A stretch of 64,000 nucleotides of DNA from a bacterium (lineage in GTDB: Bacteria; Spirochaetota; Leptospiria; Leptospirales; Leptonemataceae), in contig JANSYA010000002.1 in NCBI GenBank assembly GCA_024742665.1, forward strand, positions 723,112 to 787,111, read 5' to 3'. The translations under genes were made by a program, and so were the position numbers. Of the stretch, positions 1 through 64,000 are shown one piece after another. The notes under the pieces were generated by a model. It searched no databases and was not told where the DNA came from. It was given only the letters and a program-made list of their open reading frames with translations. How positions within the stretch are numbered: the first letter of the stretch is position 1; each line of letters starts with the position of its first letter.

Positions 1-1635
1 GTGGAGGGCATGTCCCTCGAAGAGAAGGTCGGCCAGATCATTCACATCGGCATGTCGGGCAAAAAAATCGGCCCTACAGTTATCAAAGAAATTCAAAAGT
101 ACCGCGTGGGCGGCGTGATTCTCTTCGCCGCGAATTTCGGCACCGCCGCCAATCTGAAAAAGCTCAACACAGATTTGCAAAAGCTGGCCATCGAATCCAA
201 CGGCATCCCGCTTCTGATCAGCACCGACCAGGAAGGCGGGCGCGTGCTGCGGATCGGCCCGGACGGCACGACTCAGTTTCCCGGCGCGATGGCTCTGGGA
301 CAAACCGGCGAACCGCAGTACGCCGAAGACGTCGGCGTCGTGACCGGCTACGAACTCCGCAAGCTCGGGGTGAATATTGTACTCGCGCCGGTCCTCGACG
401 TGAATAACAACCCCGCGAACCCCGTGATTAACGTGCGTTCTTTCGGTAGCAATCCGGAGGTCGTCACCGAAATGGGCACGGCGCTCGCACGCGGTTTACG
501 CCGATCGCTTTCGGTTCCGGTCATCAAACACTTTCCCGGCCACGGCGACACCGACACCGATTCCCACCTGGCGCTGCCGACCATTACCCGCGATCTGCCC
601 GCATTAGAAGCGACGGAGCTGATTCCTTTTCGCGCGGCGATTCAGGAAGACGCGGAAGTCGTCATGACGGCGCACATTCTATTCGGTTCCCTGGATAAAG
701 ACAATCCCGCCACGCTTTCGAAGGCGATCATCGGCGGTCTGCTGCGGGACAAGCTCGGCTTTCAAGGGCTGGTCATGACCGACGCCATGGAAATGCACGC
801 CATCTCCAAACGATATACGAACCGGGTTTCCGTGAAGAAAGCCTTCGCCGCGGGCGTCGACATCATTCTGCTAACTTCTGACGGCGAAATCGTAACCGAA
901 ATGTACAGCTCGCTCCTGCGTGCTTTCCAGGACGGCGAGCTTTCGGTCGAACAGCTGGACGCCGCGGTCGAACGTCAAATTCGCCTGAAGTTTCGCCGCG
1001 GTCTGTTTCATCGTTTGAAATCGCCGCGTCTGGCCGCTCACGAACGCGCGCAGGAAATCGCCGGTTATTTCGAAGCCCGCGAAACTCGCGCCCGGGCGAT
1101 TTATGAAAGCGTGCTGCAAAAGTACGCCGATCAAAAGACTTCGCTGAACGAATCGGTTTCTCGCGCGGGCATCGCGTCGCTGCGCAAAGAGTTCGCGGGC
1201 GTTTCCGCCGCGGAACGCGAAAACGTTTACGCCCTGATGTACAGCAAAACGGCCTATACTCGCGCCATCGAACTGGGCCTGCCGAAAGAACGCGTGATTC
1301 GCATGCGCAAGCCGAGCGATATGTACACAATGCTCAAGAAACGCAGGGCCGGTCAGACCTGGCTGGTGGAAATTCCCGGCGACCGCCACATCGCCAGTTA
1401 TAATCGACTGATCAAAATTCTGGAAACCTCGCCGAAAAACGCGCCGGGCAAACAGTACTCCGGCAAGACCGTGGCTTTGCACACAGGCAATCCCTTTCTG
1501 AAAATTCGAGTGCCCAAAGACGGCGCCGTGCTCGCCGGCTTTTCGCCCACGACCGCCACCCGGCGGGCGCTGGTCTATCGCGCTCTCGTGGGACAGCCCG
1601 TGCGTCAGGCGGATTTGATTCTGCCGCCGGAGTAA
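1..1635 (+). CDS. GH3 beta-N-acetylhexosaminidase, NagZ-like (5' end outside window)
   Basis: Glycoside hydrolase family 3 enzyme, expected to remove beta-linked N-acetylglucosamine from muropeptides or other glycans. The NagZ signature KHFPGHGDTDTDSH lies at residues 176-189. In this family its Asp-His pair (D187/H189) is the general acid/base. D261 in MTDAMEM fits the catalytic nucleophile. The TIM-barrel part occupies about residues 1-340, followed by roughly 200 less conserved residues, so the protein is longer than the minimal cytosolic NagZ of about 340 residues. The window opens directly in conserved sequence at a GTG, so the true start, perhaps with a signal peptide, probably lies upstream. 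Its stop codon directly abuts the ATG of the HemW-like gene, suggesting co-transcription. Confidence 0.9.
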   Translation: MEGMSLEEKVGQIIHIGMSGKKIGPTVIKEIQKYRVGGVILFAANFGTAANLKKLNTDLQKLAIESNGIPLLISTDQEGGRVLRIGPDGTTQFPGAMALGQTGEPQYAEDVGVVTGYELRKLGVNIVLAPVLDVNNNPANPVINVRSFGSNPEVVTEMGTALARGLRRSLSVPVIKHFPGHGDTDTDSHLALPTITRDLPALEATELIPFRAAIQEDAEVVMTAHILFGSLDKDNPATLSKAIIGGLLRDKLGFQGLVMTDAMEMHAISKRYTNRVSVKKAFAAGVDIILLTSDGEIVTEMYSSLLRAFQDGELSVEQLDAAVERQIRLKFRRGLFHRLKSPRLAAHERAQEIAGYFEARETRARAIYESVLQKYADQKTSLNESVSRAGIASLRKEFAGVSAAERENVYALMYSKTAYTRAIELGLPKERVIRMRKPSDMYTMLKKRRAGQTWLVEIPGDRHIASYNRLIKILETSPKNAPGKQYSGKTVALHTGNPFLKIRVPKDGAVLAGFSPTTATRRALVYRALVGQPVRQADLILPPE

Positions 1636-2985
1636 ATGATTTCCCGGGCGATGCAGCGCGATCCATCCAGCACCGGGATCTACATCCACTTCCCGTACTG
1701 CATTCAGAAGTGCCACTACTGCGACTTCTATTCAGTGGGACTGGACCAGGACACGCGCCTTCCGGATCGCGCGACGGCTGTGCCGGCGGAGTATCTGGCC
1801 GCCTTTCTGGAATCGCTGAAGCTTGAGCTGCGAGATCGCCTGGAGCCGGCGAATATGAATGGGGTGCGGCATGGCGATCGGAGCGCGCGAAACGAATCGG
1901 ACCCGGACCATCGCGGCTTTCGTCGCTTCGAAACCATCAACACGATCTTCTTCGGCGGCGGCACCGCTTCGCTCATGCCGCCCGAGTTGATTCGTGAAAT
2001 CCTGGAAGTGCTGCGCGGCGAATTTCTTTTCGCGGCGAATATCGAAATCACTCTCGAAGGCAACCCCGAGAATTTCAGCGCCGACTATCTCACGGCTTTG
2101 CACGAACTCGGCGTAACCCGGGTGAACGTGGGCCTGCAGAGTTTTCGCGAAGACCTGCTCGATTCAATGAATCGCTACTACGATCCCGGTCGCTACGACG
2201 CCGTGCTCGAAAATCTGCGCTCTTCGCAGATCGAACAGATCGGCGGCGATTTGATCTACGGTTTCCCCGGACAGACCGCGGCGGAATTCTACGACGATCT
2301 GGAGCGCGTGCTGGCCGCGCGGGTCAACCACCTGTCGGTGTACAGCCTGACCCTGGAATCGAATACGGCCTACGCGGGACACGTCCGCACCGGCAAGATG
2401 ATCGCCCCCGGCGAAGAACTCCAGGAACGAATCTTTCAGGAGCTTCCGGAAGCGCTCGCCGCGCGGGGTCTGACTCAGTACGAAGTTTCAAATTTTTCCA
2501 GGCCGGGCTATGAGTGCCGCCACAATCTGCGCTACTGGCTGTACGAAAGCTATCTCGGACTCGGCCCGGGCGCTCACGGCTTCGACGGCCGCTATCGCTA
2601 CGGCAATTCGCGCAGCGTCGCGAACTGGCAGAAAAATCCCGCGGCCGCCGCTTTGCAAAGGCACAATCCGCTCGAAGAACTGCCCCTCGTTTATTTGCGA
2701 CTGTGCGATACAATCGATGCGAATGTTTTTCGCGAGGTGCTCGTGCAGGAAGGCGGCCATCCGGAGCGAGTCGTCGATCGCGCAGAGGAGATCTTCGCGC
2801 AGTGGGCGGCGGCCGGCTACGGTTCCTGGACGAATGCGCGCGAAGGCGCGTCCGACAGCGCGCAAGCCCTGGAGGGCGACCGCGGCTTTCGCTGGGATAT
2901 GAACGGACTCCTGCAGCTCGACGATCGCGTGTTTGAAATGTGCGACGCGCTTGAGGCTACGACTCAGCCGCAGTCCCGGGATTGA
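1636..2985 (+). CDS. hemW: HemW-like radical SAM protein (HemN/coproporphyrinogen oxidase family)
   Basis: Radical SAM enzyme of the HemN/HemW family. Cysteines C22, C26 and C29 form the CxxxCxxC motif for the 4Fe-4S cluster within HFPYCIQKCHYCDFYS, which reads as HemW (heme chaperone) rather than HemN. A GGGT SAM-binding motif is at about residues 107-110 and a GLQSF segment follows at about 160. A charged insertion near residues 70-98 makes it 449 residues against about 380 for typical HemW. The ATG follows the preceding TAA with no gap. A second in-frame ATG at 1651 is possible. Coproporphyrinogen dehydrogenase activity cannot be excluded from sequence, but the motif favours HemW. Confidence 0.88.
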   Translation: MISRAMQRDPSSTGIYIHFPYCIQKCHYCDFYSVGLDQDTRLPDRATAVPAEYLAAFLESLKLELRDRLEPANMNGVRHGDRSARNESDPDHRGFRRFETINTIFFGGGTASLMPPELIREILEVLRGEFLFAANIEITLEGNPENFSADYLTALHELGVTRVNVGLQSFREDLLDSMNRYYDPGRYDAVLENLRSSQIEQIGGDLIYGFPGQTAAEFYDDLERVLAARVNHLSVYSLTLESNTAYAGHVRTGKMIAPGEELQERIFQELPEALAARGLTQYEVSNFSRPGYECRHNLRYWLYESYLGLGPGAHGFDGRYRYGNSRSVANWQKNPAAAALQRHNPLEELPLVYLRLCDTIDANVFREVLVQEGGHPERVVDRAEEIFAQWAAAGYGSWTNAREGASDSAQALEGDRGFRWDMNGLLQLDDRVFEMCDALEATTQPQSRD

Positions 2986-2988
2986 GAC

Positions 2989-3732
2989 GTGAAACTCTGT
3001 CCCCTGTGCAATACCGGCAAACGCAAGCGCGCCTGCCCTCTACAGGACGCTCAGCTGATCTGCGAAGGCTGCTGCGGCGAAAAGCAAAGCTTCCTGTGCG
3101 GCGGCTGTGAATTTTATTCGCAGGCGAGCGTGCTCTCGTTTCAGTGCCGGTGCTGCGGCGCGCGCGAAATCGAGGATGAAATTTCCGAAATCGCGCAACA
3201 CGGCCACGTTCCACTCTTTGAGATCGACAGGATTGCATCAAACAACGACGCAATCGAAACGCATGAATCGGCCGAAACGATTCAGGCGAATCAGGCGATT
3301 GAACCGGGCGAAAGCTATCGCATCGAACTGAGTTTTCCGTTTCGCGCGAACTCAGACGAAACCGTTTTCTTGTATTCGCGGGCCGGCGAAGCGCAGACCT
3401 GGATGGAAGTCGAGATCGTCAGAATTCGATCGCGCGATCATTATTCGGCGATCGTGGAAGTCTTTGTGCGGAACACCGGAGACTTTCCGGCTCTTGCGGA
3501 TCGTTGCCCGGAACACCGCTTCACTCTGCCGGACCTGAACGAAATATATCCGGGCAACGAAGTCCGCCGGGAGCGCGTCGGCGAAGATCTCTATCGAATC
3601 TCAAGCATGTGCCAGGACGGCGGCATTTCGATTCTCGTACAGGAAAATGCCGGGGCACGCATTGTGCTCGTCAGCGAAGGCTGGTTCAATCACTGGCGGA
3701 GCTTCGCGTGCAATCTGCGGCTGAGCGAATGA
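2989..3732 (+). CDS. Cysteine-rich (zinc-ribbon-like) protein of unknown function
   Basis: Unrecognised 247-residue protein. The first 57 residues hold 11 cysteines (4, 7, 16, 25, 28, 29, 37, 40, 53, 55, 56), arranged largely as CxxC pairs typical of zinc ribbons or small treble-clef folds. The remainder (about 60-247) is acidic, has no membrane segment and appears beta-rich. The start ATG lies 3 bases after the upstream stop, so it is probably the third gene of the operon that begins with the GH3 gene. Metal binding by the N-terminus is an inference from the cysteine spacing. Nothing points to a specific partner. Confidence 0.8.
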   Translation: MKLCPLCNTGKRKRACPLQDAQLICEGCCGEKQSFLCGGCEFYSQASVLSFQCRCCGAREIEDEISEIAQHGHVPLFEIDRIASNNDAIETHESAETIQANQAIEPGESYRIELSFPFRANSDETVFLYSRAGEAQTWMEVEIVRIRSRDHYSAIVEVFVRNTGDFPALADRCPEHRFTLPDLNEIYPGNEVRRERVGEDLYRISSMCQDGGISILVQENAGARIVLVSEGWFNHWRSFACNLRLSE

Positions 3733-3745
3733 GAAACGCGGTAGA

Positions 3746-4141
3746 TCAATCAATCGCCGGCAGCACGTGCCGCGCTTCCTGATATGCGAGGACCGCGACG
3801 AAGAGCGCTTCCAGTCCCATGTGCACGAGCAACAGGAGCGGCGGCTCGCCGGTCGTCGAAAGCCACCAGATCTGAGCGAAGCACTGACCGGCCCAGGCGC
3901 TGTTCGCGATGATCAATAAGATCGCGCCCGCGGACCACACTTGATTCGTGCGACGATAGCCCAGAACAAGTGCGCCGGAGTAGCAGCCATAGATCACGTT
4001 CGCGCCGCCGATGAAATACACGTACTCAATGGGCCACGCGAATACGGGGCCGCTAAGCAGAGGCGTGAGCGCCAGTGTCAATATGCCGACCGCCAGACCG
4101 GCCAGGGAATCGACAGTGAGAATCGTGATTGCCTTTTTCAT
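3746..4141 (-). CDS. Small four-helix membrane protein, unknown function
   Basis: 131 residues with four strongly hydrophobic segments at about 5-29, 38-60, 72-92 and 104-122, and only short loops. No motif that I recognise. It lies 85 bases downstream of the 7TM-AraC regulator on the same strand, so it may be part of that reverse-strand transcription unit. It converges with the cysteine-rich gene, with 13 bases between the stop codons. Confidence 0.75.
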   Translation of the reverse strand: MKKAITILTVDSLAGLAVGILTLALTPLLSGPVFAWPIEYVYFIGGANVIYGCYSGALVLGYRRTNQVWSAGAILLIIANSAWAGQCFAQIWWLSTTGEPPLLLLVHMGLEALFVAVLAYQEARHVLPAID

Positions 4142-4226
4142 AGCGCAAGCGTAGCAGATTGGCGTCCCGAGATCGACCGGACTTATAATATGAGCCGAAA
4201 AAAATTACGAGCGGGCATTGGTTTGA

Positions 4227-5357
4227 TTAACGATCCTGGCCGGTCCCGGCCTGTTTACGGAATCGCGTGGGACTCACCCCCGCATGTCGCGCGAAAGCTT
4301 TGTTAAAAGCGGACTTGGAATTAAAGCCGACGTCATAGGCGATCGACAGCACGGTTTCCTGCGGGCGGGAGACAAGCAGTTCCCGGGCGGCCTGAACGCG
4401 GCGCCGATTGATAAAATCCGAAAAGCTCGTCTTCTGCACCGCATTCAGATACTCCGACAGTCGGTGCGGAGTCGTTTCCAGCAGATCCGCAAGCGCAGGC
4501 ATGGTCAGGTCGTCCTGACGATAGACCTGGTCGGCATCCATTAGTGCATTCAGCCCGCGCTCGAGACTATGCAGGTCGACGCCGACCAACTGGGACTGCA
4601 AATAGCGCTCCCGCTTCTCGCGTTCCGATCGCATCAAACCTTCGAGGATTTCGAAAAGATCGGGATAGCGTTTCTGCAAAAGATACATCAGCGGAACCAC
4701 GAGCGCCAGCAATCCGATCGCGAATTCAACCAGCGCGCGGTTCGCGGTCGCAATGCCGGCGAAGGCCGAGGCGGTGCTGATCAGCGCGATCAGATTCATG
4801 GCCAAAAACGCGCGGACGGTTTCCTGACGACGCAGGTTTTCCAGATTCAAGAGCAGCAGCATCGACCGCACCAGCAGTCCAAGATAGACGGCGACGTGCA
4901 CGAGCGCCAGCGGCGTCAGCAGCAGATAGGGATCTTCGAAAATATTCTCCGTCGCACCATCAAAGAGTTCCATCGCCAGCGCGATCCGTTCGCCGATCAC
5001 CGTCGCCGGCTGCAGCGCATTCGGCAGCACGAGCGGAAATACCAGCAGGCCGGGAATGAGATGCCAGAGCAAAGCGCGCGAATTCGGACTGCCCGGATCG
5101 AGCACCGCGCGCAGATAGATATAAACCAGCGGGCCGATCCAGAAATTGGCCGGCAGAGTGATTTCATAGAGCAGCGGCAGCGCCGACATCCAGCCGGAGA
5201 ACAGCAGAAAGGCGCGCAAGAGAACGAAGGCGTAGACCAGAAAGATCAGCGCCAGCCAGATATTATGGCGACGGAGTCCGCGCACGACGAGTTCGCCGAT
5301 GGCAAAGAGCAGCAGCAAAGCGATCGCCGGCGGCGTTACATACAGGAAGGCATGCAT
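4227..5357 (-). CDS. AraC-family regulator with multi-pass membrane N-terminus
   Basis: 376-residue protein. About residues 1-215 carry six or seven hydrophobic helices. The last 95 residues (about 282-376) are an AraC/XylS DNA-binding domain with two helix-turn-helix units, including the conserved second-helix stretch IAYDVGFNSKSAFNKAF and a terminal GVSPTRFRK. This is a membrane-tethered one-component regulator: signal perception in the bilayer and DNA binding by the cytosolic tail are inferred from architecture. A second protein of the same design is encoded at 26080-27261. It starts 54 bases after the stop of the upstream gene on the same strand. Confidence 0.88.
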   Translation of the reverse strand: MHAFLYVTPPAIALLLLFAIGELVVRGLRRHNIWLALIFLVYAFVLLRAFLLFSGWMSALPLLYEITLPANFWIGPLVYIYLRAVLDPGSPNSRALLWHLIPGLLVFPLVLPNALQPATVIGERIALAMELFDGATENIFEDPYLLLTPLALVHVAVYLGLLVRSMLLLLNLENLRRQETVRAFLAMNLIALISTASAFAGIATANRALVEFAIGLLALVVPLMYLLQKRYPDLFEILEGLMRSEREKRERYLQSQLVGVDLHSLERGLNALMDADQVYRQDDLTMPALADLLETTPHRLSEYLNAVQKTSFSDFINRRRVQAARELLVSRPQETVLSIAYDVGFNSKSAFNKAFARHAGVSPTRFRKQAGTGQDR

Positions 5358-5411
5358 GCGAAGGCCAGCATAGCTCGCAGATGGTCGCTGTCATGAAGTT
5401 TACGGACAAGA

Positions 5412-6941
5412 TCAGGACAGGATTTTGATCGCAGCTGCGATTTTATTTTGCAACGCCGGCTCCGCCAACCCGGACTGAAATCGGAGCAGCGCCTCTTTGA
5501 CCGTGCCTTCGCGAAACCACTCGCCGACCGGATCGGTATCGTCACTCCGATTCCAGTAGCCCGCCCGGTACACTGCGGCCGCCAGATGCAAATGCGCTGC
5601 ACGATCTTTGCGCGCCAGCCACGCCTCGAAAAACGAACGCAGCTCAGGTCCGTCGAAGGCGGCCGCCATTTCATCGAGATACTGAATCGCGTCACAGTGA
5701 TAATAATCGAAACGATCCAGCCGGCGCTGCCACAAAATCAAACAGAACTCAAGAGTCGCGTTCCAAAAATCGTCGGGCATATGCGAACGGCACTCCCGAA
5801 TTTTTCCAGGCACGATCTGATCTCCGTGACACGGCCAGTCTTCGAACGCCATGCACTCCAGCAATCGCGGCAGAAAATATAAAAAATCTTCAGCGTCGCC
5901 CATCGTGCGCAGACCGCGGTGGGCGAAGTACGCGGCGTCTGCAAGCGGCAGCTCCCTGCGCGCAAAGCGCATCAGCCTCCAGGCGCTTTCCAGGCGATCG
6001 CCGAAAGGAAACACGCGCTCTTCAAATCCGGGCCGCAAAGCTTCGGGCGCGGCGGCATACAGACGATCGATCAGCGCGCGGGGAATCTCCTGATCCTGTT
6101 CGGGCGTGATATAATACTCGGGACCGAAGGGCTGCTCCGATTTATAGAATCCAAGATTGTGACTCCACAGCTCTTCCGAGATCTCATTGGCCAGCGTCCG
6201 GTCTTCCAGGCTGAAAAACAGCGGCTCCAGACGCGCGTTGCAGCGCGGCAGGAGCGCCCAGAATTTGAGGGCGGATTCACGTCGCGGGAAACGCTCCTGT
6301 TGCTCCTTATTATGGAGACTGTAGATGCGGTGGCGCAGAGCCGTTTCGGCATCAAGCTCGTCCCAGACATCGAGAAACCACTCCAGCTCGACGCTGGTGA
6401 AGATCTTCTCCAGCTCTTGCAGAAAATCAAAGGCCGGCGTAAAGGCGTGAAATTCGGAAAGCAAGTCCAGCCACAGACTCTGCTGAAACATCGTGAGCGT
6501 CCGGATTTCCACTTCGGGCCAGGTCTTCCAATCGGCGTACTTCAGTTTCGTCACCATGCCCGCGTGAATCCACGCGCGCTCTTTTAGATCGGCCGCCTGA
6601 ACTTCCAGAATGCGCGGCATGAAGTGTTTAAAATCTTCTACTCCGCCAACGGTCGTAACCGCGTGCCAGCTGTATGTCCTGATCAGATCGGCGTCGACCG
6701 TGCGCAGAGGAACGCCTTCGAGTTCGGAGGCGTAGTCGCGAATCGGCGAGGCCCGCTCCGCCAGACCCGGCACGAGTTCATACGACTCGAACACCTGATA
6801 AGCAATTTCGACGATTTCCGAAACGCCCTGCGGCTCCCAATTCATATCCGGCATCGTTGCGGCTATCGAGGATCCCCGCCAGAGTATTTCGCGCCAGTCC
6901 GACTTCAGGACACCGACGCCGGATCTAAATCTCTTGTTCAT
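5412..6941 (-). CDS. Large soluble protein with internal duplication, unknown function
   Basis: About 509 residues from the ATG at 6941, which has GGAG close upstream. The frame stays open to 7214, but that extension runs into the divergent exported-protein gene, so it was rejected. A start at 6854 is also possible. No signal peptide or membrane segment. The protein is internally duplicated. GGVEDFKHFMPRILEV at about 99-114 matches GDAEDFLYFLPRLLEC at about 348-363, and each is followed by a similar stretch of about 120 residues rich in Trp, Phe and Leu. I do not recognise the fold. The repeats look alpha-helical, as in adaptor or scaffold proteins. Confidence 0.82.
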   Translation of the reverse strand: MNKRFRSGVGVLKSDWREILWRGSSIAATMPDMNWEPQGVSEIVEIAYQVFESYELVPGLAERASPIRDYASELEGVPLRTVDADLIRTYSWHAVTTVGGVEDFKHFMPRILEVQAADLKERAWIHAGMVTKLKYADWKTWPEVEIRTLTMFQQSLWLDLLSEFHAFTPAFDFLQELEKIFTSVELEWFLDVWDELDAETALRHRIYSLHNKEQQERFPRRESALKFWALLPRCNARLEPLFFSLEDRTLANEISEELWSHNLGFYKSEQPFGPEYYITPEQDQEIPRALIDRLYAAAPEALRPGFEERVFPFGDRLESAWRLMRFARRELPLADAAYFAHRGLRTMGDAEDFLYFLPRLLECMAFEDWPCHGDQIVPGKIRECRSHMPDDFWNATLEFCLILWQRRLDRFDYYHCDAIQYLDEMAAAFDGPELRSFFEAWLARKDRAAHLHLAAAVYRAGYWNRSDDTDPVGEWFREGTVKEALLRFQSGLAEPALQNKIAAAIKILS

Positions 6942-7020
6942 TCTCCGGACATTTCCGATATATGGATTATTGAAGGCAAGAGCCAGCTTCCGTCCTCTCC
7001 TCTCGAACTCTCCTCCCGCC

Positions 7021-8406
7021 ATGGATATGAAGATATTTACGCTATCCTCTATACTATTAGCGATCAGCGTGCAAAGCGCCTGCCTGGCGCAGTTCCCGGA
7101 TAACAGCGACAATTTCGCGCTGAGCCTGGTGGCGGGACTGGTCCTGTCAGACAGCCCCGAGTTCGCGGGCATACGCGTCAGTCGATCGACTCCCCAGGCA
7201 TTTACAAACGCCACTCCTGAATCACCGCTTTTCGATCAGCGAGATTTCGCAAGCGGCACCTTTGCGAACGTCACCACCCTGAACAGCCTTCCGATCCCCA
7301 GGCAGGACGTGTATTTTCTGAACGGCGGCGTGGACTTTCAGGCCAACAACACAGGCGATCGAGCGATCCAGTTTCTGGCCCCGGCGATACTCCCGGGCGG
7401 ACAAATTGGCTCCGCTGTCGTGGGAGCCCCCACGGCGCACAGCATCGGTCTACTGCGCCAGCTATCTTCCAGCGCGAACATCAATCTGCAGACGCGGCAG
7501 GGATCGGGCGGCGCCCTGAGTACGGCAACCGATCCAACGACCACGCTCGGCCTCGTTCGTTTCAATCGAGCGGTTGGATCGGCCGCTATTGTTCGCAAGA
7601 CCGCGCCGCAACCGATCCCAAACAACGCATTGACTGCGGCGACTTTTCAGGTCGCGGATTACGATACGGGAAATTATTACAGCGCGGCGCAGCAGGACCG
7701 GCTGACCATACCAGAGACCGGCGTATATTTAATCGTCGGCAACGCCCGGCTGGCTGCGACTGGAAGCGCCAGCGGGCGCGGCGTCGAAATTTTCATTAAC
7801 GGATCCACGGCAATCGCACGCGATGTGCGTATCGCCGGGGCTACGGCCGCCGCCGCTCAAGACGTCAGCGCGGTCTACCGCCTGAATGCAGGCGACACCG
7901 TCGCGATGCGTTATTATCACAACGGCGGCGGTTCGCACAATCTCCTGGCAAACTTGACGATGATGGCTATCGCACGCCTGGACGCGAACGCGCCGTCCAC
8001 CCGCAATGTGCTTCTCCGTCGTGCGGCCGTAACTATTCCGAGCGTGGCGACGGGCGCGAATACTCCGCTGGCCCTGAGTACCGTGCAGCGCGTGGACTCC
8101 GCCTACGTCATTGCGAATCCTGCGAACACCACCATCGTGCAAAGCGGACTGTATTTGATCGTCGGGAATGTGCAATTCGCGAATACCGGATTCGCGCGAC
8201 GCAATCTGGAACTGAAGGTCAACGCCGCCGCCGTCGCGGTCGAGACCCGCAACGCCGGCCCCGGCGGCCACGGTGCGCTCAACGTAGTGCACATGCGGCA
8301 GCTCAACGCGGGCGATACGGTTCAGATTTCGGTAATCCAGAATACCGGCGGCAACCTCGGCCTGGTCGCGGCGGGCTGTTTTCTACAGATGATCAAGCTG
8401 GACTGA
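7021..8406 (+). CDS. Exported protein with three tandem C1q/TNF-like jelly-roll repeats
   Basis: 461 residues with a cleavable signal peptide (hydrophobic about 5-20, ending SACLAQ). ATG 7021 was chosen because it begins the signal peptide; a second ATG lies at 7027. The mature part reads as three related segments of about 130 residues. Each contains a GvYlIvGN-type strand, a charged strand, and a LNAGDTV segment followed by an N-G-G turn. The second (TGVYLIVGN, LNAGDTVAMRY) and third (SGLYLIVGN, LNAGDTVQISV) are clear and the first is divergent. This pattern resembles C1q/TNF jelly-roll domains of secreted bacterial proteins. A surface or binding role is inferred. It is divergent from the duplicated-domain gene. 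Confidence 0.75.
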   Translation: MDMKIFTLSSILLAISVQSACLAQFPDNSDNFALSLVAGLVLSDSPEFAGIRVSRSTPQAFTNATPESPLFDQRDFASGTFANVTTLNSLPIPRQDVYFLNGGVDFQANNTGDRAIQFLAPAILPGGQIGSAVVGAPTAHSIGLLRQLSSSANINLQTRQGSGGALSTATDPTTTLGLVRFNRAVGSAAIVRKTAPQPIPNNALTAATFQVADYDTGNYYSAAQQDRLTIPETGVYLIVGNARLAATGSASGRGVEIFINGSTAIARDVRIAGATAAAAQDVSAVYRLNAGDTVAMRYYHNGGGSHNLLANLTMMAIARLDANAPSTRNVLLRRAAVTIPSVATGANTPLALSTVQRVDSAYVIANPANTTIVQSGLYLIVGNVQFANTGFARRNLELKVNAAAVAVETRNAGPGGHGALNVVHMRQLNAGDTVQISVIQNTGGNLGLVAAGCFLQMIKLD

Positions 8407-8417
8407 TTGCTCGAATG

Positions 8418-9341
8418 CTACGGCTGCGCGGGAGATGCGCCTGGCCCGATGTGCGGGAAGTCTGGCTTCGGCCCGGACGCCGGCGAATCGATCGAATCGC
8501 CAGTTACAGCGTTCTTCGACTTCGAAGATTCGCACAGTTCTCGTTCCAATCGACCGGCAAGCCGGGAAGCGATGCGCAACTGTTTGTAAGAATGAATCCA
8601 GGGTTTGCCCGAATGAGGCAGAATCAGGACTCCGTCCAGGAGCAGAACTTCGAAACGTCGGTGCAACGGAACAAGACCCCGCTCAATGCGCGGAAGTATT
8701 CCCAGGAACGTTTCTCGATCATTGGCTCCGACGCTGCGCGCAATCCCGGAAATCCCGACCGAGTTCAACGCGCAGGGCATTTCCGAGGAATACATCTCCG
8801 AATGCCGCGAGACCCTGAAACCAAGAGTCGGTGTACAGTGCAATTGCGTGGCGAGACACCCATGATGGAATCTGCCGGCGCCGGAATACAGACTAATCCA
8901 GAGGCGCCCATGGATTTTGCCACTCAGATAGAATTTATATTTGTAGGCCAGCCGCTTGATGTACCTGCGTGCAACGGGTGAGCGAATGAAATCCAGACTC
9001 GCATATTGTTCCAGATCGCCGGTTGATTTTGCTGCAACTACGCCGCCCGACTCCCGGTGTAGATTTTCAATAAATTCGTCTCTGGAACCGACCGAGCCAT
9101 TCATCGAGAGGATCAGAAGGGCCATGATACTTACAATTAAGAAGATCGCATAGAGCTGCTTGAATGGTGCATTTTCTGGAGCGTATCCGAGTTCTGCAAA
9201 AACGAACCCGCCCACCACTGCCCCGGCCAAACAGATCTTTATTATACGCAACCGCCTCCGCTGCCGGCGAGCGGCGATACCCCTGCCTGGTTGCTTCGTT
9301 TTGTCAGCCATTCTCATCCGCCCATCGGCCCGCTCATTCAT
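8418..9341 (-). CDS. Two-helix membrane protein, unknown function
   Basis: 307 residues beginning with a strongly basic stretch (RRQRRRLR at about 25-32), then two transmembrane segments at about 33-50 and 63-80, and a soluble C-terminal part of about 220 residues. No family recognised. Its ATG overlaps the stop of the upstream lipoprotein gene in the string ATGAATGA, so the two are probably translationally coupled and function together. The last 40 residues are Pro/Ser/Gly rich and low in complexity. It converges with the jelly-roll gene, 11 bases apart. Confidence 0.65.
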   Translation of the reverse strand: MNERADGRMRMADKTKQPGRGIAARRQRRRLRIIKICLAGAVVGGFVFAELGYAPENAPFKQLYAIFLIVSIMALLILSMNGSVGSRDEFIENLHRESGGVVAAKSTGDLEQYASLDFIRSPVARRYIKRLAYKYKFYLSGKIHGRLWISLYSGAGRFHHGCLATQLHCTPTLGFRVSRHSEMYSSEMPCALNSVGISGIARSVGANDRETFLGILPRIERGLVPLHRRFEVLLLDGVLILPHSGKPWIHSYKQLRIASRLAGRLERELCESSKSKNAVTGDSIDSPASGPKPDFPHIGPGASPAQP

Positions 9342-9960
9342 CTGGAAAATAATCGTACTTTAAGTCCGGCTCTCCGTTATTGTAATCCGTAAAATAGGAT
9401 ACCCGGGTGGCCGTGGTGATTTGCTCCAGCCCTTTGCAGGCATTCGTGTTTGCGGCGATACGCAGTTGATTTCCGTGAACCGCCAACCGGGCGTCACAGA
9501 TATGATCCAGATAATCGCCCTCAACCATACTTACATCCACCTGAACGAAATCGAGAATCGCCGCTCTGGTCGGAACACTCTCGCTTTTGAATTTGCTTAT
9601 GGATAGTTCAAGATCACCGGCATCCCGGCCGTCATTGCCGATATCAAAACGCACCGCCCACAGATACTCGGCATGTTCCATTTTGACCGCTTTTTGATTC
9701 ACCATAAAGACGGCAGGCAATTCACGCACCTCCAGCGTCGTTGCGACGCCGTTCGGCCCGACCTCCGATTTTGCGCGGACGATGTCCGTGAATCCGTCAG
9801 CGCTATCCCCGGAGCAGTCTTCAAACCACTGCCCATCGGCCACGGGCTGCGTATCGCTGGAAGAACAGAGTCCGAATGGCAGCTCATGAATCCCCTGACA
9901 GGCCGCAAACTGCAGAAGAACCAGAAAGGAGCACGCACGCAAGAATCGACGGTTCAGCAT
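9334..9960 (-). CDS. Lipoprotein, unknown function (intact paralogue of 15293-15667)
   Basis: 208 residues from ATG 9960; an upstream extension to 10062 adds no signal sequence and was rejected. The N-terminus has basic residues, a hydrophobic core and a lipobox-like LQFAAC with C21 as the likely lipidated cysteine. The mature part contains the pattern LCSSSDTQPVA, later DFVQVDV, CDARLAVHGNQLRIAA and TATRVSYFTDYNNGEP. These blocks recur in a shortened copy at 15293-15667. Probably periplasmic or surface anchored. It is coupled to the downstream two-helix membrane protein by an overlapping start. Confidence 0.78.
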   Translation of the reverse strand: MLNRRFLRACSFLVLLQFAACQGIHELPFGLCSSSDTQPVADGQWFEDCSGDSADGFTDIVRAKSEVGPNGVATTLEVRELPAVFMVNQKAVKMEHAEYLWAVRFDIGNDGRDAGDLELSISKFKSESVPTRAAILDFVQVDVSMVEGDYLDHICDARLAVHGNQLRIAANTNACKGLEQITTATRVSYFTDYNNGEPDLKYDYFPDE

Positions 9961-10134
9961 ATCCCATGAAAGACGCCGCAAAGCCGGGCCTGTCAAGCCG
10001 GAAGCCAACATTAAGCGACCGTCGCGACTCACTGCGAATCCCTGAAACCAGCAATCGCACAACCCCCCTGTTCCGGGGGTACCTCCTGCGTGTTTCTACT
10101 TGTTCGCTACTGTTCCGGCACCGTGGATCTGCTG

Positions 10135-13100
10135 ATGCACGAGATGCAATCCTATCCGAGCCTATCCGCGAACCCCGGGGCGATCGAATATTTCTGGCAT
10201 CAATTGCCGTACGGCGTACCGGGTCTGGCCTGTTTCGCGGTCGGCCTGATCCTGCTGATCTTCGCGGTGATCGGCGCGCTACGCGACCCCGACCGGCGGC
10301 CGATGCTCTTCGGTTTCGGACTGACCGTCCTGGGCTTCGCCGCCCTGGGACTCGTGCAGGCCTTTCGCGCGTTCGTACTGGACCGCGAGCTGTTGATCCT
10401 GCTGAGCACCATCTGCTATCCTGCGCTAATGTTGTTCGCGCCGGGCATGGCGCACGTTACCTATGAGCTGACCTTTCGACGCATTCGCTGGCTGCGCTTC
10501 GTAATCGCCGGCACCTGGCTCACCTTCGCGGTCGGCATGGCCGGAGTGCTGCAGAATTTCGCCTTTGTGGATCAGTGGCTGGTCTATCCTTTCGGGCAGA
10601 CGCCGCGCGTTTCGCCTTATATCAAAGTCTGGGCCGTCTTTGGCGCACTCGTTGGTTTCGCCGGTTACGCCGCGTTCTGGCTTCATCGCCGACGTCACCC
10701 GGAAGAATATCGTAAGAACCGCATGATCATCGTCAACCTGGCGCTGTTGATCACTTCGATTCAGAGTAATTTGCCGGCGCTGTTAGGGATCCCGCTCTAT
10801 CCGCTGGGCAACTTCGGTTTCGTGCCGCTGGTCCTGATGGCGTACGCGGTGTTTCGCGACGATTTCTTAAATCTCAGCGATCTATTGTTTCAACGCAACG
10901 GTTTGTTCTACGCATTGAATTTGCTGTTGGGCATCACCTTCCTCACGCTGGCGGCTTCGGTCGAATTCTTTCTGTCGCCGGAGCATCTCGCCGGCATCGA
11001 CTGGCAGCCGTATCTGTTGATTACCTTCGGTTCGCTGATCGCGGTTTTTACTCTGGGGATTCTGGTCGGCGGAGCGAATCCCGGCGCGCGCATCAATCAG
11101 ATGGGATCGCTTTCGCTGTACCTGACTGGATTTCTGATGCTCGCGGTCGTCATTCGTTCCCTGGGACTGGATCCGCTCGTTTCGCATCGTCTGGAACAGC
11201 TGTGCTATATTTTCTTCGGCCTGGCGCCGGCCGTGCAGTTTCGTTTCGCCTTTCGCGCCATGAATCAGCCGCTGCCGCGCTACGCGATTTTAATCGACGC
11301 GATTTCTGTCGCCGTGAGCGCGTTTGCGCTTTCGCCCTTTTTGTTCGTCGGCTATTTTTCGTACGACTGGGGCAATATCGGAGCGGGCGGTCCGGTGATT
11401 CAGGTCTTCGGCGCGATGGGTTTCGTCGCCACGGCTGGAGTGACCGTGCGATGGCTGCAGGTCCGACGCGAAGCGGAAAGTCCGCTCGGCAGCTGGATCG
11501 CGCTTTCGGTGATCATCAACGCGATACTCATGCTCGGCAATCTGCCGGCCACCCAGGGCGTCGCCTTTTATCCGCTCGGTAATCTCGTAATATTGCCCAC
11601 CGCAATGTTAGCCTACGCCGTGCTCGCCCACGGCGGCGTGGTGCGCGAATCTCAGGCCGTGAAGATCGGCAATCGAATCTCGCTGATCGTGCTTTTGATT
11701 CTACCGGTGTTCCTGTACTTTTCGTTTCGATCCCTGCCGGCGACGGTCGCCCTGGCGGACCGGGTGATGTTCACGGCTCTGGCCGGCGCGCCGCTGATGT
11801 TGTTCGGCTATATGGTCACCTTTCTATTGACCCGCCCTCTGGCGGCCCAGCTCGATCGAAACTACAGCGAGCTCGAAGACGCGCGAGCCGCCGCCGAGGC
11901 TTCCCGGGATCTGCTGGCCTCGTCGGAAAAAGAAGTCCAGCGCCTCAACGAATTCAGCCGCCTGATCAACGAAACCGCCGATCTAAACGAGGTCCTGCAG
12001 CGCATTCATCGCGTTCTCGGTCGCGAGTACAACTTCGACGGCGTCTGGGTGCTGGCAGTGGATCAGAAAAACGAAGAGCTGGTAAGCGTGAGCACGTACG
12101 GCGCGACCGCCGAGGGCCGGGCGTTTACCGAAAACCTGCGCTTGCCCCTGAGGGAAGAGACGGGCAGCCTTGCGTCCACCGTCAAACGCAAGAAACCTCT
12201 TTATCTTGCGCGCATGCCAGTCGAGCTCGAACGGATGACTCCCTTTGACCGGAAAATCGTTCAGCATTTCAGTCTTAAGGCGCTCCTGCACGTTCCGCTG
12301 ATTATCAACCAGGCAGTGATCGGCATCGTGTGCATCGCTTCGTTCGAAGAACTGGCGCTGAAAAAAGCCGACATCGATCGCATCAATCGTTACTGCGAAC
12401 AGATCGCCGGTGCCCTGCGGACTCTGTCGCTCTTAAAAGAAGTCGACAAGGAACGCGAAGAGTCGGATCGCCTGCTGCTGAATATTCTGCCGCAGCCTGT
12501 CGCCCAAGAACTCAAAGCGAACGGCCACGTAGAACCCGTATTGTATGAATCGGTCTCGGTAATGTTTACGGATATTCGCGGCTTTACCCGCTACGCTTCG
12601 GAAATGGCGCCGGAAGTTCTGGTGGGAGAACTGGACGCGGTCTTCGAACAATTCGACGAAATTTGCGAGCGCTTCGGACTCGAAAAGCTAAAGACCATCG
12701 GCGACGCCTATATGTGCGGCGGCGGACTGCCCCAGACGAACGCGACGCATCCCGTGGACGTTTGCCTGGCCGCTTTAGAATTTCAGGCCTTCATGGAGCA
12801 GGTTCGCGAGATTCGGCTCGCCGCCAACAACGGGGACTTCTGGCAGATTCGGGTGGGCATCCATACCGGACCGGTAATGGCGGGCGTCATCGGCAAAAAC
12901 AAATTCGCCTACGACATCTGGGGCGATGCGGTCAACGTCGCGTCGCGCATGGAATCCAACGGAGAAGGCGGACGCATCAACGTATCCGAAAATACGTACA
13001 AACTCGTGCGGCCCTTCTTCGAATGCACGAGCCGCGGCGAAATCGAAGTCAAGAATCGAGGCCGACTGCAAATGTACTTCGTCGATCGCATTCGCCCGGA

Positions 13101-13203
13101 GCTTTCCGACGACGACGGACTCGTGCCCAATCAGAGATTTCAGGACCTATACGCTCAGAAGCGCGGCGATTTGCAGGTGCAGGATTCGCGGGCGGGCTGG
13201 TAG
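10135..13203 (+). CDS. Class III adenylate cyclase with duplicated 7TM sensor and GAF domain
   Basis: About 1022 residues. Residues about 20-560 hold some fourteen hydrophobic helices in two related halves, each ending in a YPLGN...AYAV block. They resemble two copies of the 7TM sensor found before histidine kinases. A short linker leads to a GAF-type domain (about 600-760), then a class III cyclase domain from about 790. Metal-binding aspartates are D813 (FTDIRGF) and D857 (TIGDAYM). K853 and D927 (AYDIWGD) fit adenine selectivity, and N934 and R938 fit transition-state residues, so all catalytic positions appear present. Start ATG 10135 was preferred over an upstream GTG at 10090; ATG 10144 is also possible. 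Likely makes cAMP in response to a membrane or small-molecule signal. Confidence 0.9.
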   Translation: MHEMQSYPSLSANPGAIEYFWHQLPYGVPGLACFAVGLILLIFAVIGALRDPDRRPMLFGFGLTVLGFAALGLVQAFRAFVLDRELLILLSTICYPALMLFAPGMAHVTYELTFRRIRWLRFVIAGTWLTFAVGMAGVLQNFAFVDQWLVYPFGQTPRVSPYIKVWAVFGALVGFAGYAAFWLHRRRHPEEYRKNRMIIVNLALLITSIQSNLPALLGIPLYPLGNFGFVPLVLMAYAVFRDDFLNLSDLLFQRNGLFYALNLLLGITFLTLAASVEFFLSPEHLAGIDWQPYLLITFGSLIAVFTLGILVGGANPGARINQMGSLSLYLTGFLMLAVVIRSLGLDPLVSHRLEQLCYIFFGLAPAVQFRFAFRAMNQPLPRYAILIDAISVAVSAFALSPFLFVGYFSYDWGNIGAGGPVIQVFGAMGFVATAGVTVRWLQVRREAESPLGSWIALSVIINAILMLGNLPATQGVAFYPLGNLVILPTAMLAYAVLAHGGVVRESQAVKIGNRISLIVLLILPVFLYFSFRSLPATVALADRVMFTALAGAPLMLFGYMVTFLLTRPLAAQLDRNYSELEDARAAAEASRDLLASSEKEVQRLNEFSRLINETADLNEVLQRIHRVLGREYNFDGVWVLAVDQKNEELVSVSTYGATAEGRAFTENLRLPLREETGSLASTVKRKKPLYLARMPVELERMTPFDRKIVQHFSLKALLHVPLIINQAVIGIVCIASFEELALKKADIDRINRYCEQIAGALRTLSLLKEVDKEREESDRLLLNILPQPVAQELKANGHVEPVLYESVSVMFTDIRGFTRYASEMAPEVLVGELDAVFEQFDEICERFGLEKLKTIGDAYMCGGGLPQTNATHPVDVCLAALEFQAFMEQVREIRLAANNGDFWQIRVGIHTGPVMAGVIGKNKFAYDIWGDAVNVASRMESNGEGGRINVSENTYKLVRPFFECTSRGEIEVKNRGRLQMYFVDRIRPELSDDDGLVPNQRFQDLYAQKRGDLQVQDSRAGW

Positions 13204-13215
13204 CAGAGTCGCGAC

Positions 13216-13824
13216 TCAGTCTGCCTGCGTCTGCGCCACGCTCAAGAGATGCCGCGCCAGTTTTTTGCGCGCGTCGTTAGCGATGGTCGTAAAATGAACG
13301 GCGGCCTGTATCTCGCCGGTGCGCTCTTCGTCATCCCGGACCCAGACGACCAGCGCCTGCGTGATGACGCGACACTGGGCCGCTTTGATATAAAAATCGA
13401 GGCTCAGCAGCTGTCCTTTGCTGAGGCGATGCGGCGTATGCATGCGCAAACCGGACTCACTGATGTCCAATACTCCGCCCGAAAAGCGACCGCTTTCAGT
13501 CCAGAGCGTGTATTGCACCTCAAGCGGTAAGGCAACGCGGGGTCCTTCGCGGACTTTCGAGCGATGAATGATTTTGGGTTTTAATAAAAGCAGGCCCCGG
13601 GGCCCGGCGAGATTCGCGACGGAAGTTTCGAAACGGAAATTACTGTCCTGCAAACGAAATTCGACGGCCAGATGTTCGTTGACGGCCAGTTTCAGGCTGT
13701 CGCCCGTCTCGACCAGGATATGCTCGCCATCGACTTTTTTGAGCAGCCCCTGGTGCTTCTGGCCCTCCGCGTTGTCGGCGATCGGACAGAGCGAAAGCGG
13801 CAGATCTGTTTGAAAGATACCCAT
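13216..13824 (-). CDS. PilZ-domain protein (probable c-di-GMP receptor)
   Basis: 202 residues. The C-terminal half carries the PilZ signature: R92-E-G-P-R96 (RxxxR) followed by D120-I-S-E-S-G125 (D/NxSxxG), the two elements that clamp cyclic di-GMP. The N-terminal half (about 1-85) is beta-rich, as in the YcgR-N type domain that often precedes PilZ. No membrane segment. Both binding motifs are intact, so c-di-GMP binding is likely; the output is unknown. It converges with the adenylate cyclase gene, 12 bases apart, so the neighbourhood has two cyclic-nucleotide-related genes. Confidence 0.85.
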   Translation of the reverse strand: MGIFQTDLPLSLCPIADNAEGQKHQGLLKKVDGEHILVETGDSLKLAVNEHLAVEFRLQDSNFRFETSVANLAGPRGLLLLKPKIIHRSKVREGPRVALPLEVQYTLWTESGRFSGGVLDISESGLRMHTPHRLSKGQLLSLDFYIKAAQCRVITQALVVWVRDDEERTGEIQAAVHFTTIANDARKKLARHLLSVAQTQAD

Positions 13825-13942
13825 GATTGTGTGCTCGCGCGGTGTACTGCCGGATTCTCACACATTCTCCTCCCGGTATCAAGCGCTTTTGTATTCCAAT
13901 TGCTCTGTGGATTCAGGATTGCCGGCACGCGGGTGGATTGTA

Positions 13943-15190
13943 TCAGAATTGATTCCAGTAACCGCTGGTGGTCAGCGGATTGCACCATGCGCCGTTGCTT
14001 TTTGGATCAATCACCAGCACGTTGTCCTGGTCTTCCGGAAGTCCGTAAATCAGTCCGTTCAGAGCGAATACGCCGCCGCGCCACTTACTGACCGCGCCCG
14101 TTCGGCCGGAGGCGAAAGTAGTCGCGCTGTTTGCATTGGGATCGATCACCAGCACGTTATCGTTAAAGCCAGGCATCCCATAAATCAAGCCATTGGGCGC
14201 AAGCGCGCCGCCGCGCCACTTGGCCGCGCCCGTTGCGCCGGACGCGAAGAGCGACGCGGTGTTTGTGTTCGGGTCGATCACCAGCACCTTATCATTCGTA
14301 GCCGGTATGCCGTAGATCAAACCATTCGGAGCAAGCACGCCGCCGTACCACTTACCGCCGACACCGCCGATCTGCCCGGACGCGAAGGTCGTGGCAGTGT
14401 TCGTATTCGGATCGATCACCAGCACATTGTCGCCGGCGCTGGGGATCCCATAGATCAAACCGTTCGGCGCGAGAATACCGCCGCGCCATTTCGCCGCGCC
14501 CGCTTCGGGGGACGCGAAGGTCGTTGTTGTGTTGGTACCCGGATCGATCACCAGTACCTGGTTGTTGTCTTCGGGTATCGCATAGATCAGACCGTTCGGA
14601 GCAAGCACGCCGCCGAACCACTTTTTAGCGCCCGTTTCGCCGGACGCGAATGTGGTCGCGGTGTTGGTATTCGGATCGATCACCAGCACGTTATCATTTG
14701 TATTCGGGAATCCGTAAATCAGACCGTTGGGGGCCAGCACACCGCCGGCCCACTTGTCCGCTCCGGTATGACCGGAGGCGAAAGTCGTTACGGTGTTTGT
14801 AGCTGGATCGATCGCGAGGACCAGGTCGCTGCCGGCCGGTATCGCATAGATCAGACCGTTCGGAGCCAGCACGCCGCCGGCCCATTTTGTCACGCCGGCC
14901 TGGCCGGAGTCGAAATCCGTCGCGCCCGGGTCGCCGCTGACACCTGCTGCCGCCTGGAGCTGGAGCTCCGATAGTACCGCTGTCGCGTTGGCGGGCTGGA
15001 TGATCTGATCGCGACTGAGGCCGCAGGCGCCGGCCGAATACAATAAAAACGCGGCCGGGTTACAGGATATGTCAGTGCCGTGGCAGTCAACGCGCAGGCA
15101 GGCCGGTGCTACACTTGCAAAGGTCAGCGCAAATAACAGCAGCAGGCCGTTCGTATGAGGAGTCGCGCGCATCGTAACATTCGACTGCAT
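13943..15190 (-). CDS. Exported seven-repeat beta-propeller protein (probable lipoprotein)
   Basis: 415 residues. The signal sequence has a hydrophobic core at about 15-29 and ends VAPAC, so C31 may be lipidated. Seven near-identical repeats of about 46 residues follow. Each has the core NGLIYxxP, then VLxIDPxTNTxTTFASG and K-W-x-G-G. Seven copies fit a closed seven-bladed beta-propeller of the NHL/YncE type. The sequence before the repeats has paired cysteines. Probably an extracellular binding protein. At DNA level the repeats recur about every 138 bases across 13.99-14.9 kb. Confidence 0.82.
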   Translation of the reverse strand: MQSNVTMRATPHTNGLLLLFALTFASVAPACLRVDCHGTDISCNPAAFLLYSAGACGLSRDQIIQPANATAVLSELQLQAAAGVSGDPGATDFDSGQAGVTKWAGGVLAPNGLIYAIPAGSDLVLAIDPATNTVTTFASGHTGADKWAGGVLAPNGLIYGFPNTNDNVLVIDPNTNTATTFASGETGAKKWFGGVLAPNGLIYAIPEDNNQVLVIDPGTNTTTTFASPEAGAAKWRGGILAPNGLIYGIPSAGDNVLVIDPNTNTATTFASGQIGGVGGKWYGGVLAPNGLIYGIPATNDKVLVIDPNTNTASLFASGATGAAKWRGGALAPNGLIYGMPGFNDNVLVIDPNANSATTFASGRTGAVSKWRGGVFALNGLIYGLPEDQDNVLVIDPKSNGAWCNPLTTSGYWNQF

Positions 15191-15292
15191 CGAATGTCAG
15201 GCGCTTGCAAGATGTTATCTGAGCAATTACCCCCCTGAACCAGGGGTTTGTGTCAGGCTATCGATTTCAGGATCAACCGGCAGCGATTCCAG

Positions 15293-15667
15293 CTAATCAT
15301 TCCATCCATCTGGCAAATCGTCGTAATGAGCTTCTGGCTCGCCTGTATCGTAGTGCGTGGAATAGCTAACCCGGGTCGCAGCGGTGATTTGCGACAGCCC
15401 ATCGCAACTATCTTTGAGTGCGATGATCCGTATTTGATTTCCCTGAAAGGTCGCCCTGGCGTCACAAACCGCCGTGCTGTCGTCGATCCCAATCTCCCAC
15501 GCGTTCACCTGAACGAAATCGGCGATCGGCCTTCTGATCGGGCTATCGCCGGGAATTTTATACCTGGCCACAGGCTGCGCACCGCTGGATGAGCAGAGTG
15601 CGGGAGTCAATTTGCCAGCCGCCAGACATCCGGCGAACTGCAGACTGTCTGGTGCATGGGGGCTCAC
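15293..15667 (-). pseudogene. Decayed, internally deleted copy of the 9334-9960 lipoprotein
   Basis: The 124-residue frame matches the intact lipoprotein in blocks. LCSSSGAQPVA matches LCSSSDTQPVA. DFVQVNA matches DFVQVDV. CDARATFQGNQIRIIA matches CDARLAVHGNQLRIAA. TAATRVSYSTHYDTGEP matches TTATRVSYFTDYNNGEP. About 90 residues are missing between the first and second blocks. The N-terminal hydrophobic core is lost: LQFAGC survives but is preceded by MSPHAPDS. An exported product therefore looks impossible from this frame. A short cytosolic product cannot be strictly excluded. Confidence 0.75.
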
Positions 15668-15698
15668 TTTCGATGGCGTAAAATCCTCCGAACGGATT

Positions 15699-17027
15699 CT
15701 AATCCGGTGCCGGCATGGCCTGCGCCATATTTCGCGCGGCGGGCAAGCGCAGTCGCGCGTGGACGGCGGCCTTCAAATAACGCGGGATCGATTCATGCGC
15801 GAGAAAATTCAGCCGCGTGCGACGCAGCCAGACCGGCATGTGCATATTTAGATTCAACAGATTCTCAACCGTATGCGCGAGAGTTTCGGGCCACTGGAGC
15901 TTGTGCTCGGGATGGGGAATAATATCGCAGATCGCGTTTCGTTTTTCGTCGCTCATCTTCAGCATTTCCATTTGGGCGATGATCGCGGCGCTGAAAACCT
16001 GCTGACAGAAAAAGACCGACTGCAGCGTAATCCGACCCGGCTCAAAGAGCGGCGCGATTGCCCGACGCGAGAGGCCGTTCGCCGAACAGTTCACGTGCAA
16101 AGTCTTCGCATTGGTTTTGACCGATCCTTTTTCGAGCGTAATGCGCGTCTTCGAAATGCTTTTCACGCGACCTTTGCGAATCACGTCTTTCACGCTTCTC
16201 AAAAGCGGCATTTCGCGCGATGCGACCGTCGCACAGCGCCACTTATCCGGCAGAACGTTTTCATCCAGACGAAAGAGGCTGCCGTTGCGTTCCATATTCA
16301 GAAAGATTTGATCGACATCGCTTGCGCTCACGGCCGAATCGATCAACTCCATGACCGCCTTCGAAACGATTCCCGGAATAATCATGTCGCGATTCCAGAG
16401 CCAGCTGTCGCTCGGGATAATCCAGGAGATGCGATCCGGATCGACGCCGGTATCGAGCAGAAACAGTACCGCATCGATGGCGGTCTTGCCGCCGCCTATA
16501 ATACAATAGCGTTCGAATGGTTTTTTTAGATCCGCCAGCGCGTTCAGCGGCGCCAGGTTCACGCCCGCATTCACCTTAAACTGCGGCGGATGCGTCGCCG
16601 GCACTTCCACGTTCATATAGGTGGCGTCGACGACGCGCTCGCGAACCGTGACCGCCCACTCACGACCGGGCTCGACTAACGAAACGACCTTTCCATCGCC
16701 GCGATATTCGCACTTCGACAGAAATATAACCCGGCCGCTCTTTTCCCAGCGACGCATGATATTCTCATAGTACGAAACGATTTCGGCGCGCGAAGACAGG
16801 GCCCCGCCGCCCTCGCCCAGTTTCGTGGAACTGACGCCGTAAAAGGCCGACGGCTGGTGTAGCGTCACAAAAGGATAGGCGTCGTTCCAGTGCCCACCCG
16901 GCTTCGCACGCCGGTCGACAAAGACGAAGCGAGCGTTTTTGCGCCGGCTGAAGATCTCATCGGCGAAGGCCATCGCCATAGCGCCAGCTCCGATGATCAG
17001 ATAATCTGCTTCTAGATTTGTATGCAT
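15699..17027 (-). CDS. FAD/NAD(P)-binding flavin monooxygenase-like oxidoreductase
   Basis: 442 residues from ATG 17027, preceded by GGAG five bases upstream; a longer frame to 17147 adds no domain. The FAD-binding Rossmann motif is at about 9-16 (IIGAGAMAMAF), followed by PGGHWNDAYPF near 44-54, typical of flavin-containing monooxygenases. A second dinucleotide motif (IIGGGKTAID) lies near 197. The C-terminal 130 residues are less conserved. Substrate unknown; it could oxygenate a lipid or small organic compound. The final 30 residues are basic and Pro/Ala rich. Confidence 0.82.
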   Translation of the reverse strand: MHTNLEADYLIIGAGAMAMAFADEIFSRRKNARFVFVDRRAKPGGHWNDAYPFVTLHQPSAFYGVSSTKLGEGGGALSSRAEIVSYYENIMRRWEKSGRVIFLSKCEYRGDGKVVSLVEPGREWAVTVRERVVDATYMNVEVPATHPPQFKVNAGVNLAPLNALADLKKPFERYCIIGGGKTAIDAVLFLLDTGVDPDRISWIIPSDSWLWNRDMIIPGIVSKAVMELIDSAVSASDVDQIFLNMERNGSLFRLDENVLPDKWRCATVASREMPLLRSVKDVIRKGRVKSISKTRITLEKGSVKTNAKTLHVNCSANGLSRRAIAPLFEPGRITLQSVFFCQQVFSAAIIAQMEMLKMSDEKRNAICDIIPHPEHKLQWPETLAHTVENLLNLNMHMPVWLRRTRLNFLAHESIPRYLKAAVHARLRLPAARNMAQAMPAPD

Positions 17028-17275
17028 TGAGACTCCAATCAGGACGCGGACTTTACGCTCCAGGCCGCGGAAACGCTTCGCGCGCGACCGTGAACACGAC
17101 TCACAATCCATAACTTCCGGCAAAAGACAGTCTGTCGATGAATTCAACGAAGGCGCGCGGAAAAATCGACGACTTTATCGGAATTAGTATTCTCCGCGAG
17201 CCGCGATTCGATCGGAATCGCATCCGATCTCCTGCCTGAATCATTCAAATAAACCGCGAGACGCCGCAAGGATGT

Positions 17276-17328
17276 TTGCAATAGACATTAGTGAGCCTTG
17301 CAATTATGACCCGATCTGAGTTTGCAAT
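17276..17328. promoter_or_regulatory. Three direct TTGCAAT repeats in a 480-bp gene-free region
   Basis: TTGCAAT occurs at 17276-17282, 17298-17304 and 17322-17328, with start-to-start spacing of 22 and 24 bases, about two helical turns. Each copy is followed by a related AC-containing tail (AGAC, TATGAC, GACGC). They lie in the 17028-17509 spacer between the divergently oriented flavoprotein and NHL-repeat genes. Equal-face spacing suggests a multimeric regulator site. No gene was found in the rest of this spacer. Confidence 0.4.
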
Positions 17329-17509
17329 GACGCTTATTAGTAACTGTCGACTCCTTCCCGGGTCGTCGACCGAGCTTAAAATCTAAACGGAGTACAGGCA
17401 CGACGGCAGGGGCGTTTTCGCAACGGCCGCGCCGATTCGACCGTCGTCGGCCGACCGGTCTATTCTAAACTTGCTTGCAAGATAACTGGCGCCCTCGAAT
17501 ACTACGCGA

Positions 17510-18781
17510 GTGAGTTCTGTAAGCAGACGCACTCTCTCCGTCCTCGCCATACTGTCGTGCGTGTCCTGTATGTACGGCCATCCATTCGTCGGCATATTCC
17601 CGGAAGACGATTCCGATGCCGATTCCGACCTGACGACTCTGTCTCTGCTGGGACTGGCCGGCTTCGCCGCGGCGGGGGGTGCCTGCGTTCCGACGCTCTT
17701 CAACGGATCCTTTACAGGCTGTCCTCTGAGCCTGGGTGGAATCGTAACGACTCCCTACGGTCCGGCGGCGGGCTCGAACGTGAACGGCGACGCCGACGGC
17801 GTTGGCAACGCCGCCCGATTCAGTCAGCCTGCGGACATTACGACCGACGGCACGTTTTTCTACGTAGCGGATCTGGGAAACAATAAGATTCGCCGCATCG
17901 ATCCGGCAACGGGGGCGGTAACGACGCCCTACGGTCCCGCTGCAGGCTCGACCGCCTCCGGCGATACGGACGGCACAGGCAACGCCGCACGATTCACGCA
18001 GCCTTCCGCAATCACCACGGACGGAACGCACCTTTATGTAACGGATTTCGGGAACAACAAAATCCGCCGCATCGTCATCGCCACCGGCGTCGTCACGACC
18101 CTGGCGGGACCCGCACCGGGATCGACGGCGGGCGGCGATACGGACGGCACCGGCAACGCAGCCCGATTCACACAGCCCTTTGGAATCGCCTACGACGGGG
18201 CGCATCTCTACGTCGCCGACTTCGGCAACAACAAGATCCGCCGCATCGATCCGACGACCGGAGTCGTCACGACGCCCTACGGACCCTCCCAGGGCAATAC
18301 CGCTGGAGGCGACGCGGACGGCTTCGGCAATGCCGCGCGCTTTCAGAACCCTCAGGGCATCGCGATATCGCTCGACGGCGCGAACCTGTATATCAGCGAC
18401 GCGACCAACAACAAGATCCGGCAGATCGCAATCGCCACCGGCGCGGTGACAACCCTCGCAGGACCCGCTCCGGGATCGACGGCGAACGGCGATGCGGACG
18501 GCGTCGGCAACGCCGCGCGATTCAGGTCGCCGCTTGGAATCTTCACCGACGGGACCAGCCTCTATGTTCCGGAGTTTACAAACCACAAGGTCCGGCAAAT
18601 CGACCTCGCCTCCCGCTCCGTCTCGACTCTTGCGGGTCCGGCGCCGGGATCCAACGCCAGCGGCGATCTGGACGGCACCGGGAACGCCGCGTTTTTTAAC
18701 CAGCCGGGCGGACTCCTCAGCGACGGAACGCAGCTGTACATCGCCGACATCTTCAACAACAAGATCCGTCTGATTCGATAG
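17510..18781 (+). CDS. NHL-repeat lipoprotein
   Basis: 423 residues from a GTG start with no good ribosome-binding site in front, so the start is moderately sure. The leader ends in LSCVSC, with C20 as the likely lipid-anchored cysteine, followed by GHPFVGIFPEDDSDADSDL. Six repeats of about 55 residues follow. Each has D-x-D-G-x-GNAARF, a QPxxITTDG turn, LYVADxGNNKIRRID and VTTLAGPAPGS. This is the NHL six-bladed propeller pattern with an extra D/G-rich loop. Probably surface exposed and ligand binding. The leader is shared with the FG-GAP lipoprotein at 24633-26066. Confidence 0.85.
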   Translation: MSSVSRRTLSVLAILSCVSCMYGHPFVGIFPEDDSDADSDLTTLSLLGLAGFAAAGGACVPTLFNGSFTGCPLSLGGIVTTPYGPAAGSNVNGDADGVGNAARFSQPADITTDGTFFYVADLGNNKIRRIDPATGAVTTPYGPAAGSTASGDTDGTGNAARFTQPSAITTDGTHLYVTDFGNNKIRRIVIATGVVTTLAGPAPGSTAGGDTDGTGNAARFTQPFGIAYDGAHLYVADFGNNKIRRIDPTTGVVTTPYGPSQGNTAGGDADGFGNAARFQNPQGIAISLDGANLYISDATNNKIRQIAIATGAVTTLAGPAPGSTANGDADGVGNAARFRSPLGIFTDGTSLYVPEFTNHKVRQIDLASRSVSTLAGPAPGSNASGDLDGTGNAAFFNQPGGLLSDGTQLYIADIFNNKIRLIR

Positions 18782-18899
18782 CCCTCTGGCATCTACAGGG
18801 CACTGCGAGTTAGCGGCGGACAATCCAATGGACGGCGATAGAATTCTGATTGCCCTGAACGGCGCTCGCGGCGGAGCGTAAGTCGGAGCCTGTCACGCC

Positions 18900-19907
18900 G
18901 TGGAATTTATCGTCGAATTTCTTCTCAAGCTATTGAGCCAGCTGCAAACGCCGACCCTGGCCTTTTTGATCGGCGGCATGGTCATCGCCGCTTTCAAAAG
19001 CAAGCTGCAGATCCCCCAGCCGATCTATCAGTTCATCGTATTCATGCTGCTGATGCGGATCGGCCTGAACGGCGGCATGAAGATTCGGGACGCCAACTTT
19101 ATCGAGATGATCCCGCTGATTCTTGCGACCATGGCGCTGGGCGTAGCGATGGTTTTTCTCGGACGCTTCACGCTTTCCTTTTTGCCGGGAGTCAAAACCG
19201 CCGACGGCATCGCGACGGCCGGTTTGTTCGGCGCGGTGAGCGCCTCGACTCTGGCCGCGGCGACGGTCAGCCTGGAAGAGAGCGGCGTCGCCTACGAAGC
19301 GTGGGTCCCCGCGCTCTACCCCTTCATGGATATTCCAGCCCTGGTGACGGCGATCGTCATGGCGAATATCGCACAGGCGAAGGCCGGCGGCGGCGACGCG
19401 CCGGAAAAAATCCAGGTCTGGTCGATCATCAAGCAAAGCCTGCGGGGTTCGGCGCTGTCGGCGCTGCTGCTGGGAATGCTGCTCGGACTGGCCAGCGAAC
19501 CGAAATCCGTATTCGACGGCTTTTACGATCCACTCTTTCGCGGCATGCTTTCGATTCTGATGCTGGTGATGGGCATTGAAGCCTACGAACGATTAAACGA
19601 ACTGCGGAAAGTCGCGCACTGGTTCGCCTTTTACGCGGCGGTCGCGCCGATCGTGCACGGCCTGATGGCCTTCGGCGTCGGCTATCTCGCGCATCTCGCC
19701 TTCGGCTTCAGTGCGGGCGGGACGGTCGTGCTGGCGCTGCTTGCGGCTTCCAATTCGGACGTCTCGGGCCCGCCGACGCTGCGCGCCGGTATTCCCGCAG
19801 CGAATCCTTCATCTTATATTGGAGCGTCAACCAGCGTGGGCACTCCGGTTGCCATCGCCTTCTGCATTCCTTTTTTCATCGGCCTGGCCGAAGTCGTGTT
19901 TGAATAA
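18900..19907 (+). CDS. sbtA: SbtA-type sodium-dependent bicarbonate transporter
   Basis: 335 residues with about ten hydrophobic helices and the SbtA-family layout: two inverted halves, LMRIGLNGGMKI near 58, GLFGAVSASTLAAATV near 108-123, and the second-half AASNSDVSGPPTLRAGIP near 284-301. The GTG start at 18900 directly begins the first helix (FIVEFLLKLL). In cyanobacteria SbtA brings in bicarbonate with sodium. Here it may feed carboxylation reactions or pH balance. The SbtB-like partner is encoded tail to tail with it, 12 bases away. Confidence 0.88.
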   Translation: MEFIVEFLLKLLSQLQTPTLAFLIGGMVIAAFKSKLQIPQPIYQFIVFMLLMRIGLNGGMKIRDANFIEMIPLILATMALGVAMVFLGRFTLSFLPGVKTADGIATAGLFGAVSASTLAAATVSLEESGVAYEAWVPALYPFMDIPALVTAIVMANIAQAKAGGGDAPEKIQVWSIIKQSLRGSALSALLLGMLLGLASEPKSVFDGFYDPLFRGMLSILMLVMGIEAYERLNELRKVAHWFAFYAAVAPIVHGLMAFGVGYLAHLAFGFSAGGTVVLALLAASNSDVSGPPTLRAGIPAANPSSYIGASTSVGTPVAIAFCIPFFIGLAEVVFE

Positions 19908-19919
19908 GCGACGCAGCCT

Positions 19920-20240
19920 TCACTGCTTTAAGAATTTCTGCGGGCGCAGAATCTCAACGTCCAGGGCGTAGGTAATCCCGGAGTAGTTCTGAAAGTACTT
20001 TTCAGCGACTTTGCCGGCGATCTCATCGGCGCGCTGCGTATCGGCCACGATCACTTCGATCTTCACGTTGGCCGTCGCGTCGGAGGACACGTGCGAATTC
20101 GAGCGCACTCCGCGACTGCCTTTGCCTTCCGCCGGCGTAATCGTATAGCCGGTCGCCCCGCAGGCCTCGATGATTTCAGTGACCCCTTCCTCGATTACCT
20201 TCTCGGTAATGATGACGATTTTTTTGGCTTTCTGATCCAT
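19920..20240 (-). CDS. sbtB: SbtB-like PII-family regulatory protein
   Basis: 106 residues from ATG 20240; an upstream extension to 20342 runs into the next gene and was rejected. The ferredoxin-like PII fold is recognisable: KIVIITEKVIEEGV at the start, GATGYTITPAEGKGSRGVRS as the T-loop, and KIEVIVAD then a terminal beta strand. The GxGSRGVRS loop is the form seen in SbtB rather than GlnB. The C-terminal Cys pair present in some SbtB proteins is absent. Cyanobacterial SbtB binds adenine nucleotides, including cAMP, and controls SbtA. Confidence 0.83.
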   Translation of the reverse strand: MDQKAKKIVIITEKVIEEGVTEIIEACGATGYTITPAEGKGSRGVRSNSHVSSDATANVKIEVIVADTQRADEIAGKVAEKYFQNYSGITYALDVEILRPQKFLKQ

Positions 20241-20338
20241 GCGAGCGATAGTCTGCAAGAGCGCCGCCATTTGGCAAGGGCGAATACGATCGCTCCCGAA
20301 TAAACAAATTGAACGAAGTACATGAAACCAGGCGTCGC

Positions 20339-21295
20339 TCAACCGCCGCCCAGGTAGCCGACGTAAAAAAAGAACAGCGGCGTCGCGACAATGTCCGCGA
20401 CCATGGCCAGAGGCGTAAGGACAATCGTCGCTCGTTTCAGCGCGATCCCCGGCTGAAGCTTTTGAATGGAGCCGAAATGATTTTTCTGCGCCGAAAGCAG
20501 ATAGACGCGCGGCGCGGGTTCGCCGGCTGGAGCGGCGATCCGATACAGCCAGAGCCCCTTCCGATCAGAACCGCTGTCGGGATCATACCAGCTGCGCTTC
20601 ATCTGCAGATAGTGATCGCCGGACTTCAGCGCGATGGTCTGCGTGATCGGTTTCGCGCCGGTCGCTTCGCGATATTCCAGCGCCAGGTCATAGGCGACGA
20701 GGTCCTCTTCGTCCGCGATGCCCTGCGCGGGACGCAATGCATGGGAGCGTTCTGCGCTTTGAATCAAGATCGTGCCGTCGGGCGCGCCCAGAATCCGCGC
20801 GCCGGAAGACAGAGGTTCCAGCGCCGGGCCCACGTATATGGGAATTCGCCCGCCGCCTCCGATCCGCACCGCGACCCCGGCGCCCGCCAGGATCAACCAT
20901 TCGCCGCTGCCGATGGCTTCGAGATTTTTTCCCGCAACTTTCGGTTTCGGAAAATCGCGAGCGACTTCTCGCGTCTTTCGATACGCAATCCTGCTGCGCG
21001 ATTGCAGGCTCCACTGCGTATCGACATCAAAGCGCCGCCGGATAGGATCGGGAGTGCCGTGCTCGGAATCATTGTAGCGATCTTCGATGGTGAAAGATTC
21101 GCCCAGCCGCGTGACAGATGAGTCTTTGATAGGAGCGAAGTGCGTTTCGTACAGGCTGCCGCCGCTTCGCCAGGCGCAAAAATAATCGCCACAGCCCCCG
21201 ATCAGGTTCAGCGTCAAACACGATGGAAACGAAAAAATCGCCGCCGTCCCCACGATGGCCAGCCTGAGCCGAAGGATATTTTTTCGATGATTCAT
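20339..21295 (-). CDS. Lipoprotein with YceK-like C-terminus, unknown function
   Basis: 318 residues from ATG 21295; the open frame reaches 21325. The signal peptide ends FSFPSC with C26 as probable lipid attachment site. The mature protein begins with a short Cys pair (GGCGDYFC), has a large central domain that I do not recognise, and ends with LTPLAMVADIVATPLFFF, a hydrophobic pattern like the end of YceK/DUF1375 lipoproteins. A decayed copy of that 3' end lies at 32660-32904. Probably a cell-envelope protein. Confidence 0.72.
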   Translation of the reverse strand: MNHRKNILRLRLAIVGTAAIFSFPSCLTLNLIGGCGDYFCAWRSGGSLYETHFAPIKDSSVTRLGESFTIEDRYNDSEHGTPDPIRRRFDVDTQWSLQSRSRIAYRKTREVARDFPKPKVAGKNLEAIGSGEWLILAGAGVAVRIGGGGRIPIYVGPALEPLSSGARILGAPDGTILIQSAERSHALRPAQGIADEEDLVAYDLALEYREATGAKPITQTIALKSGDHYLQMKRSWYDPDSGSDRKGLWLYRIAAPAGEPAPRVYLLSAQKNHFGSIQKLQPGIALKRATIVLTPLAMVADIVATPLFFFYVGYLGGG

Positions 21296-21594
21296 TTGGA
21301 TGTGAAAACTCTTCAGGATAGACAAGCGCGGCGAGAACCGGAAGCGAGGCTGGCACTCAAAGCTTATTCCGAAACCCGGCCGTACTCCGCCCCTTGCGTA
21401 AAGAAGTATTGTAGATCTTGAGTTTCCGAAACTGCGCCGCGCGATTCAAAAAACGATCCCGCCGGTCGAACGTTTGCAGTGGACACGGACCACAATCACT
21501 AACCGCGCACTGTTAGTTTCTTGCAAGATGAAACAAAACCGCTTGCCCCTTCGGCGGCGACGCCTCCACACTGGCGGCCGGGAGCGCGGTGTTC

Positions 21595-22263
21595 ATGGAA
21601 GACAACGAATACATCGGATCGATTCTCATGGTCGGTCAAAACTACGCAAGCGAGGGATACGCGCCGTGTGAAGGCCAGCTTCTCAAGATTGCGGACTTCC
21701 AACCGCTCTACACGCTCATTGACTCACTTTACGGCGGCGACGGACGTTCCACCATCGCAGTACCGGATTTGCGGGGCCGAACCCCCGCCGGTGAGGGCAG
21801 CGGCCCGGGGCTCTCTCCTTTTTACCTGGGCATGAAGCCGGGTAAGGCCGAGGTCAAATTTACGGTTACGGAAGAGAATATGCCCGTCCATACGCACCAG
21901 GCCAGCTTCCGGCGCTCGGCGATCAGCCCGAAGACAACCGCCGATTTTTCCGGAAGCGTTGTGCGCGGCACCCTGGCATGCAACGCCGACCCGGGCGACC
22001 GGCATGGTCCGGCCGGGAATATTCCGGCCGGCACGGCGGCCCGCGCCTGGGCCGCGTCGGCAAACGCATCGATGGCCGTGGATGTGATCGGCGACGGGGA
22101 GCTGGATCCGCTGGAAGGCGAGCTCAAACTCCAGAGCGCGTCGATTCCCGTGCCCCTGGTCGAAGCCGGATTCGATCAGGACGTGACAGTCCCCCTGGAG
22201 ATGCCCGCCCATGGCATTCCTTTCCTGATCTGCACGAATGGAATCTATCCACCCCGGGACTGA
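21595..22263 (+). CDS. Phage tail-collar domain protein 1 (microcystin-dependent-protein family)
   Basis: 222 residues from ATG 21595, with GGAG ten bases upstream. It begins with the family signature: YIGSILMVG, CEGQLLKIADFQPLYTLI, SLYGGDGRSTIAVPDLRGRTP and a downstream HTHQASF. This is the tail-collar fold of phage short-tail and tail-fibre tips, also found in the stand-alone microcystin-dependent (MdpB-like) proteins. First of three tandem paralogues. No other phage genes are nearby, so a chromosomal secreted or particle-associated role is more likely than a prophage. The C-terminal half differs between the three copies. Confidence 0.87.
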   Translation: MEDNEYIGSILMVGQNYASEGYAPCEGQLLKIADFQPLYTLIDSLYGGDGRSTIAVPDLRGRTPAGEGSGPGLSPFYLGMKPGKAEVKFTVTEENMPVHTHQASFRRSAISPKTTADFSGSVVRGTLACNADPGDRHGPAGNIPAGTAARAWAASANASMAVDVIGDGELDPLEGELKLQSASIPVPLVEAGFDQDVTVPLEMPAHGIPFLICTNGIYPPRD

Positions 22264-22302
22264 AGCGCTGGCCAGCGCGACCAATCCAGCAGGAGAACTA
22301 AA

Positions 22303-22992
22303 ATGACCCCCGATTCCTTTCTCGGATCCATCTACGCCATTGCCGGAATATTCGCACCCACGAACAGCGCCTTCTGCTCCGGAGGCATCTTGCCGATCCT
22401 GGAGAGCGAACGCCTGTATTCTCTGCTGGGCACTGCCTACGGCGGAGACGGTCGCGCCAGCTTCGGACTACCAAATCTGAAGTGCCGGGTTCCGATTGGC
22501 TGCGGGGACGGTCCCGACCTGCCGCCCCCCGTGGAGCGGGGCTCTTTCCGGGGGGCTGAGGATACGTCGGTTGAAATTAATCCGGTGGCCTACCATACTC
22601 ACGCCGCCTCGTTTGACGCGGCCAGCCTGAACGCCTTCGCCTCAACGCGCGGGACGGCGAAATTCAGCGGCACTCTGCGCTGTCATACGACCGCCAGCGA
22701 CAATGTCTCCCCCGAGAACTCCTTTCCCGGGGCAGCGATGAATGTGGTCGAGAATCTCTTTGCGACCGCTTCGGACGGCACCCAAACCGCCGCGATCGAA
22801 CTCAAAGACGGCGTCGTCGAGAATATGCCGTTGACCACGACCTTCTTCACCGAGCTCGTTCCCGTCGCGGTTACACAGGCCGGAACGTCGAAGTCGCAGT
22901 CCTGTTCAAAAACTTTTCAAACCATGTCACCCTTTACAGTCATCAACTACGTGATTGTGATCGACTCGGAGCGCTACCCGCCCCGGTCGTGA
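22303..22992 (+). CDS. Phage tail-collar domain protein 2
   Basis: 229 residues with AGGAG eight bases before the ATG. Same plan as its neighbours: FLGSIYAIAGIFAP, CSGGILPILESERLYSLL, GGDGRASFGLPNLKCRVPIG and a central HTHAASF. The ASF-x-A segment is followed by a variable beta-rich half ending in FTVINYVIVIDSERYPPR, which matches the ends of the other two. Lies 39 bases after copy 1, so very likely co-transcribed. Confidence 0.87.
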   Translation: MTPDSFLGSIYAIAGIFAPTNSAFCSGGILPILESERLYSLLGTAYGGDGRASFGLPNLKCRVPIGCGDGPDLPPPVERGSFRGAEDTSVEINPVAYHTHAASFDAASLNAFASTRGTAKFSGTLRCHTTASDNVSPENSFPGAAMNVVENLFATASDGTQTAAIELKDGVVENMPLTTTFFTELVPVAVTQAGTSKSQSCSKTFQTMSPFTVINYVIVIDSERYPPRS

Positions 22993-23079
22993 GCTCGTGC
23001 AGGCCTGCGGGCTTTTCGACAGCGTGACCACATAGAGAAGAAAAAAGAAACTCAGGCTTCGAACAGTGAGAGGATCAGT

Positions 23080-23760
23080 ATGAACGGAAATGAGTACCTG
23101 GGAACAATCTCCCATATCGCCGGAAGATTTGCCCCCCGGAATACCGCCCTGTGTTGGGGACAAGTCATATTGATCGCTGATCATACGTCTCTGTTTAGTT
23201 TGATCGGGGACATCTACGGCGGCGATGGACGGGTTAGCATGGGCCTTCCTGATTTTCGCGGCCGTACTGCGATTGGAGCAGGATCCACTCCGGGTCTGAC
23301 CTCGAGATATCCCGGGCAAATGGGCGGATCGCCCGAATACTCCATACAGCTGGAGCAGGACGATCTGCCGCCCCATACCCATTCCGCCAGTTTCACTGCG
23401 GACGTCTTGAACGAACATCTGGAGTCTTCGCGAATCCGCGAAGACTGCGCGGGACGCGTTCGGCTGAACTCCAATGAGAGCGACGGTTCGCGCGGCCCCT
23501 ATCACGGCTACCCCGGCCGGCCACTAACAGCTTCCCCCTGGGCGAAGCCTGAAACGGCCAATGCTCAAATGGCGCCGGATCTCTTCCGGGACACGCGCGT
23601 CGCGGAGGCGACGCTGACCACGAGTTTCGGCGACGGCGAGCACCCCGTCACCCTGCATAGCGCAGGCCGGGGAAGGTCGATTGGGCTGAATACACAGTCG
23701 CCTGTTCTGGTCGTGAACTTCGTAATTACGGTGCTGGGTGAATTCCCGCCGCGCAATTGA
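23080..23760 (+). CDS. Phage tail-collar domain protein 3
   Basis: 226 residues. Collar signature near the start (YLGTISHIAG, CWGQVILIADHTSLFSLI, GGDGRVSMGLPDFRGRTAIG), HTHSASF in the middle, and VLVVNFVITVLGEFPPRN at the end. The purine-rich spacer before it includes AGAAGAAAAAAG. It lies 87 bases after copy 2, a larger gap than between copies 1 and 2, but on the same strand. In known clusters such proteins occur as sets of three and may form heterotrimers; that is family knowledge, not shown here. Confidence 0.87.
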   Translation: MNGNEYLGTISHIAGRFAPRNTALCWGQVILIADHTSLFSLIGDIYGGDGRVSMGLPDFRGRTAIGAGSTPGLTSRYPGQMGGSPEYSIQLEQDDLPPHTHSASFTADVLNEHLESSRIREDCAGRVRLNSNESDGSRGPYHGYPGRPLTASPWAKPETANAQMAPDLFRDTRVAEATLTTSFGDGEHPVTLHSAGRGRSIGLNTQSPVLVVNFVITVLGEFPPRN

Positions 23761-23825
23761 AGGACGCCGCGCTATACCGAACTTCCGGGGCGAAGCCGTC
23801 GCCCGGGACGATCGGACGTCATCCG

Positions 23826-24452
23826 TTACAGCGGCGCGATCTTCAATGCGCCGATATCCATGGCTTCCCCGGCCCAGCCCGACCAGGGCGATAGCTCCAG
23901 GTTTTCCTGATAAAGATTGTAGCTGTTGGTCCGATCGGGTGAAACCAATAGCTCGAACGAAGCGAAGGGATCGCGGGATACGAGTCGGTCGCGCGAGCCG
24001 ATGTTCAGTCGTTCCAGCAGCGTCCGCTCCAGAGCCGCGAAGTCCGGGGAGTTCTCGGGCGGCTCTTGCGTCTCAAGCAGTTTCAGTCCCGTACCGCGAA
24101 AGCCCTCTTCGTCCGGCCAGTCATCCAGAATGGCGACGGATTCGACCGCGATGATTTTGTAGTACGTGCGATATGCGGGAACCTGCGGCGCCTCGCCCGG
24201 AAACCAGGCCGAGTACATAACGGCGCGATCTCGATTTAAGACGCCGTTCCAGACGATCTCGCCGTACACGTCGGCCAGATCGAAATAGTACCGATCGTGC
24301 TGTTGAAAAAAATTCGGCGGCTGATCCATACGACAGTGGAGTCCCGTGAAAAGTTGCCCCACCGCAATCAGCAGCACGGCCACGCGTCCCTTCCAACGGG
24401 GGGCGGTGATTACGACAGGCAGGCTTCGCCTCATGCAAACCAGATTCGCCAT
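23826..24452 (-). CDS. Probable lipoprotein, unknown function
   Basis: 208 residues from ATG 24452; ATG 24434 would give a 202-residue product and fits the signal peptide equally well. A basic start, a hydrophobic stretch (VAVLLIAVGQLF) and GLHC suggest lipidation at C40 of the longer form. The mature part is acidic and rich in Trp/Tyr, with no recognised domain. Its 5' end lies within 180 bases of the divergent FG-GAP lipoprotein gene. Confidence 0.65.
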   Translation of the reverse strand: MANLVCMRRSLPVVITAPRWKGRVAVLLIAVGQLFTGLHCRMDQPPNFFQQHDRYYFDLADVYGEIVWNGVLNRDRAVMYSAWFPGEAPQVPAYRTYYKIIAVESVAILDDWPDEEGFRGTGLKLLETQEPPENSPDFAALERTLLERLNIGSRDRLVSRDPFASFELLVSPDRTNSYNLYQENLELSPWSGWAGEAMDIGALKIAPL

Positions 24453-24632
24453 TTTCCGAGCCGCCGCAAGCTTTTATCCGCCGGCTCAGAATTCAGTCGC
24501 GAAGAAGCGCAGCTTCCGAACTACCAACTACCCATCGGCGACTGCTATATGGTCGTCGCCGGCCAGCCGTTTTTCGCGTGCCGTTATATATGCCGGGTCG
24601 ACCCGCCTCCGGAAATCGCCTACACTCGCTGC

Positions 24633-26066
24633 ATGCAGAAAAGCTGCCTCGCTCTCATTCTGGGCCTGACCGCCTGCTCCCTCGGCCATCCGCTGACGGG
24701 GATCTTCCCGCGCGACGAGGACGAATCCGACAGCGATCTATCCGCGCTGCTGCTACTGGGGTTCGCCGGTCAATTCGCGGGGCTCACTGTGCAGGCGTCG
24801 GTCAGTCAGGTTCTAATCTACGAAAATGTAACCTTTACGGTCGCCGGAGGCACGCCGCCCTATTCGTTTCGAGTTTCGCGGGGCGGCGGCACGATCACGA
24901 TCTCCGGGGTCTTTACCGCCGGCCCCGTGCTGGGAGCGAACACTGTGACGGTCGTCGACTCCACGGGCCTGACCGGCAGCGCCTCGGTCAACGTCTCGGG
25001 AGGAGCAGGCGACGGAACCTTTCAGACCAGCCTGAACTACGCGGCCTTCGACGCGCCGCAGACCATTCAGTCCGGCGACTTCACAAACGACGGCGTGCTG
25101 GATCTCCTGGTGGGGACGTCAAACGCGGGCGCGCAGGAGATGCGGATCTACGCCGGCAACGGCGACGGAAGCTTTCAGACCGGCACGTCGAATCCGATCG
25201 GGGCCGGTATTCGCAGCGTAACGGTCGGCGATTTCAATGCGGACGGCAATCTCGACATGGCCGGCGGCACGACCGGCAATCGATTCTCCGTCTTTCTCGG
25301 GAACTCGGACATCACCTTTCAACCCCGCGTGGATTATCCGCATACTCCCGGCGCCCTGGGAATTCGCGCTGGCGATATGGACGGCGACGGCGTGCAGGAC
25401 ATCGTCTCAGGCGATTTCAACGACGGCACGATCAGCTTCTGGAAAGGAAGCGGCGACGGCACCTTTCAAAGCGCATCGACTTTCGGCTCCCTGAACGCCC
25501 CGCGCTTCGTGGAACTGGCAGACCTGAACAACGACGGCGCTCTCGACATCGCCGCCCCCAATCTGGCCGGCGCGCCGTCCACGAATCCGGGAGCGACGGT
25601 CTTTCCCGGCAACGGCGACGGCACATTCGGAGCCGGCGTGGAAAACGACTCCCCCGCCGGCGGCGGACGCTTTGTGATCTTCGGCGATTTCAACGGAGAC
25701 AGCAACCTCGACCTGGTGACCCTGCCGGCCTCGGGATCGGACATTACGATCTTTAACGGCAACGGCGACGGCAGCTTCCAGACCGGCCAGGTCTACACGG
25801 TGACCGGCGCGACCGTGGACCGCTTCGGCGTCGCCTGCGACTTCAACAGCGACGGGCGCCTGGACCTGGCTCTGGCGGATCGGGCCAACAGCGCGGTGGC
25901 GATTCTCTTCGGCGACGGCGCCGGAAGCTTCACGGTCGGCCCGCAGCTCGCCGCGCCCACCAACCCCCATGGCGTTCACTGCCGGGATCTCAACCGCGAC
26001 GGAATTATGGACATCGCCGCTGCGAGCTTCAATACCGATACTCTGCGGGTTTTTCTGGGAAACTGA
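24633..26066 (+). CDS. FG-GAP/VCBS-repeat lipoprotein (seven-bladed propeller)
   Basis: 477 residues from ATG 24633, where the signal peptide begins; the frame is open much further upstream without sense. The leader ends ILGLTAC (C15 lipidated), followed by GHPLTGIFPRDEDESDSDL, the same tether as in the NHL lipoprotein. An Ig-like stretch (about 50-125) precedes seven FG-GAP repeats. Their calcium-type loops are DFTNDGVLD, DFNADGNLD, DMDGDGVQD, DLNNDGALD, DFNGDSNLD, DFNSDGRLD and DLNRDGIMD. These form a calcium-loaded propeller, like integrin alpha heads. Probably surface exposed and adhesive or ligand binding. Confidence 0.87.
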   Translation: MQKSCLALILGLTACSLGHPLTGIFPRDEDESDSDLSALLLLGFAGQFAGLTVQASVSQVLIYENVTFTVAGGTPPYSFRVSRGGGTITISGVFTAGPVLGANTVTVVDSTGLTGSASVNVSGGAGDGTFQTSLNYAAFDAPQTIQSGDFTNDGVLDLLVGTSNAGAQEMRIYAGNGDGSFQTGTSNPIGAGIRSVTVGDFNADGNLDMAGGTTGNRFSVFLGNSDITFQPRVDYPHTPGALGIRAGDMDGDGVQDIVSGDFNDGTISFWKGSGDGTFQSASTFGSLNAPRFVELADLNNDGALDIAAPNLAGAPSTNPGATVFPGNGDGTFGAGVENDSPAGGGRFVIFGDFNGDSNLDLVTLPASGSDITIFNGNGDGSFQTGQVYTVTGATVDRFGVACDFNSDGRLDLALADRANSAVAILFGDGAGSFTVGPQLAAPTNPHGVHCRDLNRDGIMDIAAASFNTDTLRVFLGN

Positions 26067-26079
26067 GGGCAGCGCGCGT

Positions 26080-27261
26080 CTACGACTGTTTCGCGCCGCC
26101 CGCAGCGGCTTCGCGATATTCGGTCGGAGTGAGCCCGGCGATCGCTTTGAAATTTCGATTGAATGCAGTCTTCGAATTGAAACCCACGGTGTAACCAATG
26201 TCGAGAGCGCTGCGCTCCGGCTCTTCCAGTAAAAGGCTCTTCGCTTCGTTCACGCGAAATTCGTTCACGTATCTGCGAAAATCCATCCCCATCACATTAT
26301 TGAGCAGCTCGGACAATTGGGCGGGATGAATGCCGGCGACCGCGGCGAGATCGGAGAGAGTCAAATCTTCGTCAGCGTAAAGGCGCTGGCCGGTCATTGT
26401 CTGTTCCAGCGTTTCCGCGATCGCCGCCGCATTGACGTTCCGGATCTTGGAGCGTTCGTATCGAGAGAGATGTCGCGATCGGATTTCCCGGTCGATGCGA
26501 TGAAAAAAGCGCGGATAGCGGTAGTCGAGCAAGTAGAACCACAGGATTCCGAGCGAAAAAAAAGCGACTGCGCCGCGTTTCCAGACCGGATCCCCGATCC
26601 ACTGCGCAAGCAGGGCCAGCGGAATACTTACGGCCAGCCAGATCAGCAGCACGCGAAAGTGCCAGATGGTGGGAGAACCGCCTTCGCTCCGGAGCAGATC
26701 GAAAATTCGCAGCTTGAGAAACAAACGCACGGCGGCCAGCCCCGCGCTCAATAAACCGACGACGGCGACCGCAACCACCAGGCGACCGTACATTTGCAAA
26801 TATCCATCGCCGCCGAACTCGAACATCGCCACTTTCATTTCGCGCGGCAGCACGAAGGCGGGCAAGCAGATCGCCACGGCGATAAAAAACGGAACGAACC
26901 GGGCATAACCCGAAAAGATCAGCAGACGCCGACCGGCTCGCGGCGCGTCCGACAGGGCCGCCACGTCCCGCTCGTCCAGAACGCCCAGCACGTACGCCTG
27001 GAGCAGCGGACCGGCCAGATAGTACAGCGGTATATGCACGCAGTAAAGATGCGGCAGATACTCCAGCCAGAGCTCGCGGCCGAGCCCGATACTGAACAGA
27101 AACAGACTCGTCCATACCAGCAAAACGGCGGACAGGATGCGATACGCCCTCAGCGGCCGAACCAGCAGTTGACCGAGCGCCTGGGTCACAAGCAAAGCTC
27201 CCGTATAAACCGAAATCAGCAGCGAAGCGTAATTCAGGACTTCCATCAAATGCTCGGTCAC
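26080..27261 (-). CDS. AraC-family regulator with multi-pass membrane N-terminus
   Basis: 393 residues. Seven or so hydrophobic helices occupy about 1-240, then a linker, then an AraC domain over the last 105 residues with LSDLAAVAGIHPAQLSELLN and the conserved IGYTVGFNSKTAFNRNF. It starts with GTG, overlapping the stop of the upstream gene as GTGA, so it is translationally coupled to the CNB/thioredoxin-reductase-like protein. The same architecture occurs at 4227-5357. The pairing suggests that the regulator responds to redox or nucleotide state sensed by its partner; this is inference. Confidence 0.88.
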   Translation of the reverse strand: MTEHLMEVLNYASLLISVYTGALLVTQALGQLLVRPLRAYRILSAVLLVWTSLFLFSIGLGRELWLEYLPHLYCVHIPLYYLAGPLLQAYVLGVLDERDVAALSDAPRAGRRLLIFSGYARFVPFFIAVAICLPAFVLPREMKVAMFEFGGDGYLQMYGRLVVAVAVVGLLSAGLAAVRLFLKLRIFDLLRSEGGSPTIWHFRVLLIWLAVSIPLALLAQWIGDPVWKRGAVAFFSLGILWFYLLDYRYPRFFHRIDREIRSRHLSRYERSKIRNVNAAAIAETLEQTMTGQRLYADEDLTLSDLAAVAGIHPAQLSELLNNVMGMDFRRYVNEFRVNEAKSLLLEEPERSALDIGYTVGFNSKTAFNRNFKAIAGLTPTEYREAAAGGAKQS

Positions 27262-28955
27262 GTGGATTCCAGGTGTTTGTGCACGGACGAGATAACTACC
27301 GATCCTTCGCCGACCGCCGAAGCGACGCGCTTTACGGATCCGGAACGCAGATCGCCAACGGCGTATACGCCGGGCAGCGTCGTCGCATAGCTATCCAGGT
27401 CCGGGCGAGCGTCGCGGCCGGTGAGTACGAAACCGTTGTCGTCGAGGGCGATCTGTCCGCCCAGCCAGTCGGTGTTCGGCGCGGCGCCGATCATAATGAA
27501 TAAGGCTGCGGAAGCGATGCGGCTTTCTTTGCCGCTGTTGCGATCGCGCAGGGTGATCTCCTTCAGAGAATCACCGACATCGCCTGAGTCGCTTGAGTCG
27601 CCGCCGCCGAGGCGCGCCACTTCGGTGTGAGTCCACAGCTTGATCCGGTCATCGTTTTCAATGCGCGTTGATAGGTACGACGACATCGTGGCCGCCAGGC
27701 CCTCGCCGCGCACGACGATGTGCGTGCAGGTAGCATAGCGCGAAAGAAACATCGCGGCCTGACCGGCGGAGTTGCCGCCGCCTACGATAACCACTTCGGT
27801 GTCGCGACAGAAGCGCGCTTCGATTTCGGTCGCGGCGTAATACACTCCGCGGCCTTCGAATTCGGCGAGGCGATCCAGCGGGAGCCGCCGGTACTGCACG
27901 CCGTTGGCCAGGACCAGGCTTCTGCTTTTGAGAACAGTGTCGTCGTCCAGGCCGACGTGAAAGGAATCGCTATCGTCGTGACAGTTCAGACTCGTGGCGC
28001 GACGGGGCGCGACAAAACGCGCTCCGAATTTTATGGCCTGGATCTGGCCCCGGTAGGCGAGCTCGGTTCCGGAGACGCCCTGGGGGAAACCGAGATAGTT
28101 TTCGATGCGCGACGAAGTCCCCGCCTGCCCTCCGATCGCCGTATCTTCGACCACGACCACCGACAGACCCTCCGATGCCGCATAGACTGCGGCCGCGAGT
28201 CCGGCGGGGCCGGCGCCGACAATCAGCACGTCGAAGACTTTGCCGGTCGCGTCGGCCGCCAGATCCAGGCCGATCGCCCGGGCGAGGTCGCGGGTCGAGG
28301 GGGAAGCGAGCACGGCGGAGCGCCCGGTGACGACGGCGGTTCCCGTCGCGGGCAGATCGCAGGTTGCCGCGAGCGCCGCGACTCCGGCCGCATCGGCGCG
28401 GTCCAGCCAGCGATGGGGGATCCGGTTGCGGCCGACGAACTGGCGCAGGCGGCGCGCGTCGGGATCGCCTTCGTCGCCTACGATCACCAGACCGCCTTCG
28501 CCCCACTCGATCAGGACGCGTCGTCGCGCGGCGAAAGCGCTCACGACGGCGTCGCCGACCTCGGGAACGGTGGCCACGAGTTCGCGCAGGGCGTCGGGCT
28601 GGACTTCAATGATCGAACCGGCGGCGCTGACGACGCCCGCGAAAAAAGTGCGCTGGCCCATCAGCATGCCGATCTCGCCGACGAAGTCCCCCGCGTCGAC
28701 CTGCGAGACGACCTGGTCGTTAGCGCGATCGACGATCGAGACCGCGCCGCGTTCGATGTAGGCCAGGGGATAGGAATCCTGATCGACTTCGAAGAGCACG
28801 TCGCCGACTTCCACCGCTCGCGTGACGCCCGCGGCGCGCAGTCGTTCGACTGCGGCCGGTTCCAGGTCTGGCCAGGCTTCGACTTCCAGACGGCTTTTCG
28901 GATTCGAAGAGTGGCGAACCGGGCCCGCCGTTGATTTATCATCAGCTGCCTTCAT
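27258..28955 (-). CDS. Cyclic-nucleotide-binding domain fused to thioredoxin-reductase-like flavoprotein
   Basis: 565 residues in three parts. Residues about 25-140 are a cNMP-binding domain whose phosphate cassette reads GDFVGEIGML-x-GQRT (G93, E94, R102). Residues about 150-225 resemble a thioredoxin-like module without a CxxC. Residues 240-565 are a TrxB-type flavoprotein with FAD motif VGAGPAGLAAA, NADPH motif VGGGNSAGQAA and the closing GVYAVGDLRSGSVKR. The redox-active CxxC of real thioredoxin reductase is replaced (GVYYAATEIEARFC), so a disulfide reductase role is doubtful. It probably moves electrons to another acceptor under cyclic-nucleotide control. Confidence 0.88.
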   Translation of the reverse strand: MKAADDKSTAGPVRHSSNPKSRLEVEAWPDLEPAAVERLRAAGVTRAVEVGDVLFEVDQDSYPLAYIERGAVSIVDRANDQVVSQVDAGDFVGEIGMLMGQRTFFAGVVSAAGSIIEVQPDALRELVATVPEVGDAVVSAFAARRRVLIEWGEGGLVIVGDEGDPDARRLRQFVGRNRIPHRWLDRADAAGVAALAATCDLPATGTAVVTGRSAVLASPSTRDLARAIGLDLAADATGKVFDVLIVGAGPAGLAAAVYAASEGLSVVVVEDTAIGGQAGTSSRIENYLGFPQGVSGTELAYRGQIQAIKFGARFVAPRRATSLNCHDDSDSFHVGLDDDTVLKSRSLVLANGVQYRRLPLDRLAEFEGRGVYYAATEIEARFCRDTEVVIVGGGNSAGQAAMFLSRYATCTHIVVRGEGLAATMSSYLSTRIENDDRIKLWTHTEVARLGGGDSSDSGDVGDSLKEITLRDRNSGKESRIASAALFIMIGAAPNTDWLGGQIALDDNGFVLTGRDARPDLDSYATTLPGVYAVGDLRSGSVKRVASAVGEGSVVISSVHKHLEST

Positions 28956-28997
28956 TTCGCATTCCTCCGCCGTCTTTCATAGAATGCCGCTCTCTCT

Positions 28998-29013
28998 TGC
29001 GAAATATTTCGCA
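28998..29013. promoter_or_regulatory. Perfect 16-bp palindrome upstream of the CNB-reductase operon
   Basis: TGCGAAATATTTCGCA is perfectly self-complementary and sits 43 bases upstream of the start codon of the 27258-28955 gene, in a 182-base gap. Position and symmetry fit an operator for a dimeric regulator, overlapping or following the promoter of the operon that includes the 7TM-AraC gene. I do not recognise it as a known consensus. AraC-type factors normally prefer direct repeats, so a different regulator may bind here. Confidence 0.5.
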
Positions 29014-29137
29014 GGAGTCGCGTGCGATCCGGTGGTCTGTCATGAGTTGATGCATCACGTTCATTGTAAGCTTCGTGCCACAGGCAGCGGTCGCGCGTAT
29101 TCTTCTTTGCCCATTCAGATACAAAGCGGCGACTGGC

Positions 29138-31480
29138 TCAGTGCAGGCGGATCGTCAGCAGGAAAGCACCACCCAGGATCAACGCGGCCACGCTAAAGCG
29201 CAACAGGCCTGCGCCGGGACCGTCGGCGGTCTGAAAGCGATCCCACCAACCCAGGCGTTTCTGGAGCGGGCGTTCGTTCCCCGGCAGGAGCGTCGGATAA
29301 TCGTTCGGCATTTCGGAGGGGCCGGGAGCCTGCGGCGCCTGCCCGGCGCCTTTCGCGGCAAATTCCGCGACGCGGGCCTCGACTTCCAGCAGTTCGTCTG
29401 TCGCCGCCGAATCCAGCGCATCCAGAGCGCCCAGGATATGTTCGATCCAGCTATCGACGACGCCGATCCAATCATCAATATTTTCTTGTGACGGTGGATC
29501 CAGGCGAAAAGAGCCGAGGGCCTGTTCCCAGGATTCGATACCAAGGCGTTCGCGCAGGACATCGTCAAGCAGAACTCGCTTCGCACGGATAGACACCGCT
29601 TCGAGCGTCCAGTAAACACCGCGGGCCGCGTCAATCAGGCGCTTTAGTTCCGAAGAGCTCACGTGACCGTCGGCGGTTACGACTGCGAAGACGTTGATGA
29701 ATGCGTTTTGAGCGTCCCGGATCCCGGCCGCCTGATGATCGGCGTAATGAACGACTCCCAGCAATCCCGTCAGATATTCTTCCCATCCATTTCCCACTCG
29801 CGCCGCTGCCTGACGATGCGCTGTTCGGCAGCGGCGATCGTGAGCGAAGACCGCTTCCTGCACTTCCCCCAGCTCGGCCTTCACTCCGGCATGGAGCTCC
29901 GGCAAATCTTTGCGGGCCACTTCCGAGCCGCGAAAGCGCAGAACGCCGTCCGGCGCAGTATAGGTGCGATCGATGAGCGCCTGCAATAGATCCCGCTCGC
30001 GCTCCAGGCGACGCATTTGTTCGATTTGATCGCCGAGGGACTCCGGATAGAGCTGCTCCATTGCATCGCTGATAGCTTCCGAATCTTTCTCATACAGCAT
30101 ATGCGGTTGTTCCGCATGACGCACAAAGCTTCGGCCAAGATAGGCGCCGCGGTACCGGCTGTTCATGTAGGCGCGCGCGAACTGTCGATCCAGCTGCGTG
30201 AGGGTCTCGTCGATGGCCGGAGTCTCCAGCTCTCCGGAGCGCTCCAGCCCCGCCTTCATCCGCTCCACCAGGATCTTGCTCATTCGCGCGCGCTGCTTCT
30301 CTGGTTCGGCGAAGACCAGCCAGCCTTCGCGCTCATCGAAATCGACGGAAACAAAAGTACTTTTCGCATTCTCTTCGCGTTCATGATTATATGGATGCGT
30401 CGCCCACATCCGCGGCGGCTGCGCCAGCTCCGCCGTAAAGACGCGGTGATCCTGACGATCGCCTCTGGCTTCCGGCACGCGTCCATAATCAGGGTCGTTC
30501 AGGATCCCGCGCATGCGATCGAGAATTCGAAGCTGCACCGTGAATACATCCTGAACTGCGCGACCGGATTGAACCTCACCCGCCACGAAACTCTGCGCTC
30601 GATCCCACGCGTCGTCCGCAGCCTGTAGTTTATGCAGAGCATGAATTAAGGCTTCGCTGCCCGTTACCGAAACGGAAACTCTGTCCGCCTGAAACTCCAT
30701 TTCCCGCGATAACGCGCGCTGAGCTATCAGCACGAGATCGAAGACGCTTTCCAGAGCCGAGCGCAGAGACCACACGATCAAACGCAGCAACCAACCGATC
30801 CAGGCGACTCGCAGATCCACTCCCGAAATAAAGCGCAGGATTTCATCCAGAGCGTCCCGCCGCGCGATAATATGCGCCGCGATCTGCTGCGCGATGTAGA
30901 CCCAGTTACCCAGAGCCATAGAGCGCTGGGCGAAATGACCGAATTCATGCGCCAGTACGGCTTTGAATTCGCTCAGGGTCAGCACGTTGATCAGACCGAG
31001 ACCGACGTCCAGGTTCTTGCGCGACGGCAGTATAAAATTCAAGAAGGTCAGATCATAGAATACCGCGGCGTTTACGGTGGGCGAAAGGAAGACGCGGTGC
31101 GGCCTGGGAGCGCCGGTTTCATCCGCCAGGCGATGCAGAAATTCGAAGAGCTGCGGCTCGTCCTCCGGCTTCACCTCAAACTCCTGCTCAACCTCGCCTT
31201 TCTTTACAAAGAAGAGCGCCTTCAAAAGAAACACGGTCAGAAAGGTCGAGCCAACGCTGATTCCGATACTGGCCAGATTCATGGCCTCACGAGGAGCGGT
31301 AAAGCCGAGGTACGCCGAATATGCAAACCAGCCCGTAAGGCCGAGATATACCGCGACGAAACCGAAGAGTCCGAAGACGGCCAGCCACACATTGCGTCGC
31401 TGCGCCCCGGTCGGTTTGGTCAAATCCTCAGGCACACCGACGGGACTCAGGGGGTAGACAGACTCAACCATAGGGCCCAC
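29138..31480 (-). CDS. Large membrane-bound M48-family zinc metallopeptidase
   Basis: 780 residues. Two transmembrane segments near 31-60 and 66-92, then a peptidase domain with the zinc motif H178-E179-F-G-H182 (LAHEFGHFAQ). The third ligand is the glutamate in EMEFQADR near 264, so all three zinc ligands and the catalytic Glu are present. A further region of about 450 residues, mostly charged and helical, follows, and one last hydrophobic helix lies at about 760-778. It is much longer than HtpX (about 290 residues). Membrane-protein quality control is the usual role of the family. ATG 31471 is an alternative start. Confidence 0.87.
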   Translation of the reverse strand: MGPMVESVYPLSPVGVPEDLTKPTGAQRRNVWLAVFGLFGFVAVYLGLTGWFAYSAYLGFTAPREAMNLASIGISVGSTFLTVFLLKALFFVKKGEVEQEFEVKPEDEPQLFEFLHRLADETGAPRPHRVFLSPTVNAAVFYDLTFLNFILPSRKNLDVGLGLINVLTLSEFKAVLAHEFGHFAQRSMALGNWVYIAQQIAAHIIARRDALDEILRFISGVDLRVAWIGWLLRLIVWSLRSALESVFDLVLIAQRALSREMEFQADRVSVSVTGSEALIHALHKLQAADDAWDRAQSFVAGEVQSGRAVQDVFTVQLRILDRMRGILNDPDYGRVPEARGDRQDHRVFTAELAQPPRMWATHPYNHEREENAKSTFVSVDFDEREGWLVFAEPEKQRARMSKILVERMKAGLERSGELETPAIDETLTQLDRQFARAYMNSRYRGAYLGRSFVRHAEQPHMLYEKDSEAISDAMEQLYPESLGDQIEQMRRLERERDLLQALIDRTYTAPDGVLRFRGSEVARKDLPELHAGVKAELGEVQEAVFAHDRRCRTAHRQAAARVGNGWEEYLTGLLGVVHYADHQAAGIRDAQNAFINVFAVVTADGHVSSSELKRLIDAARGVYWTLEAVSIRAKRVLLDDVLRERLGIESWEQALGSFRLDPPSQENIDDWIGVVDSWIEHILGALDALDSAATDELLEVEARVAEFAAKGAGQAPQAPGPSEMPNDYPTLLPGNERPLQKRLGWWDRFQTADGPGAGLLRFSVAALILGGAFLLTIRLH

Positions 31481-31561
31481 GGATTAAAGCTAATCAAAAA
31501 CCGGTCAAGCTGCTTTTCACTCTGTGTGCACGCTGAGAGTCGCATTCAGGCGCCCGATCTT

Positions 31562-32620
31562 TCAGCTTTCCAGGATCGCACCGTCCATTGTATCGATTAC
31601 CCGGGTCCCAAACCACTCAATCAATTTCGCATATTCTTCTTTCACAAGATACTCGTGCGCGATATTTCGTACTGGATAGTAGCCGTTCTCAAGGATCGTA
31701 TCGTCCGTAAGGCAATCGATTAAGAACTGAGCGAATTTTTTGGCGCGATAGATTTCGTAGCATTCAACGATTCCGTATTTTAATTCCCAGTCGTTCGCCT
31801 CTTGAAACAATTTCAGGAGTCCGTCTGCTCCTGCCGTATGTTTGCACAGAGCGACCCTGAGGCCCGGCAGATTTTCCTTATATAATTTGCCTGAAGATTC
31901 CAGTTCGCGGAGGCAATCGACCGCTGCCGGCAGATCCATTCGCTGCAGGTAAGCGATCGCGCTGCTCTGGATCGCCTGGTTCGCGGCTGGCCAGGATTCT
32001 TCCACGGGAAATTCGGGATACAGGTATGCGCTGATTATCGAGAGAAACGAAACGTTTCGCTGGTAGCCCAGACATTCAATGATTCTATCCAGATGCGCTT
32101 CGTGATCGGGATACTCAAGGCATCGCACAAGATAGTCGGAGATAGATTCGTGTTTTACCCGGTCCGATAAACAGATATGATTCCAGCTGAACCGAGACAG
32201 GGCTTCGAATTCCTCGAAAACGGAATCCGGGCTCAAAATCTGGCGGATGAATAAATCGATCAGCCCGCGATTCGTATTGCAGTGCGGCTCTCCGATTGCA
32301 TCGACTTCATACATGCAGTCAATGAACAGCGTGCCGAATACCGGATCCCGTTTTTGAATTTCTCGCAGGAGAATTTTGTGATCGCGCAGACAGCGGCAGT
32401 AGAAGTCGCGCGAGTATCCAACAATGTGATGATAGGATATTGATCCCGAGTCGACTTCCGTTAGTAAAAACTCGATATAGCGCGCGAAGCTCCGCTGTAC
32501 GTCCCCCTCGGCCGCGATCCACTCTGCGGCTCTGTACGTGTCTGGCAGGCCTCTGGGCCGGTAGTATTCAATGTCGCCAGAATAGTACTGGATTAAAAAT
32601 TCTTTGATCTGCTGATTCAT
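31562..32620 (-). CDS. Soluble helical (HEAT-like) protein, unknown function
   Basis: 352 residues from ATG 32620; the frame is open to 32653 but the shorter start begins the regular protein. Acidic, no signal sequence, rich in Leu/Tyr/Trp with repeated helix pairs of about 35-40 residues, as in HEAT-type scaffolds (for example around FAQFLIDCLTDDTILENGYYPVR). No enzyme motif. It precedes the M48 gene on the same strand with 82 bases between. Function unknown. Confidence 0.72.
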   Translation of the reverse strand: MNQQIKEFLIQYYSGDIEYYRPRGLPDTYRAAEWIAAEGDVQRSFARYIEFLLTEVDSGSISYHHIVGYSRDFYCRCLRDHKILLREIQKRDPVFGTLFIDCMYEVDAIGEPHCNTNRGLIDLFIRQILSPDSVFEEFEALSRFSWNHICLSDRVKHESISDYLVRCLEYPDHEAHLDRIIECLGYQRNVSFLSIISAYLYPEFPVEESWPAANQAIQSSAIAYLQRMDLPAAVDCLRELESSGKLYKENLPGLRVALCKHTAGADGLLKLFQEANDWELKYGIVECYEIYRAKKFAQFLIDCLTDDTILENGYYPVRNIAHEYLVKEEYAKLIEWFGTRVIDTMDGAILES

Positions 32621-32659
32621 GGCTCTGTTGAAAAGATTCGCAGGCCAGTGCAATCTGCC

Positions 32660-32904
32660 GGCGTAAAAAAGAACAGCGGCATCACGACATTATCCGACGA
32701 ATTCAGTCACGGCGTAAAGCACAGACACAGCAACTGCCCATTCGTATTGCAGAAACTTCCAAAGCCCGCCTGGATCCACTGCGTATCGGTTCGAGTATCA
32801 TCGCCAAGGCCAGGACTATTCCCGAAGGTGCCATCCGTTCCATTCACGCAGTTCGCGGGCGAGATCGATCCGCCCGTTAACGAAAAGCTCCACCAGTCGT
32901 TCAC
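32660..32904 (-). pseudogene. Decayed 3' end of a YceK-like lipoprotein gene
   Basis: Read on the reverse strand, an open stretch ends LLCLCFTP at a stop (32707) and the same frame continues SSDNVVMPLFFF to about 32660. This matches the end of the lipoprotein at 20339-21295 (IVLTPLAMVADIVATPLFFF). At DNA level GCGTAAAAAAGAACAGCGGC corresponds to ACGTAAAAAAAGAACAGCGGC there. The upstream part (TDTQWIQAGFG, GGSISPANCVNGTDG) has no intact start or signal peptide. The 370-base gap between 32620 and 32990 contains only this remnant and the TetR promoter region. Confidence 0.6.
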
Positions 32905-32989
32905 GCTCCCGGGGCACGCACCTGAAGACGCCTTGACAGAATCCAGCTTTTATTTTATAACGGCTGTCCGAAATAAATCGGCCCCGAAT

Positions 32990-33562
32990 ATGCCCAAAAT
33001 CGTCGACCATGCGCAGCAACGAATCCAGATCTTGAACGGATCCTTCGAGCTATTCGCCCGCCAGGGCTATTCGGCTCTGACCATGCGCCAGATCGCGACG
33101 GCGGTTGGGATTTCGACGGGGGCGCTGTATCACTATTTCCCCACGAAAGAGGGCATGTTCGAGGAGATGTTCGCCCACATGAGTCGCGCGGTCGTGGCGG
33201 AGGCGGTGGCCATGCTGCAGGGCGACGAAGACAGCGCCGATCGTCTGGCGGTGCTGATGCGCTACGTCCAGGCCAACGAGAGCCGGCTGCAGAGCATGCT
33301 GTTTTTGATTCTGGACTACTATCGCTATCAGAACCCGGACGACGCGACGGACTTCAGCCGCCAGATCGTGGGTTTCTTCCGCCAGATGCTCGCCGAGCAG
33401 ATTGGATTCGACGACCCCGATCGCGCGGCGGCGATTCTGAGTTCCATCCTGGGGATCCTGTTTCACCGGCTGCTGGATCCCGCCCACGATTTCGAACGGC
33501 TGCTGCGTTTTGCGCCAGGCGTTCCGGATGATAGCGCGTCGGACAGGCAGACGCACGCCTGA
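32990..33562 (+). CDS. TetR-family transcriptional regulator
   Basis: 190 residues from ATG 32990. The N-terminal helix-turn-helix is typical: ELFARQGYSALTMRQIATAVG, then ISTGALYHYFPTKEGMF at about 41-57. The C-terminal 120 residues are the helical ligand-binding and dimerisation part. It lies 27 bases ahead of the AlkB gene on the same strand and probably controls it, as TetR-type repressors often do in alkane operons. An upstream open extension (from 32648) overlaps the decayed gene and is not part of the protein. Confidence 0.87.
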   Translation: MPKIVDHAQQRIQILNGSFELFARQGYSALTMRQIATAVGISTGALYHYFPTKEGMFEEMFAHMSRAVVAEAVAMLQGDEDSADRLAVLMRYVQANESRLQSMLFLILDYYRYQNPDDATDFSRQIVGFFRQMLAEQIGFDDPDRAAAILSSILGILFHRLLDPAHDFERLLRFAPGVPDDSASDRQTHA

Positions 33563-33589
33563 GATTCAATTCGCCTGAGGAGTTTCGCA

Positions 33590-34804
33590 ATGTTTGAAAA
33601 TTTCGATTCCACCCTGATGATCAAGATCAAGAAATTCGGCTACCTGCTGGTGCTCGTCGCGCCGGCGGTGCAGGTGCTTTCGTGGTACCTGGCGATGCTG
33701 CGACCGGAGCAGTCGACGTTCTGGGCTTTCTTTCCCGTGATCTTCGTCTTCGGCCTTGTGCCTGTCGCGGATTATCTGATCGGCAAAGATCCGAGCAATC
33801 CGGACGAAGACGCCGACGTGCCCGCGTTAAACGCAGAGCGCATCTATCGCTGGTTTACGCTGGCGATGCTGCCGGTTTATCTGGCGTTCATCGCCTTCGC
33901 GGGCTGGGTCTTCGCCGGCGCGAATGGTTTCGCTGGATTCGGCGACATCGCAGGCGCAGGCGGTTTTCAAGGTTTCACGGCGATCGGACAGATCGGCTGG
34001 CTGCTTTCGACCGGCACGATGGGCGGCATCATCGCGATCAACGTGGGCCACGAATTGATTCACAAAGAGCCGCGTCTGGAAAACTGGGCCGGCGGTTTAT
34101 TGTACGCGAGCGTAAACTACGCAACGTTCAAAGTCGAACACATTCGCGGACATCACGTGCACGTATCGACGCCGGCGGACGCGTCTTCTTCGCGATACGA
34201 TCAGTCGCTGTACGCTTTCGTGCCCCAGGCCCTCGTGCGAAACTTTATGGCCGGCTGGCGTTTGCAAAAAGAATATCTCGCGCGCAAAGGCAAGTCGCTC
34301 CTGAGTTTCGAAAACGAATTGATCTGGTGGTACGCCTGTTCGATTGGATTCGGCGCGGGTTTTTACGCGGCCTTCGGTTGGATGGGCGTCGCATTCTATG
34401 TGGCCCAGGGATTCATCGCCGGCTTAACTTTAGAAATCATCAACTATATCGAACACTACGGCCTGCATCGCCGCCAGCTGGAAAACGGGCGCTACGAAAG
34501 CGTCACGCCGGCCCACTCCTGGAATAGCAACTATCTGCTGACGAATCTGTTTTTGTTTCAATTGCAGCGGCATTCGGATCACCACGCCTACGCCCGGCGA
34601 CGCTACCAGGTTTTGCGCCACTACGAAGACAGCCCCCAGCTGCCCGCGGGATATGCGACGATGTTCGTGCTGGCGTTTTTTCCGCCCCTCTGGAAGCGAG
34701 TGATGAATCCACGGGTCGAAGCGTATTACAAAGGCGAAACGGACCAGCTGTTTCGCAAAGGCCAGACCGTCCGGGCGACGGCGATTCCCGCGGCGGGACG
34801 TTAA
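33590..34804 (+). CDS. alkB: Alkane 1-monooxygenase (AlkB-type membrane di-iron hydroxylase)
   Basis: 404 residues with about six membrane helices and the complete histidine signature of AlkB: GHELIH near 153, HIRGHHVH near 183, the NYIEHYGLHRR box near 285, and LQRHSDHHAYARRRYQ near 325-340. These bind the di-iron centre that hydroxylates medium-chain n-alkanes at the terminal carbon. AGGAG lies upstream of the ATG. No rubredoxin or rubredoxin reductase gene is seen nearby, so electron donors must be encoded elsewhere. Regulated probably by the adjacent TetR protein. Confidence 0.93.
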   Translation: MFENFDSTLMIKIKKFGYLLVLVAPAVQVLSWYLAMLRPEQSTFWAFFPVIFVFGLVPVADYLIGKDPSNPDEDADVPALNAERIYRWFTLAMLPVYLAFIAFAGWVFAGANGFAGFGDIAGAGGFQGFTAIGQIGWLLSTGTMGGIIAINVGHELIHKEPRLENWAGGLLYASVNYATFKVEHIRGHHVHVSTPADASSSRYDQSLYAFVPQALVRNFMAGWRLQKEYLARKGKSLLSFENELIWWYACSIGFGAGFYAAFGWMGVAFYVAQGFIAGLTLEIINYIEHYGLHRRQLENGRYESVTPAHSWNSNYLLTNLFLFQLQRHSDHHAYARRRYQVLRHYEDSPQLPAGYATMFVLAFFPPLWKRVMNPRVEAYYKGETDQLFRKGQTVRATAIPAAGR

Positions 34805-35070
34805 TACGAAGGCATAAGCCCGGCGTCACGCAGACCGGCTTTCGGCAAACATCATCCGAACGCGAGCTTAGCAGTCTCCCCGTACGAAAACTGGCTCGCG
34901 CTTCGGCCGCCCCGGAAAGCCGAATCCCTGGAAGTACTTCGCCGGGTACTCGTACTGTATCCGGCCGTGAATTTTCAAAATCTGCGGACTTCGGCAATAA
35001 TGAATTGCCTGAATTCGCGACCGGCCCTCCTGATAGTCAAAAATATCAACGACAGTCAGGAGTTGTGATC

Positions 35071-35631
35071 ATGCCGCAGAAGTGGGTAGAGTTGTTTACG
35101 GGCCTCTCGAAAGGAGTCATTCCCTTCGACGGAGGCGGTTATATCATGAACGTGAACTTCAGCCAGGATTCCGAGTATACGATCTTCGAAGTCATCGGTT
35201 TCAAGAACGTGAAGAATATCTATCAGTCTGAAGATGCGGTCACCTTTCAATCGGACGGCTATAAGATTTTCCTGGTCTACGAGCCGCGTTCGTATACGAC
35301 GAAGTACATCGAGCCGTACCTGCGACCGGATCCCCAGCGCATTCCGTTGCGCTGGAACGAACTGCACATCATCGAACTGCCCAATCGCGACCGGATCTTC
35401 GTTTCGCGCGAGCCCTACGTCAGCCACGGCTCTTTTAACGTGGAGCAGCCGAGCTCCGGTAGCTTCGTTTATTTTCTGTACGACGGGCCGGAGATCGATC
35501 AGAACGCGCATGAATTTCTCGAAAAGATTTTGCGCAAAGACTTTCAGCTGAACAGGAAGATCATTGAAGAAGTCCAGGCTCTCTTCCAGGCGAACTTAAA
35601 GCACTTTCAAATGGAAGCCGAGCCGGCCTGA
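35071..35631 (+). CDS. Soluble protein of unknown function
   Basis: 186 residues from ATG 35071, with AGGAG nine bases upstream; the frame is open from 35005. No signal peptide or membrane segment. Rich in aromatic residues, with beta character in the first two thirds (for example YTIFEVIGFKNVKNIYQ and FVYFLYDGPEI) and a helical C-terminus (about 150-180). No family recognised. It stands alone between the AlkB gene and the reverse-strand GST gene; the 266 bases after AlkB show no gene. Confidence 0.75.
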   Translation: MPQKWVELFTGLSKGVIPFDGGGYIMNVNFSQDSEYTIFEVIGFKNVKNIYQSEDAVTFQSDGYKIFLVYEPRSYTTKYIEPYLRPDPQRIPLRWNELHIIELPNRDRIFVSREPYVSHGSFNVEQPSSGSFVYFLYDGPEIDQNAHEFLEKILRKDFQLNRKIIEEVQALFQANLKHFQMEAEPA

Positions 35632-35740
35632 GGTTCATGTGATGTCGCTTTCGCCAACAGGATAGAGTCGCCAGGCCCGATTGGAACTGCGAGCGGGGCC
35701 AACTCAGACCGCAGACACGCACTGCCTGCGTCGGCGTGCT

Positions 35741-36394
35741 TCAAGTTACTGGCGGGAAACGATCGCTTTCACGCTCTTCAATGGCCATCGCACGAACAAA
35801 AGCGTCGCGTTGTTTCAAGCGTGAAATATAAGCCTGAATCGGACCGTCGCCGGGGATGATTCCGATGATCTGTCCAAAGCGCAGAGCGGATCCCACAAGG
35901 ACATCGGCAGATGAAAAAGATTCTCCGAGCAGCCACGTGCTTTCGGCCAGAGCGTCCGTGAGGACTTGCAGCATCTGATCGAAAGAACCCCAGGCGGCGC
36001 TCTTCGCGGGAATCTCCCACTGGAATATTTTCTGAGCGAAGGCCGGCTCCATGATCGCGCTGGAAAAGAAGATCCACTTTAAGAAGGCGGGGCGCTGTGG
36101 ATCCTCGATCGAGGGCCCGAGTCCCGCACGGGGAAAAGAGTCGGCCAGGTGAATGAAGATCGCGCCCAGTTCCGATACGGGAAGCTTGCCGTGCACAATC
36201 AGTGGCACCTTGCCCATCGGATTGAGAGCCAGATAGTCGGCCTGTTTCTGTCTGGCCGTCTCGATATCGAAACTTTCCAGGCGATACTCTTCTCCGAGTT
36301 CTCCGAGTTCTTTAAGTTCTTCGAGCAGCCACAGCGCGGCGAAGGATCGCGTGCGCGGCGCGTAATAGAGGGTCAGTGTTGCGTTGGTTGACAT
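35741..36394 (-). CDS. Glutathione S-transferase-like protein
   Basis: 217 residues from ATG 36394. The N-terminal thioredoxin-like half has LYYAPRTRSFAALWLLEEL, then NPMGKVPLIVHG with the cis-proline, and the SELGAIFIHLAD helix in which S and E usually bind the glutathione gamma-glutamyl group. The all-helical C-terminal half ends with the GESFSSADVLVGSAL N-capping motif. A Tyr or Ser in the first loop may activate glutathione. Role probably detoxification. Confidence 0.87.
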   Translation of the reverse strand: MSTNATLTLYYAPRTRSFAALWLLEELKELGELGEEYRLESFDIETARQKQADYLALNPMGKVPLIVHGKLPVSELGAIFIHLADSFPRAGLGPSIEDPQRPAFLKWIFFSSAIMEPAFAQKIFQWEIPAKSAAWGSFDQMLQVLTDALAESTWLLGESFSSADVLVGSALRFGQIIGIIPGDGPIQAYISRLKQRDAFVRAMAIEERESDRFPPVT

Positions 36395-36543
36395 GCCCAC
36401 AGTATCGCACGAGCGCGCGACATCTTCTGTCATATTTAGATCCTGGGTCCGAAGAATTCCGAAAAAAATCAGCGCGTGGGTTCGGCGGCCGAATCATGAC
36501 CGCCGCGCATTTCTTCGCCTTCCCCGCAGCCCACGCGGCGGAA

Positions 36544-36924
36544 CTATTTCATCGAATGTAAGCCGATCATATTGCCTTCGGTATCCGATGCCAGCGAAAC
36601 GAAGCCGTGCTCGCCGATCGGAAATTTGGGGCGCACAATCTTGCCGCCGGCCTGCGCGACGCGCGCCTCTTCGACCGCGCAGTCTTCGCAGGTGAAATAG
36701 ATCATGGTTCCGCCGGGGCCGGGCTGAACGCCCTGCATCTTCACGAGGGCGCCGCCCGCGCCGTGGGATTGAAAATCGTCGCCGAACATTCGCATTTCGA
36801 CGCTGCTGTCGTTCGGATCGTCCATGGGCTGCAGCTTCGTGGCGAGCACGGCCTCATAGAATTTTTGCGCCCGGTCGATTTCATTTACATAAATATCAAA
36901 AAATCCCGCCTTTCTCATCTGCAT
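36544..36924 (-). CDS. VOC-superfamily protein (glyoxalase/bleomycin-resistance type)
   Basis: 126 residues. One VOC unit: the first beta-alpha-beta unit begins GFFDIYVNEIDRAQKFYEAVL, a central GGTMIYFTCEDCAVEEARV and a final GFVSLASDTEGNMIGLHS. Length fits the single-domain dimeric proteins of this superfamily. Metal ligands cannot be assigned safely, so glyoxalase I activity is not claimed. It is 69 bases downstream of the AraC gene on the same strand, and 150 bases upstream of the GST gene. Confidence 0.85.
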   Translation of the reverse strand: MQMRKAGFFDIYVNEIDRAQKFYEAVLATKLQPMDDPNDSSVEMRMFGDDFQSHGAGGALVKMQGVQPGPGGTMIYFTCEDCAVEEARVAQAGGKIVRPKFPIGEHGFVSLASDTEGNMIGLHSMK

Positions 36925-36992
36925 ATCTCCTCGCTTGCGCTGATTATTGAAGGCAGAATGTAGACGATTCAGGGCGGGATGTATTGTATGAA

Positions 36993-37733
36993 TCAGACAT
37001 CGAATTTACGCGCGTAGTTTTTCGGCGTATATCCGGCGATTTTGCGAAACGAATGAATATAGTGCGATTGGTCGGCGTAAAATTCTAAATAATCGCGCAC
37101 GAATGATTTTTGCAGCCGCAGAATTTTCAAAAGGTCATGCGGCGAAAAACCGGTCGTCTGCTTGAGCACCCGCTGCAGCTGGCGGGGCGACATCCCGACG
37201 GCGTTGGCCATATCGCTGACGGAATCGATTTCGTCGATATTCGCCAGCAGATGCGTGGTGACTTCATCGATTGCAAGCAAGTCGTCTTTGATCAGACGGC
37301 GGACCAGCTTCGAAAGGACTGACTGCACGGCCGCGGTATCGCCTGCGGCAAGCTCGCCTCCGGCTTCGATCAGCGGCAGCGGCCCGGGATAGGGCGCGTC
37401 GATCACTCCCTGCACGAGCTCTTCCTGGTGGCCCTGCCAGACTCCGGGCAACAGGCGAATGCCGACGAAGTGAAAGCTCTGACCAAGATTCAATTCTTCG
37501 GCGCTTGTGCGCAGGGCGGTGATCCCGGCCGCTCCGGGAGCCGCGAGATTGAAAACGATATGAATGCAGGCGTCGGGCAGGATATGAAAAATGAAATCGT
37601 CCGATAGTTTCGCTTCCGTTTTGATTTCCCAGAAACGATGCACGTATTCGGATAGGTCCTCCGGCGGTTTCGTTTCGGTATAGCGCACAGCGCGCGCGGA
37701 TCGATCGATACCTTTTTGAACGGGGTTGTACAT
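36993..37733 (-). CDS. AraC-family transcriptional regulator
   Basis: 246 residues. The N-terminal part (about 1-140) is a DUF6597-like sensor fold beginning YTETKPPEDLSEYVHRFWEI. The C-terminal AraC domain spans about 150-246, with SVSDMANAVGMSPRQLQRVLK, FSPHDLLKILRLQKS and YIHSFRKIAGYTPKNYAR. It is soluble, unlike the two membrane-tethered AraC proteins in this window. It probably regulates the VOC and GST genes downstream on the same strand. Confidence 0.86.
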   Translation of the reverse strand: MYNPVQKGIDRSARAVRYTETKPPEDLSEYVHRFWEIKTEAKLSDDFIFHILPDACIHIVFNLAAPGAAGITALRTSAEELNLGQSFHFVGIRLLPGVWQGHQEELVQGVIDAPYPGPLPLIEAGGELAAGDTAAVQSVLSKLVRRLIKDDLLAIDEVTTHLLANIDEIDSVSDMANAVGMSPRQLQRVLKQTTGFSPHDLLKILRLQKSFVRDYLEFYADQSHYIHSFRKIAGYTPKNYARKFDV

Positions 37734-37959
37734 GCGAGTTCAGAAGCTGCTTCGCCTCATGATCGCGCGCAAATCGCAGAGCAGCTTCAGGACATCGTCA
37801 CACTCAACATCGCAATCGAAAAGCCTTTTTGCACGGCCTTCGCGACTCTTACCGGCGAATACGGGCGCGAAGGCCGACCAGACTGAAAGCGCTTGCCATA
37901 TCTTAACGCCAGGCTTTTATCAGCTCCGGTGCACGGGTGAAATCGGCAAAAGCTAAATC

Positions 37960-38739
37960 ATGATCCGCAGGTGTATGCAGAGAGCTTCGATTACTACAGG
38001 CGGCGTGCTTGCGTCTTCGCTCTTGCTGATCTGCGGGATCGCCCTACTCGTCGCGGAAGTTTACGGCTTTGGCATTCTGGTAACCCTGCTGGCACTGGGA
38101 ACCGGGCCTGCGTACTATCTTGCGAATATACTCCAGGTAAAACGGGGCTACCGGGCGCTGCGCAATCGCTGGTCCGAACAGGCGATCGAATCTATTCGGG
38201 AAGCTCACAAGTACAGGACTCGAATCACGGTGTTCCTGTACATCTGCGCCGTGATGCTTTTCGTCGCGTCCGGCTTCATTCATCAGTATTATACATCAAA
38301 GGAAACGCCGGCGCTGATTTTTGCAATCGTCTTTGTTGCCCTGGCAGCTTTGATTGTCTGGCAATATTTACGCCGACGAAATGACTACTTCGAGTTCCAC
38401 CAGGATCATATGGTGATCGGCGACTATGGAGTCGTTTTCGATGTGCAATACGACAGCTTCAAATTCTTCGACGACGCTTCGCACGGCAATTTTCCCGCTT
38501 CGATCACCTTCTGTTTCAATGATCTATCCGCAGTGCGCGCATCTCTCAGATCCGGCATGGGCGAAAGCCCGGCGCAGACCGATGCTCGCTGGCAAAAGAG
38601 ACTGCAACAGGACATCACTGTATACGGAACGGACATCGCGCCGACCTTCTGGTCGATTAGCCTGACGCGATTTGCAATTAAGCCACGGCATCTGGTATGC
38701 TATCTTCATCGAAAAATCGTGCATGCGAAACGAAAATAA
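37960..38739 (+). CDS. Four-helix membrane protein, unknown function
   Basis: 259 residues. Membrane segments at about 15-36, 38-55, 88-108 and 118-136, in two hairpins separated by a basic cytosolic loop. The C-terminal 120 residues are soluble and start with a beta-rich stretch (YFEFHQDHMVIGDYGVVFDVQYDSFKFF) resembling bacterial PH-like domains found after such hairpins. That comparison is by pattern only. Start could also be ATG 37975. Confidence 0.75.
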   Translation: MIRRCMQRASITTGGVLASSLLLICGIALLVAEVYGFGILVTLLALGTGPAYYLANILQVKRGYRALRNRWSEQAIESIREAHKYRTRITVFLYICAVMLFVASGFIHQYYTSKETPALIFAIVFVALAALIVWQYLRRRNDYFEFHQDHMVIGDYGVVFDVQYDSFKFFDDASHGNFPASITFCFNDLSAVRASLRSGMGESPAQTDARWQKRLQQDITVYGTDIAPTFWSISLTRFAIKPRHLVCYLHRKIVHAKRK

Positions 38740-38855
38740 GACGGGCACTGCCCGGACGATATCGCTTGAATTTGGATGGGTTTTGCGTATTTCGGCAGAA
38801 CACTCTTGACCTGCATGCGCGCCCGGAAGAAAAACGAAATTCAAGGCTCGCTCCA

Positions 38856-39077
38856 ATGACACCTGCAGACTCCATCAATCGACGCTACTTTTTCTGCCTG
38901 CTGATCAGCTTGCTGCTAATCGCACCCGTTCAAGCGCCCTACTCGCCCGCTCGAACTCTCTGCGCCGACATCGATTGCGGAAACGGCGACTGCACTTCCA
39001 GAAGAGATAAAAAGGGCCGCCTCTACTGTACGTGCAAGGGGAAACGCGGCCGGGCCAGTCTTGCGTGCTGTAATTAA
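38856..39077 (+). CDS. Small cysteine-rich exported protein
   Basis: 73 residues from ATG 38856; the frame is open from 38697 but only this start opens a signal peptide (basic NRR, then FFCLLISLLLIAPVQA). The mature part of about 46 residues is basic and has eight cysteines (CADIDCGNGDC, then YCTCKGKRG and a terminal CC). The pattern resembles an EGF-like module or a defensin-like disulfide peptide. Function unknown. It follows the four-helix membrane protein gene by about 116 bases on the same strand. Confidence 0.65.
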   Translation: MTPADSINRRYFFCLLISLLLIAPVQAPYSPARTLCADIDCGNGDCTSRRDKKGRLYCTCKGKRGRASLACCN

Positions 39078-39126
39078 ATGAAGCGGGCTGGAGCCGTGGT
39101 ACAGGATTTTTCAGCCCGACTGAGTT

Positions 39127-39699
39127 TCACGTAATCTGAAACAGAATTTCCGGAATCGTATAGAGACGCGAAGCGGGATTCTTCGCGTGCTTTCGCATCT
39201 CGGACCCGTATCGCTTCGTCAGGTCTTCGCCTCGATCGTTTGCGGGATCGTACGCAATCTTTGCCGGCGTATCGCGTCGTTTCAGCAGGAGCCGCTCCAC
39301 TTTTTGAATGAAACGAAACAGCGGTCTTTCATCTTCGGGCAGATTCAGAAGCGGATCCGCTCCGAACAACTGGCGGGCGCGGGACGGCTTTTGGTACTTC
39401 ATATAGTAGCCCGGAGCGGCGCGCCAGTACATCATCAGCAGGGTCCCGCGATCGAGTAGACTGTGATCGAAAAATGCTTCGAGTGTTTCAGGGCCCGTGT
39501 CCCAATGAAAGCCGTCGACGCAGCAGTGCAGCTCCTCGGCCGACTCAATGCTCTTTAGAAAATCGGCGAAGTTTCGCCGGGTCTGGAGTTCATCTTCGTG
39601 GCCTCCGGGCCCGTCCAGCGCGACCCAGGCGTCGGAGCAAAAGTACTCGACTCTTTCACGTTGCGCTGGCGTTAAATTATGTAACTGATCTTCAGACAT
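39127..39699 (-). CDS. DUF4274-type protein
   Basis: 190 residues. The centre has the pattern of DUF4274: CCVDGFHWDTGPETLEAFF, DHSLLDRGTLLMMYWRAAP, resembling the Y-N-W-D-x-G and D-x-G-T-A-L motifs of this family. No membrane or signal sequence. The family often lies in loci with variable small genes and may act as an immunity or accessory protein, but I cannot show that here. It begins nine bases after the stop of the preceding reverse-strand gene, so the two are probably co-translated. Confidence 0.7.
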   Translation of the reverse strand: MSEDQLHNLTPAQRERVEYFCSDAWVALDGPGGHEDELQTRRNFADFLKSIESAEELHCCVDGFHWDTGPETLEAFFDHSLLDRGTLLMMYWRAAPGYYMKYQKPSRARQLFGADPLLNLPEDERPLFRFIQKVERLLLKRRDTPAKIAYDPANDRGEDLTKRYGSEMRKHAKNPASRLYTIPEILFQIT

Positions 39700-39708
39700 C
39701 GTTCAGCA

Positions 39709-40098
39709 TCAAAGCGCATCGCTTTTAACAATCAACTCGATCATACAGCCCTTCCCGAAAACTCGCCGGGGCTTCGCTGCCCCGAAATTTGTAGCATCGC
39801 ACTTCACGAGTTTCGAACCGCGCGTTCGTAATTTCAAATCGAAAAACGGCGCAATCGATTCAACAAACTCCATCTCCGTCCGAAAAGACCAGCAGGATTT
39901 TCTCGGGCACCGATCCGGGGCGGCCTGGTCGAAAGACTCAAATTCAAAGAAGGTCTCAAAGCCGTTTGCGCCCGGACCAACAATCGTCTGCCGTTCGCGA
40001 TGAGTCATATGAACGATGGGCGGAGACGTCAGAATATAGCCATAGCGGTCTGCGCCGATGTTTTCCAGGCGCAGCACCGTCGCCTGATTGGGCGGCAT
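39709..40098 (-). CDS. Small protein of unknown function, upstream of the DUF4274 gene
   Basis: 129 residues from ATG 40098; the frame is open to 40305, but that extension looks like random reading. The sequence GYILTSPPIVHMTHRERQTIVGPG, then a segment beginning FETFFEFESFDQAAPDR and a basic end, gives no family match that I know. It ends nine bases before the DUF4274 gene. Paired small-orphan plus DUF4274 could be a toxin-immunity-like arrangement; this is speculative. The start is uncertain. Confidence 0.5.
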   Translation of the reverse strand: MPPNQATVLRLENIGADRYGYILTSPPIVHMTHRERQTIVGPGANGFETFFEFESFDQAAPDRCPRKSCWSFRTEMEFVESIAPFFDLKLRTRGSKLVKCDATNFGAAKPRRVFGKGCMIELIVKSDAL

Positions 40099-40317
40099 CC
40101 CAGGCAGATCACCAGCGCGAACGCGATGTAAGCTATACGATGTTATGTGAGATCTTGCGTCGTGGTGTTTTGGAAGCTTTGATCGACACTGAAATCGGCC
40201 CGCACAGCTTCGTATATTCTGCGCACAAAATGCGCCTCCGTCAAGTAGACCACCAAAATGCTTGCGAAATAATGCAGCCAATGCTTCCGTCGACTTGACG
40301 AACACTGCGATTCGCCT

Positions 40318-40944
40318 ATGCCGCGAAGCCGCCGGAAAAAGATGCTCCCCTCAAATCTCTTTATCATCACCAATTCGTATTATAACGCAACGCTTCTGCT
40401 TTCGCTTCTGGAAGCGACGGCTCTGATTCCAGACATGGAACTGGCAAAAGCTGACGCTGCTGAAATGATCCGGCTTTCAGATGAAATCGAACGCCCCACT
40501 TCCTATTACTGTGAATACATCCTGCGCAAAGCAGACATATATTTAATTCTAAACATTCATAAGAAAAGCGCTTCCGAGCTTGCGATTCGCCTGTACGGGG
40601 AAGAAAGATTACGGGCGGAAGTTTTCGAAATTCGAGATTCCAATCCGGCTGTGTTGAAAGACATCGTAAACGATGTTCTGGAGCAAGAACGGAGATGGGA
40701 TCTTTCCAACTGGCGCCGAAAGATCTGGGAGATAATGAAGGCGGTGCCCGAAGAATCTGCCGGAGACTTTAACGATCCGCAGTACAATACGCAGTATAAA
40801 ACCGCGACCCGCGCCCTGTATGAAATTATAAGCAGTCCCGATGTCGAGGCGGAGATCGACATCAATGAATTGGTGTGGGAAGTTGGATATCATAAAGGCT
40901 ATGCTTTTCCGCCGGATATCTTCCGAAAGATGGGAAAAATCTGA
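40318..40944 (+). CDS. Soluble protein of unknown function
   Basis: 208 residues, all-helical in appearance, acidic, with Tyr/Trp-rich pieces such as TSYYCEYILRKADIYLIL. ATG 40342 is an alternative start. No signal peptide, membrane segment or known motif. It is divergent from the reverse-strand DUF4274 pair and 5 bases ahead of the next gene, so the two forward-strand genes are probably co-expressed. Confidence 0.7.
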   Translation: MPRSRRKKMLPSNLFIITNSYYNATLLLSLLEATALIPDMELAKADAAEMIRLSDEIERPTSYYCEYILRKADIYLILNIHKKSASELAIRLYGEERLRAEVFEIRDSNPAVLKDIVNDVLEQERRWDLSNWRRKIWEIMKAVPEESAGDFNDPQYNTQYKTATRALYEIISSPDVEAEIDINELVWEVGYHKGYAFPPDIFRKMGKI

Positions 40945-40949
40945 CTCGA

Positions 40950-41981
40950 ATGCGAACAGGCGACGATCAAAAAAGCAGACTATTTGCCGGGCGACAGCAG
41001 CTACCTGCACAACTCAGGCGGGTGCTAAAATTATCCCCCATCCGCATGGAACCCGGGATTCTGTTTCTTTCCGCCGAACCTGACTTCGAGTTACGCAGCC
41101 CATTCCAGACTGCCCTAACTGGTTTACTCCAGCGTCTTGCAATACTAATAACCCTGTGCTTATTACTCTGCGGCCTGACGCTGCTGGCGATGCGATCGCC
41201 AGATCAAGGCACAGTCACCTGTGTATTGCTTTATATTATTCCGGGGATTCTGTTGAGCCTGCTGATGTTACGGCCAGGATACGCAGTCATTTCTCATTTA
41301 AGGACGGCCGACTACAGATCAAACTGGCCGCTCGGCCTCTATTTTTTTCCAGACTGGCTTGTCATCCGCCACGAAGAACACTGCCACCTTGTTCGAAAAG
41401 TTGACCTGCAAGCATGCACAGTGGTCGAAGAAAGCTTCTCGCTAACAATCACAGATGGTCAGCAAGAAATCGTCGATGAACTCGGCGATTGGAAAAAATG
41501 GGAAATCAATCCGGTCTTTATCGAAGGGATTGTATCGGCCTGGCAGAATTCGGAAGTGCAGAAACTTTTGCCGATCGATGCCAGGAACAGAATCCTCTTC
41601 GACACAAATCAAAAGTCCCGGTTAGACTGGGAGGACCTGGACTCGGCTCTGTTGCCGATCGAATTGCCGGCGAAATCCCATCGCTATATCCATCGATGGA
41701 TTGAATTCGAAAACGGGCTCGCTTATTCTTTGATGACGGCGCTGAACGATAGCTTGAATCCGGCGACGGTGACAATCGTCAATCGAAGCACCGGCGAAAA
41801 AGATTCATCCAGTGAGTTTCACGAACTGCTGGTATTCATGGGCAAGCCGACCAGAGCGAAGAAAAAGCATCGGAAAGTATTTGAAAAACAATACGGCGCT
41901 CTCCTCTGGACTCAGTTCGATAATCCTGATTTCATCGAATGGGTGAACCATTCAGTCCATTCACAATGGTGCCATAGCTGA
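40950..41981 (+). CDS. Two-helix membrane protein, unknown function
   Basis: 343 residues from ATG 40950, five bases after the upstream stop; ATG 41046 is also possible. Two membrane segments (about 62-82 and 92-110) are followed by a large soluble part of about 230 residues. The topology (hairpin followed by a soluble domain) is like the protein at 37960-38739, with similar beta-rich segments after the hairpin. No enzyme motif. Probably operates with the 40318-40944 product. Confidence 0.7.
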   Translation: MRTGDDQKSRLFAGRQQLPAQLRRVLKLSPIRMEPGILFLSAEPDFELRSPFQTALTGLLQRLAILITLCLLLCGLTLLAMRSPDQGTVTCVLLYIIPGILLSLLMLRPGYAVISHLRTADYRSNWPLGLYFFPDWLVIRHEEHCHLVRKVDLQACTVVEESFSLTITDGQQEIVDELGDWKKWEINPVFIEGIVSAWQNSEVQKLLPIDARNRILFDTNQKSRLDWEDLDSALLPIELPAKSHRYIHRWIEFENGLAYSLMTALNDSLNPATVTIVNRSTGEKDSSSEFHELLVFMGKPTRAKKKHRKVFEKQYGALLWTQFDNPDFIEWVNHSVHSQWCHS

Positions 41982-42088
41982 AATCGATGCATACCCGCCG
42001 ATGCTTGCACTGCGGATTACGGATTCTTCGCTTCAAGCAATCGTTATTGGCCCCCGGATACGCACCCTGCCGACGTATTCAGAAAGCA

Positions 42089-42511
42089 TCAAACAAGCGC
42101 ATCATGAACTGCATGCACTAAAAAATTCCCCAGGGGAAAATAGGCGGCGAAGAAGAGACTCATCGCAAGCGTGAAGTTTCTTTCGCCAAACAGCCGATCA
42201 AGAATATTCTGTTCGAAAGCGATCGACGAATGAATCGCGTAGCCGCAGAATTCCAGGATGCCGATTAAAAACAAACCGTAAGCGTATTGCTGATACCAGG
42301 GTAGATCGCTCAATACAATGGAAACCGGAACCATATAGAGAATATAACAGCTGATGATTTGCCACCAGTATTTGAAGCGAGCGATCCTGGTGTAAATCCC
42401 GAAGTTGTGCATCAACACTCCCCAGAGAAAATAAACACAGATATAAGTGAAGAGCAAAGAAGACGGCGTTTCCAATACCTTTCGAATAAATTCAGTCAAA
42501 ATATTTATCAT
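42089..42511 (-). CDS. Small polytopic membrane protein
   Basis: 140 residues with about four hydrophobic helices (about 18-36, 48-66, 76-94, 112-132) and few charges. No family recognised. Its start overlaps the end of the methyltransferase gene by 20 bases, a strong sign of co-expression with it. Perhaps it positions the methyltransferase substrate in the membrane, which is inference only. Confidence 0.75.
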   Translation of the reverse strand: MINILTEFIRKVLETPSSLLFTYICVYFLWGVLMHNFGIYTRIARFKYWWQIISCYILYMVPVSIVLSDLPWYQQYAYGLFLIGILEFCGYAIHSSIAFEQNILDRLFGERNFTLAMSLFFAAYFPLGNFLVHAVHDALV

Positions 42512-43217
42512 CCCGCGGATATATCGTTACCAGATGGCGAAAGGCCCATTTCGATTGCAACTCAATCTTTACGCGAGACAGTGATTGTAAAATTTTATCT
42601 ATTTCGATTCGTTTAAAAGACCGCCTGACGGCCCTTTGACCATCCTGACGCGTCATTGGGCTGAATCCCAGCAGCAAAGAAACGATTTTGAATAAATGCA
42701 GCGCTAAAAAATGGCGCTCCAGTTCGCTGAAAATCGCGGCGTGGCGAACAAACTGCAGCTGCTCCTGCAAAAAAGATTGCAGGGCTTGATCAGTAAAATG
42801 GTAAAGAAAGTGGCTGCTGATCAGAATATCGCAAGGCGGCAATCGAAAATCGGCGGCCATGATGTCGGCTTGCTGAAACGATAATTCAGAATAATCGGGC
42901 CAACACTTTTCAGCGAAAGCGAGGCTATTCGGATTCGCATCCAGGCCGATCAATCGAACCACCTGCTTTCGCATTCGAGCTTTTTTCGCGATAGCCGCCA
43001 GCACATCGCCGCTGCCGCAACCGAGATCCACGATCGTCGTCGCTTCTTTATTGTCGAACGCCGCCAGCTGCGCCATGACAGCGCGACTCAAAATGCGAAC
43101 GTTTCCGAACAGATGATTGATTCGCTGGAGTTCTCGAAGACTGCGGTGCAGCGTCGGCCCATCGAGGCGAAAATCATCAAGTTGCTCGGTCTCATGAATT
43201 CTGGAACGCAAGAACAT
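42492..43217 (-). CDS. Class I SAM-dependent methyltransferase
   Basis: 241 residues. SAM-binding motif I is VDLGCGSGDVLAA near 63-75, motif II acidic end LIGLDANP near 88-95, and motif post-I/IV IMAADF then DILISSHFLYHF. The C-terminal part holds a hydrophobic stretch (LFKIVSLLLGF), unusual for a soluble methyltransferase and suggesting contact with membrane or lipid. Relatives with this form methylate small hydrophobic substrates or polyketides. Substrate unknown. Confidence 0.84.
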   Translation of the reverse strand: MFLRSRIHETEQLDDFRLDGPTLHRSLRELQRINHLFGNVRILSRAVMAQLAAFDNKEATTIVDLGCGSGDVLAAIAKKARMRKQVVRLIGLDANPNSLAFAEKCWPDYSELSFQQADIMAADFRLPPCDILISSHFLYHFTDQALQSFLQEQLQFVRHAAIFSELERHFLALHLFKIVSLLLGFSPMTRQDGQRAVRRSFKRIEIDKILQSLSRVKIELQSKWAFRHLVTIYPRDDKYFD

Positions 43218-43331
43218 CTATCATTTTCACCATTAAGCTTATATCCATTCTCGTCCAGATTTCAATTTCGTGTGATTCTATCGACCGGCAAGCAGGCCGC
43301 GCAGGTCGCATTCATCCGCTCCTCGTTCATT

Positions 43332-44222
43332 TCACGGCTCCATCTTAAACATGTTAATGATTTCTTCGCTCTCTTTCGCTGGCCGCCCGTCCACAGTATA
43401 CTGGATGTTCTCAACCCGCCGAACAGGGCAGGCGCATCCATCGCCGGCTGTCTCGCAGGTGCAGGGGCAGGACTCGCCGACCTCGGAGCTTCTGTGCACC
43501 CGGCGGTGCTCGCTAAGAATATACACTGTCGCCTCGGCGCTGCCCCAAAAATCGCATCCATCTCCGTGGGCCTCCGACTGCGAAAAGAGCGCCCGGTCTG
43601 AATCGAGTTGTTGCACTCGGCCGATCGTGGAAGCAGCAATGTCCGAGTAAATATAATCGCCGGCGACTGTGCCCAGCAGCGAAAAGCAATTGTACGCTCC
43701 ACTGTTGAATTCACAGTTCGCGCCGTCCGGCTGGATAGACACGGCCATATAGAGTTCATTGCGCTTCGTAGACACAACGCTGAAATTCGCAGGCTCAAAT
43801 TCACCGAAGCGAAGCTTCATTGGCGGGATTCGAATCCCGCTCAGTTCTCCCAGGCGCTGCAATACTTCAAGCTCCGTCGGAATCGGTTTATACGCAGGAA
43901 GCGGCTGCGTATTAAGATAGCCGCCGAAGACATAACCCTTGACGCCCTTGTGCGCGATTCGATTCCAACGACCGCGCACGCCCTGAATCGTTTCTTCAAG
44001 GTCCGTTACGAATAAAACAGCGACAGATTCCCCGTATGCGATGACGCCGCGCTTTCCAGCGTCGGTCGACGGCGCTTCGCGTATCAAAAGGCCGGCCTGC
44101 GCGGAGACCCATCGCGTGTATTTGACAGTGCGGGGCTTTTCAGTGAGAGGCGTTTCGGATAGAAACGAACAGGCAAGACTGCTGCTGATTACGAAAAGCC
44201 AGATGATATGTAGAATTCTCAT
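43332..44222 (-). CDS. SH3b-domain lipoprotein
   Basis: 296 residues. Signal sequence MRILHIIWLFVISSSLAC with C18 as lipid attachment. An SH3b fold occupies about 35-110 (AGLLIREAPSTDAGKRGVIAYGESVAVL, then GRWNRIAHKGVKGYVFGGYL), the cell-wall-binding type. The C-terminal part has a cysteine-dense patch near 250-268 (CPCTCETAGDGCACPV), unusual for SH3b proteins. Probably in the outer membrane or periplasm, contacting peptidoglycan. Confidence 0.83.
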   Translation of the reverse strand: MRILHIIWLFVISSSLACSFLSETPLTEKPRTVKYTRWVSAQAGLLIREAPSTDAGKRGVIAYGESVAVLFVTDLEETIQGVRGRWNRIAHKGVKGYVFGGYLNTQPLPAYKPIPTELEVLQRLGELSGIRIPPMKLRFGEFEPANFSVVSTKRNELYMAVSIQPDGANCEFNSGAYNCFSLLGTVAGDYIYSDIAASTIGRVQQLDSDRALFSQSEAHGDGCDFWGSAEATVYILSEHRRVHRSSEVGESCPCTCETAGDGCACPVRRVENIQYTVDGRPAKESEEIINMFKMEP

Positions 44223-44327
44223 GGATCAGATCCTGGCGGAACGCCGTGGCCTCGGGCCTTCTTGATCCGGAGATCCAGGACGCGCAACGCTTCTCTCGCC
44301 CGGCGAAGCCTGTCAGGTTCTTACTCT

Positions 44328-45362
44328 TTATTCCGCCGCATCTTTCGGAACGTTCTCTGTGTTATATTCTTCGGCGTTGCGTGAATATTTCGCAGAGGTC
44401 GCACTGAGCAGGGGATACATTCTGAATCCGGCAATCCGCTTCCGGTTATCATAATAAGTGGTAAAGTGATAGAATACGAGGGCATGTTCATGTTGTACAA
44501 TTTTGAGAACGGTGACCATTGCGCGACCGCTGTATTTCTTTACTATGAATCGCCATTGCAGCTCTTCGAAATGCTGAATATCGCCGGCCAATTCTACAAC
44601 TTTCGCGTGAGTTTTCTGGAGGCCCCCGACGTTCATTTCTTTTTTAAGGATGTCGGCAAAATAAGTATCATGAACTTTCGCGTATTCTTTTTTCTGCATG
44701 AGGGCCAGCATATGATTCGCCGCTTCGAGTAGAGGGCCGTACGCTTCGACCTCTTCCGTCAACGGCTTTGTCGGCATAGAATGAACCTGGCTTCCGGATA
44801 CGAATTCTTCAGGGTTGTTGCGGCCCCCGACGCTCAATATAAACCAGCTGAATTTGATAATCCGTTTTAGATCGTGTTCAACAAAGCTGAGCGTGTATCT
44901 TACAGTAGCATATTTATGTTCCGCATATTTCGTGCAGTGAATATAGCGTACGCCCTGACGAATTTCGTTCGTGAAAGACCATTGATTCGCCTGGTAAGTT
45001 TCCAGCGGTCCGGTAAAGTTGATCAGCTTCTCGATCTGAAACAAATACCAATCCTTATTGAATTCTTCTTTCAGACGATCGGAGAAGGATTTGTCGTAAA
45101 GAATCTCAATTTCATTTTTCTTGATTTGATCGAGGATGGAATTGGAAGTGGCGAGTGCGGGGGAGTATTCCTGCAGGTCGGGGCCCAGCGCGGATTCCAA
45201 CTCCGGGTTTTCCTGACTGCCAGAATGATGAACGGTCGTATCATCCTGCGGGAATCCATGGATCGCGGCGTCAGTGAACAGGAATACGAATGCGCCCAAA
45301 AGAAGAAGAACGATGGCTCCCGGGCGTTGCGTGAACGCGGTCTTACGAATCATCTTAATCAT
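44328..45362 (-). CDS. Exported or membrane-anchored protein (intact copy of the 50658-51185 pseudogene)
   Basis: 344 residues with a single N-terminal hydrophobic helix (about 17-33), probably a signal sequence or anchor. The remainder is soluble. It holds two similar stretches: LEEYSxA-type text at about 64-150 and LTEEVEAYGPLLEAANHMLALMQKKEYAKVHD at about 205-236, which suggests an internal repeat. Function unknown. A damaged copy is at 50658-51185, and the DNA around both copies is also alike. Confidence 0.77.
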   Translation of the reverse strand: MIKMIRKTAFTQRPGAIVLLLLGAFVFLFTDAAIHGFPQDDTTVHHSGSQENPELESALGPDLQEYSPALATSNSILDQIKKNEIEILYDKSFSDRLKEEFNKDWYLFQIEKLINFTGPLETYQANQWSFTNEIRQGVRYIHCTKYAEHKYATVRYTLSFVEHDLKRIIKFSWFILSVGGRNNPEEFVSGSQVHSMPTKPLTEEVEAYGPLLEAANHMLALMQKKEYAKVHDTYFADILKKEMNVGGLQKTHAKVVELAGDIQHFEELQWRFIVKKYSGRAMVTVLKIVQHEHALVFYHFTTYYDNRKRIAGFRMYPLLSATSAKYSRNAEEYNTENVPKDAAE

Positions 45363-45447
45363 CCAATGACAGAATCACAGTCCGAAACCATGTCAAGTCG
45401 CTCTCGGTGAACCGACTCCATTCACAGACCCACGCGAATCGCCGACG

Positions 45448-45789
45448 CTACACTTCGCACCAGACGGCCATCGCATTGCCGCCGGGTTCTTTGAATTCAA
45501 AACGCCGGCCTCCGGGAAATTCGAAAATCTCTTTCGTAATTTCCGCGCCGGCCGCTTGAACTACGCCCAGCGCCTTTTCCAGATCGTCGGCTTTCAATAC
45601 AATCAGCGGAGGCCGCAAGTCGCCGCGCTCGATTCCGCCGCCGAGACCGGCATCCTGAATATCGCGATAGTCCGGTCCGTACTCTACGAAGTTCCATCCA
45701 AAGGCCCGGGCAAAAAAACTCTGCGTGGCTTCGAGCTCCGGCGATGAAAACTCCACGTAGTCGATCTTCATATTTTCTCTGTCAGTCAT
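45448..45789 (-). CDS. VOC-superfamily protein (glyoxalase/bleomycin-resistance type)
   Basis: 113 residues. One VOC unit: KIDYVEFSSPELEATQSFFARAFGWNFVEYGPDY, then a central strand PLIVLKADDLEKALGVVQAAGAEI, ending FEFKEPGGNAMAVWCE. ATG 45771 is a possible start. It lies between two DNA segments that are adjacent at the duplicated locus around 51.2-51.38 kb, so this gene was either inserted here or deleted there. Confidence 0.85.
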   Translation of the reverse strand: MTDRENMKIDYVEFSSPELEATQSFFARAFGWNFVEYGPDYRDIQDAGLGGGIERGDLRPPLIVLKADDLEKALGVVQAAGAEITKEIFEFPGGRRFEFKEPGGNAMAVWCEV

Positions 45790-45910
45790 ATTCGCTTGCT
45801 CCTCCCATGCAGAGCATTCGTCCGCTTAAAAAGCTATCGAAGGTGAACCGAATTCACTCCCGCGCTCTTTCCGGAAATGCTTCTCACGATTGGGCGGATC
45901 GCTTTGGGCA

Positions 45911-45955
45911 TTGTAAATAAATTATTCGATGCTTGACTGCTTTCAGACGAAAGAT
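45911..45955 (+). repeat. Repeated intergenic element, copy A (promoter-like TTGACT)
   Basis: A stretch of about 45 bases, TTGTAAATAAATTATTCG and onward to TTTCAGACGAAAGAT, matches 51340-51384 with only a few differences. It contains TTGACT at 45933-45938, a good -35 box. Together with the shared CATGTCAAGTCGCTCTCG near 45390 it shows that this locus and the 51.2 kb locus descend from one duplicated segment. The surrounding gap 45790-46065 holds no other gene. Confidence 0.6.
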
Positions 45956-46065
45956 CTCCTCTGCCGATTGTCGCGATGGCCACGGTCGCTGCTGCCCGGC
46001 TCAAGTTTCTTTTCGATACTCCGACTCTTATAAAATCAAAGGGCCCTTTCCCGGCCGGCTTTTGT

Positions 46066-46881
46066 ATGCAGACCATCGCACTCAGTGAACGCAATATCCG
46101 CCGCAACCGGGAGCGCATCGCGGCTGAGAGCAACGACCTGGCCGAATTTTTCCGGCGCTTTCCTGAACGCGAGTGGCTGCTGATCGGCGCGGGCCCTTCG
46201 CTGGACGCCAGCTGGAACGAAATCGCGCGACGGGCAGCCGGGGGAGCGCGGATGGCGGTCGTCGATCAGAGTGTCGCCGCGGTTCTGGCTTACGGGCTGG
46301 AACCGGACGCTGTCTTCACCTGCGAGCCGCGACCCTTTCCTTATTTTAGCTCTTCGCCGGACAGACGAAAGATTGCGCGCGATCCGCGGAAGGCGCCGGT
46401 GCTGATCGCCGCGGCCAACTCGCATCCGCTCCAGCTGGAACAGTTTGGCCAGGGCTTCGGCGGCGATATGATTTTTCTGAACTGGGATTGGGACGGCCCG
46501 CGCCATCCCGGCCTGCAGGCGCTGCCGCCTGGCGGAAACGTCTTCAATTTCATGCTTGCAAGCCTGGGAGCGCGCAGCTCAAATCGGCTGCGCTGTTTCG
46601 GCAACGATTACGCGGCCGGTCCCGGGACTTTCTACGCCCGGGGAGTCGCGGCGAACGAATACCACCGCCATCGACGCCTGAGACATCGCTGCTGGAATCT
46701 TGAGACGTACTATCAAAAGATTTTGCACGCTTTGCCCGAAAAGCCGGACGCGCCGCGGAGCATTCGTTGCACGGCGGCCTTTTTGCAGTACGAAGCCTGG
46801 CAAAATCAATACACGGAATTGCTGCGGCGCGCGGGCGTCGCGGTGATTCTGGACGGCCGGACGCAGACCAATTTCGAATGA
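46066..46881 (+). CDS. DUF115/MptE-like protein
   Basis: 271 residues from ATG 46066; the frame is open from 45976. Motifs of the DUF115 family: LLIGAGPSLDASW near 36-48, then VDQSVAAVLAYGLEPDAVFTCEPRP near 71-95 and NVFNFMLASLGARSSNRLRCFGNDYA near 155-182. This group includes the archaeal MptE pterin kinase and Maf-type motility accessory (glycosyltransferase-like) proteins. No flagellar or surface-glycan genes are adjacent, so the exact reaction is uncertain. Confidence 0.78.
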   Translation: MQTIALSERNIRRNRERIAAESNDLAEFFRRFPEREWLLIGAGPSLDASWNEIARRAAGGARMAVVDQSVAAVLAYGLEPDAVFTCEPRPFPYFSSSPDRRKIARDPRKAPVLIAAANSHPLQLEQFGQGFGGDMIFLNWDWDGPRHPGLQALPPGGNVFNFMLASLGARSSNRLRCFGNDYAAGPGTFYARGVAANEYHRHRRLRHRCWNLETYYQKILHALPEKPDAPRSIRCTAAFLQYEAWQNQYTELLRRAGVAVILDGRTQTNFE

Positions 46882-46957
46882 GCGCAGCATCATGATGAAC
46901 GCAGACGATTCAGATACCTACCGATCCTTGAATGCGAAGCTTCGCGCCCCACGAACG

Positions 46958-47707
46958 ATGCAGACGAAGCGCACGGTCCGCACGCTCAAACTAATTTGCG
47001 GTCTTACGGCCTGCCTGCTGCCCGGAGGCCTATTCGCGCAAACTTCAGATGCGAAGAAGCTAATGGTCCGCGAGAAATTCGTCGAGGCGGCGGAGAGCTA
47101 TCGCGCGGAATGCATGCGCCAGAGCGCCGTCGCCTGCTGGAGCGGCCTGGGAGCGGCGCTGATGGGACAGAAGGCCCACCCGCAGGCCGTCGTCGCCTTC
47201 GAGCGGGCCCTGCAGACGGCCGGCACCGCCGCGCCCGCGCGGACCAGGGCCGCCCTGCACGCGAATCTCGGGCTGGCTTATTTGTACGATCGCAGACAGG
47301 TCCAGGCGGAGCAGCAGTACCAGCAGGCGCTCAAGCTCGATCAGAACTGCGTGCCGGCCCTCACGAACTATGGAATCTACTGGATCAAAGCCGGGCAGTA
47401 CGAACGCGGCAAGAAATTGCTGTTGCGCGTGTTAAAGATCGAACCGGATTATTTCTTCGCGTACCTCTTTCTCGGTTACGCGCAATATCGCGCGGGCAAT
47501 TTGGAATCGGCGCTCGCGCTAATGGATCGCGCGCGAAAGTTAAACGCCGGCAGCTTCGAGCTGTACTATTATCGGGCGCAGGTCCGCTACAAAACCCGCG
47601 ATCCCGGCGGCGCTCTCGCGGATCTCGATCGGGCCGATCGCATCCGCCCCGGCAACGCGCTGACCGGCGAGCTGCGGCGTAAAATCATGCGCGAGCATTT
47701 ACGATGA
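46958..47707 (+). CDS. Exported tetratricopeptide-repeat protein
   Basis: 249 residues from ATG 46958 (frame open from 46892); this start opens a signal peptide ending GGLFAQT. Four to five TPR units follow (about 50-245), for example AALHANLGLAYLYDRRQVQAEQQYQQALKLD. It is the first of a three-gene unit: its stop overlaps the next start as ATGA (47704-47707). Probably a periplasmic adaptor for the large exported protein encoded next. Confidence 0.84.
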   Translation: MQTKRTVRTLKLICGLTACLLPGGLFAQTSDAKKLMVREKFVEAAESYRAECMRQSAVACWSGLGAALMGQKAHPQAVVAFERALQTAGTAAPARTRAALHANLGLAYLYDRRQVQAEQQYQQALKLDQNCVPALTNYGIYWIKAGQYERGKKLLLRVLKIEPDYFFAYLFLGYAQYRAGNLESALALMDRARKLNAGSFELYYYRAQVRYKTRDPGGALADLDRADRIRPGNALTGELRRKIMREHLR

Positions 47708-50007
47708 ACAGAGGTCGAATGATTATGAATTCGCAGACGCCATATCTTTTCGGGGCCGAAGGGCGAAGGCTTCGCGCGATCTCGACGATTCTGTTAAGCG
47801 CGCTGTTCGCATCGGGTCTCGCCGCCGAAGATTCGGACGCGGGACGCCTGCATCTGGACTACGGGGTCATTGAATACGCCAATGACAGCACGATCCTGAC
47901 CGCTCCGCCGGAGGCCGAGACGGGGCCGGTGCTCTTTTCACAAAACGATTACGGAAGGCGAGAGCGCGCTCTGTTCAGCGTGCCGGTGGCCTATAATTCG
48001 GTTCGCCGCCTGCGGATTGTAAATCACGGCAAAACCGCCGCGCAAATTCGCGTGCGCTTCGAAAGTCCCGATGCGATTCCCATGGGAGTGACCGGGCCCG
48101 GCGATGAAAGCGCCGTCAAGATACCGGCCGGCCAGGAGCTCAGCCTGCCTTTCAAGATATTCACGCAGGACGCCCGGGCGGGGGCCTTCGCCTTTAAGGC
48201 GCAGCTTTTGAGCGGCGACGGCGGTCGGGTGCTGGATCGCCTGGATGGGCTGCTGGCGGTCGAAGCGGAGCGGCCCGAGCTGAGCTTTCGCCACGTGGGA
48301 AGCGTCGGCGCGGTGCATGAATACGAAATCGAAAATCGCGGCGGCGAACTCGCGAATTTTTCCCTGAGCTTCGCGGGCCGGGCTGATTCCGGAGGGCGGG
48401 CAGCGCCCTATGTCGTGAATCCGAAAATCGAACACTATCTTTTCGGCCCCGGGCAGAAGCTGCGCGTGCATCTCATGCCCGTCGCGGCGCCGCCCGCGCA
48501 ATTCGACGGACGTTTCGTGGCGCAGTCCGCCGGCGGCCTCAGGTCTTATGCGACCGCGGTTTCCCTGCCCCCGGATCGCGAAGCCGCTCTGATGAGCGTC
48601 GATCCCATCGTGCGCCTGCGCCGCAAAGACTACTATTGTACAAATCGCCCCGTCATTCACTTTCAATTCGACGTGCCCTTTTTTCGAAAGACGCCGGCTC
48701 AAAATACGAACTTTCGCCGGAACTTCGCGAAGCTGATGAAAGAGGGCGAAGCGATCGACACGAATGCGGACGGCAAAGCGGATCGCTGGAGTCTCAGCGC
48801 GGACGGTCGCACGATTATGCTCGCGGACGACTACGACAACGACGGCAGCATCGATTTCTATCGGGAGTCGGACGCGCCGGGGCGGCCTTTGAATCGCGCG
48901 TTTCTGAAATCGAAGGGGCGCTGGTTCGCGACCAATCTGGTAGACGCGCATTTGATCAGTTCGTATTTGCCGGTCACTGATATGAGCGCCGTCGCCCCCC
49001 ACGACGTCGACGTGCTCTTAAACGATAAACTTGTGCGCCGGGAGCGTAAGATCGTACCGCGCGGTTCACGCATCGTTCGGATGCGAGCGGACTATTTCAC
49101 GGCCGCCGCCGCGGGTCTGTCGAAAAATAATATTACCGTAAGCACCAGCCACCTCCCGGGGCAGCAATATATGGTCAACGCCGAGAATACGCTGGTCCTG
49201 CACTACGCTGACATTCATTTGCCCGTCGTCGTGACGCCGAAGCTCAAGGCGGAAATCGCGGAGCGGGAAAAACAATTTCGCGAATTTGAAAAACGCATCC
49301 AGTCCGCCGAAAGCGAAATCGAAAATGAAATCAGTCCGGCGAAACAAACATTCCTGCGCTCACAGCTGCAACAAATGAAGCAGGCCCGGGACAAAGCCTT
49401 GAGCCTGAACCAGGAACTACTTTCCGGCAAGAACGGAGCCTTCGGTTTCGCGGGCATTCAATCCGAAGGGCTGGATCTGGCGACGCATGCGAGCGAAGCC
49501 CGCATCAGCGACGGCGGCGAACTGAGCGGGCTCGTGCGGAACATGGCCTATTCCGGCGCGGCGTATCGCCTTGAAGTTTTCCGCAGCGTGCCGGGCGAAA
49601 AGCAAACGAATGCGAAGCCGATCGCCCGACGCGAATTTCCGAAGCTGCCGCCCTTCGCCCACCGGCGCTTCGCCATCGCGGTCCCCGGTCACGATCCGAA
49701 GCGCCGTCAACTGTATCGCATCGTTGTGACCGCACTCAAGACGGACGAAAAAGAACTCGTCGTAAGTAATAACGTTACGCATCTGATCAGCGGACCCTGG
49801 CCGGGCGTCGCCGCGCTCAACTCGGAGCTGCGCTATTTCGCGCGCGAACTCGGACTACAGCAGGACCAGGTGACGCTCCAGCGTTCTCCGCAGGAACTGT
49901 TGCTCGGGCCGCCGGGCTACGACCGCGGCGATACCACATTCGACATGGCCTTTTCGGCGCCGCTCAAGGCGATCGATAAAAATCAGCGCGCCTTTATCCT
50001 GGAGTGA
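47704..50007 (+). CDS. Large exported protein with calcium-loop motifs, unknown function
   Basis: 767 residues. The signal sequence is near the start (ISTILLSALFASGLAAE). The first 280 residues look like beta-sandwich domains. Near 350-385 two adjacent calcium-type loops, DTNADGKADRW and DDYDNDGSIDFY, resemble thrombospondin-3/dockerin loops. A coiled coil follows near 510-575 (QFREFEKRIQSAESEIENEI). The C-terminal 180 residues are beta-rich again. Cell-envelope location is likely. It overlaps the TPR gene by four bases and is followed after 3 bases by a third exported gene. Confidence 0.78.
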   Translation: MNRGRMIMNSQTPYLFGAEGRRLRAISTILLSALFASGLAAEDSDAGRLHLDYGVIEYANDSTILTAPPEAETGPVLFSQNDYGRRERALFSVPVAYNSVRRLRIVNHGKTAAQIRVRFESPDAIPMGVTGPGDESAVKIPAGQELSLPFKIFTQDARAGAFAFKAQLLSGDGGRVLDRLDGLLAVEAERPELSFRHVGSVGAVHEYEIENRGGELANFSLSFAGRADSGGRAAPYVVNPKIEHYLFGPGQKLRVHLMPVAAPPAQFDGRFVAQSAGGLRSYATAVSLPPDREAALMSVDPIVRLRRKDYYCTNRPVIHFQFDVPFFRKTPAQNTNFRRNFAKLMKEGEAIDTNADGKADRWSLSADGRTIMLADDYDNDGSIDFYRESDAPGRPLNRAFLKSKGRWFATNLVDAHLISSYLPVTDMSAVAPHDVDVLLNDKLVRRERKIVPRGSRIVRMRADYFTAAAAGLSKNNITVSTSHLPGQQYMVNAENTLVLHYADIHLPVVVTPKLKAEIAEREKQFREFEKRIQSAESEIENEISPAKQTFLRSQLQQMKQARDKALSLNQELLSGKNGAFGFAGIQSEGLDLATHASEARISDGGELSGLVRNMAYSGAAYRLEVFRSVPGEKQTNAKPIARREFPKLPPFAHRRFAIAVPGHDPKRRQLYRIVVTALKTDEKELVVSNNVTHLISGPWPGVAALNSELRYFARELGLQQDQVTLQRSPQELLLGPPGYDRGDTTFDMAFSAPLKAIDKNQRAFILE

Positions 50008-50010
50008 ATC

Positions 50011-50631
50011 ATGAATTATCTTTCGAATATTTTACTGCTATGTTTCGCGCTCACGCCGCTGGTTTTGAGCGCGCAAAATGCTACGAATCCGGCCAATCCC
50101 ACGCCGGTCGAAACTCCGCAGATGTACTGTCCTTTCCCGGCGAGCCAGGACGACCGCTTGGAATACGAAGTGCGCCGGGCCGGCTCGCCCATCGGCGCGC
50201 TCACGACGATCGTTACATCGGTCGAGACGCGTACTTTTTCCGAGGACAAATTCAGACCGGAAGCGGCCTATCTCGCCGACTCCCATAAATATCAGCTGGT
50301 CACGATCGAAGTCGACGCCGCGTACAGGGGCCAACGTTTCACGCGGCGTATTCTGAAAGATTATAGCACGGCGTACATCTATGAAAGCGATCGCCGGATC
50401 ATTCCTTTTCTCATGACGTATTTGCGGCCGGGTCTGAATACCGGCGGAATGCTGGTGACATCCGTGCAGAATCGCGAGTGGCAGGGCGAGACTCGCGGCG
50501 AAGCGCGACTGATGAGTCTGGACGGCAAGCGCGAAGAGCGCTACCTGAATGAAGTGGGCCTTTCCTATATGCGCAACGGCGATCTGGAGTACATCCTGAA
50601 GGACTCGAAAGTGAAGCCCTGTCCGCTCTGA
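50011..50631 (+). CDS. Exported protein, unknown function
   Basis: 206 residues. Signal peptide of about 21 residues (NILLLCFALTPLVLSAQ). The mature part is soluble, basic/acidic mixed, and reads as one beta-rich domain (RLEYEVRRAGSPIGALTTIV, then RRILKDYSTAYIYESDRRIIPF and YLNEVGLSYMRNGDLEYIL). It follows the large exported gene by three bases, so it is the third gene of that unit. No known family. Confidence 0.78.
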   Translation: MNYLSNILLLCFALTPLVLSAQNATNPANPTPVETPQMYCPFPASQDDRLEYEVRRAGSPIGALTTIVTSVETRTFSEDKFRPEAAYLADSHKYQLVTIEVDAAYRGQRFTRRILKDYSTAYIYESDRRIIPFLMTYLRPGLNTGGMLVTSVQNREWQGETRGEARLMSLDGKREERYLNEVGLSYMRNGDLEYILKDSKVKPCPL

Positions 50632-50657
50632 TTCGCCATTCGATGATCCGCCGCTCT

Positions 50658-51185
50658 TTACTCCGCCGGATCTTTCGAAATAATGACTGTGTTGCCTTCT
50701 TCGTCGGTGTACGAATATTCGACAGAGGGCTCTATCGATTGGGGCAGCATTCGGAATCCGATCACTTGCTTTTGGTTTTCCGGATAAGCGATGATATGAT
50801 GTCGGCGAAATATACGTCATGAACTTTCTTGTAGTTCTTTTTCTGCAGGAGCTCCAGCATATGATTCGCCGCTTTGAGTAGAGAAGCGTAGGCTTTGGCC
50901 TCTTCGGTCAACGGCTTCGCCAGCATCGGTTGCTCCGCGGTTTCGGAAGTCATTACACGCGCTTTTTCAGAACGTTTGTTTTGTTTAGGTTCCCAGTGTA
51001 TCCCGATGAATTTCGGCTTCCATCTCCGGGTTTTCCATAGTACCGGAGCGCTGAATCGTAAATTCATCCCGGGGAAATCCATGGATCGCGGCGTCAGTCA
51101 GCAGAAATACAAACGCGCATAAAAAAAGAGCGATACTCCCGGAGCGCGCCGCGCGCACGGCCTTTCGAATCATACTGATCATCAA
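50658..51185 (-). pseudogene. Decayed copy of the 44328-45362 gene
   Basis: The reading frame is broken into at least three pieces. The first (from 51185) encodes ALFLCAFVFLLTDAAIHGFP, nearly the signal region of the intact gene (LLLGAFVFLFTDAAIHGFP). The second encodes KPLTEEAKAYASLLKAANHM and KNYKKVHDVYFADI. The last encodes ENQKQVIGFRMLP and ends KDPAE at TAA 50658. Compared with the 344-residue intact protein, the middle (about 70-205) and a later stretch (about 235-315) are missing, and the frame shifts. It cannot produce a full-length protein. Confidence 0.82.
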
Positions 51186-51260
51186 TAGAAGCGATCAGAT
51201 TCAAAAGGCATGTCAAGTCGCTCTCGCCGAATTGAGCCCATTTGCAAGCCGGCTCAGGAT

Positions 51261-51290
51261 CAGAATAACAGAATAACAGAATAACAGAAT
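51261..51290 (+). repeat. Tandem 8-bp repeat (CAGAATAA x3, then CAGAAT)
   Basis: CAGAATAA is repeated perfectly at 51261-51268, 51269-51276 and 51277-51284, followed by CAGAAT at 51285-51290. Such a short tandem can change length by slippage. It lies in the intergenic stretch between the pseudogene start and the leader-RNA promoter-like box, and is missing from the otherwise similar locus at 45.4-45.9 kb. Confidence 0.7.
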
Positions 51291-51339
51291 TGCGCAGACG
51301 CACGCAGTTCATACCATATGCAACGGCCCGTTTCGGGGC

Positions 51340-51389
51340 TTGCAAATAATTTATTCGATGCTTGACTATTTTCAGACGAAATATATCGT
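51340..51389 (+). promoter_or_regulatory. Promoter-like element of the leader RNA (copy B of the repeated element)
   Basis: TTGACT at 51362-51367 is a near-consensus -35 box. Sixteen bases later TATCGT at 51384-51389 can serve as a weak -10. TATGAT at 51399 is a better -10 but has no -35 at the right distance. The region 51340-51384 repeats that at 45911-45955. The conserved block suggests a functional promoter for a transcript entering the leader at about 51395. Confidence 0.45.
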
Positions 51390-51394
51390 CTCAT

Positions 51395-51530
51395 CCGTTA
51401 TGATTCTCAGCCGGAACAAATACACAGTGAAGAATCTCGGAGCAATGCATGCTCGGAGGGGGATCCTGTAGTATTTTATCAGTTCCAGGCTACAAACCTC
51501 CTCCGCCACTGCGCCGAGGAGGTTTTTTTG
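51395..51530 (+). ncRNA. Candidate leader RNA / transcription attenuator of the ATP-grasp gene
   Basis: About 135 bases with two exclusive foldings. In the terminator form the stem described at 51494-51529 is made. In the alternative form CGGAGGGGG (51454-51462) pairs with CCTCCTCCG (51497-51505), nine contiguous pairs including one G-U, destroying the terminator's 5' arm. A small hairpin GAGCA/TGCTC lies at 51440-51454. The first strand also sits inside a short reading frame, ATG 51445 to TAG 51469 (MHARRGIL), preceded by GGAG. Translation could therefore control the switch. No known riboswitch class recognised. Confidence 0.55.
51494..51529 (+). terminator. Intrinsic terminator upstream of the ATP-grasp gene
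   Basis: Arm AAACCTCCTC (51494-51503) pairs perfectly with GAGGAGGTTT (51516-51525) around a 12-base loop. Seven Ts (51523-51529) follow the GC-rich stem. It ends 48 bases before the ATP-grasp GTG, with no forward gene upstream that would need it, so it probably attenuates rather than ends a gene. Confidence 0.85.
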
Positions 51531-51576
51531 TGCCTGAATAATTCAAAAATCAAGGCTGAGCTGAAAGGAGAAAATC

Positions 51577-52383
51577 GTGAACCGTGAGAGAACACTGATT
51601 GTTGGACTGGATGAACCGGAATATTCTGAAATTCAGGACCGAATCGATGGAATGAGCGTGGCCTATGAATATCTGCCGGAGATTTTTCTCCGGGACGGAG
51701 AGCTGTACGTCGAGAGTCGCACGCATACCGGGCGCTTTTTGAAAGTCGATCGGGTGATCTATCACGGAATCTACGAAGATGATTTTGATTTTCTGACCGC
51801 CCTGGCCTTATGGCGCGGCCCGTGTTTGCCCGACGCGATGGGCATGGTCGATATGCGATTGCGACATTCGGGACTGGCGCGCGCTATTCGCGTATCGCGC
51901 TTCGGCCAGATGCCGAGAGGTTTTTCGATCGGCGACCGGAGCTTCTCTTCGGACGCGGAGATCGTCGCGAAGTGGGGCAACTGGCACTGCGGCGAAAACA
52001 AACATCTATTCAGCGGCGGATTCACGCCCCCGGAGACCGCGGTCTACGAACCGTTTATAGAGGGCGAAGCCGTGCGCATCGCTCTGGTCGGCGAAGCGGC
52101 GTGGCAGATTCGACTGGCCGGCGACGGCTGGCTGAAATCGATTCATGACGATAGAGCCGGCGAGATGGAGATGGACCCGGAGCTGTTGGAAGATACCCGG
52201 AACATTGCCCGGGCCTTTCAGCTGGCGACGGTCGGCGTGGATTATATGGTTGCGCACACGGGCGAAAGACATCTACTCGAAGTGAATCATATTCCAAACG
52301 TCACAGTCTTTCCGTTTATGCGAAAGGCCTTTATCGAACTGGCGGCGGATTGGTGCGCGGGCGAAACGCCGGCCAGGATCTAG
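51577..52383 (+). CDS. ATP-grasp-type protein (RimK-like fold), unknown substrate
   Basis: 268 residues from GTG 51577, with AAAGGAG close upstream. The C-terminal half has the ATP-grasp pattern: VYEPFIEGEAVRIALVG, then AAWQIRLAGDGWLKSIH, and VGVDYMVAHTGERHLLEVN near 224-242. Here D and the final E-x-N are the usual magnesium ligands. The N-terminal half is like the pre-ATP-grasp domain of RimK or MvdD-type ligases. It should join a carboxylate to an amine with ATP, perhaps modifying a peptide or protein. It is preceded by the attenuator-like leader. Confidence 0.75.
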   Translation: MNRERTLIVGLDEPEYSEIQDRIDGMSVAYEYLPEIFLRDGELYVESRTHTGRFLKVDRVIYHGIYEDDFDFLTALALWRGPCLPDAMGMVDMRLRHSGLARAIRVSRFGQMPRGFSIGDRSFSSDAEIVAKWGNWHCGENKHLFSGGFTPPETAVYEPFIEGEAVRIALVGEAAWQIRLAGDGWLKSIHDDRAGEMEMDPELLEDTRNIARAFQLATVGVDYMVAHTGERHLLEVNHIPNVTVFPFMRKAFIELAADWCAGETPARI

Positions 52384-52390
52384 AAGCGCC

Positions 52391-52418
52391 GATGCCGGAT
52401 TCGAAAGGATCCGGCATC
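52391..52418. repeat. Perfect 10-bp inverted repeat between two genes
   Basis: GATGCCGGAT (52391-52400) and ATCCGGCATC (52409-52418) flank the loop TCGAAAGG. No T-run follows, so it is not a classical terminator. It could stabilise or process the mRNA between the ATP-grasp gene and the next membrane-protein gene, or slow translation of the latter. Confidence 0.65.
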
Positions 52419-52439
52419 GAACGACCAGGCGAAGCGATC

Positions 52440-53066
52440 ATGCGAACACAAAGACAATCTGACGAATCCGAGAATCCATATGCGACGACGGCGACCGCTT
52501 ATATTGGAAACAGTAAGCAACCTCTGCTGGTTTCGATTTTACGCGGATCGTATATCCTTCTGTGGCTGGTCGCACTTGGCACGAGCCTGACGCGCAATCT
52601 CGGGTTCGTCACGATTGCCGAAAACAAATCCATGTACGACGGGCTGTGGATGCTTGGCGCGCTTGCGAATCTGGGAATCCTGCTGTATATGTTCCACTAT
52701 ACTCTGTCGCGATTGTTGCTCGCGCACATATTGTTGTGGGGGATGTACGCGACTTTCACATTCCTGATGGTTATCGGAATTCACGACGTCCTGCCGCCGC
52801 GGCAGCTGTTTCTTGCGAGCAACTTTCTCTGGCCGATCGTTGTCTGGCGCTTGCGGGCCCGGAATCCATCGCACCGTTTTATGCTGCGAGCGACCGCGAC
52901 TATAAGCATGGCATACCTCTTGACATACGCGGTTCCGGACCTTTCCGCGCAGTCGCCCGTTATTGCTATGATATTAATACTGGCGTACGGGCTCAATGTT
53001 CTTGCGCGGACAGTGGTGCTCACGCCTTATTGCTTTCCCGATCTTTATCCTGAAAATAAAAGATAG
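52440..53066 (+). CDS. Polytopic membrane protein, unknown function
   Basis: 208 residues from ATG 52440; the open frame from 52350 overlaps the preceding gene and the inverted repeat. About 30 polar residues are followed by five or six hydrophobic helices spanning about 32-190. No family recognised. It lies 56 bases after the ATP-grasp gene and likely belongs to the same leader-controlled transcript. Confidence 0.72.
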   Translation: MRTQRQSDESENPYATTATAYIGNSKQPLLVSILRGSYILLWLVALGTSLTRNLGFVTIAENKSMYDGLWMLGALANLGILLYMFHYTLSRLLLAHILLWGMYATFTFLMVIGIHDVLPPRQLFLASNFLWPIVVWRLRARNPSHRFMLRATATISMAYLLTYAVPDLSAQSPVIAMILILAYGLNVLARTVVLTPYCFPDLYPENKR

Positions 53067-53100
53067 AGTCTGATCCTATCGTCTGCTTTTACTTGATAAT

Positions 53101-54621
53101 ATGCTTCCCACGCACGCCGAAAGAGACCGCCTTGTTTTGATCGCCCGCCTGGCGCCGTTTTTGTTTTCGTTTTTATTTTTTTCGTCGCTTACGCATTCCG
53201 CTGCTCGCGCGGATTCAAATCCAGACCCCGCCTCGAAAACAAACCGATTTCTTTTCGAGACGATTCAGGACAAATGCGTGCCGTGCGTCCGGCATGCTCT
53301 GGCGGCCGGAGCGAATCCGAACGCCCGGAATCGCAACGGGCTCACGCCGCTGATGGTTCATCTGGAAACAGATCCACGCCTTCGCAATTATGGCTCACTG
53401 GAGCAGAATCTGGAGATGGACCGGCGCGCCTTGCGAATCGCCGTGGTGCTGATCCAGGAGGGCGCGGATCCGAATCTGAAAAACTCTTCCGGCTCGACGG
53501 CCTTGATTTACGCGATCAGCAATCAATACGAACCGGTCGCGCGTTATTTGCTTCAGTCGGGAGCGAATCCGAATCATCCGGGAGCCGGCAATCGAAAGCC
53601 TCTTCAAGTCTTTATCGAAGCGTACTCGGAATCCTTTGAACGCATTCGAACGCCGCCGCCTGTGGAACAGGAATTCTATGAATCCTTTGTCGCGAAAGCG
53701 CTATCGGACGTAAGCGATCCGCGGGAACGACGCATATACCTGAAACGTCTCATGCAAGGAGCTCTGAATTCTCAACACTTCGAGGCGATCCCTTTTCTAT
53801 TACAATTGGGCGCCCGGGCGGATGGACTCTATTCGGGATCGGAGGCTCTATCATATACCGTATATTCTGATGGAGTGGCGGCCCTCGGCGCGACCCACGC
53901 CCTCCTGATGCACGGCGCGCAATCTACCGGAGCACCGAACAGCATGCCCGCATATCACAGAGCGGCGGCGGCCGGCAGTACGAAGGCGCTCAGGTTAATG
54001 CACGCGGCGGGGATAGCGGTGGATCATCCGGGGGAACGCGACGAAACCGCCCTGATGCGAGCCGCCGAAGCCAGACAGTCCGAGGCGGTCGCGTTCCTGA
54101 TTCAAGCAGGCGCGCAAGTGAACGCGAAAGACAAAACAGGCAAGAGCGCATTGATGTATGCCGCCCTCCCCGGCAACCTGGCCGTGCTCCAGACATTGCT
54201 GAAGCACGGAAGCGATCCAAACGCCCGGGATAAGGCGGGGGCGACTCCGCTAATGTATGCGGCGAAAGCCATCGGATCGCAGCCTCGACCGCCGGATATT
54301 CCGCAAACACGCTCCCCGAATCTTTTTGATTTTGGGCGCGCCTGGCAGGTCCAGGAATCGCGCGTCGGCTCAAAAGACATTCCCCCCGCGGCGATCGTCG
54401 AAGAGCTGCAGAAAAAGGTGCTCAGAGAAGAACACTTAACAAAGGAAACCGAAGAGATTTCCAGGCAAACAGACGGAAAAATTCCGATCTACACCGATTC
54501 CCTTCAGTTCCTTCTGCGGAACGGAGCCAGGCCCGAAATGAAAGACAATCAAGGCCGGGGCTTGCTGCAGTACGCGCCGGAAGGCGGGCGCGAAGCTCTG
54601 GCTGAAGAAATGCGCAATTGA
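53101..54621 (+). CDS. Exported ankyrin-repeat protein
   Basis: 506 residues. Signal peptide near 14-38 (LAPFLFSFLFFSSLTHSAARA). Ankyrin units occupy two blocks, about 50-165 and 265-390. Typical pieces are LAAGANPNARNRNGLTPLM, LLQSGANPNHPG, LIQAGAQVNAKDKTGKSALMYAA and LLKHGSDPNARDKAGATPLMYAA. A charged stretch near 405-460 is followed by one last repeat. Exported ankyrin proteins are usually periplasmic binding or inhibitor proteins. It begins 34 bases after the membrane-protein gene. Confidence 0.86.
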   Translation: MLPTHAERDRLVLIARLAPFLFSFLFFSSLTHSAARADSNPDPASKTNRFLFETIQDKCVPCVRHALAAGANPNARNRNGLTPLMVHLETDPRLRNYGSLEQNLEMDRRALRIAVVLIQEGADPNLKNSSGSTALIYAISNQYEPVARYLLQSGANPNHPGAGNRKPLQVFIEAYSESFERIRTPPPVEQEFYESFVAKALSDVSDPRERRIYLKRLMQGALNSQHFEAIPFLLQLGARADGLYSGSEALSYTVYSDGVAALGATHALLMHGAQSTGAPNSMPAYHRAAAAGSTKALRLMHAAGIAVDHPGERDETALMRAAEARQSEAVAFLIQAGAQVNAKDKTGKSALMYAALPGNLAVLQTLLKHGSDPNARDKAGATPLMYAAKAIGSQPRPPDIPQTRSPNLFDFGRAWQVQESRVGSKDIPPAAIVEELQKKVLREEHLTKETEEISRQTDGKIPIYTDSLQFLLRNGARPEMKDNQGRGLLQYAPEGGREALAEEMRN

Positions 54622-54687
54622 TCTACAGGATCCGCCGGACGGCCGGAGTCGATCAGCATGATCCGCGATGCGTCACATCGCACGATC

Positions 54688-54996
54688 TTATTTGAACTTC
54701 CGGGCCTTCCCGTGCTTTCGTAAAGTATGCACGATGTCGATGCACGCCGCCGCGGCTTTGACCTGTCCGAGTTCTCGTTTGAGGCCGCGATAGAGTCCGG
54801 TGATCTGCCGTAGATCGCGGTGCAAGAATCCCAGCGTTCGCACGAGGACCGGAGGGAGCGCGTCGCTGGACGCACGGCGCGGCGGCCGGACCAATCCCCA
54901 CCAGATCATAAAAAGATAAGAGCTGTTTCCGCGATGACGCTTCAGCGCTCGCGCGATTAAAACATAGGATGGAATGAGAGATCGCTGTCTGGCCAT
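54688..54996 (-). CDS. Small basic protein of unknown function
   Basis: 102 residues from ATG 54996, strongly basic (many Arg/Lys), with a hydrophobic patch (SYLFMIWWGLV) and a helix-rich C-terminus (FLHRDLRQITGLYRGLKREL). Two other frames of similar length lie on the same strand, so the choice is not certain. No family recognised. The gap 54997-55181 shows no gene. Confidence 0.45.
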   Translation of the reverse strand: MARQRSLIPSYVLIARALKRHRGNSSYLFMIWWGLVRPPRRASSDALPPVLVRTLGFLHRDLRQITGLYRGLKRELGQVKAAAACIDIVHTLRKHGKARKFK

Positions 54997-55181
54997 TTGC
55001 GAATTACCTGACGTTCCTGAAATGCGAATCGATCGCCAGTCCCCGACCGGAGCCGCAGACTAACAGAGTCTTCTGTTTTCGGCGACAGTCGTCAAGCGAG
55101 AAGGCGATCGTTTTGCAATCAAGACCTGATCCACGTTTGACGCAGCGCATCGCGTGAGAAGACCTTTACGCCCGCGGATAA

Positions 55182-55526
55182 TCATCGCGATTCTTCCAGG
55201 GCGCGCTGCAATATCTGAATGAGCTTTTGCACTTCGCCTTTTTCCAGGGTCAGCGGATGCATCTGCCAGCTTCCAAACGTCTTCGAAGTAATGTCTATAC
55301 CGATATCTTTCGATTGCAGAATGTGTACGCTCATCTTCGACGAAGCCCACCGGGACGCTTTGCCATCGACCTGCCCTACGGTTTTGTCCACGACCGAGCC
55401 GAGGATCGAACCACGCACCCCGCCGTACTTCACCAATCGATAGACAATATAGGTCACTACACTGAAAAAGAATGCGGGCAACAGGAGCGTCATCAGTACG
55501 GGAATGATCTCTTCGAAATTCGACAT
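55182..55526 (-). CDS. Small single-helix membrane protein
   Basis: 114 residues. One N-terminal membrane helix (about 8-30, PVLMTLLLPAFFFSVVTYIVY), then a soluble part of about 80 residues with GSVVDKTVGQVDG and a helical end. AGGAG is present upstream of the ATG at 55526. No known motif. Confidence 0.65.
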   Translation of the reverse strand: MSNFEEIIPVLMTLLLPAFFFSVVTYIVYRLVKYGGVRGSILGSVVDKTVGQVDGKASRWASSKMSVHILQSKDIGIDITSKTFGSWQMHPLTLEKGEVQKLIQILQRALEESR

Positions 55527-55705
55527 GCGGGTCTCCTCGGTTCCAGAATGTAGCGCGCGCGAATGTCTGTCTGCAAAAAATCAGGCGGGGCTTTCACCGA
55601 GGCGCATTTCAGCATGCCTCGCCGGCGGAGCGCTGCTCGCTTATACTGGCCGCGCTTTCATTGCGCAAATAAAGCACGCCCGGGAAAATGAGCGCCGGAA
55701 GTACA

Positions 55706-56170
55706 ATGAATCAATTTATCGAAAAATTTGAGGCACTGAAAACCGAACTCATTGCCGGCCATATAGCTCGAGAAGACAATATCGAGGGTATGCCGGAGGA
55801 GGAGATCATAGCTCACGAGAATAGAATCGGCTATACACTCCCGAAGGCCTACAGAGCATTCTTGTCGACCATGGGCAAGTCTGCCGGAACATTCATGTTC
55901 GATATGGTCGTATTTTGCAAAGATCTCGAATGTCTATTCGAAGATGCTCAAGAAATCATAAACGAATTCGAAACACCCTTCGCTCTCGCCAGTCACGATT
56001 ACCCTTTTGCAAATTACGGCGGGTACCATTTCTTGTATTTTGACGCCAGCGAAGGTGACGACCCACCTGTTTATAATTTCGAGCAGGGCCAGGCTGATTC
56101 AAAAAAAGTCAGCGATTCCTTTTCGGCGCTTATGAACTCAATCGCGAATCAATACAAGCACAGCCCGTAG
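55706..56170 (+). CDS. SMI1/KNR4 (SUKH) family protein, possible orphan immunity protein
   Basis: 154 residues from ATG 55706 (GGA at a suitable distance); ATG 55688 is an alternative. The SUKH signature is present: a segment beginning EEEIIAHENRIGYTLPKAY and YRAFLSTMGKSAG near 50-62, then a beta-rich core. SUKH proteins commonly neutralise polymorphic toxins. No toxin gene is next to it, so it may be an orphan antidote. The coding sequence looks more A+T rich than the surroundings. Confidence 0.83.
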   Translation: MNQFIEKFEALKTELIAGHIAREDNIEGMPEEEIIAHENRIGYTLPKAYRAFLSTMGKSAGTFMFDMVVFCKDLECLFEDAQEIINEFETPFALASHDYPFANYGGYHFLYFDASEGDDPPVYNFEQGQADSKKVSDSFSALMNSIANQYKHSP

Positions 56171-56287
56171 ACGATCTGCAGGCCGTGTTCGCCCGACATA
56201 GCACACTGCCGGGCGGCACAATGATTCGACGAAAACCCAATACAAAAACAGATTGAAAAATTATAGTAAACTGCCCTTTGTGCGTCA

Positions 56288-56956
56288 ATGCGCTCAATGC
56301 TCTATTCATCCTCAGGATTCGGTCTGCTGCTTACGGCCTCTTGCTCGTCAATAGTCTATACAGGCAATCTGGCAAAAAACACCGCGCAATTATCCGGCTG
56401 GGATATTATTGTACACGGCCTCGCTGATGCTGGACGCGTCGACGGAAGCTACTATGGAGACCAATATTATAATCTTCACATCGAGGCCAGGAATACAGGT
56501 TCTCTTGTTAGTATGTTCTTCTTCGGCGGAAAAGACCTCGAAGAAAAAAACTTCTCCTTTCGTCTGCACAACAATCGTAAGGTGCTCCAAGCTTACAGAG
56601 CCAGCCCGGAATCATTTGACAAAGAGGAGTACCTGCGTAAATCCCCGACGGTCTTTGTCAAGCTGCGTGCAGTGGACCCCCTTCTGCGTGTTCAAGAGAA
56701 GTTCATTAAATACCGGAGCTACGCGGAGGAAACGCTAAATTATAGAGCGCGCCCCAATGAGCTATTCGCTGTCGGAATGATTCGCCAAAAACTTTTCTTT
56801 GGCTGTAACAATGGCAACAATACAGGCTGGCTGCGACCAGGCCAAAGCGAAATGTGCAAGCAACAGTTTTCGGCACCCGATGGCACCATTCCGGTTAGCG
56901 TAATGTATCGCGATGATAAATTCGGCGCTTTCGAGCTGCTGCTGGAGCCACGATAA
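56288..56956 (+). CDS. Lipoprotein, unknown function
   Basis: 222 residues. Short signal MRSMLYSSSGFGLLLTASC with C19 as lipidated residue. The mature part is beta-rich, with a Cys pair (FFGCNN...SEMCKQQF). No family match. Preceded by the A+T rich TTGAAAAATTATAGTAAAC, which may act as promoter. Composition is more A+T rich than the neighbours, as in the SUKH gene just before it. Confidence 0.72.
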   Translation: MRSMLYSSSGFGLLLTASCSSIVYTGNLAKNTAQLSGWDIIVHGLADAGRVDGSYYGDQYYNLHIEARNTGSLVSMFFFGGKDLEEKNFSFRLHNNRKVLQAYRASPESFDKEEYLRKSPTVFVKLRAVDPLLRVQEKFIKYRSYAEETLNYRARPNELFAVGMIRQKLFFGCNNGNNTGWLRPGQSEMCKQQFSAPDGTIPVSVMYRDDKFGAFELLLEPR

Positions 56957-57267
56957 ACGACGAATTCCGCCGAACAGCCTGGCATTCTCTGCACGGTGAG
57001 TAGCGCCAGGGCCTCACCGGCAATCGTTACGAGCCAGTGCCTGTTATAATTTCCACAAGCATCCATTATTTTCACGTGAATTTTTTCCAGTTTTTCGAGG
57101 ATCACTTCTCATTTTGGAGATTTCGGTGAAATAGTCGTCATATATATTTTCAATTCGATTTGAAAACGCGGGTACAACGGCGTATTCCTTCTGAGCGGGG
57201 CCATAGGTCAGCTTCCATGCGAATATTTTCGCTTGTGAAACTTCGGCCTTTCATAGAAACTCCGCTT
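56957..57267. other. Gene-free spacer of about 310 bases
   Basis: A+T rich spacer after the lipoprotein gene. I find no RNA gene or convincing terminator. A reverse-strand frame (57105-56740) begins inside it but runs antisense through the lipoprotein gene, so I do not call it. TATATATTTTCAATTCGATTTGAAAAC near 57140 may be part of the promoter of the next gene. Confidence 0.4.
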
Positions 57268-58287
57268 ATGCAACGTTTCTATTCTTTGTTATTGATCGCC
57301 GCTTTCACGCCGCTGCTCGGACAGACCGGCTGGCCCGACCAGGTGCAATTCGTAGACGTCGCTCCGAACACAACGGCGGAAGTTTCGGGCGATCTGAGCC
57401 AGGGCAGCGCGATCGAAAATTTGCGCTGGGCCTCCCGGAGCAGCGTCGCCTGTTTTCCGGCTACGAAAAACAAGAGCTTCCGCGGATCGCACGTGCTGTA
57501 CGCCATGCGACTGCCGGCCTATTCCGTTTTGAAAATCACCGCGACGCCCGCGCCCGGAGTCGACGTAAATCTCTACGCCTATTCGAAAGGCACGAGCAGT
57601 CATAAGATCCCGCCGGGAATCAGCCGCGTCGTCAGCTGCGAAGCCAGCTATAATTTCGGCCGGCCCAATCCCGGCGAAGCGCAGGCCGTACAAATGAACG
57701 CGATTCGCAATCCTTACAACGTCGTTGTCGGCGTCGCGGGCCCGGCGGGAGCGCAGGCCGGCGGCTTTCGCCTGAAATTCGAACTGAAGACCCGCGAAGC
57801 CGAGCCGACCGTCAGCGGTACGGTCCAGGTCACCGACGTGGCCAGCAAAGCCGGCCAGACCGTCGAGGTGACGGGAAATCTGGCAAGCGGTCAGGCTCTG
57901 CCCCTGCGCGGCTGGGCCGATAGCAGTCAGGTCGCGTGTTTTCCAACGACGCAGTTCGAGAAATTTCGCGGACACCACGTAATGTATCGCACGCAATTGC
58001 CGCCGAATAGTACGATCGAAATCACCGCGGTACCGAAGGACCCGTCTCTGGATCTCTCGTTGTACGCGGTCCGCTTGAGCAGCCGCGATAGGACTTCGGT
58101 TCCGCCGAAGATTTCTCGCGGAGTTTGCGAAGCGAGCCTGGATTATCGGGATCCGCAGCCCGGCAAATCCGAGTCCGTGCGATTCATGGCCATTCGAAAC
58201 GGATACAATATTTTAATCGGCGTCGCCGCTCCGAAGGGAGTCACCTCCGGGGCTTTCACTTTGCAGATTAAGGTCACCTCGCGATGA
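57268..58287 (+). CDS. Exported protein with two tandem PPC-like domains
   Basis: 339 residues from ATG 57268, which opens the signal peptide (MQRFYSLLLIAAFTPLLGQ); ATG 57217 would add a less typical start. Two homologous beta domains of about 150 residues follow. The first has SSVACFPATKNKSFRGSHVLYAM, VNLYAYSKG and MNAIRNPYNVVVGVAGP. The second has SQVACFPTTQFEKFRGHHVMYR, LSLYAVRLS and MAIRNGYNILIGVAAP. Each carries two conserved cysteines that could be paired. The fold resembles pre-peptidase C-terminal domains of exported proteins. Function unknown. Confidence 0.78.
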   Translation: MQRFYSLLLIAAFTPLLGQTGWPDQVQFVDVAPNTTAEVSGDLSQGSAIENLRWASRSSVACFPATKNKSFRGSHVLYAMRLPAYSVLKITATPAPGVDVNLYAYSKGTSSHKIPPGISRVVSCEASYNFGRPNPGEAQAVQMNAIRNPYNVVVGVAGPAGAQAGGFRLKFELKTREAEPTVSGTVQVTDVASKAGQTVEVTGNLASGQALPLRGWADSSQVACFPTTQFEKFRGHHVMYRTQLPPNSTIEITAVPKDPSLDLSLYAVRLSSRDRTSVPPKISRGVCEASLDYRDPQPGKSESVRFMAIRNGYNILIGVAAPKGVTSGAFTLQIKVTSR

Positions 58288-58419
58288 GTTAGTGCTGCAG
58301 ATTCGATGCATTACGGCAGGGATTGTTAAAGTTCACGAACGCCTGATAGAGCCTGGCTGACTCCGGCGAATCGGAATAAGTGTGTTGATCTGCATGGTGA
58401 GGCGAATCTGGCCTGCGCT

Positions 58420-59280
58420 TCAGGCGATCTTCATTCGACCAACGACTCGGAACGATTCGCTTTCGTTCATAGAGAACGAGAGGCGCACTGTATAGGAACC
58501 GGAGGGGGGCTGCCTGCATCCGGATGTCTCAATGATTTCGGCAACGGAAAGTATAAACTCGGCGCCCTCCCCGGATGGAATCATTATCGTGTCCGCGATA
58601 TCGAGGAGCAGGGGTAGACGGAGAGTACGATCGGCATCTGGAGAGCCGGGACTGTCTCGCACCTCTTTCGGTAGCGTATAGAGCCTTACGGATTTATCAC
58701 GAACAAATGATGCAAAAAAAGGCCGCGTGGAGACTTTCACACGGTCCGGGCTCTCGTCTATTATTCGTATCGTTTGAGCGGGCACCGCGCCCTGCAAATC
58801 TGTAACCGTCCCCCTGATTGCACTCTGAGAACCCTCGCGCACAATCTCAAAGGGGCCGGAGACTCTTATTGGTTCCCGTTCGCCTTTGACTTCAAATGTG
58901 AGCCGGAGGATGTATTTCCCGATCGGAATTTTTCGATCTGGTTCGATCTCGATTACTTCTCGAACATTTAATTCGAAGGAATAAGTTGCGCCCGTCTCCA
59001 GTGTGATGAACTGAAGCCCCTGGATCTGATCTTGTTGATGAAAGGCAGGCTTCGAATGAAACCGCCCATCCTCGACTTCAACGAAAGGGTCGACAGGATT
59101 CAGGTTCAGGACATGTGGCGCTTTCGCCACAACCAGTGGTTCAGGGCCCGGGTTGTGCACGGTCACAACAACAGAATCCGCACCGAAGCCAGTCTGACGA
59201 ATCGCTGTTTTCTGCTGGTCTATACAGGCCATGAGTACGCCCAGACTAACGATCAGAGCTCTTCGCCAGATACGCTTCAT
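58420..59280 (-). CDS. Lipoprotein with beta-sandwich repeats
   Basis: 286 residues from ATG 59280; the frame continues to 59322. Signal sequence MKRIWRRALIVSLGVLMAC (C19 lipidated). The mature part starts with an Ig-like stretch (VTVHNPGPEPLVVAK...LNLNPVDPFVEV...GATYSFELNVREV...IPIGKYILRLTF). A second similar unit follows, ending GCRQPPSGSYTVRLSF. The lipoprotein at 59713-60270 has the same one-unit plan. Function unknown. Confidence 0.76.
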   Translation of the reverse strand: MKRIWRRALIVSLGVLMACIDQQKTAIRQTGFGADSVVVTVHNPGPEPLVVAKAPHVLNLNPVDPFVEVEDGRFHSKPAFHQQDQIQGLQFITLETGATYSFELNVREVIEIEPDRKIPIGKYILRLTFEVKGEREPIRVSGPFEIVREGSQSAIRGTVTDLQGAVPAQTIRIIDESPDRVKVSTRPFFASFVRDKSVRLYTLPKEVRDSPGSPDADRTLRLPLLLDIADTIMIPSGEGAEFILSVAEIIETSGCRQPPSGSYTVRLSFSMNESESFRVVGRMKIA

Positions 59281-59764
59281 ACACCCGATAGTAGAAGCTC
59301 CATTCAGCTTGTCGAGCAGCATCCTCAGAAGCAGTCAGGTTCGCGTGTTCAATCTGGAATCGCTCATGCCGGCCTCCTGCCTGCTGTCGAGCATCGTCTT
59401 TACTCGCTCCGCGTATCGCGGCGATATCTCGTTTGAAATCTGGCAAGAGTTCGTAATAGGCGGCCCGATACTCCTTGACATGTTGCTGCTCATGGGCGAT
59501 CACGCCGTCCCGGGTATTAAACCGGTCGCTGTATGGAGCTTTGCGATCGTAATACGGCTTGAACTCTGAAATGTGTTGGTAGAGAGTCTTTCTGTTCAGG
59601 AATACCTGGACCAGCATGTCAAATTTGTGGAGCTCGATTCGGTAGCGCTCATACGCGGCGGACGGAAAGTTTTTCGGAGTGTTACAGCTTCGGAGCAAGA
59701 AGTAGCCCCCATATGAATTCTTCGGGATTGAGAATTGTTCTCGTGCTGATTGTCTGTTTCGCAA
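59246..59764 (-). CDS. HExxH-motif protein, possibly N-terminally truncated
   Basis: Up to 172 residues. VIAHEQQHVKEYRAAY carries an HExxH zinc-peptidase-like motif near 88-96, followed by helices. The first 50 residues overlap the divergent lipoprotein gene at 59713, and the first later ATG (59617) is inside what reads as the domain. So either the start is unusual or the 5' end was lost. Its stop overlaps the start of the 58420-59280 lipoprotein gene, suggesting one transcript. Activity is not established. Confidence 0.5.
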   Translation of the reverse strand: MRNRQSAREQFSIPKNSYGGYFLLRSCNTPKNFPSAAYERYRIELHKFDMLVQVFLNRKTLYQHISEFKPYYDRKAPYSDRFNTRDGVIAHEQQHVKEYRAAYYELLPDFKRDIAAIRGASKDDARQQAGGRHERFQIEHANLTASEDAARQAEWSFYYRVYEAYLAKSSDR

Positions 59765-60270
59765 TCACTTGCGATCGATGGAAAAGCGAAGACATGAGAT
59801 CCGGCGAACCGCCTGGCTATCATGATATTTCAATCGACCCCGAAACCGGCGATCTGCTTCCGAAAGCCGAACCATCGACGATTGCCCGTATTCGACTGGC
59901 TCCAGTTCCTGAGTTTTCGAAAAAGCAAACAGTCATTGTGACGGTCGAGAATATTCAAGAGCAACCGATCTTTTTCAATCCGGTGCGGCTCGCCGGGCCT
60001 CAAATTGCCGCTGCCGATCTATCCGTTCAAGGTGGCTCGGTCTATTGCGCGCCGATTGTCGAAATGGGGGGGCCGAGCGAGGCAGTCGTTACTCTCAAGC
60101 CGGGAGAAACAACTGAATTTGAATTTGATTTTTCATTCTGGATTCGAAGTTGCCAGGAACAATCTGGATCCAGGTTTCGCACCGGGAAGTATGAGCTGTC
60201 TCTGAGCTACGCTATCGATTCAGAGCTTGTCGAAAGTGAGAAGCTGACAGTATCGCTTTCAGGAAACTAA
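59713..60270 (+). CDS. Lipoprotein, paralogous in plan to 58420-59280
   Basis: 185 residues. Signal MNSSGLRIVLVLIVCFAITC with C20 as lipid attachment. The mature part contains VIVTVENIQEQPIFFNPVRLAGP, VVTLKPGETTEFEFDFSF and FRTGKYELSLSYAID, matching the order VTVHNPGPEPLVV, ITLETGATYSFELNV and IPIGKYILRLTF in the neighbouring reverse-strand lipoprotein. Probably an Ig-like envelope protein. Confidence 0.76.
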   Translation: MNSSGLRIVLVLIVCFAITCDRWKSEDMRSGEPPGYHDISIDPETGDLLPKAEPSTIARIRLAPVPEFSKKQTVIVTVENIQEQPIFFNPVRLAGPQIAAADLSVQGGSVYCAPIVEMGGPSEAVVTLKPGETTEFEFDFSFWIRSCQEQSGSRFRTGKYELSLSYAIDSELVESEKLTVSLSGN

Positions 60271-60373
60271 GCTATAGTATGCCATGCACGATTCCGTTTT
60301 TGTGCGCCGACGATTACTAAATTACTCAAAACAATTACTTGCTTATATTATCCGGAGCATAACACTCGGGCCC

Positions 60374-61318
60374 ATGCCGTCGAGCGCGCATCCTCATTCC
60401 AACGACCGGTCTCTGGAGTCTGCTTTTCCCATCCGCGACTGGCCGCGCCTGCTGGCCGTCGTTCCCGCCATGCTCGGGCTGCTCTTTTTGCTCATCGGAA
60501 TCGTCTTCTTCTTCGCCTTCAACTGGGCTGCACTGGACCGCCTGAGCAAGCTGTCCCTGGCCGCGATCCCTCCGATTGTGCTGGCCGCCCTTGCTATCGC
60601 GTTTCGCGCAAGATCGTCCGGCCTTGAAGTTTCGCGCTGGCTCGCCCTGTTGACCGCCGCCGCTTTCGTCGTACCGCTTGCGCTTTTTGGGCAGGCGTAC
60701 CAGAGCACGGCGGACAGCTGGACGCTTTTCGCGCTATGGGCGGCCCTGGCCGTGCCCTTCGTTTTCGCGGATCGCTTCGCCGTCAGCTATGTGGCGCTGG
60801 GATTGCTGGCGACGCTTACTGTGTATCTCTATGTCCAGCAGGTTCTGGAGGCCAATCCGTGGAGCGACTCTCTGGCCTGGTCGGGAGTCGCCGTCGCCGC
60901 CACAGGGATTCATTTGATTTTTTTGATGCTCCAAAATCGTCTCGTTCTCGCGCAGCACGGTTGGCCCGCTCGAATTTTTGCGGGGCTCGCGATTCTGCCG
61001 GTATGGGGGGATGTTTTTCTACAGCTCCTGGATTCACACAGTGAACACGGCGCTTTAAGCGATCATATCGCAGCCGCGCTGTTCCCGCTGCTGTGCATCT
61101 TCTGGCTGGCGGTTTTTATTCGGCGGGCGAATTTCGATTTTTTTTACGTGGCGGTGCCGGTCTATCTGCTGGTGCTTTTGCCGTCGGCCTATCTGGTCCC
61201 TCCTCTGGGATGGGACATGCATCCGGGCAGTTTCGTATTCGCTTTTCTGGTATTCGCTGCGTTGAGTACCATAAGCACAATGCTCTTGTTGCGATTGCGC
61301 AAGCGGGGCGGTCTCTGA
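60374..61318 (+). CDS. DUF2157 membrane protein
   Basis: 314 residues from ATG 60374; the frame is open to 60284. About ten hydrophobic helices with the DUF2157 features: RLLAVVPAMLGLLFLLIGIVFFFAFNW near the start and LALFGQAYQSTADSWTLFALWA in the middle. First of three overlapping or abutting genes that occur together in many bacteria (DUF2157, DUF4401, GDYXXLXY). The function of this set is not known. Confidence 0.85.
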   Translation: MPSSAHPHSNDRSLESAFPIRDWPRLLAVVPAMLGLLFLLIGIVFFFAFNWAALDRLSKLSLAAIPPIVLAALAIAFRARSSGLEVSRWLALLTAAAFVVPLALFGQAYQSTADSWTLFALWAALAVPFVFADRFAVSYVALGLLATLTVYLYVQQVLEANPWSDSLAWSGVAVAATGIHLIFLMLQNRLVLAQHGWPARIFAGLAILPVWGDVFLQLLDSHSEHGALSDHIAAALFPLLCIFWLAVFIRRANFDFFYVAVPVYLLVLLPSAYLVPPLGWDMHPGSFVFAFLVFAALSTISTMLLLRLRKRGGL

Positions 61319-62350
61319 ATGGATCTACGATTTCTGTTTCAAGAATCGCATTCCGATCGCCGGAACCCGATGCCCTGGTATGTGCACGCCCTCGTGTTGC
61401 TGGGATCCTTCTTCGGAATGCTATTGTTGTTGGGAATCATTGTGCTGGGCAAAGTTTATAAATCGCCGTCCGCCCTCGCCGTTCTGGGTCTGAGCATGAT
61501 GGGCGCGGCCGTGTTTTTTAGAATCGGCGGGCATATAAAAGGCAGTCAGATATTTCAAGCAACCCTGCTGGTCGCCATTGGCGCGGGGCAATGCATATTC
61601 TATTATTATATGATAGAGGAACTGGATATAACGGAGGATTCGATGCTCTTCGTTTTCGTTTTGATTCAGATCGGTCTGTTTATTTTCTATCCCGATAGTC
61701 TGTATCGAATCCTGGCCATGCCGCTGGTTGTTTTCGGCCTGCATGGGTACGCGGAAGATCACTTCCCGGACCTGGCGCCGACCATGCTTACGACTCTATT
61801 TTTGTTTTGCTTTTGTCTCGTGTTTCTGGTGCGCTCCGAAAGGCTCCAGAAGTTCTGGCTCGCCCGGGCGGCGTACCAGGGCTTGTTGCCGACCCTGCTT
61901 GCAATTCTGGTCGACTACTCGGCAGAGGAGACAGGCCTATGGCAACTCTGGTTCGTCTATGTTTGCCTGATCGGCGCGGTAACGGCTTTGTATTTCACAT
62001 TTTTACGACACACAAAACTAAACGGAGTCGCGCTGGGAGTTACACTGCTGGGCTGGTTGCTGGCCGTCGGCCTCTCCTGGAGCACGCCCGCGACCACGAT
62101 CAGTCTGATCGTCGCGAGCGTCGCCTATCTCAGCGCCGAGCAACGATCGCCGCGGCTGAATCTGTTCACCATCATAGTCTGCGCCCTGGGATTTCTGGTC
62201 TATCTGTTCCAGTACTACTATCTACTCGATCTGAGCTTATTGGCGAAATCCCTGCGATTGATCCTCGCCGGCGTAGCGCTGCTCGCCTATGCGGGCCTGG
62301 CTTACGCGTTGCGCGACAATATGAGCGCCGGAGAAAGCGGCAATGCTTGA
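61319..62350 (+). CDS. DUF4401 membrane protein
   Basis: 343 residues with about ten hydrophobic helices, beginning PMPWYVHALVLLGSFFGMLLLLGIIVLG, a DUF4401 trait. Start ATG follows the preceding stop without a gap, and its own stop overlaps the next start by eight bases. Functionally tied to its neighbours by gene order. Confidence 0.85.
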   Translation: MDLRFLFQESHSDRRNPMPWYVHALVLLGSFFGMLLLLGIIVLGKVYKSPSALAVLGLSMMGAAVFFRIGGHIKGSQIFQATLLVAIGAGQCIFYYYMIEELDITEDSMLFVFVLIQIGLFIFYPDSLYRILAMPLVVFGLHGYAEDHFPDLAPTMLTTLFLFCFCLVFLVRSERLQKFWLARAAYQGLLPTLLAILVDYSAEETGLWQLWFVYVCLIGAVTALYFTFLRHTKLNGVALGVTLLGWLLAVGLSWSTPATTISLIVASVAYLSAEQRSPRLNLFTIIVCALGFLVYLFQYYYLLDLSLLAKSLRLILAGVALLAYAGLAYALRDNMSAGESGNA

Positions 62351-62969
62351 ATCGGAAGCGAAGCACAACCGGAATACGACGCGGTCGGGTCGTCGGTGGT
62401 TCGCCATCGGCCTGTATTCTCTGGGATTATTATTATTCGCGATTTTTTATATCTATTCCGTCGTGCAACAGGAGCGAAAGATCGCAAGCAGCGCAGTGCT
62501 TGTTCTTGAGTTTCGGCCGCGGGATCCACGCTCCCTGGTCCAGGGCGATTATATGAATATGCAGTTGGCTCTTGAGCGCGAGATCTCCGTCAGAGACTCT
62601 TGCATCAGGCACGGCAATTATAATCCATCCGGCGTCGCCAAAAACCGAACCGGCTTCGCCCGCCTCAAGCAACGCGAACCGGAGGCGGGCGAGACCGAAG
62701 ACGTATTCGTTCTGGACGAATTTGTCGAGCGCCTGCCGCCGCGACAGAACGCCCGCGCGCCGGTGATTGCATATCGCAGCAGAAATTGCCTGATCACCAT
62801 CGGGTCCGGGAACTTCTTTTTTCAGGAAGGATCCGGGGGGCGCTTTCAGGCCGCTCAATTTGTGCGCGTGCGCCTGGCCGACGACGGTAGCGTTTATGCG
62901 GAAGAGCTGCTGGATGAAAACATGCGGCGAATCGAAGCCCGCGAATTGGAAGATCCCGAAGCGGAGTGA
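62343..62969 (+). CDS. GDYXXLXY-family membrane-anchored protein
   Basis: 208 residues. One membrane segment at about 21-41, then an extracytoplasmic domain with the name motif, here GDYMNMQLAL near 69-78. The usual Leu and Tyr of GDYxxLxY are Met and Leu, so the motif is weakened. The remainder holds FVERLPPRQNARAPVIAYRSR and LVRVRLADDGSVYAEELLDE-type strands. Last gene of the DUF2157/DUF4401 operon. Confidence 0.82.
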   Translation: MLESEAKHNRNTTRSGRRWFAIGLYSLGLLLFAIFYIYSVVQQERKIASSAVLVLEFRPRDPRSLVQGDYMNMQLALEREISVRDSCIRHGNYNPSGVAKNRTGFARLKQREPEAGETEDVFVLDEFVERLPPRQNARAPVIAYRSRNCLITIGSGNFFFQEGSGGRFQAAQFVRVRLADDGSVYAEELLDENMRRIEARELEDPEAE

Positions 62970-62981
62970 AGGTCGAAGCGA

Positions 62982-63767
62982 TCATAACTGCACGGCGCAC
63001 TGATCGAAGGCGGCCTGGCGGATCGCCCAGGACATGGCGAAGCTGTAGTGCACGTCGTCGAGCATCTGCGCCGGGCTGGCGGCCGCGCCTTCCGCCACGC
63101 CGAAGATCGGCAGAGGATCAAGATAGCACGCGTTGCCGTCGGCGTCCACGTAAGCCTTGATCCCGGCGTTCACCGCGCCCTTGTTCGCGTTGGCCTGGGC
63201 GATCAGCGTGGGATGAATGCCCACAACGGTAATGCGCGCCAGGGGCCAGCGTTCGCGCAGGCGATCGATCAGCGCTTCCCCGGCACGAATCGACGTCGCC
63301 GTAGAGACGCCCTGCAGGACGCCGTTGCCGTCGGCGGTTGAAATAAATATCTCGCTCAGTCCGAAAAATTGAACCGCGGGCAGCTGCTGATGCACATCGC
63401 AGATGCTATTGCCGCTGATGGCCCGGTTGCGCGAGTCCGCCGAAAGATATCCGGCATAGCGCGTCGAGATATCCATCGTCGAATCGCCGAGCACTACGAG
63501 TCGCGCGGGGCCGGTATCCAGCGCCCAGCCCCGCGCCGCGCTGAAGTACGCGGAGTTGCTGAGCGGATACTCGTCCGCGCAGGCGGCCGCTTCGAGGGTG
63601 GGCTGCAGCGACGCGTCAAACAGGATATACGCGCCAAGCAGGGTGACGGCGGTATCGGAGTCGAGCGCGACTGGCGACTGGTCTTCGGCGGGCGCGACGC
63701 ATGCCGATCCGTTAGAGCAGACCAACATTAGCACGACGGCGGCGTAGTATGTTCGGACGGTACGCAT
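62982..63767 (-). CDS. SGNH-hydrolase-like lipoprotein
   Basis: 261 residues from ATG 63767 (frame open to 63794). Lipoprotein-type leader ending CSNGSAC (C23). SGNH/GDSL features: block I LVVLGDSTMD with S96 as nucleophile, GNS of SGNSICD as a possible block for the oxyanion hole, and DDVHYS near 237-242 holding the Asp-x-x-His pair of block V (D237/H240). Esterase, lipase or acyl-transfer activity on a cell-surface or external ester is plausible. It converges with the GDYXXLXY gene, 12 bases apart. Confidence 0.8.
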   Translation of the reverse strand: MRTVRTYYAAVVLMLVCSNGSACVAPAEDQSPVALDSDTAVTLLGAYILFDASLQPTLEAAACADEYPLSNSAYFSAARGWALDTGPARLVVLGDSTMDISTRYAGYLSADSRNRAISGNSICDVHQQLPAVQFFGLSEIFISTADGNGVLQGVSTATSIRAGEALIDRLRERWPLARITVVGIHPTLIAQANANKGAVNAGIKAYVDADGNACYLDPLPIFGVAEGAAASPAQMLDDVHYSFAMSWAIRQAAFDQCAVQL

Positions 63768-64000
63768 TGTTACAGCAAGTGGGGGGCTCTGCAAAAAAGA
63801 AGACAGAGTTTTCGCACAGTGTCAACGCCGAAAGAAATCTCCAGCCGGGGCAAATCCATGTCGCAGCAGCTTTGTTGTTTACAGGCGAGACCGCGCGCAA
63901 CTTATGGCGTTACGCTTCTTTATAATACCGATCGTGGTATCCCTCCGGCACCAGAACCTGAGTTCTTTGAGTTTGGATCTTTCCTCTCCCTCTTTATTCG

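What the first reader, a model, noticed from the sequence alone, without database searches (positions are those of the whole stretch)
51362..51576. Attenuator-like leader RNA in front of an ATP-grasp gene
Seen directly: a promoter-like TTGACT, a perfect 10-bp GC-rich terminator stem with seven Ts (51494-51529), and an upstream strand (51454-51462) able to pair over nine bases with the terminator's 5' arm (51497-51505). These two helices cannot coexist. The strand lies in a mini-ORF (ATG 51445 to TAG 51469, MHARRGIL, with adjacent Arg codons CGG AGG), so a translating ribosome would block the alternative helix and favour termination. No forward gene lies upstream that needs a terminator. I do not recognise a known riboswitch. 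The regulated genes encode an ATP-grasp ligase and a membrane protein. This is my best candidate for a new regulatory system.
Basis: partly seen in the sequence, partly recalled or inferred. Interest (0 to 1): 0.78.

Follow-up and report, generated by a model that had tools for sequence, protein, structure and literature searches.

The report
Attenuator-like leader before ATP-grasp gene
In a bacterium that is likely an uncultured relative of Leptospira, a hairpin with the form of a transcription stop signal sits about 50 bases in front of an enzyme gene, and the same RNA can pair in a second, competing way that would likely let transcription continue; this is probably an ordinary type of gene switch, and no related leader was found that could confirm it.

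Summary
The observed features are real. The terminator (51494-51529) has the form of this genome's other terminators. The competing 9-bp pairing (51454-51462 with 51497-51505) is unusual: 21 of 2000 shuffled leaders reach it, and among 48 intergenic terminators in a 1.99-Mb sample of the genome only this one has it. The interpretation changes in three ways. (1) The mini-ORF at 51445 is the tail of a longer open frame, e.g. from ATG 51400. (2) Without a ribosome the antiterminator strand is partly held in an upstream hairpin (51409-51491), so termination is the default; in folding models only a ribosome on codons 51400-51439 frees it. (3) TTGACT lies in a duplicated block whose -10 is not conserved, and the minus-strand 'gene' upstream is a decayed copy. 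The ATP-grasp gene is absent from 99 relatives and no other copy of the leader was found, so covariation cannot be tested. Three of the 47 other terminators fold as switch-like, two of them at ordinary gene ends. Best reading: a ribosome-dependent attenuator of known kind, confidence 0.38. Main rival: a short stand-alone transcript with its own terminator.

The parts
51324..51391 (+). Promoter-like block (TTGACT 51362-51367, TATCGT 51384-51389; palindrome AGACGA/TCGTCT 51374-51391); last 68 nt of a duplicated segment, other copy at 45895-45962
   Evidence: the match is not above chance and the -10 is TCTCCT in the other copy
51400..51471 (+).
   Evidence: codon score -1.9 over 23 codons, not gene-like; translation untested
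51409..51491 (+). Long protector hairpin that pairs 5 of the 9 bases of 51454-51462 (51454, 51456-51459)
   Evidence: 51396-51490 z -3.6, 1 of 300 shuffles as stable
51454..51462 (+). Antiterminator strand CGGAGGGGG
51494..51529 (+). Intrinsic-terminator-like hairpin and T run; 5' arm 51497-51505 is the partner of the antiterminator strand
51449..51541 (+). Second candidate leader ORF, 30 codons, reading through the terminator with KPPPP in its 5' arm
   Evidence: Shine-Dalgarno energy -5.8; codon score -9.9
51577..52383 (+). ATP-grasp-type gene, GTG start, Shine-Dalgarno AAGGAG 51565-51570
   Evidence: own protein has no Pfam or NCBIfam match; 6 of the 120 listed relatives carry PF08443 and/or PF14397
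52440..53066 (+). Downstream hydrophobic protein gene (208 aa), possibly co-transcribed; start chosen at ATG 52440
   Evidence: only an identical sequence found in the protein database; membrane nature judged by eye

Best explanation
The leader 51396-51576 carries a hairpin with the form of an intrinsic terminator about 50 nt before the ATP-grasp gene, and it likely works as a ribosome-controlled attenuator that is off by default. Three pairings compete: the long hairpin 51409-51491 partly holds 51454-51462; freed, that strand can pair with 51497-51505 (antiterminator); otherwise 51494-51503 pairs with 51516-51525 and transcription would stop near 51529. The inferred switch is a ribosome on the near-leaderless 23-codon ORF from ATG 51400. 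Held on its first 14 codons it would open the protector and free the antiterminator (read-through); finishing at TAG 51469, or absent, it would leave termination. The ORF has no run of one regulatory codon, so the signal would be slow or blocked translation in general rather than one amino acid. Shown by calls: the terminator form, the pairings, the open frame and the modelled competition. Inferred: transcription start, translation, conditionality, kinetics, and co-transcription of the two genes.
For: Strong hairpin with T run of the same form as the genome's gene-end terminators. Position: of 48 intergenic terminators in 1.99 Mb, 38 follow a co-directional gene (33 of these within 124 nt) and 7, this one included, stand before a gene without one. 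Longest upstream pairing of the 48 (9 bp) and highest ratio of antiterminator to terminator energy (1.01; next 0.99, 0.99, 0.95). Three-state behaviour in ribosome-mask folding: 0.87-0.99 antiterminator for P-site codons 51400-51439, at most 0.01 from 51442 to the stop, 0.05-0.32 without ribosome; 1 of 300 shuffled leaders behaves so. Transcripts starting 0-10 nt before the start codon are reported as common in L. interrogans (PMC5243855, abstract and passages), which makes a start at 51400 without Shine-Dalgarno thinkable.
Against: No relative carries the leader, so no covariation or conservation. Three other terminators of the 48 meet the same three-state criterion, two at ordinary gene ends and one beside a tRNA gene, and this leader ranks third, not first, for switching range; 22 of 300 shuffled leaders reach its masked maximum. 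Once complete, the terminator wins at equilibrium with every ribosome position on the 51400 ORF (0.92-1.0 at RNA end 51525), so read-through would have to be kinetic, which was not modelled. The promoter match is at chance level and its -10 is not conserved in the duplicate. The ORF at 51400 has no Shine-Dalgarno (+1.2) and un-gene-like codons. A stop codon 23 nt before a stem (39 nt to its middle) is also the normal spacing of a gene end here. A leader terminator is not a trait of the gene family.
Confidence: 0.38

Rival explanations
1. A short stand-alone transcription unit: an RNA of about 130 nt from near 51396 to 51529, either a small RNA or the message of the small ORF, with an unconditional terminator; the ATP-grasp gene is expressed from a weak promoter of its own or by leak-through.
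For: Two stable hairpins, the second with a T run (z -4.60, 0 of 200 shuffles as stable); the small ORF's stop lies 39 nt before the middle of the stem, within the usual 30-124 nt of gene ends in this genome; completed terminator wins in nearly every modelled state; switch-like folding also at gene-end terminators.
Against: Does not explain the 9-bp alternative pairing (1 of 48); ORF codons not gene-like; no Rfam match; the promoter scan found no plus-strand promoter-like site between the terminator and the gene, though such scans are weak.
Confidence: 0.32
2. An ordinary or relic terminator: it ends transcription of the forward genes up to 50631, from which it was parted by the duplicated block, or it came along with the ATP-grasp gene as the end signal of a lost neighbour; the alternative pairing is chance.
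For: Unique sequence begins at the edge of the duplicated block at 51391/51392; the minus-strand gene in between is decayed; in other organisms terminators before this gene mostly belong to the co-directional gene upstream; the gene is absent from 99 relatives.
Against: 863 nt from the last called forward gene; 33 of the 38 gene-end terminators lie within 124 nt of their gene and none beyond 405 nt; the pairing is at about the 1% level.
Confidence: 0.2
3. Read-through by a ribosome inside the terminator: ORF 51449-51541 is translated, and a ribosome slowed at Lys-Pro-Pro-Pro-Pro, encoded by the terminator's own 5' arm, would keep the hairpin from forming.
For: Best Shine-Dalgarno energy of the small-ORF starts tested (-5.8; the strongest quarter of 1216 called genes is at -5.0 or below; anti-SD recalled; gene starts were taken as the most upstream start, so gene values are underestimates); modelled terminator pairing 0 for P-site codons 51488-51530 at RNA end 51525.
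Against: Codon score -9.9 over 30 codons; a CCTCCTCCGCCA arm reads as prolines in one of three frames anyway; Shine-Dalgarno and start lie in the apical part of the protector hairpin; no relatives. EF-P work in E. coli reports the other sign: poor polyproline synthesis favours termination (PMC5021804, abstract).
Confidence: 0.05

Closest known systems
trp/his-type leader-peptide attenuators (recalled; the general kind is also described in passages of PMC7815308)
   Same: Three competing pairings (protector, antiterminator, terminator) with an ORF over the first strand and its stop next to the second; modelled outcome early pause = read-through, completion or no translation = termination
   Different: No cluster of one regulatory codon, no Shine-Dalgarno at the needed start, no conservation, downstream gene not a known amino-acid biosynthesis gene
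Structured uORF motifs from comparative searches, e.g. uORFC-8-2 before cysS (PMC8632094, passages)
   Same: Ribosome stalling in a leader ORF as the proposed switch
   Different: Those rest on many examples (145 for uORFC-8-2); here there is one
5'-UTR-derived small RNAs made by premature termination in E. coli (PMC7815308, passages)
   Same: A short RNA ending at a terminator in front of a gene is what either main reading predicts
   Different: No RNA data here
EF-P, polyproline and intrinsic terminators (PMC5021804, abstract)
   Same: Links proline-run translation to terminator read-through
   Different: There the terminators follow the proline run and stalling promotes termination; here the prolines would lie inside the stem

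Membership tests
trp/his-type ribosome-mediated attenuator | Mutually exclusive terminator and antiterminator in the leader | tested here: met
trp/his-type ribosome-mediated attenuator | Protector strand overlapped by a leader ORF, giving three states | tested here: met
   Modelled with ribosome masks; but 3 of the 47 other terminators also meet the criterion
trp/his-type ribosome-mediated attenuator | Run of codons for the regulating amino acid in the leader ORF | tested here: not met
   Translation shows no such run in the 51400 frame
trp/his-type ribosome-mediated attenuator | Leader ORF is translated | not testable with these tools
   No Shine-Dalgarno at 51400; codon scores not gene-like
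trp/his-type ribosome-mediated attenuator | Conservation or covariation of the leader in relatives | tested here: inconclusive
   No other copy to align
Known riboswitch or Rfam leader family | Match above the family threshold | tested here: not met
   (0 matches at gathering; at E<=10 only chance matches far below threshold)
Stand-alone small RNA with intrinsic terminator | Own promoter and discrete transcript ending at the terminator | not testable with these tools
   Promoter-like match only

The most novel reading that the evidence does not exclude
A terminator whose own 5' arm encodes a polyproline pause: a ribosome on ORF 51449-51541 is slowed at Lys-Pro-Pro-Pro-Pro exactly inside the stem and so lets RNA polymerase through, making ATP-grasp expression respond to proline supply or EF-P activity.
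Probability: 0.05. Interest if true: 0.6.

Novelty: new member of a known kind. Interest (0 to 1): 0.3.

Why it matters
If it works as inferred, it is a leader-ORF attenuator in a Leptospirales lineage in front of a widespread ATP-grasp family to which these searches gave no specific function; knowing what slows the leader ribosome would hint at what the enzyme does. As it stands it is a single unconserved case of a familiar design. The controls are also a caution: switch-like alternative folding appears at some ordinary gene-end terminators too.

Tried and rejected
Multi-copy or mobile element: of 13 matches to 51340-51580 in the own genome only itself and the duplicate of 51340-51391 are significant, the rest E >= 0.19; the exact stem pattern occurs once in the genome and not in viral contigs; no match of 51300-51600 in plasmids or phages. 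In the family, 3 of 21 other genomes gave only 18-39-nt matches at E 0.013-0.09, taken as chance.

Rfam family: none. Leader conserved with the gene family: 12 of 80 loci from other organisms have a terminator-like hairpin in the 300 nt before the gene; nine were called behind a co-directional gene, and L023, called divergent, has the co-directional ORF of its close relatives. Left are L064 (weak, 237 nt away) and L079, where the ATP-grasp frame itself is open across the hairpin, so that its start is uncertain. Viral relatives of the gene: none confirmed. Solved-structure relatives: none at E <= 0.01. Conserved promoter: the duplicated 68 nt are 81% identical (87% over 52 nt) against 77-78% for the two long aligned stretches of the decayed gene, so selection on it is not shown. 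Amino-acid sensor: no codon run. The first terminator scan was too loose (173 of 218 hits in genes) and was replaced, 36 of 84 hits lay in called genes and were dropped before the count of 48. Genes were called by a simple script, so some classes may be wrong.

Full report
WHAT IS THERE. The terminator hairpin is strong: -17.7 kcal/mol for 51494-51525, -23.9 for the extended form 51486-51535, which none of 300 shuffles equals. In 1,987,111 bases of the same genome (contig C18 whole, parts of C9 and C23) 84 hairpins met one strict definition; 36 lay in called genes and were set aside. Of the 48 intergenic ones, 38 follow a co-directional gene (33 of them within 124 nt), 7 stand before a gene with no co-directional neighbour upstream, and 3 have neither. 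Two of the seven stand before tRNA genes. So the organism carries such terminators mainly at gene ends, and this one is in the minority leader position. Gene calls are from a simple script.

THE ALTERNATIVE PAIRING. 51454-51462 with 51497-51505 is the only one of the 48 that reaches 9 bp, and the ratio of its energy to that of the terminator is the highest (1.01), though two others reach 0.99 and one 0.95. Shuffled leaders reach 9 bp in 21 of 2000 cases and real 95-nt window segments in 7 of 1318. It is unusual at about the 1% level, not beyond doubt.

HOW IT WOULD SWITCH. In the free leader, 5 of the 9 bases of 51454-51462 are paired inside the long hairpin 51409-51491. Without a ribosome the antiterminator has probability 0.12 at RNA end 51506, 0.13 at 51510, 0.05 at 51514, 0.32 at 51518 and 0 at 51522, where the terminator has 1.0. 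With a 29-nt ribosome mask moved along ORF 51400-51471, the antiterminator at 51506-51518 is 0.87-0.99 for P-site codons 51400 to 51439 and at most 0.01 from 51442 to the stop codon. This is the classical pattern: early pause gives read-through, completion or no translation gives termination. At RNA end 51525 the terminator wins for every mask on that ORF (0.92-1.0), so any read-through is kinetic; kinetics were not modelled.

CONTROL. The same masking measure on the 48 terminators put this leader third for switching range. Four of 48 met a three-state criterion: this one, two at ordinary gene ends and one before a tRNA gene. Of 300 shuffled leaders, 22 reached the same masked maximum and 1 showed all three states. 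Folding alone therefore cannot prove regulation.

THE ORFs. The start at 51400 has no Shine-Dalgarno but would be near-leaderless if transcription begins around 51396. In L. interrogans, primary start sites 0-10 nt before the start codon are reported as common; the abstract speaks of the majority, the discussion of about 440 messages with less than 10 nt (PMC5243855, abstract and passages). The best Shine-Dalgarno among the small-ORF starts tested belongs to ATG 51449 (-5.8), whose ORF reads through the terminator with four prolines in its 5' arm. Neither ORF has gene-like codon usage (-1.9 over 23 codons and -9.9 over 30, against a mean of +0.28 per codon in 200 called genes).

SURROUNDINGS. 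The window is from a 6.03-Mb genome whose ribosomal protein L2 is 96% identical to that of a 'Leptospirales bacterium' MAG. A 344-codon minus-strand gene (44328-45362) has a decayed copy at about 50661-51182: three parts align, in more than one frame, one with a stop. The duplication ends at 51391 (45962 in the other copy) and contains TTGACT; no further similarity follows. The ATP-grasp gene is in 0 of 99 relatives; the 206-codon gene upstream and the duplicated gene are each in 0 of 21 other family members, so this is a lineage-specific stretch. ATP-grasp relatives are many elsewhere (1040 proteins, best 120 listed; 80 loci kept of 93, largely Bacteroidota, Planctomycetota and Chloroflexi by their titles). 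Horizontal gain is an inference.

OTHER ORGANISMS. Of the 80 loci, 12 had a terminator-like hairpin in the 300 nt before the gene; after L023 is read like its close relatives, ten follow a co-directional gene, one (L064) is weak and distant, and one (L079) is leader-like with an uncertain gene start. A leader terminator is not a trait of this gene family.

LITERATURE. Two searches on leader attenuation and polyproline and one on ATP-grasp with attenuator terms listed nothing on a leader of this gene family; listings, one abstract and passages were seen, no whole paper.

VERDICT. A terminator-like hairpin and an unusual competing pairing are there. The most likely use is an attenuator of a known kind, but it is unconserved as far as could be searched and has serious ordinary rivals.

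Noticed in passing
window 44328-45962 and 50661-51391: Segmental duplication: a 344-codon minus-strand gene plus the block upstream, with a decayed, partly deleted copy just before the ATP-grasp gene.
   Followed up: partly
window 52390-52419: Perfect 11-bp inverted repeat (CGATGCCGGAT / ATCCGGCATCG) between the ATP-grasp gene and the downstream gene, without a T run; read by eye.
   Followed up: no
window 51261-51290: Short tandem repeat of CAGAATAA (period 8, almost four copies) upstream of the promoter-like block; read by eye.
   Followed up: no
window 51374-51391: Palindrome AGACGA-AATATA-TCGTCT overlapping the -10-like hexamer; broken in the duplicate copy at 45945-45962. Operator-like, but may be chance.
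   Followed up: no
L079:3180-3470: In an uncultured proteobacterium the ATP-grasp relative also has a strong terminator-like hairpin about 55 nt before its presumed start, with a short ORF behind an AAAGGAGG further upstream; the gene's start is uncertain there.
   Followed up: partly
window 52440-53066: Hydrophobic 208-residue protein with only an identical sequence found in a 5.8-billion-protein search: an orphan.
   Followed up: partly
G000 contig C18:647813-647851 (-) and C9:294656-294697 (+): Two other strong terminator-like hairpins in leader position, 118 and 208 nt before genes, without a 9-bp antiterminator.
   Followed up: no
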